A DNA stretch of 5,745 nt from Oscillospiraceae bacterium (GTDB lineage Bacteria; Bacillota_A; Clostridia; Oscillospirales; Ruminococcaceae), in the NCBI GenBank assembly GCA_017829075.1, contig JAGAJA010000110.1:1-5745 (forward strand), in the 5' to 3' direction. Made by a program: the position numbers and the translations under genes. The notes under the pieces are model-generated. The model saw nothing but the letters and a program-made list of their open reading frames with translations, searched no databases and was not told the DNA's origin. Position 1 is the first letter of the stretch. Each line of letters begins with the position of its first letter. Shown one piece after another: positions 1-5,745 of the stretch.

Positions 1-972
1 AAGAAGTATATCTCCAATCGGAAAAGCTATGGCTTTATCCGCAGAACGAGTGACAGACTGTGCAAGGAAAACGGATTGTCCGTTGTGATCCCCGGCGCGG
101 ATCGCGGCAAGCATTATGCAGAATGGGATGCCCAGCGCAAAGGGACAAGCTACAAACAAAAGCTGAAAATCGCCATTGACCGGCTCATTCCTGTCTCCGC
201 AGACCTTGACGATCTGCTGCGGCGGCTGGAAGCCGAGGGCTATGAGATCAAGCGCGGCAAATATATCTCATTCCGCGCACCCGGACAGGAACGCTTCACT
301 CGCTGTAAAACGCTTGGCGAAGCCTACACAGAGGAAGCCTTAGCCGAGCGCATCAATGGCAGGGTCATTTTGAAAACCCCGAAGCCAGAGCGCACCGGCG
401 TTTCGCTGCTCATAGATATTGAAAACTGTATCAAGGCGCAGCAGTCGGCAGGTTATGAGCGCTGGGCAAAGATTGAAAACCTCAAACGCACAGCCCGGAC
501 AATGGTATTTCTCGATCAGAACGGGATTGCCAGGTATGCAGACTTGGAACGAAAAATAGCTGCCCTGCAGGGCGAGAATGAGCAGACAGCGGCAACGCTC
601 AAAGATGTGGAACGCCGCTTGTCCGATATGGCATTGCTCATTAAGAACATCACCACATACAAAGAGCTGAAACTGCTGTATGACGAATACAAGAAATCCC
701 GTGACAAAGAAAAATATCTGCGCGGGCATGAAAGTGAAATCATCCTCTTTGAAGCAGCGGCAAAGGCACTGAAAGCCGCAGGCGTATCTGGTAAGCTCCC
801 TGATTCCGCCAAGCTCAAAGCAGACTACCAACGGCTTGCTGCCGAAAAGGACAGGCTGTATTCCGAATACGGCAAGCTGAAAAAGCAGCTTCGGGAATAC
901 GATGCTGTCAAGCAGAATATAGACAGTATTTTGTTCCCTGTCCAGCAGCGGGAACAGGAAAAAATGTTGTAG
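1..972 (+). CDS. Relaxase / mobilization nuclease, C-terminal part (5' end outside window)
   Basis: The frame is open from base 1 to the TAG at 970-972, giving 323 codons. The TTG at 76 is not a credible start because coding continues upstream of it (KKYISNRKSYGF). The first ~30 residues resemble the end of the relaxase catalytic domain (PF03432 type). They are followed by a linker (GKHYAEW), a block ending SFRAPGQERFTR, the conserved GYERWAKIENLK stretch near residue 150, and a charged, coiled-coil-like tail from about residue 180 to 310. From memory this order matches relaxases of Tn1549/CTn-type conjugative elements of Clostridia. Such proteins nick the transfer origin and pilot the strand into the recipient. 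The catalytic Tyr and His cluster lie upstream of the window and cannot be checked. GC is visibly higher than in the downstream region. Family fairly sure; subfamily is inference. Confidence 0.88.
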   Translation, partial: KKYISNRKSYGFIRRTSDRLCKENGLSVVIPGADRGKHYAEWDAQRKGTSYKQKLKIAIDRLIPVSADLDDLLRRLEAEGYEIKRGKYISFRAPGQERFTRCKTLGEAYTEEALAERINGRVILKTPKPERTGVSLLIDIENCIKAQQSAGYERWAKIENLKRTARTMVFLDQNGIARYADLERKIAALQGENEQTAATLKDVERRLSDMALLIKNITTYKELKLLYDEYKKSRDKEKYLRGHESEIILFEAAAKALKAAGVSGKLPDSAKLKADYQRLAAEKDRLYSEYGKLKKQLREYDAVKQNIDSILFPVQQREQEKML

Positions 973-977
973 GCATA

Positions 978-1007
978 TTGACATTCACACATATATTTAT
1001 ATATAAT
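978..1007 (+). promoter_or_regulatory. Consensus sigma-A-type promoter just after the relaxase stop
   Basis: TTGACA (978-983) and TATAAT (1002-1007) are both perfect hexamers with an 18-bp spacer. Transcription would start near 1014 and run into the hairpin at 1038-1056, so the only obvious product is a short RNA. The spacer is AT-rich low-complexity DNA and contains overlapping TATATA alternatives, so a chance match is possible, but two exact hexamers at allowed spacing are uncommon. ACACAT (987-992) and ATGTGT (1010-1015) form an inverted repeat around the -10. Confidence 0.5.
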
Positions 1008-1013
1008 AAATGT

Positions 1014-1068
1014 GTAATATTATGTCGATTGGGGGTATCTCTCGTGTTCAGAGAGAACTTTGTTTTTG
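1014..1068 (+). ncRNA. Candidate short RNA, antisense to the 23-codon minus-strand ORF
   Basis: This is the transcript predicted between the consensus promoter at 978-1007 and the U-rich tail after the hairpin at 1038-1056, about 55 nt. It contains a run of five G (1031-1035) and one stem-loop. It lies wholly opposite the small minus-strand ORF (1020-1091), so it would pair with that mRNA over most of its coding part. No known RNA family is recognised. The prediction rests only on the promoter and terminator pattern. Confidence 0.25.
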
Positions 1069-1091
1069 CATTCTTGATAATCAGTAAACAT
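1020..1091 (-). CDS. Small ORF, 23 codons, with its own promoter and ribosome binding site
   Basis: The ATG at 1091-1089 follows GGGAGG with a 5-nt spacing, and the frame ends with TAA at 1022-1020. The peptide begins MFTDYQECKN and is hydrophilic and charged, with no membrane segment. It does not resemble a type I toxin, and no family is recognised. A strong promoter (TTGACT-N17-TAAAAT, 1149-1177) lies about 60 bp upstream on the same strand, leaving a leader of about 50 nt. Promoter, leader and SD are all well formed, which is why it is listed despite its length. It could be a genuine small protein, a leader peptide, or the severed 5' end of a longer gene lost in a rearrangement near the relaxase 3' end. 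Confidence 0.35.
   Translation of the reverse strand: MFTDYQECKNKVLSEHERYPQST
1036..1067 (+). terminator. Hairpin with U-rich tail, probable terminator of the relaxase operon
   Basis: TCTCTC (1038-1043) pairs with GAGAGA (1051-1056) across a 7-nt loop, followed by ACTTTGTTTTTG. The stem is short and the U tract begins 2-3 nt after it, so this is a modest intrinsic terminator. It is the only hairpin-plus-U candidate within 100 bp downstream of the relaxase stop. Confidence 0.45.
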
Positions 1092-1148
1092 AAATACCTC
1101 CCAAATAAAGAATAGATTTTCTGTTCAGAATAACATATATCATTATAC

Positions 1149-1177
1149 ATTTTACCACATAATAGCCAAAAAGTCAA
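1149..1177 (-). promoter_or_regulatory. Promoter for the 23-codon minus-strand ORF
   Basis: On the minus strand TTGACT (1177-1172) is followed by a 17-bp spacer and TAAAAT (1154-1149). Five of six bases match consensus in each hexamer at optimal spacing. The start point would be near 1142, with the SD and ATG about 40-50 nt further on. Confidence 0.55.
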
Positions 1178-1188
1178 GATTTATTGAC
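1173..1188. promoter_or_regulatory. Dyad GTCAA-N6-TTGAC at the divergent promoter region
   Basis: GTCAA (1173-1177) and TTGAC (1184-1188) form a perfect inverted repeat with a 6-bp centre. The left arm coincides with the -35 of the minus-strand promoter. The right arm is itself a TTGACA (1184-1189), but no good -10 follows at 16-18 bp. It could be an operator or a coincidence of two opposed -35-like elements. Confidence 0.3.
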
Positions 1189-1212
1189 AATAAATATGTT
1201 AAAAATATCAAA

Positions 1213-1239
1213 TTGCTCTTATGTAAATTATGTTATAAT
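1213..1239 (+). promoter_or_regulatory. Extended -10 promoter for the orphan leader and 16-codon ORF
   Basis: TGTTATAAT (1231-1239) is an extended -10 with a consensus hexamer at 1234-1239. A weak -35 (TTGCTC, 1213-1218) lies at 15 bp, which is tolerated with an extended -10. Transcription from about 1246 would give an 80-90-nt leader before the SD at 1329-1336. The leader can form two small hairpins: CAGG-N3-CCTG near 1264-1274 and ATTGC-N8-GCAAT near 1278-1295. Confidence 0.5.
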
Positions 1240-1301
1240 AGGCAGCGTATAACGATTGTCTATCAGGCATCCTGCTTATTGCATATTATAGCAATTTAGA
1301 C

Positions 1302-1328
1302 AGACAGATGGTTGTCTTGCTGAAAATA
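1302..1328 (+). repeat. Direct repeat copy 1 with operator-like dyad core
   Basis: AGACA (1302-1306) and TGTCT (1313-1317) form a dyad with a 6-bp centre, followed by a tail TTGCTGAAAATA that is also shared with copy 2. It matches 2369-2395 at 23 of 27 positions in the same orientation, with most mismatches in the dyad centre. It lies in the plus-strand leader, ending right at the SD of the 16-codon ORF, so a bound protein would block elongation or alter initiation there. It is a candidate target of the adjacent WYL regulator. Confidence 0.55.
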
Positions 1329-1341
1329 AGGAGGGGTTATA

Positions 1342-1392
1342 ATGGTTTTTCAGAATTACTCTTCATACATTTTACACAAGTGTTTAATTTAA
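1342..1392 (+). CDS. 16-codon ORF behind a strong ribosome binding site; likely severed gene start or leader peptide
   Basis: AGGAGGGG (1329-1336) sits 5 nt before the ATG at 1342, and the frame closes with TAA at 1390-1392 after only 16 codons (MVFQNYSSYI...). The stop overlaps the stop of the convergent WYL gene by two bases. The promoter, dyad, SD and ATG form a complete expression cassette whose product is too short to be an ordinary protein. The best reading is the 5' end of a gene cut off by insertion or deletion; a leader peptide is the alternative. No homologue is recognised. Confidence 0.3.
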   Translation: MVFQNYSSYILHKCLI

Positions 1393-2323
1393 GCTTTCAT
1401 CTCCTCTACATACTCATCAGGTGAAACAACCTTAACCCACACTCCCTGACTTAATAGCCACATCTTTATCCCATCGCCATAAACCTCGGCTTCAATAAGA
1501 TATTTGCCGCCACTCATTCGCTCGATGATTTTGGCAGTAGGTAACTTGTCAAGAACAGCTTGAACAGAAGGACCACTGAACTCAAAGCGTATTGTCCGTA
1601 ACTTGCCCGGAAACATTAACAGACTACGCTTACGAAGCAATCCCTCATCGAAAATTGGTGCTTCGTTGTTCCGCTTTGCTCTATGAACAGTAATCTCCTT
1701 TATTCGGTCAATTCTGAAATAGTACGGCTTTTCTGTGTCATCTTCGGAAAGAAACGCAATAAGATAAAAATAGAAATCTGTGAACATCACCGAGGCAGGG
1801 CGCAAACGATGTGTAACCCACTTCCTGTCTATGCGATAATAATCAATGCTTATTTCCTTTTTCTCCGTAATACAATTTACGATTTTCCATAGGTTTTCTT
1901 GAACACTATCGCAATCGTGCTTGATTTCGGGATAATGATAAAGTTCCTTGCGGATAAGTTCGTTGAGTTTAGGTCGGTCATCTGGGGTAGTAAACCGCTT
2001 TAACTTGTCTGTTATCGTAAGCAATTCTATTTTCGAAAAAGCTCTTGCACCAATTATCACCTCAATAATCGAAAACAATTCCTTGTTCGAAAGAAATTCG
2101 TCCATATAAAGACGATAACACTTATTGCTGTATGAATACTGCAATTCAGTGTTGCCAACCAAATTCCTGTGTTCAGCAAAAAGTCTTTTACTTCATTGAT
2201 ACTGCGTGTTATGCTCTTGGTCGAAACTCCGTATTCATTAGCCAACTCCTGTACAGAAATATCTTCACCACGCAATCCACGAAAAAAGATTTCAAGAACT
2301 CGATACTTTTTTGTGTTTTCCAT
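1389..2323 (-). pseudogene. WYL-domain transcriptional regulator (wHTH-WYL-C-terminal domain), frameshifted
   Basis: Two minus-strand frames together encode one regulator. The first starts at ATG 2323 and carries a winged HTH (ISVQELANEYGVSTKSITR, residues ~22-40). The second, down to TAA at 1391-1389, carries the linker, a WYL domain at ~157-211 (YFYLIAF at ~184, FRIDRI ending ~208) and a C-terminal WCX-like domain at ~242-311. Continuity is restored by adding one T to the T5 run (2182-2178): DF, then AEHRNLVGNTELQYS. The repaired product is 311 residues, a normal length. ATG 2323 is preferred over GTG 2332 because the GTG lies in the SD (GAGGTG, 6 nt before the ATG). WYL proteins are usually ligand-sensing DNA-binding regulators; BrxR/CapW of defence loci share this architecture. 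As written, the protein is cut after the HTH, so the gene is inactive unless the shift is a sequencing error or is bypassed. Confidence 0.8.
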
Positions 2324-2351
2324 TTCTTCCACCTCTCATATTTCTATCTCT

Positions 2352-2385
2352 ATTATAATTATTGAATAAGACAAACGGGTGTCTT
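2352..2385 (-). promoter_or_regulatory. WYL gene promoter with overlapping operator
   Basis: A consensus TATAAT lies on the minus strand at 2357-2352, about 30 bp before the WYL ATG. No good -35 is found at 16-18 bp. Instead that position is covered by the dyad AAGACA-N6-TGTCTT (2368-2385). A dyad over the -35 region suggests autoregulation, either repression by occlusion or activation in place of a -35. Confidence 0.5.
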
Positions 2386-2395
2386 GCTAAAAATA
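2369..2395 (+). repeat. Direct repeat copy 2 with perfect 6-bp-arm dyad
   Basis: This is the second copy of the 27-bp repeat, here with dyad arms AAGACA (2368-2373) and TGTCTT (2380-2385). It shares the non-palindromic tail TTGCTAAAAATA with copy 1 at 1302-1328. The two copies bracket the WYL gene about 1.07 kb apart. The location over the WYL promoter favours an operator. Confidence 0.55.
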
Positions 2396-2396
2396 G

Positions 2397-2426
2397 TTGA
2401 CAATATAGAGCTGTATATATTACGAT
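2397..2426 (+). promoter_or_regulatory. Possible plus-strand promoter running into a hairpin
   Basis: TTGACA (2397-2402) is followed after 18 bp by TACGAT (2421-2426), which matches 4 of 6 bases. It begins just past the second operator-like repeat. Any transcript starting near 2433 would meet the hairpin and T6 run at 2437-2476 within about 45 nt. No gene follows on this strand, so the role is unclear. Confidence 0.25.
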
Positions 2427-2436
2427 AATTTACAAG

Positions 2437-2476
2437 AAAATCGCCGCCCGCTCTGATGAGTGGACAGCGATTTTTT
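2437..2476. terminator. Long hairpin, bidirectional intrinsic terminator
   Basis: AAAATCGC (2437-2444) pairs with GCGATTTT (2467-2474), and inside it CCGCTC (2448-2453) pairs with GAGTGG (2458-2463) around a TGAT loop. On the plus strand it ends in six T (2471-2476); on the minus strand in TTTTCTT. It can stop transcription coming from hsdR towards the WYL promoter, and also plus-strand read-through from the WYL side. Confidence 0.7.
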
Positions 2477-2489
2477 CAGATTTGAAAAA

Positions 2490-2518
2490 GAAAAGTCGGC
2501 GGTGCTATATGTAGCACC
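2490..2518 (-). terminator. hsdR terminator (perfect 7-bp stem)
   Basis: GGTGCTA (2501-2507) and TAGCACC (2512-2518) form a perfect 7-bp stem with a 4-nt loop, 17 bp after the hsdR stop. On the minus strand it is followed after about 6 nt by a T-rich stretch (CTTTTCTTTTTC). With the hairpin at 2437-2476 it makes a tandem pair ending the restriction operon. Confidence 0.65.
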
Positions 2519-2534
2519 CATTATCAACTTAACG

Positions 2535-5500
2535 TCAGTTGAACACGTTGTCCGTCCACAATTCGCATTGCGTCATAACTGTCTGAACTGCGTCCTCCAT
2601 ACCCTCTGGCGGGTATCTGTGACTTTTCAGCAGCTTCTTAATCAGCATACGCATTCTTGCTCTTGCCGAGTCTTTTTTCTGCCAATCAATCGTCTTATTT
2701 TTCCGCAGCGTTTCGGTAAGCTCTTTTGAAATCGCTATAAGCTCGGAGTTTTCGTAAAAATCCTTTACAGCCTGCGGTTTTGTCAATGCGTCATAGAAAG
2801 CCAGCTCATCGGCAGTAAGACCGAGTTCTTCTCCCTCTTTGGCGGCGTTGGAAATATCCTTCGCCATTTTCATAAGTTCTTCGATGACCTGCTCATTTGT
2901 CAACATTCCGTTGAGATAAGCATTCATCGTGCGCTGAATAATCTCGGAGAATTTCTCTGATTTAACCACATTTGTGCGGCGGTAAATATGTATCTGCTCG
3001 GCAATCAGTTTCTTCAATAATTCAACAGCAAGGTTTTTCTCTTTCATCTTTGCGACATCTTCAAGGAATTTAGGGTCGAACAGAGAGAATTCCTCTTTCA
3101 CATCTGAAAAGAGATTTATAACACCGTCGCTCTTGATACTATGCTTAAGCAATTCGTTTATGCGAGCATTCATTTCGGGCAGAGAAATCTTCTTGTCGCC
3201 ACCTTGATTGGAAAGTCGCATAACAAGTACCCGGACAGCTTCAAAGAACGCCGCTTCTATACGAAGTTGTTCGTCAACCAACGAGGAGCAGAGAGAAAGC
3301 GACTGATGAAGCATAAGGGCTTCTTTCAGGAACTCCTCTTTATCCGCTTCTCTTGCGGGAGCAATAATAAAGTTTACTGCGCCGCTGATAGTCTTTGCAC
3401 GGTCAAGGTCACTGCCGTTATTGAAATTATGATAATCGTATCCGTGAAAAAGGTCTTGGCAGCGTGAAAGCTTTTCAAGGAATTTCGGATAAGCCACCTT
3501 TCCGACATCGGTATCGCCGTAGTTCTTCCTATCACGAACGGTATAGTCGTTCATAGCCTGTTTAAGAGCAGAAGCTATACCCACATAGTCAACTACAAGA
3601 CCACCCTCCTTGTCACGGAACACACGGTTTACTCTTGCAATAGCCTGCATAAGATTATAGCCGCTCATCGGCTTATAAACATACATTGTAGCCAGCGAGG
3701 GAACATCAAAACCCGTAAGCCACATATCAACTACGATTGCGATTTTAAGCGGGCTGTTGTTGTCCTTGAATGTTTTCGCAAGCTCGTTCTTGTGAGCCTT
3801 ATTGCCGATAACGTCACGCCATTCTTCGGGGTCTTTATTGCTTGAAGTCATTACTACCGCAACCTTCTCCGTCCAATCGGGGTGAATTTCAAGTATTCTG
3901 CGGTAGATTTTCATTGCGATTTCTCTTGAATACGCAACTATCATCGCTTTACCTGTCAGCAGGTTTTCTCTGTTGTTTTCGTAATGGTCGAGAATATCAA
4001 TGACAAGAGTGTTAATTGTAGCGTCATTACCGAGAATTGCTTCCATACGGCTCAATTCGTGTTTGCTCTGTTCAATTACGCTTGCGTCCGCATTGAGAGC
4101 CATTATATCATACTCTTTATCAATTAGCCTAATAGTATCTTCATCGAGTTTCAGCTTTACGACACGGCTTTCATAATAAACGGGACGAGTAGCTCCGTCC
4201 TCGACAGCCTGCGTCATATCATAAATATCAATGTAATCGCCGAATACCTCTCTTGTACTCCTGTCTTTTGAAGAAATAGGCGTTCCTGTAAACCCTATGA
4301 AAGTAGCGTTCGGGAGGTTGTTTCTTATTATACGAGCCGTACCGTATTTAAGTTTACCTGTTTCGGCTTCAACGCTTTCGGCAAGCCCGTACTGTCCACG
4401 GTGGGCTTCGTCAGCCATAACGATAATATTTCTGCGTTCGGAAAGGGCTTCGTCTGCTTCCTCGAATTTCTGCATAGTGGTAAAGATAATTCCGTTGGCT
4501 TTTCTTCCTGCAAGCAGAGATTTCAAATGCTCACGGCTCTCGGCGTGAACAGGGTCTTGCCGCAGAAAGTTCTTGCACTTTGCAAACTGCCCGTAAAGTT
4601 GGTCGTCAAGGTCGTTTCTGTCGGTCATAACAACGATTGTCGGACTATTGAGCGCCGATTGCAGCAAATGAGCGTAGAACACCATTGACAGCGATTTTCC
4701 GCTTCCTTGCGTATGCCAGAACACACCGCCTTTTCCGTCGGTAACGGTTGCCTTTTTGGTGGACTCAATCGCTTTCTTAACCGCAAAATACTGGTGATAG
4801 CCTGCAAGTATCTTGATTTCCTTTGTTCCGTCATCGGAAAAGCAGATGAAGTTTTTCAGTATATCAAGGAAACGCTCTTTTTGGAAAATGCCCTCAAAGA
4901 AAGTATCAAATTGAGCGCATTGTGTATTCTCATAATTGCCGTCTGTCGTTTTCCACTCCATAAATCTATCTTCGCCGGAGGTGATTGTTCCTGCCTTTGA
5001 TGTAGAAAGGTCGGACATAACGAGAATAGCGTTATAGATAAACAGCGAGGGAATATCATACATATAATTGCGGAGCTGTAAGTATGCTTCTGAAGCGTCT
5101 GTTTCTTCACGGGAGGGGGATTTCAGCTCAAACACGCACACAGGCAGACCGTTCAGAAAAACAATAACATCTGGGCGCTTTTCTGCGTTCTCCACGATTG
5201 TCCATTGATTTGCGATAATAAAGGAGTTTTTGTCGATGTTCTCATAATCCACAAGGTAAACGAGCGCAGAGCGTTCCTCTCCCTTTTCGGTATATCGAAC
5301 AGGTACGCCATTCTGCAAGTAGTCCATAAACACGGCATTTTTCTGCACCAGCTCGCCGTTCTCAAAATTGCGGAGTTTATGTAATGCGTCTTGAATAGCA
5401 TCATAAGGCGCTTTCGGGTTAAGGCGGCGCAGACTTTCTTCAAGGACTTCATCGTATAATGGGGAGTTGAAATTGCGTTCTATGTTCGGACCATAGGCAT

Positions 5501-5576
5501 AGTCATATCCCAAATTGCTTTGGAATAGGTCTATTATAGCGTTTTCATAGTTGGCTTCTGCAAAGTTGTCAGCCAT
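2535..5576 (-). CDS. hsdR: Type I restriction enzyme, R (endonuclease/translocase) subunit HsdR
   Basis: This 1013-aa protein is close in length to EcoR124I-type HsdR and complete. HsdR joins HsdM and HsdS to form the complex that translocates DNA with ATP and cuts far from an unmethylated site. The N-terminal PD-(D/E)xK nuclease shows D136, E150 and K152 (ELK), plus a Q167-x3-Y171 motif. The helicase motor has Walker A QGSGKS (290-295), DEAH (389-392), FTGTP (429-433), TGFDVP (621-626) and QAIARVNR (644-651). The C-terminal part (~690-1010) fits the DUF3387/EcoR124-type region that contacts the methylase. The ATG at 5576 has a strong SD (AGGAGG, 5585-5590, 8 nt away). No promoter is visible; the only upstream sequence is an opposite-strand hsdS segment, so transcription probably arrives from hsdM/hsdS beyond the window. 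All key residues are intact, so it should be functional. Confidence 0.97.
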   Translation of the reverse strand: MADNFAEANYENAIIDLFQSNLGYDYAYGPNIERNFNSPLYDEVLEESLRRLNPKAPYDAIQDALHKLRNFENGELVQKNAVFMDYLQNGVPVRYTEKGEERSALVYLVDYENIDKNSFIIANQWTIVENAEKRPDVIVFLNGLPVCVFELKSPSREETDASEAYLQLRNYMYDIPSLFIYNAILVMSDLSTSKAGTITSGEDRFMEWKTTDGNYENTQCAQFDTFFEGIFQKERFLDILKNFICFSDDGTKEIKILAGYHQYFAVKKAIESTKKATVTDGKGGVFWHTQGSGKSLSMVFYAHLLQSALNSPTIVVMTDRNDLDDQLYGQFAKCKNFLRQDPVHAESREHLKSLLAGRKANGIIFTTMQKFEEADEALSERRNIIVMADEAHRGQYGLAESVEAETGKLKYGTARIIRNNLPNATFIGFTGTPISSKDRSTREVFGDYIDIYDMTQAVEDGATRPVYYESRVVKLKLDEDTIRLIDKEYDIMALNADASVIEQSKHELSRMEAILGNDATINTLVIDILDHYENNRENLLTGKAMIVAYSREIAMKIYRRILEIHPDWTEKVAVVMTSSNKDPEEWRDVIGNKAHKNELAKTFKDNNSPLKIAIVVDMWLTGFDVPSLATMYVYKPMSGYNLMQAIARVNRVFRDKEGGLVVDYVGIASALKQAMNDYTVRDRKNYGDTDVGKVAYPKFLEKLSRCQDLFHGYDYHNFNNGSDLDRAKTISGAVNFIIAPAREADKEEFLKEALMLHQSLSLCSSLVDEQLRIEAAFFEAVRVLVMRLSNQGGDKKISLPEMNARINELLKHSIKSDGVINLFSDVKEEFSLFDPKFLEDVAKMKEKNLAVELLKKLIAEQIHIYRRTNVVKSEKFSEIIQRTMNAYLNGMLTNEQVIEELMKMAKDISNAAKEGEELGLTADELAFYDALTKPQAVKDFYENSELIAISKELTETLRKNKTIDWQKKDSARARMRMLIKKLLKSHRYPPEGMEDAVQTVMTQCELWTDNVFN

Positions 5577-5584
5577 ACTATCAA

Positions 5585-5593
5585 CCTCCTTTA
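5585..5593 (-). promoter_or_regulatory. Strong ribosome binding site deciding the hsdR start
   Basis: TAAAGGAGG on the minus strand lies 8 nt before ATG 5576, fixing that codon as the start. It falls between hsdR and the end of the inverted hsdS homology, leaving only about 20-30 bp between the two genes. Confidence 0.85.
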
Positions 5594-5596
5594 TGA

Positions 5597-5745
5597 ATTG
5601 TTGGAAACTGTAATTTAGAGCAGCAAGCGCAGGCTCTATTTAACAGATTGTTCATTGATAAAGCTAACCCAGAGTGGAAATCAGGAACAATAGCAAACTT
5701 GGGAACTGTTGTAGGCGGGGGGACACCGTCCAAAAAAGTAGATGA
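5597..5745 (+). CDS. hsdS: Headless hsdS segment: type I specificity subunit, central repeat plus start of a target recognition domain (3' end outside window)
   Basis: After an in-frame TGA (5594-5596) the plus strand is open for 49 codons to the window end. The translation contains LEQQAQALFNRLFID, the conserved helical spacer typical of HsdS, then NPEWKSGTIANLG and VVGGGTPSKK, the hallmark opening of a Methylase_S target recognition domain (PF01420). HsdS recognises the DNA target and holds HsdM and HsdR in the complex. There is no ATG, GTG or TTG with an SD before the conserved spacer; homology simply begins there, so this half cannot be translated on its own in this orientation. It faces away from hsdR, opposite to the expected co-directional hsdM-hsdS-hsdR order. 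That is how silent hsdS cassettes are arranged in invertible type I systems. A dead remnant left by rearrangement is the alternative. Confidence 0.85.
   Translation, partial: MVGNCNLEQQAQALFNRLFIDKANPEWKSGTIANLGTVVGGGTPSKKVD

Follow-up and report, generated by a model that had tools for sequence, protein, structure and literature searches.

A startless, inverted hsdS half beside hsdR in an Oscillospiraceae bacterium, probably one end of an invertible type I restriction locus of the SsuCC20p type

Background

The described system that most resembles the locus considered here is SsuCC20p of Streptococcus suis which, in the parts of the published account drawn on here (PMC10790761), consists of the same components: hsdM, hsdR, xerD and four target recognition domains (TRDs). 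Both C-terminal TRDs of SsuCC20p lie within the same 14-bp inverted repeats TAAATCATCATTTA, a form close to that of the site described below, and each genome with a complete locus has one complete hsdS, as do nearly all of the two-gene relatives analyzed here. Switching is xerD-dependent, as tested by experiment, and the passages cited leave unexplained the paired cassette switching that keeps exactly one hsdS whole (PMC10790761). The present DNA differs in belonging to another host group, in its site core, and in displaying one locus end.

Other inverting systems have also been described. SpnIII/cod of Streptococcus pneumoniae, as portrayed in the cited portions of PMC4948785, PMC4190663 and PMC7096588, has in common a tyrosine recombinase, hsdS pieces lacking a start, a 15-bp repeat dependent on the recombinase, and TRD exchange by inversion; however, it has three different repeat sets (15, 85 and ~300 bp) and one active hsdS accompanied by silent copies, and those portions mention no further hsdS that begins with a start codon of its own. 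The inverting type I systems of a REBASE survey (PMC7394358, as excerpted) have a pair of hsdS genes between which TRDs can be exchanged and often a recombinase gene in the locus, but their repeats are situated before the 5' TRD and between the TRDs, unlike the arrangement here. Since that survey, in the excerpt used, kept repeats longer than the known homologous-recombination ones, a site of 14 bp might go unnoticed in it. A gut community survey describes inverton group 145, which has inversions over subunit S genes and is likened to the present locus by description and not by repeat sequence; in the cited part of its account tyrosine recombinase and relaxase genes are enriched nearby, and it occurs in gut Firmicutes_A and Bacteroidota (PMC11892184).

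Loci compared

The window, i.e. the whole 5,745-nucleotide stretch analyzed, was compared with two sets of loci. The first consists of the best 80 of 576 confirmed relatives from an HsdR search of genome contigs, together with 6 viral contigs. The second was derived from a recombinase search of 394 genomes from the order, 391 from the class and 398 from the phylum to which the genome carrying locus L002 (see below) belongs, a few being drawn repeatedly, which gave matches at E<=1e-60 in 16, 24 and 7 genomes, respectively; 40 regions were taken, duplicates of L002, L040 and L025 being passed over along with a single distant match.

Two-gene loci were defined by two hsdS genes with sites and a recombinase between them, and number 39, i.e. 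27 of the first set (best 80 of 576 plus viral) and 12 of the 40 second-set regions. Among the matches listed, 37 of the 86 first-set loci have a recombinase match; the ten not counted (L024, L034, L035, L060, L061, L075, L077, L081, L082 and L084) are cut off, degenerate or of differing layout; in L084 a full, a short and a startless hsdS occur together. Excluded from the second set were L136, in which recombinase and hsdS2 are duplicated (2252 bp at 100%) so that two hsdS are full and one is short; L170, where three sites were found and hsdS1 is unclear; 7 regions that repeat other motifs; and 19 lacking the site. The last include L146, L173 and L174, although hsdM, recombinase and hsdR are present in these. 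In a comparison between the two sets by shared 200-mers, L138 and L139 of the second set overlap L081 of the first, outside the 39. Among the blemished loci that were kept is L151, whose flipped cassette has a stop after 40 codons.

The window

The open piece at the right-hand end of the window is the C-terminal half of an hsdS gene (Table 1). The preceding in-frame stop is at 5594-5596, and the frame that follows, IVGNCNLEQQAQALFNRLFIDKANPEWKSGTIANLGTVVGGGTPSKKVD, is stop-free to the last base. No ATG, GTG or TTG lies ahead of the NxNLEQQAQALF spacer in the plus-strand frame from 5597; the first TTG is at 5648, and a start there would remove the spacer. The 46-residue piece gave 35 tblastn matches at E<=1e-3 in 30 of the 126 loci searched, the best with 70% identity (E 2e-16) and the top ones covering the spacer and the start of the C-terminal TRD, while Pfam returned no match to the piece by itself. 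A preliminary description of this DNA had recognized a startless hsdS segment opposite hsdR that runs from the conserved spacer into a TRD, and both the frame and tblastn confirm this. The piece belongs to a C-terminal TRD cassette that carries the site within its spacer, lacks a start and runs opposite to hsdR; the same TRD type is also inverted and startless in L055 and L073 among the matches listed. Viral contigs scanned with a 54-base piece of the TRD gave no match, and plasmid records gave no near match to window positions 2400-5745.

Table 1. Coordinates of the hsdR and hsdS features in the window
Feature	Position	Strand	Basis
hsdR, type I restriction subunit, 1013 aa	2535-5576	-	Pfam HSDR_N, SWI2_SNF2, T1RH-like_C; NCBIfam hsdR
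28-bp leader, site to hsdR start; GGAGG upstream of ATG	5577..5604	-	sequence
Startless C-terminal hsdS half (spacer and first part of TRD), cut by window end	5597..5745	+	frame, tblastn
Candidate recombination site AAACTGTAATTTAG, encoding NxNL of spacer	5605..5618	+	exact 14-mer, inverted pairs in L001 and L002
Stretch identical to inverted startless half of L002, 33 bp	5605..5637	+	sequence comparison

The adjoining gene encodes an HsdR with HSDR_N, a SWI2/SNF2 motor and a C-terminal domain, as expected of a type I restriction-modification system, and the GGAGG of its leader is likely the ribosome-binding site. Neither a recombinase nor hsdM nor a partner cassette is visible within the window, which stops inside the hsdS half, and the 14-mer is present in single copy with no inverted partner in the 5,745 nucleotides.

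Other features of the window are of less certain nature. An HTH-WYL regulator on the minus strand (1389-2332) is spread over two frames, HTH at 2332-2057 and WYL plus WCX at 2162-1389, and thus looks frameshifted, either in the genome or in the assembly. About 84 bases downstream of hsdR (2435-2518) recur twice in L002, near 11225 and at 15234-15320, the second copy with ~92% identity, and are possibly a dispersed intergenic repeat. An open plus-strand frame truncated by the window start (1-972) has no Pfam or NCBIfam match; it may be the tail of a relaxase, which would place the locus next to a mobile element.

Nearest relatives and the recombination site

The nearest relatives by HsdR (98% protein identity; best 80 of 576) are L001 and L002, whose long DNA matches to the window are 94% and 93% identical, respectively. 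L002 contains, in order, hsdM (2316-3824), an hsdS1 ending at 4341, an inverted startless half (4995-4338), a tyrosine recombinase (5085-6089) with Phage_integrase and SAM-like N-terminal domains, a full hsdS2 (6103-7281), an AlbA/Schlafen-type gene (7304-8065) and hsdR. The order in L001 is hsdM, one full hsdS, a TIR-domain gene of the CAP12/Pycsar type (9298-9984) and hsdR. These near-identical systems therefore hold different accessory genes in the gap between hsdS and hsdR, and the window holds none. What the preliminary description anticipated for an invertible locus is thus found in relatives: an inverted hsdS half that lacks a start and lies upstream of hsdR, a short spacer repeat present in inverted copies, and a tyrosine recombinase within the locus.

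The 14-mer of Table 1 is the core common to all copies of the site in these two loci, four in L002 and two in L001, all exact. It brackets every C-terminal TRD cassette in both as an inverted pair, one copy in the spacer and the other just after the stop codon. Because the window carries one copy, the inverted repeat is demonstrated in the relatives rather than in the window. The repeat had been placed at about 5609-5660; the core is in fact shorter and begins slightly upstream, and identity with the L002 half extends only to 5637. Repeats of 29 and 59 bp in L002 are extensions of the 14-mer at like cassette ends, so that the several distinct and partly long repeat sets of SpnIII/cod are replaced in L002 by four sites of one 14-mer. 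The silent-cassette model of the SpnIII kind initially proposed accordingly gives way to one of the SsuCC20p type, with two hsdS genes that each possess a start codon and a C-terminal cassette lying between copies of one 14-bp site.

The same layout is found in other loci with AAA(C/T)NNNAATTTA (among the matches listed), the NNN of which is constant inside each locus and varies from locus to locus, as would fit a crossover-region requirement. Among the matches listed, the cores of the 39 two-gene loci are AAACAATAATTTA in 11, AAACGATAATTTA in 10, AAACAAGAATTTA in 9, AAATGATAATTTA in 4, AAATGAAAATTTA in 2 and three others in 1 each, and exactly four core copies are present in 36 of the 39, the exceptions retained being L065 and L171 with three exact copies and L040 with five. 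Four distant recombinase loci near hsdM-like genes (L156, L157, L158 and L160) have a different short motif in repeated copies, AAATTGAAATTTG, which may serve a sister system as its site.

The window thus probably represents one end, that next to hsdR, of an invertible type I restriction locus built like SsuCC20p, the remainder being predicted from the relatives. The order of such a locus would be hsdM, hsdS1, XerD-like recombinase, hsdS2, hsdR. In each hsdS the N-terminal half would stay in place, whereas the C-terminal TRD cassette would lie between two inverted copies of the 14-bp site, the first in the spacer codons NxNL and the second directly after the stop. Crossing over at the sites, presumably by the recombinase, would flip or exchange cassettes, leaving a gene either full length or stopping a few codons past the site to give a one-TRD protein. 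In the window cassette 2 would be flipped beside hsdR, with hsdS2 short and hsdS1 full, and the predicted outcome of switching is altered methylation and restriction specificity.

One full and one shortened hsdS

The two-gene loci follow an almost strict rule. Exactly one full hsdS together with one shortened by a flipped cassette is seen in 38 of the 39 (among the matches listed). In the first set (27 loci, among the matches listed) hsdS1 is full and hsdS2 short in 11, the reverse holds in 15, both are short in one (L040) and both are full in none; the 12 loci of the second set divide 7 to 5 between the same two states and none breaks the rule. In the sole exception, L040, the two cassettes are identical in 640 of 640 bases.

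Four sites of alternating orientation allow 16 arrangements. Were all equally likely, exactly one full hsdS would be found in 75% of loci, and in 50% of those with the recombinase in forward orientation, as against 38 of 39 (p 2e-4) and 36 of 37 (p 3e-10) observed, with loci treated as independent, which is only roughly true. The recombinase is co-oriented with hsdM in 37 of the 39 and inverted in L057 and L059 (among the matches listed), i.e. in 2 of 39 versus the 50% expected under free inversion; in contrast, the S. suis assemblies show no inverted xerD in the part of their description cited (PMC10790761). By computation, the arrangements with one full gene are all connected by single inversions inside that class, via states with an inverted recombinase, so that paired switching could come about with no need for two coordinated inversions. 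Two other explanations are equally good, namely selection against arrangements with two or zero full genes and coordinated recombination, and the scarcity of inverted recombinases argues somewhat against the stepwise path.

The truncated gene stops within 10 codons in the coding frame at 76 of the 78 sites of the 39 loci (among the matches listed). A clean stop as proof of a selected half protein was considered and dropped: the other two frames at these sites also have stops mostly inside or adjoining the site, and the stop codon of the cassette, read in reverse, shares bases with the stop in the coding frame, so that the feature is no more than suggestive. Single-TRD HsdS proteins functional as homodimers are listed for EcoDXXI derivatives in the cited part of PMC3874165, and three truncated pneumococcal hsdS alleles arising by DNA excision had no detectable methylation in that of PMC4948785, which counts against a working half protein. 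It is a rather unlikely extension that the rule would hold Bacillota-wide and be kept stepwise, that flips of the recombinase block would couple the two genes so that all alleles are reached by single inversions and never with two or no full HsdS, that the one-TRD HsdS from the other gene would be a working specificity subunit, and that L057 and L059 would be natural intermediates.

Sequence ends

Of the 43 sequences cut off upstream of hsdR among the matches listed, 23, the window included, end no more than 161 bases past an outward-read site. Eight of these (L029, L030, L033, L034, L039, L042, L047 and L075) break off 13-16 bases after the site begins, close to the point beyond which both orientations no longer agree in sequence; L079, outside the 23, begins at a site. 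The window itself ends 141 bases after the site start, which would fit an assembly at k=141 in which two different left neighbours preceded the cassette. Further ends agree with common k values: 55 in L012 and L062 (and in L070, at 54 plus one possibly shared base), 77 in L013, and 127 in L015 and L017 after adding two and three possibly shared bases, the name of L015 stating k127. A less clear or poorer fit is seen at 25 (L006), 53 (L048), 97 (L052), 161 (L074), 77 or perhaps 79 (L077), 70 (L080) and 139 (L009 and L014), and these departures of several cut-off contigs from the usual k values count against a two-gene locus in the window. Since a graph assembler halts where a sequence has two neighbours, the breaks suggest that both arrangements were present in the samples; a second strain sharing the TRD of the window would yield an identical break.

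Alternative interpretations

The most serious alternative, although an unlikely one, is a single-cassette locus in which the C-terminal TRD of one hsdS is flipped by two sites to give full-length or one-TRD HsdS, the recombinase being elsewhere or lost. L001 is of this kind, having a single hsdS with a pair of sites and giving no match to a recombinase within the locus, and L004, L031 and L050 each have one hsdS with a flipped cassette. In both L001 and L002 an extra gene separates hsdS from hsdR, in place of the 28 bp found in the window, which counts against the main reading. However, among the matches listed, the cassette next to hsdR is flipped in 19 two-gene loci (hsdS1 being full in 18 of them, the other being L040) versus three single-cassette loci, and it is from this ratio that a full hsdS1 and a short hsdS2 are expected for the locus of the window.

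It is very improbable that the segment is a dead hsdS fragment beside hsdR in which switching has been lost. The missing start codon and the absence of a visible partner in the window would suit such a remnant, but the frame is open to the window end, the start of the TRD matches intact genes, the site is identical to those of L001 and L002, and in 38 of the 39 two-gene loci (among the matches listed) one cassette normally exists as just such a flipped half without a start. Misjoining of an hsdS half to the hsdR leader during assembly, which a sequence end so near a repeat might favor, is hardly credible in view of like junctions in numerous separate assemblies, some from genomes that bear no MAG label (Hornefia butyriciproducens L069 and Peptoniphilus sp. 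L011), and of the 127 bases by which the window continues beyond the site. An invertible two-gene locus therefore remains the preferred interpretation, and the phase-variable reading of the preliminary description is supported, for this genome by way of its relatives.

Implications

The design of the locus is already known from the Streptococcus system and is frequent in related gut bacteria, and cultured relatives such as Anaerotignum lactatifermentans DSM 14214 (L026) and Hornefia butyriciproducens (L069) carry the locus; what the survey adds is the almost strict rule of one full and one short hsdS, and the natural occurrence, in two loci, of a recombinase in inverted orientation. The recurrence of the rule across many related loci suggests, together with the stepwise path, an approach to the paired switching encountered in S. 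suis. The tendency of short-read contigs to break at the sites suggests that such switches are easily missed in metagenomes. For this gut bacterium, a flippable hsdS piece probably allows it to alter the DNA sequence that its restriction enzyme marks and cuts.
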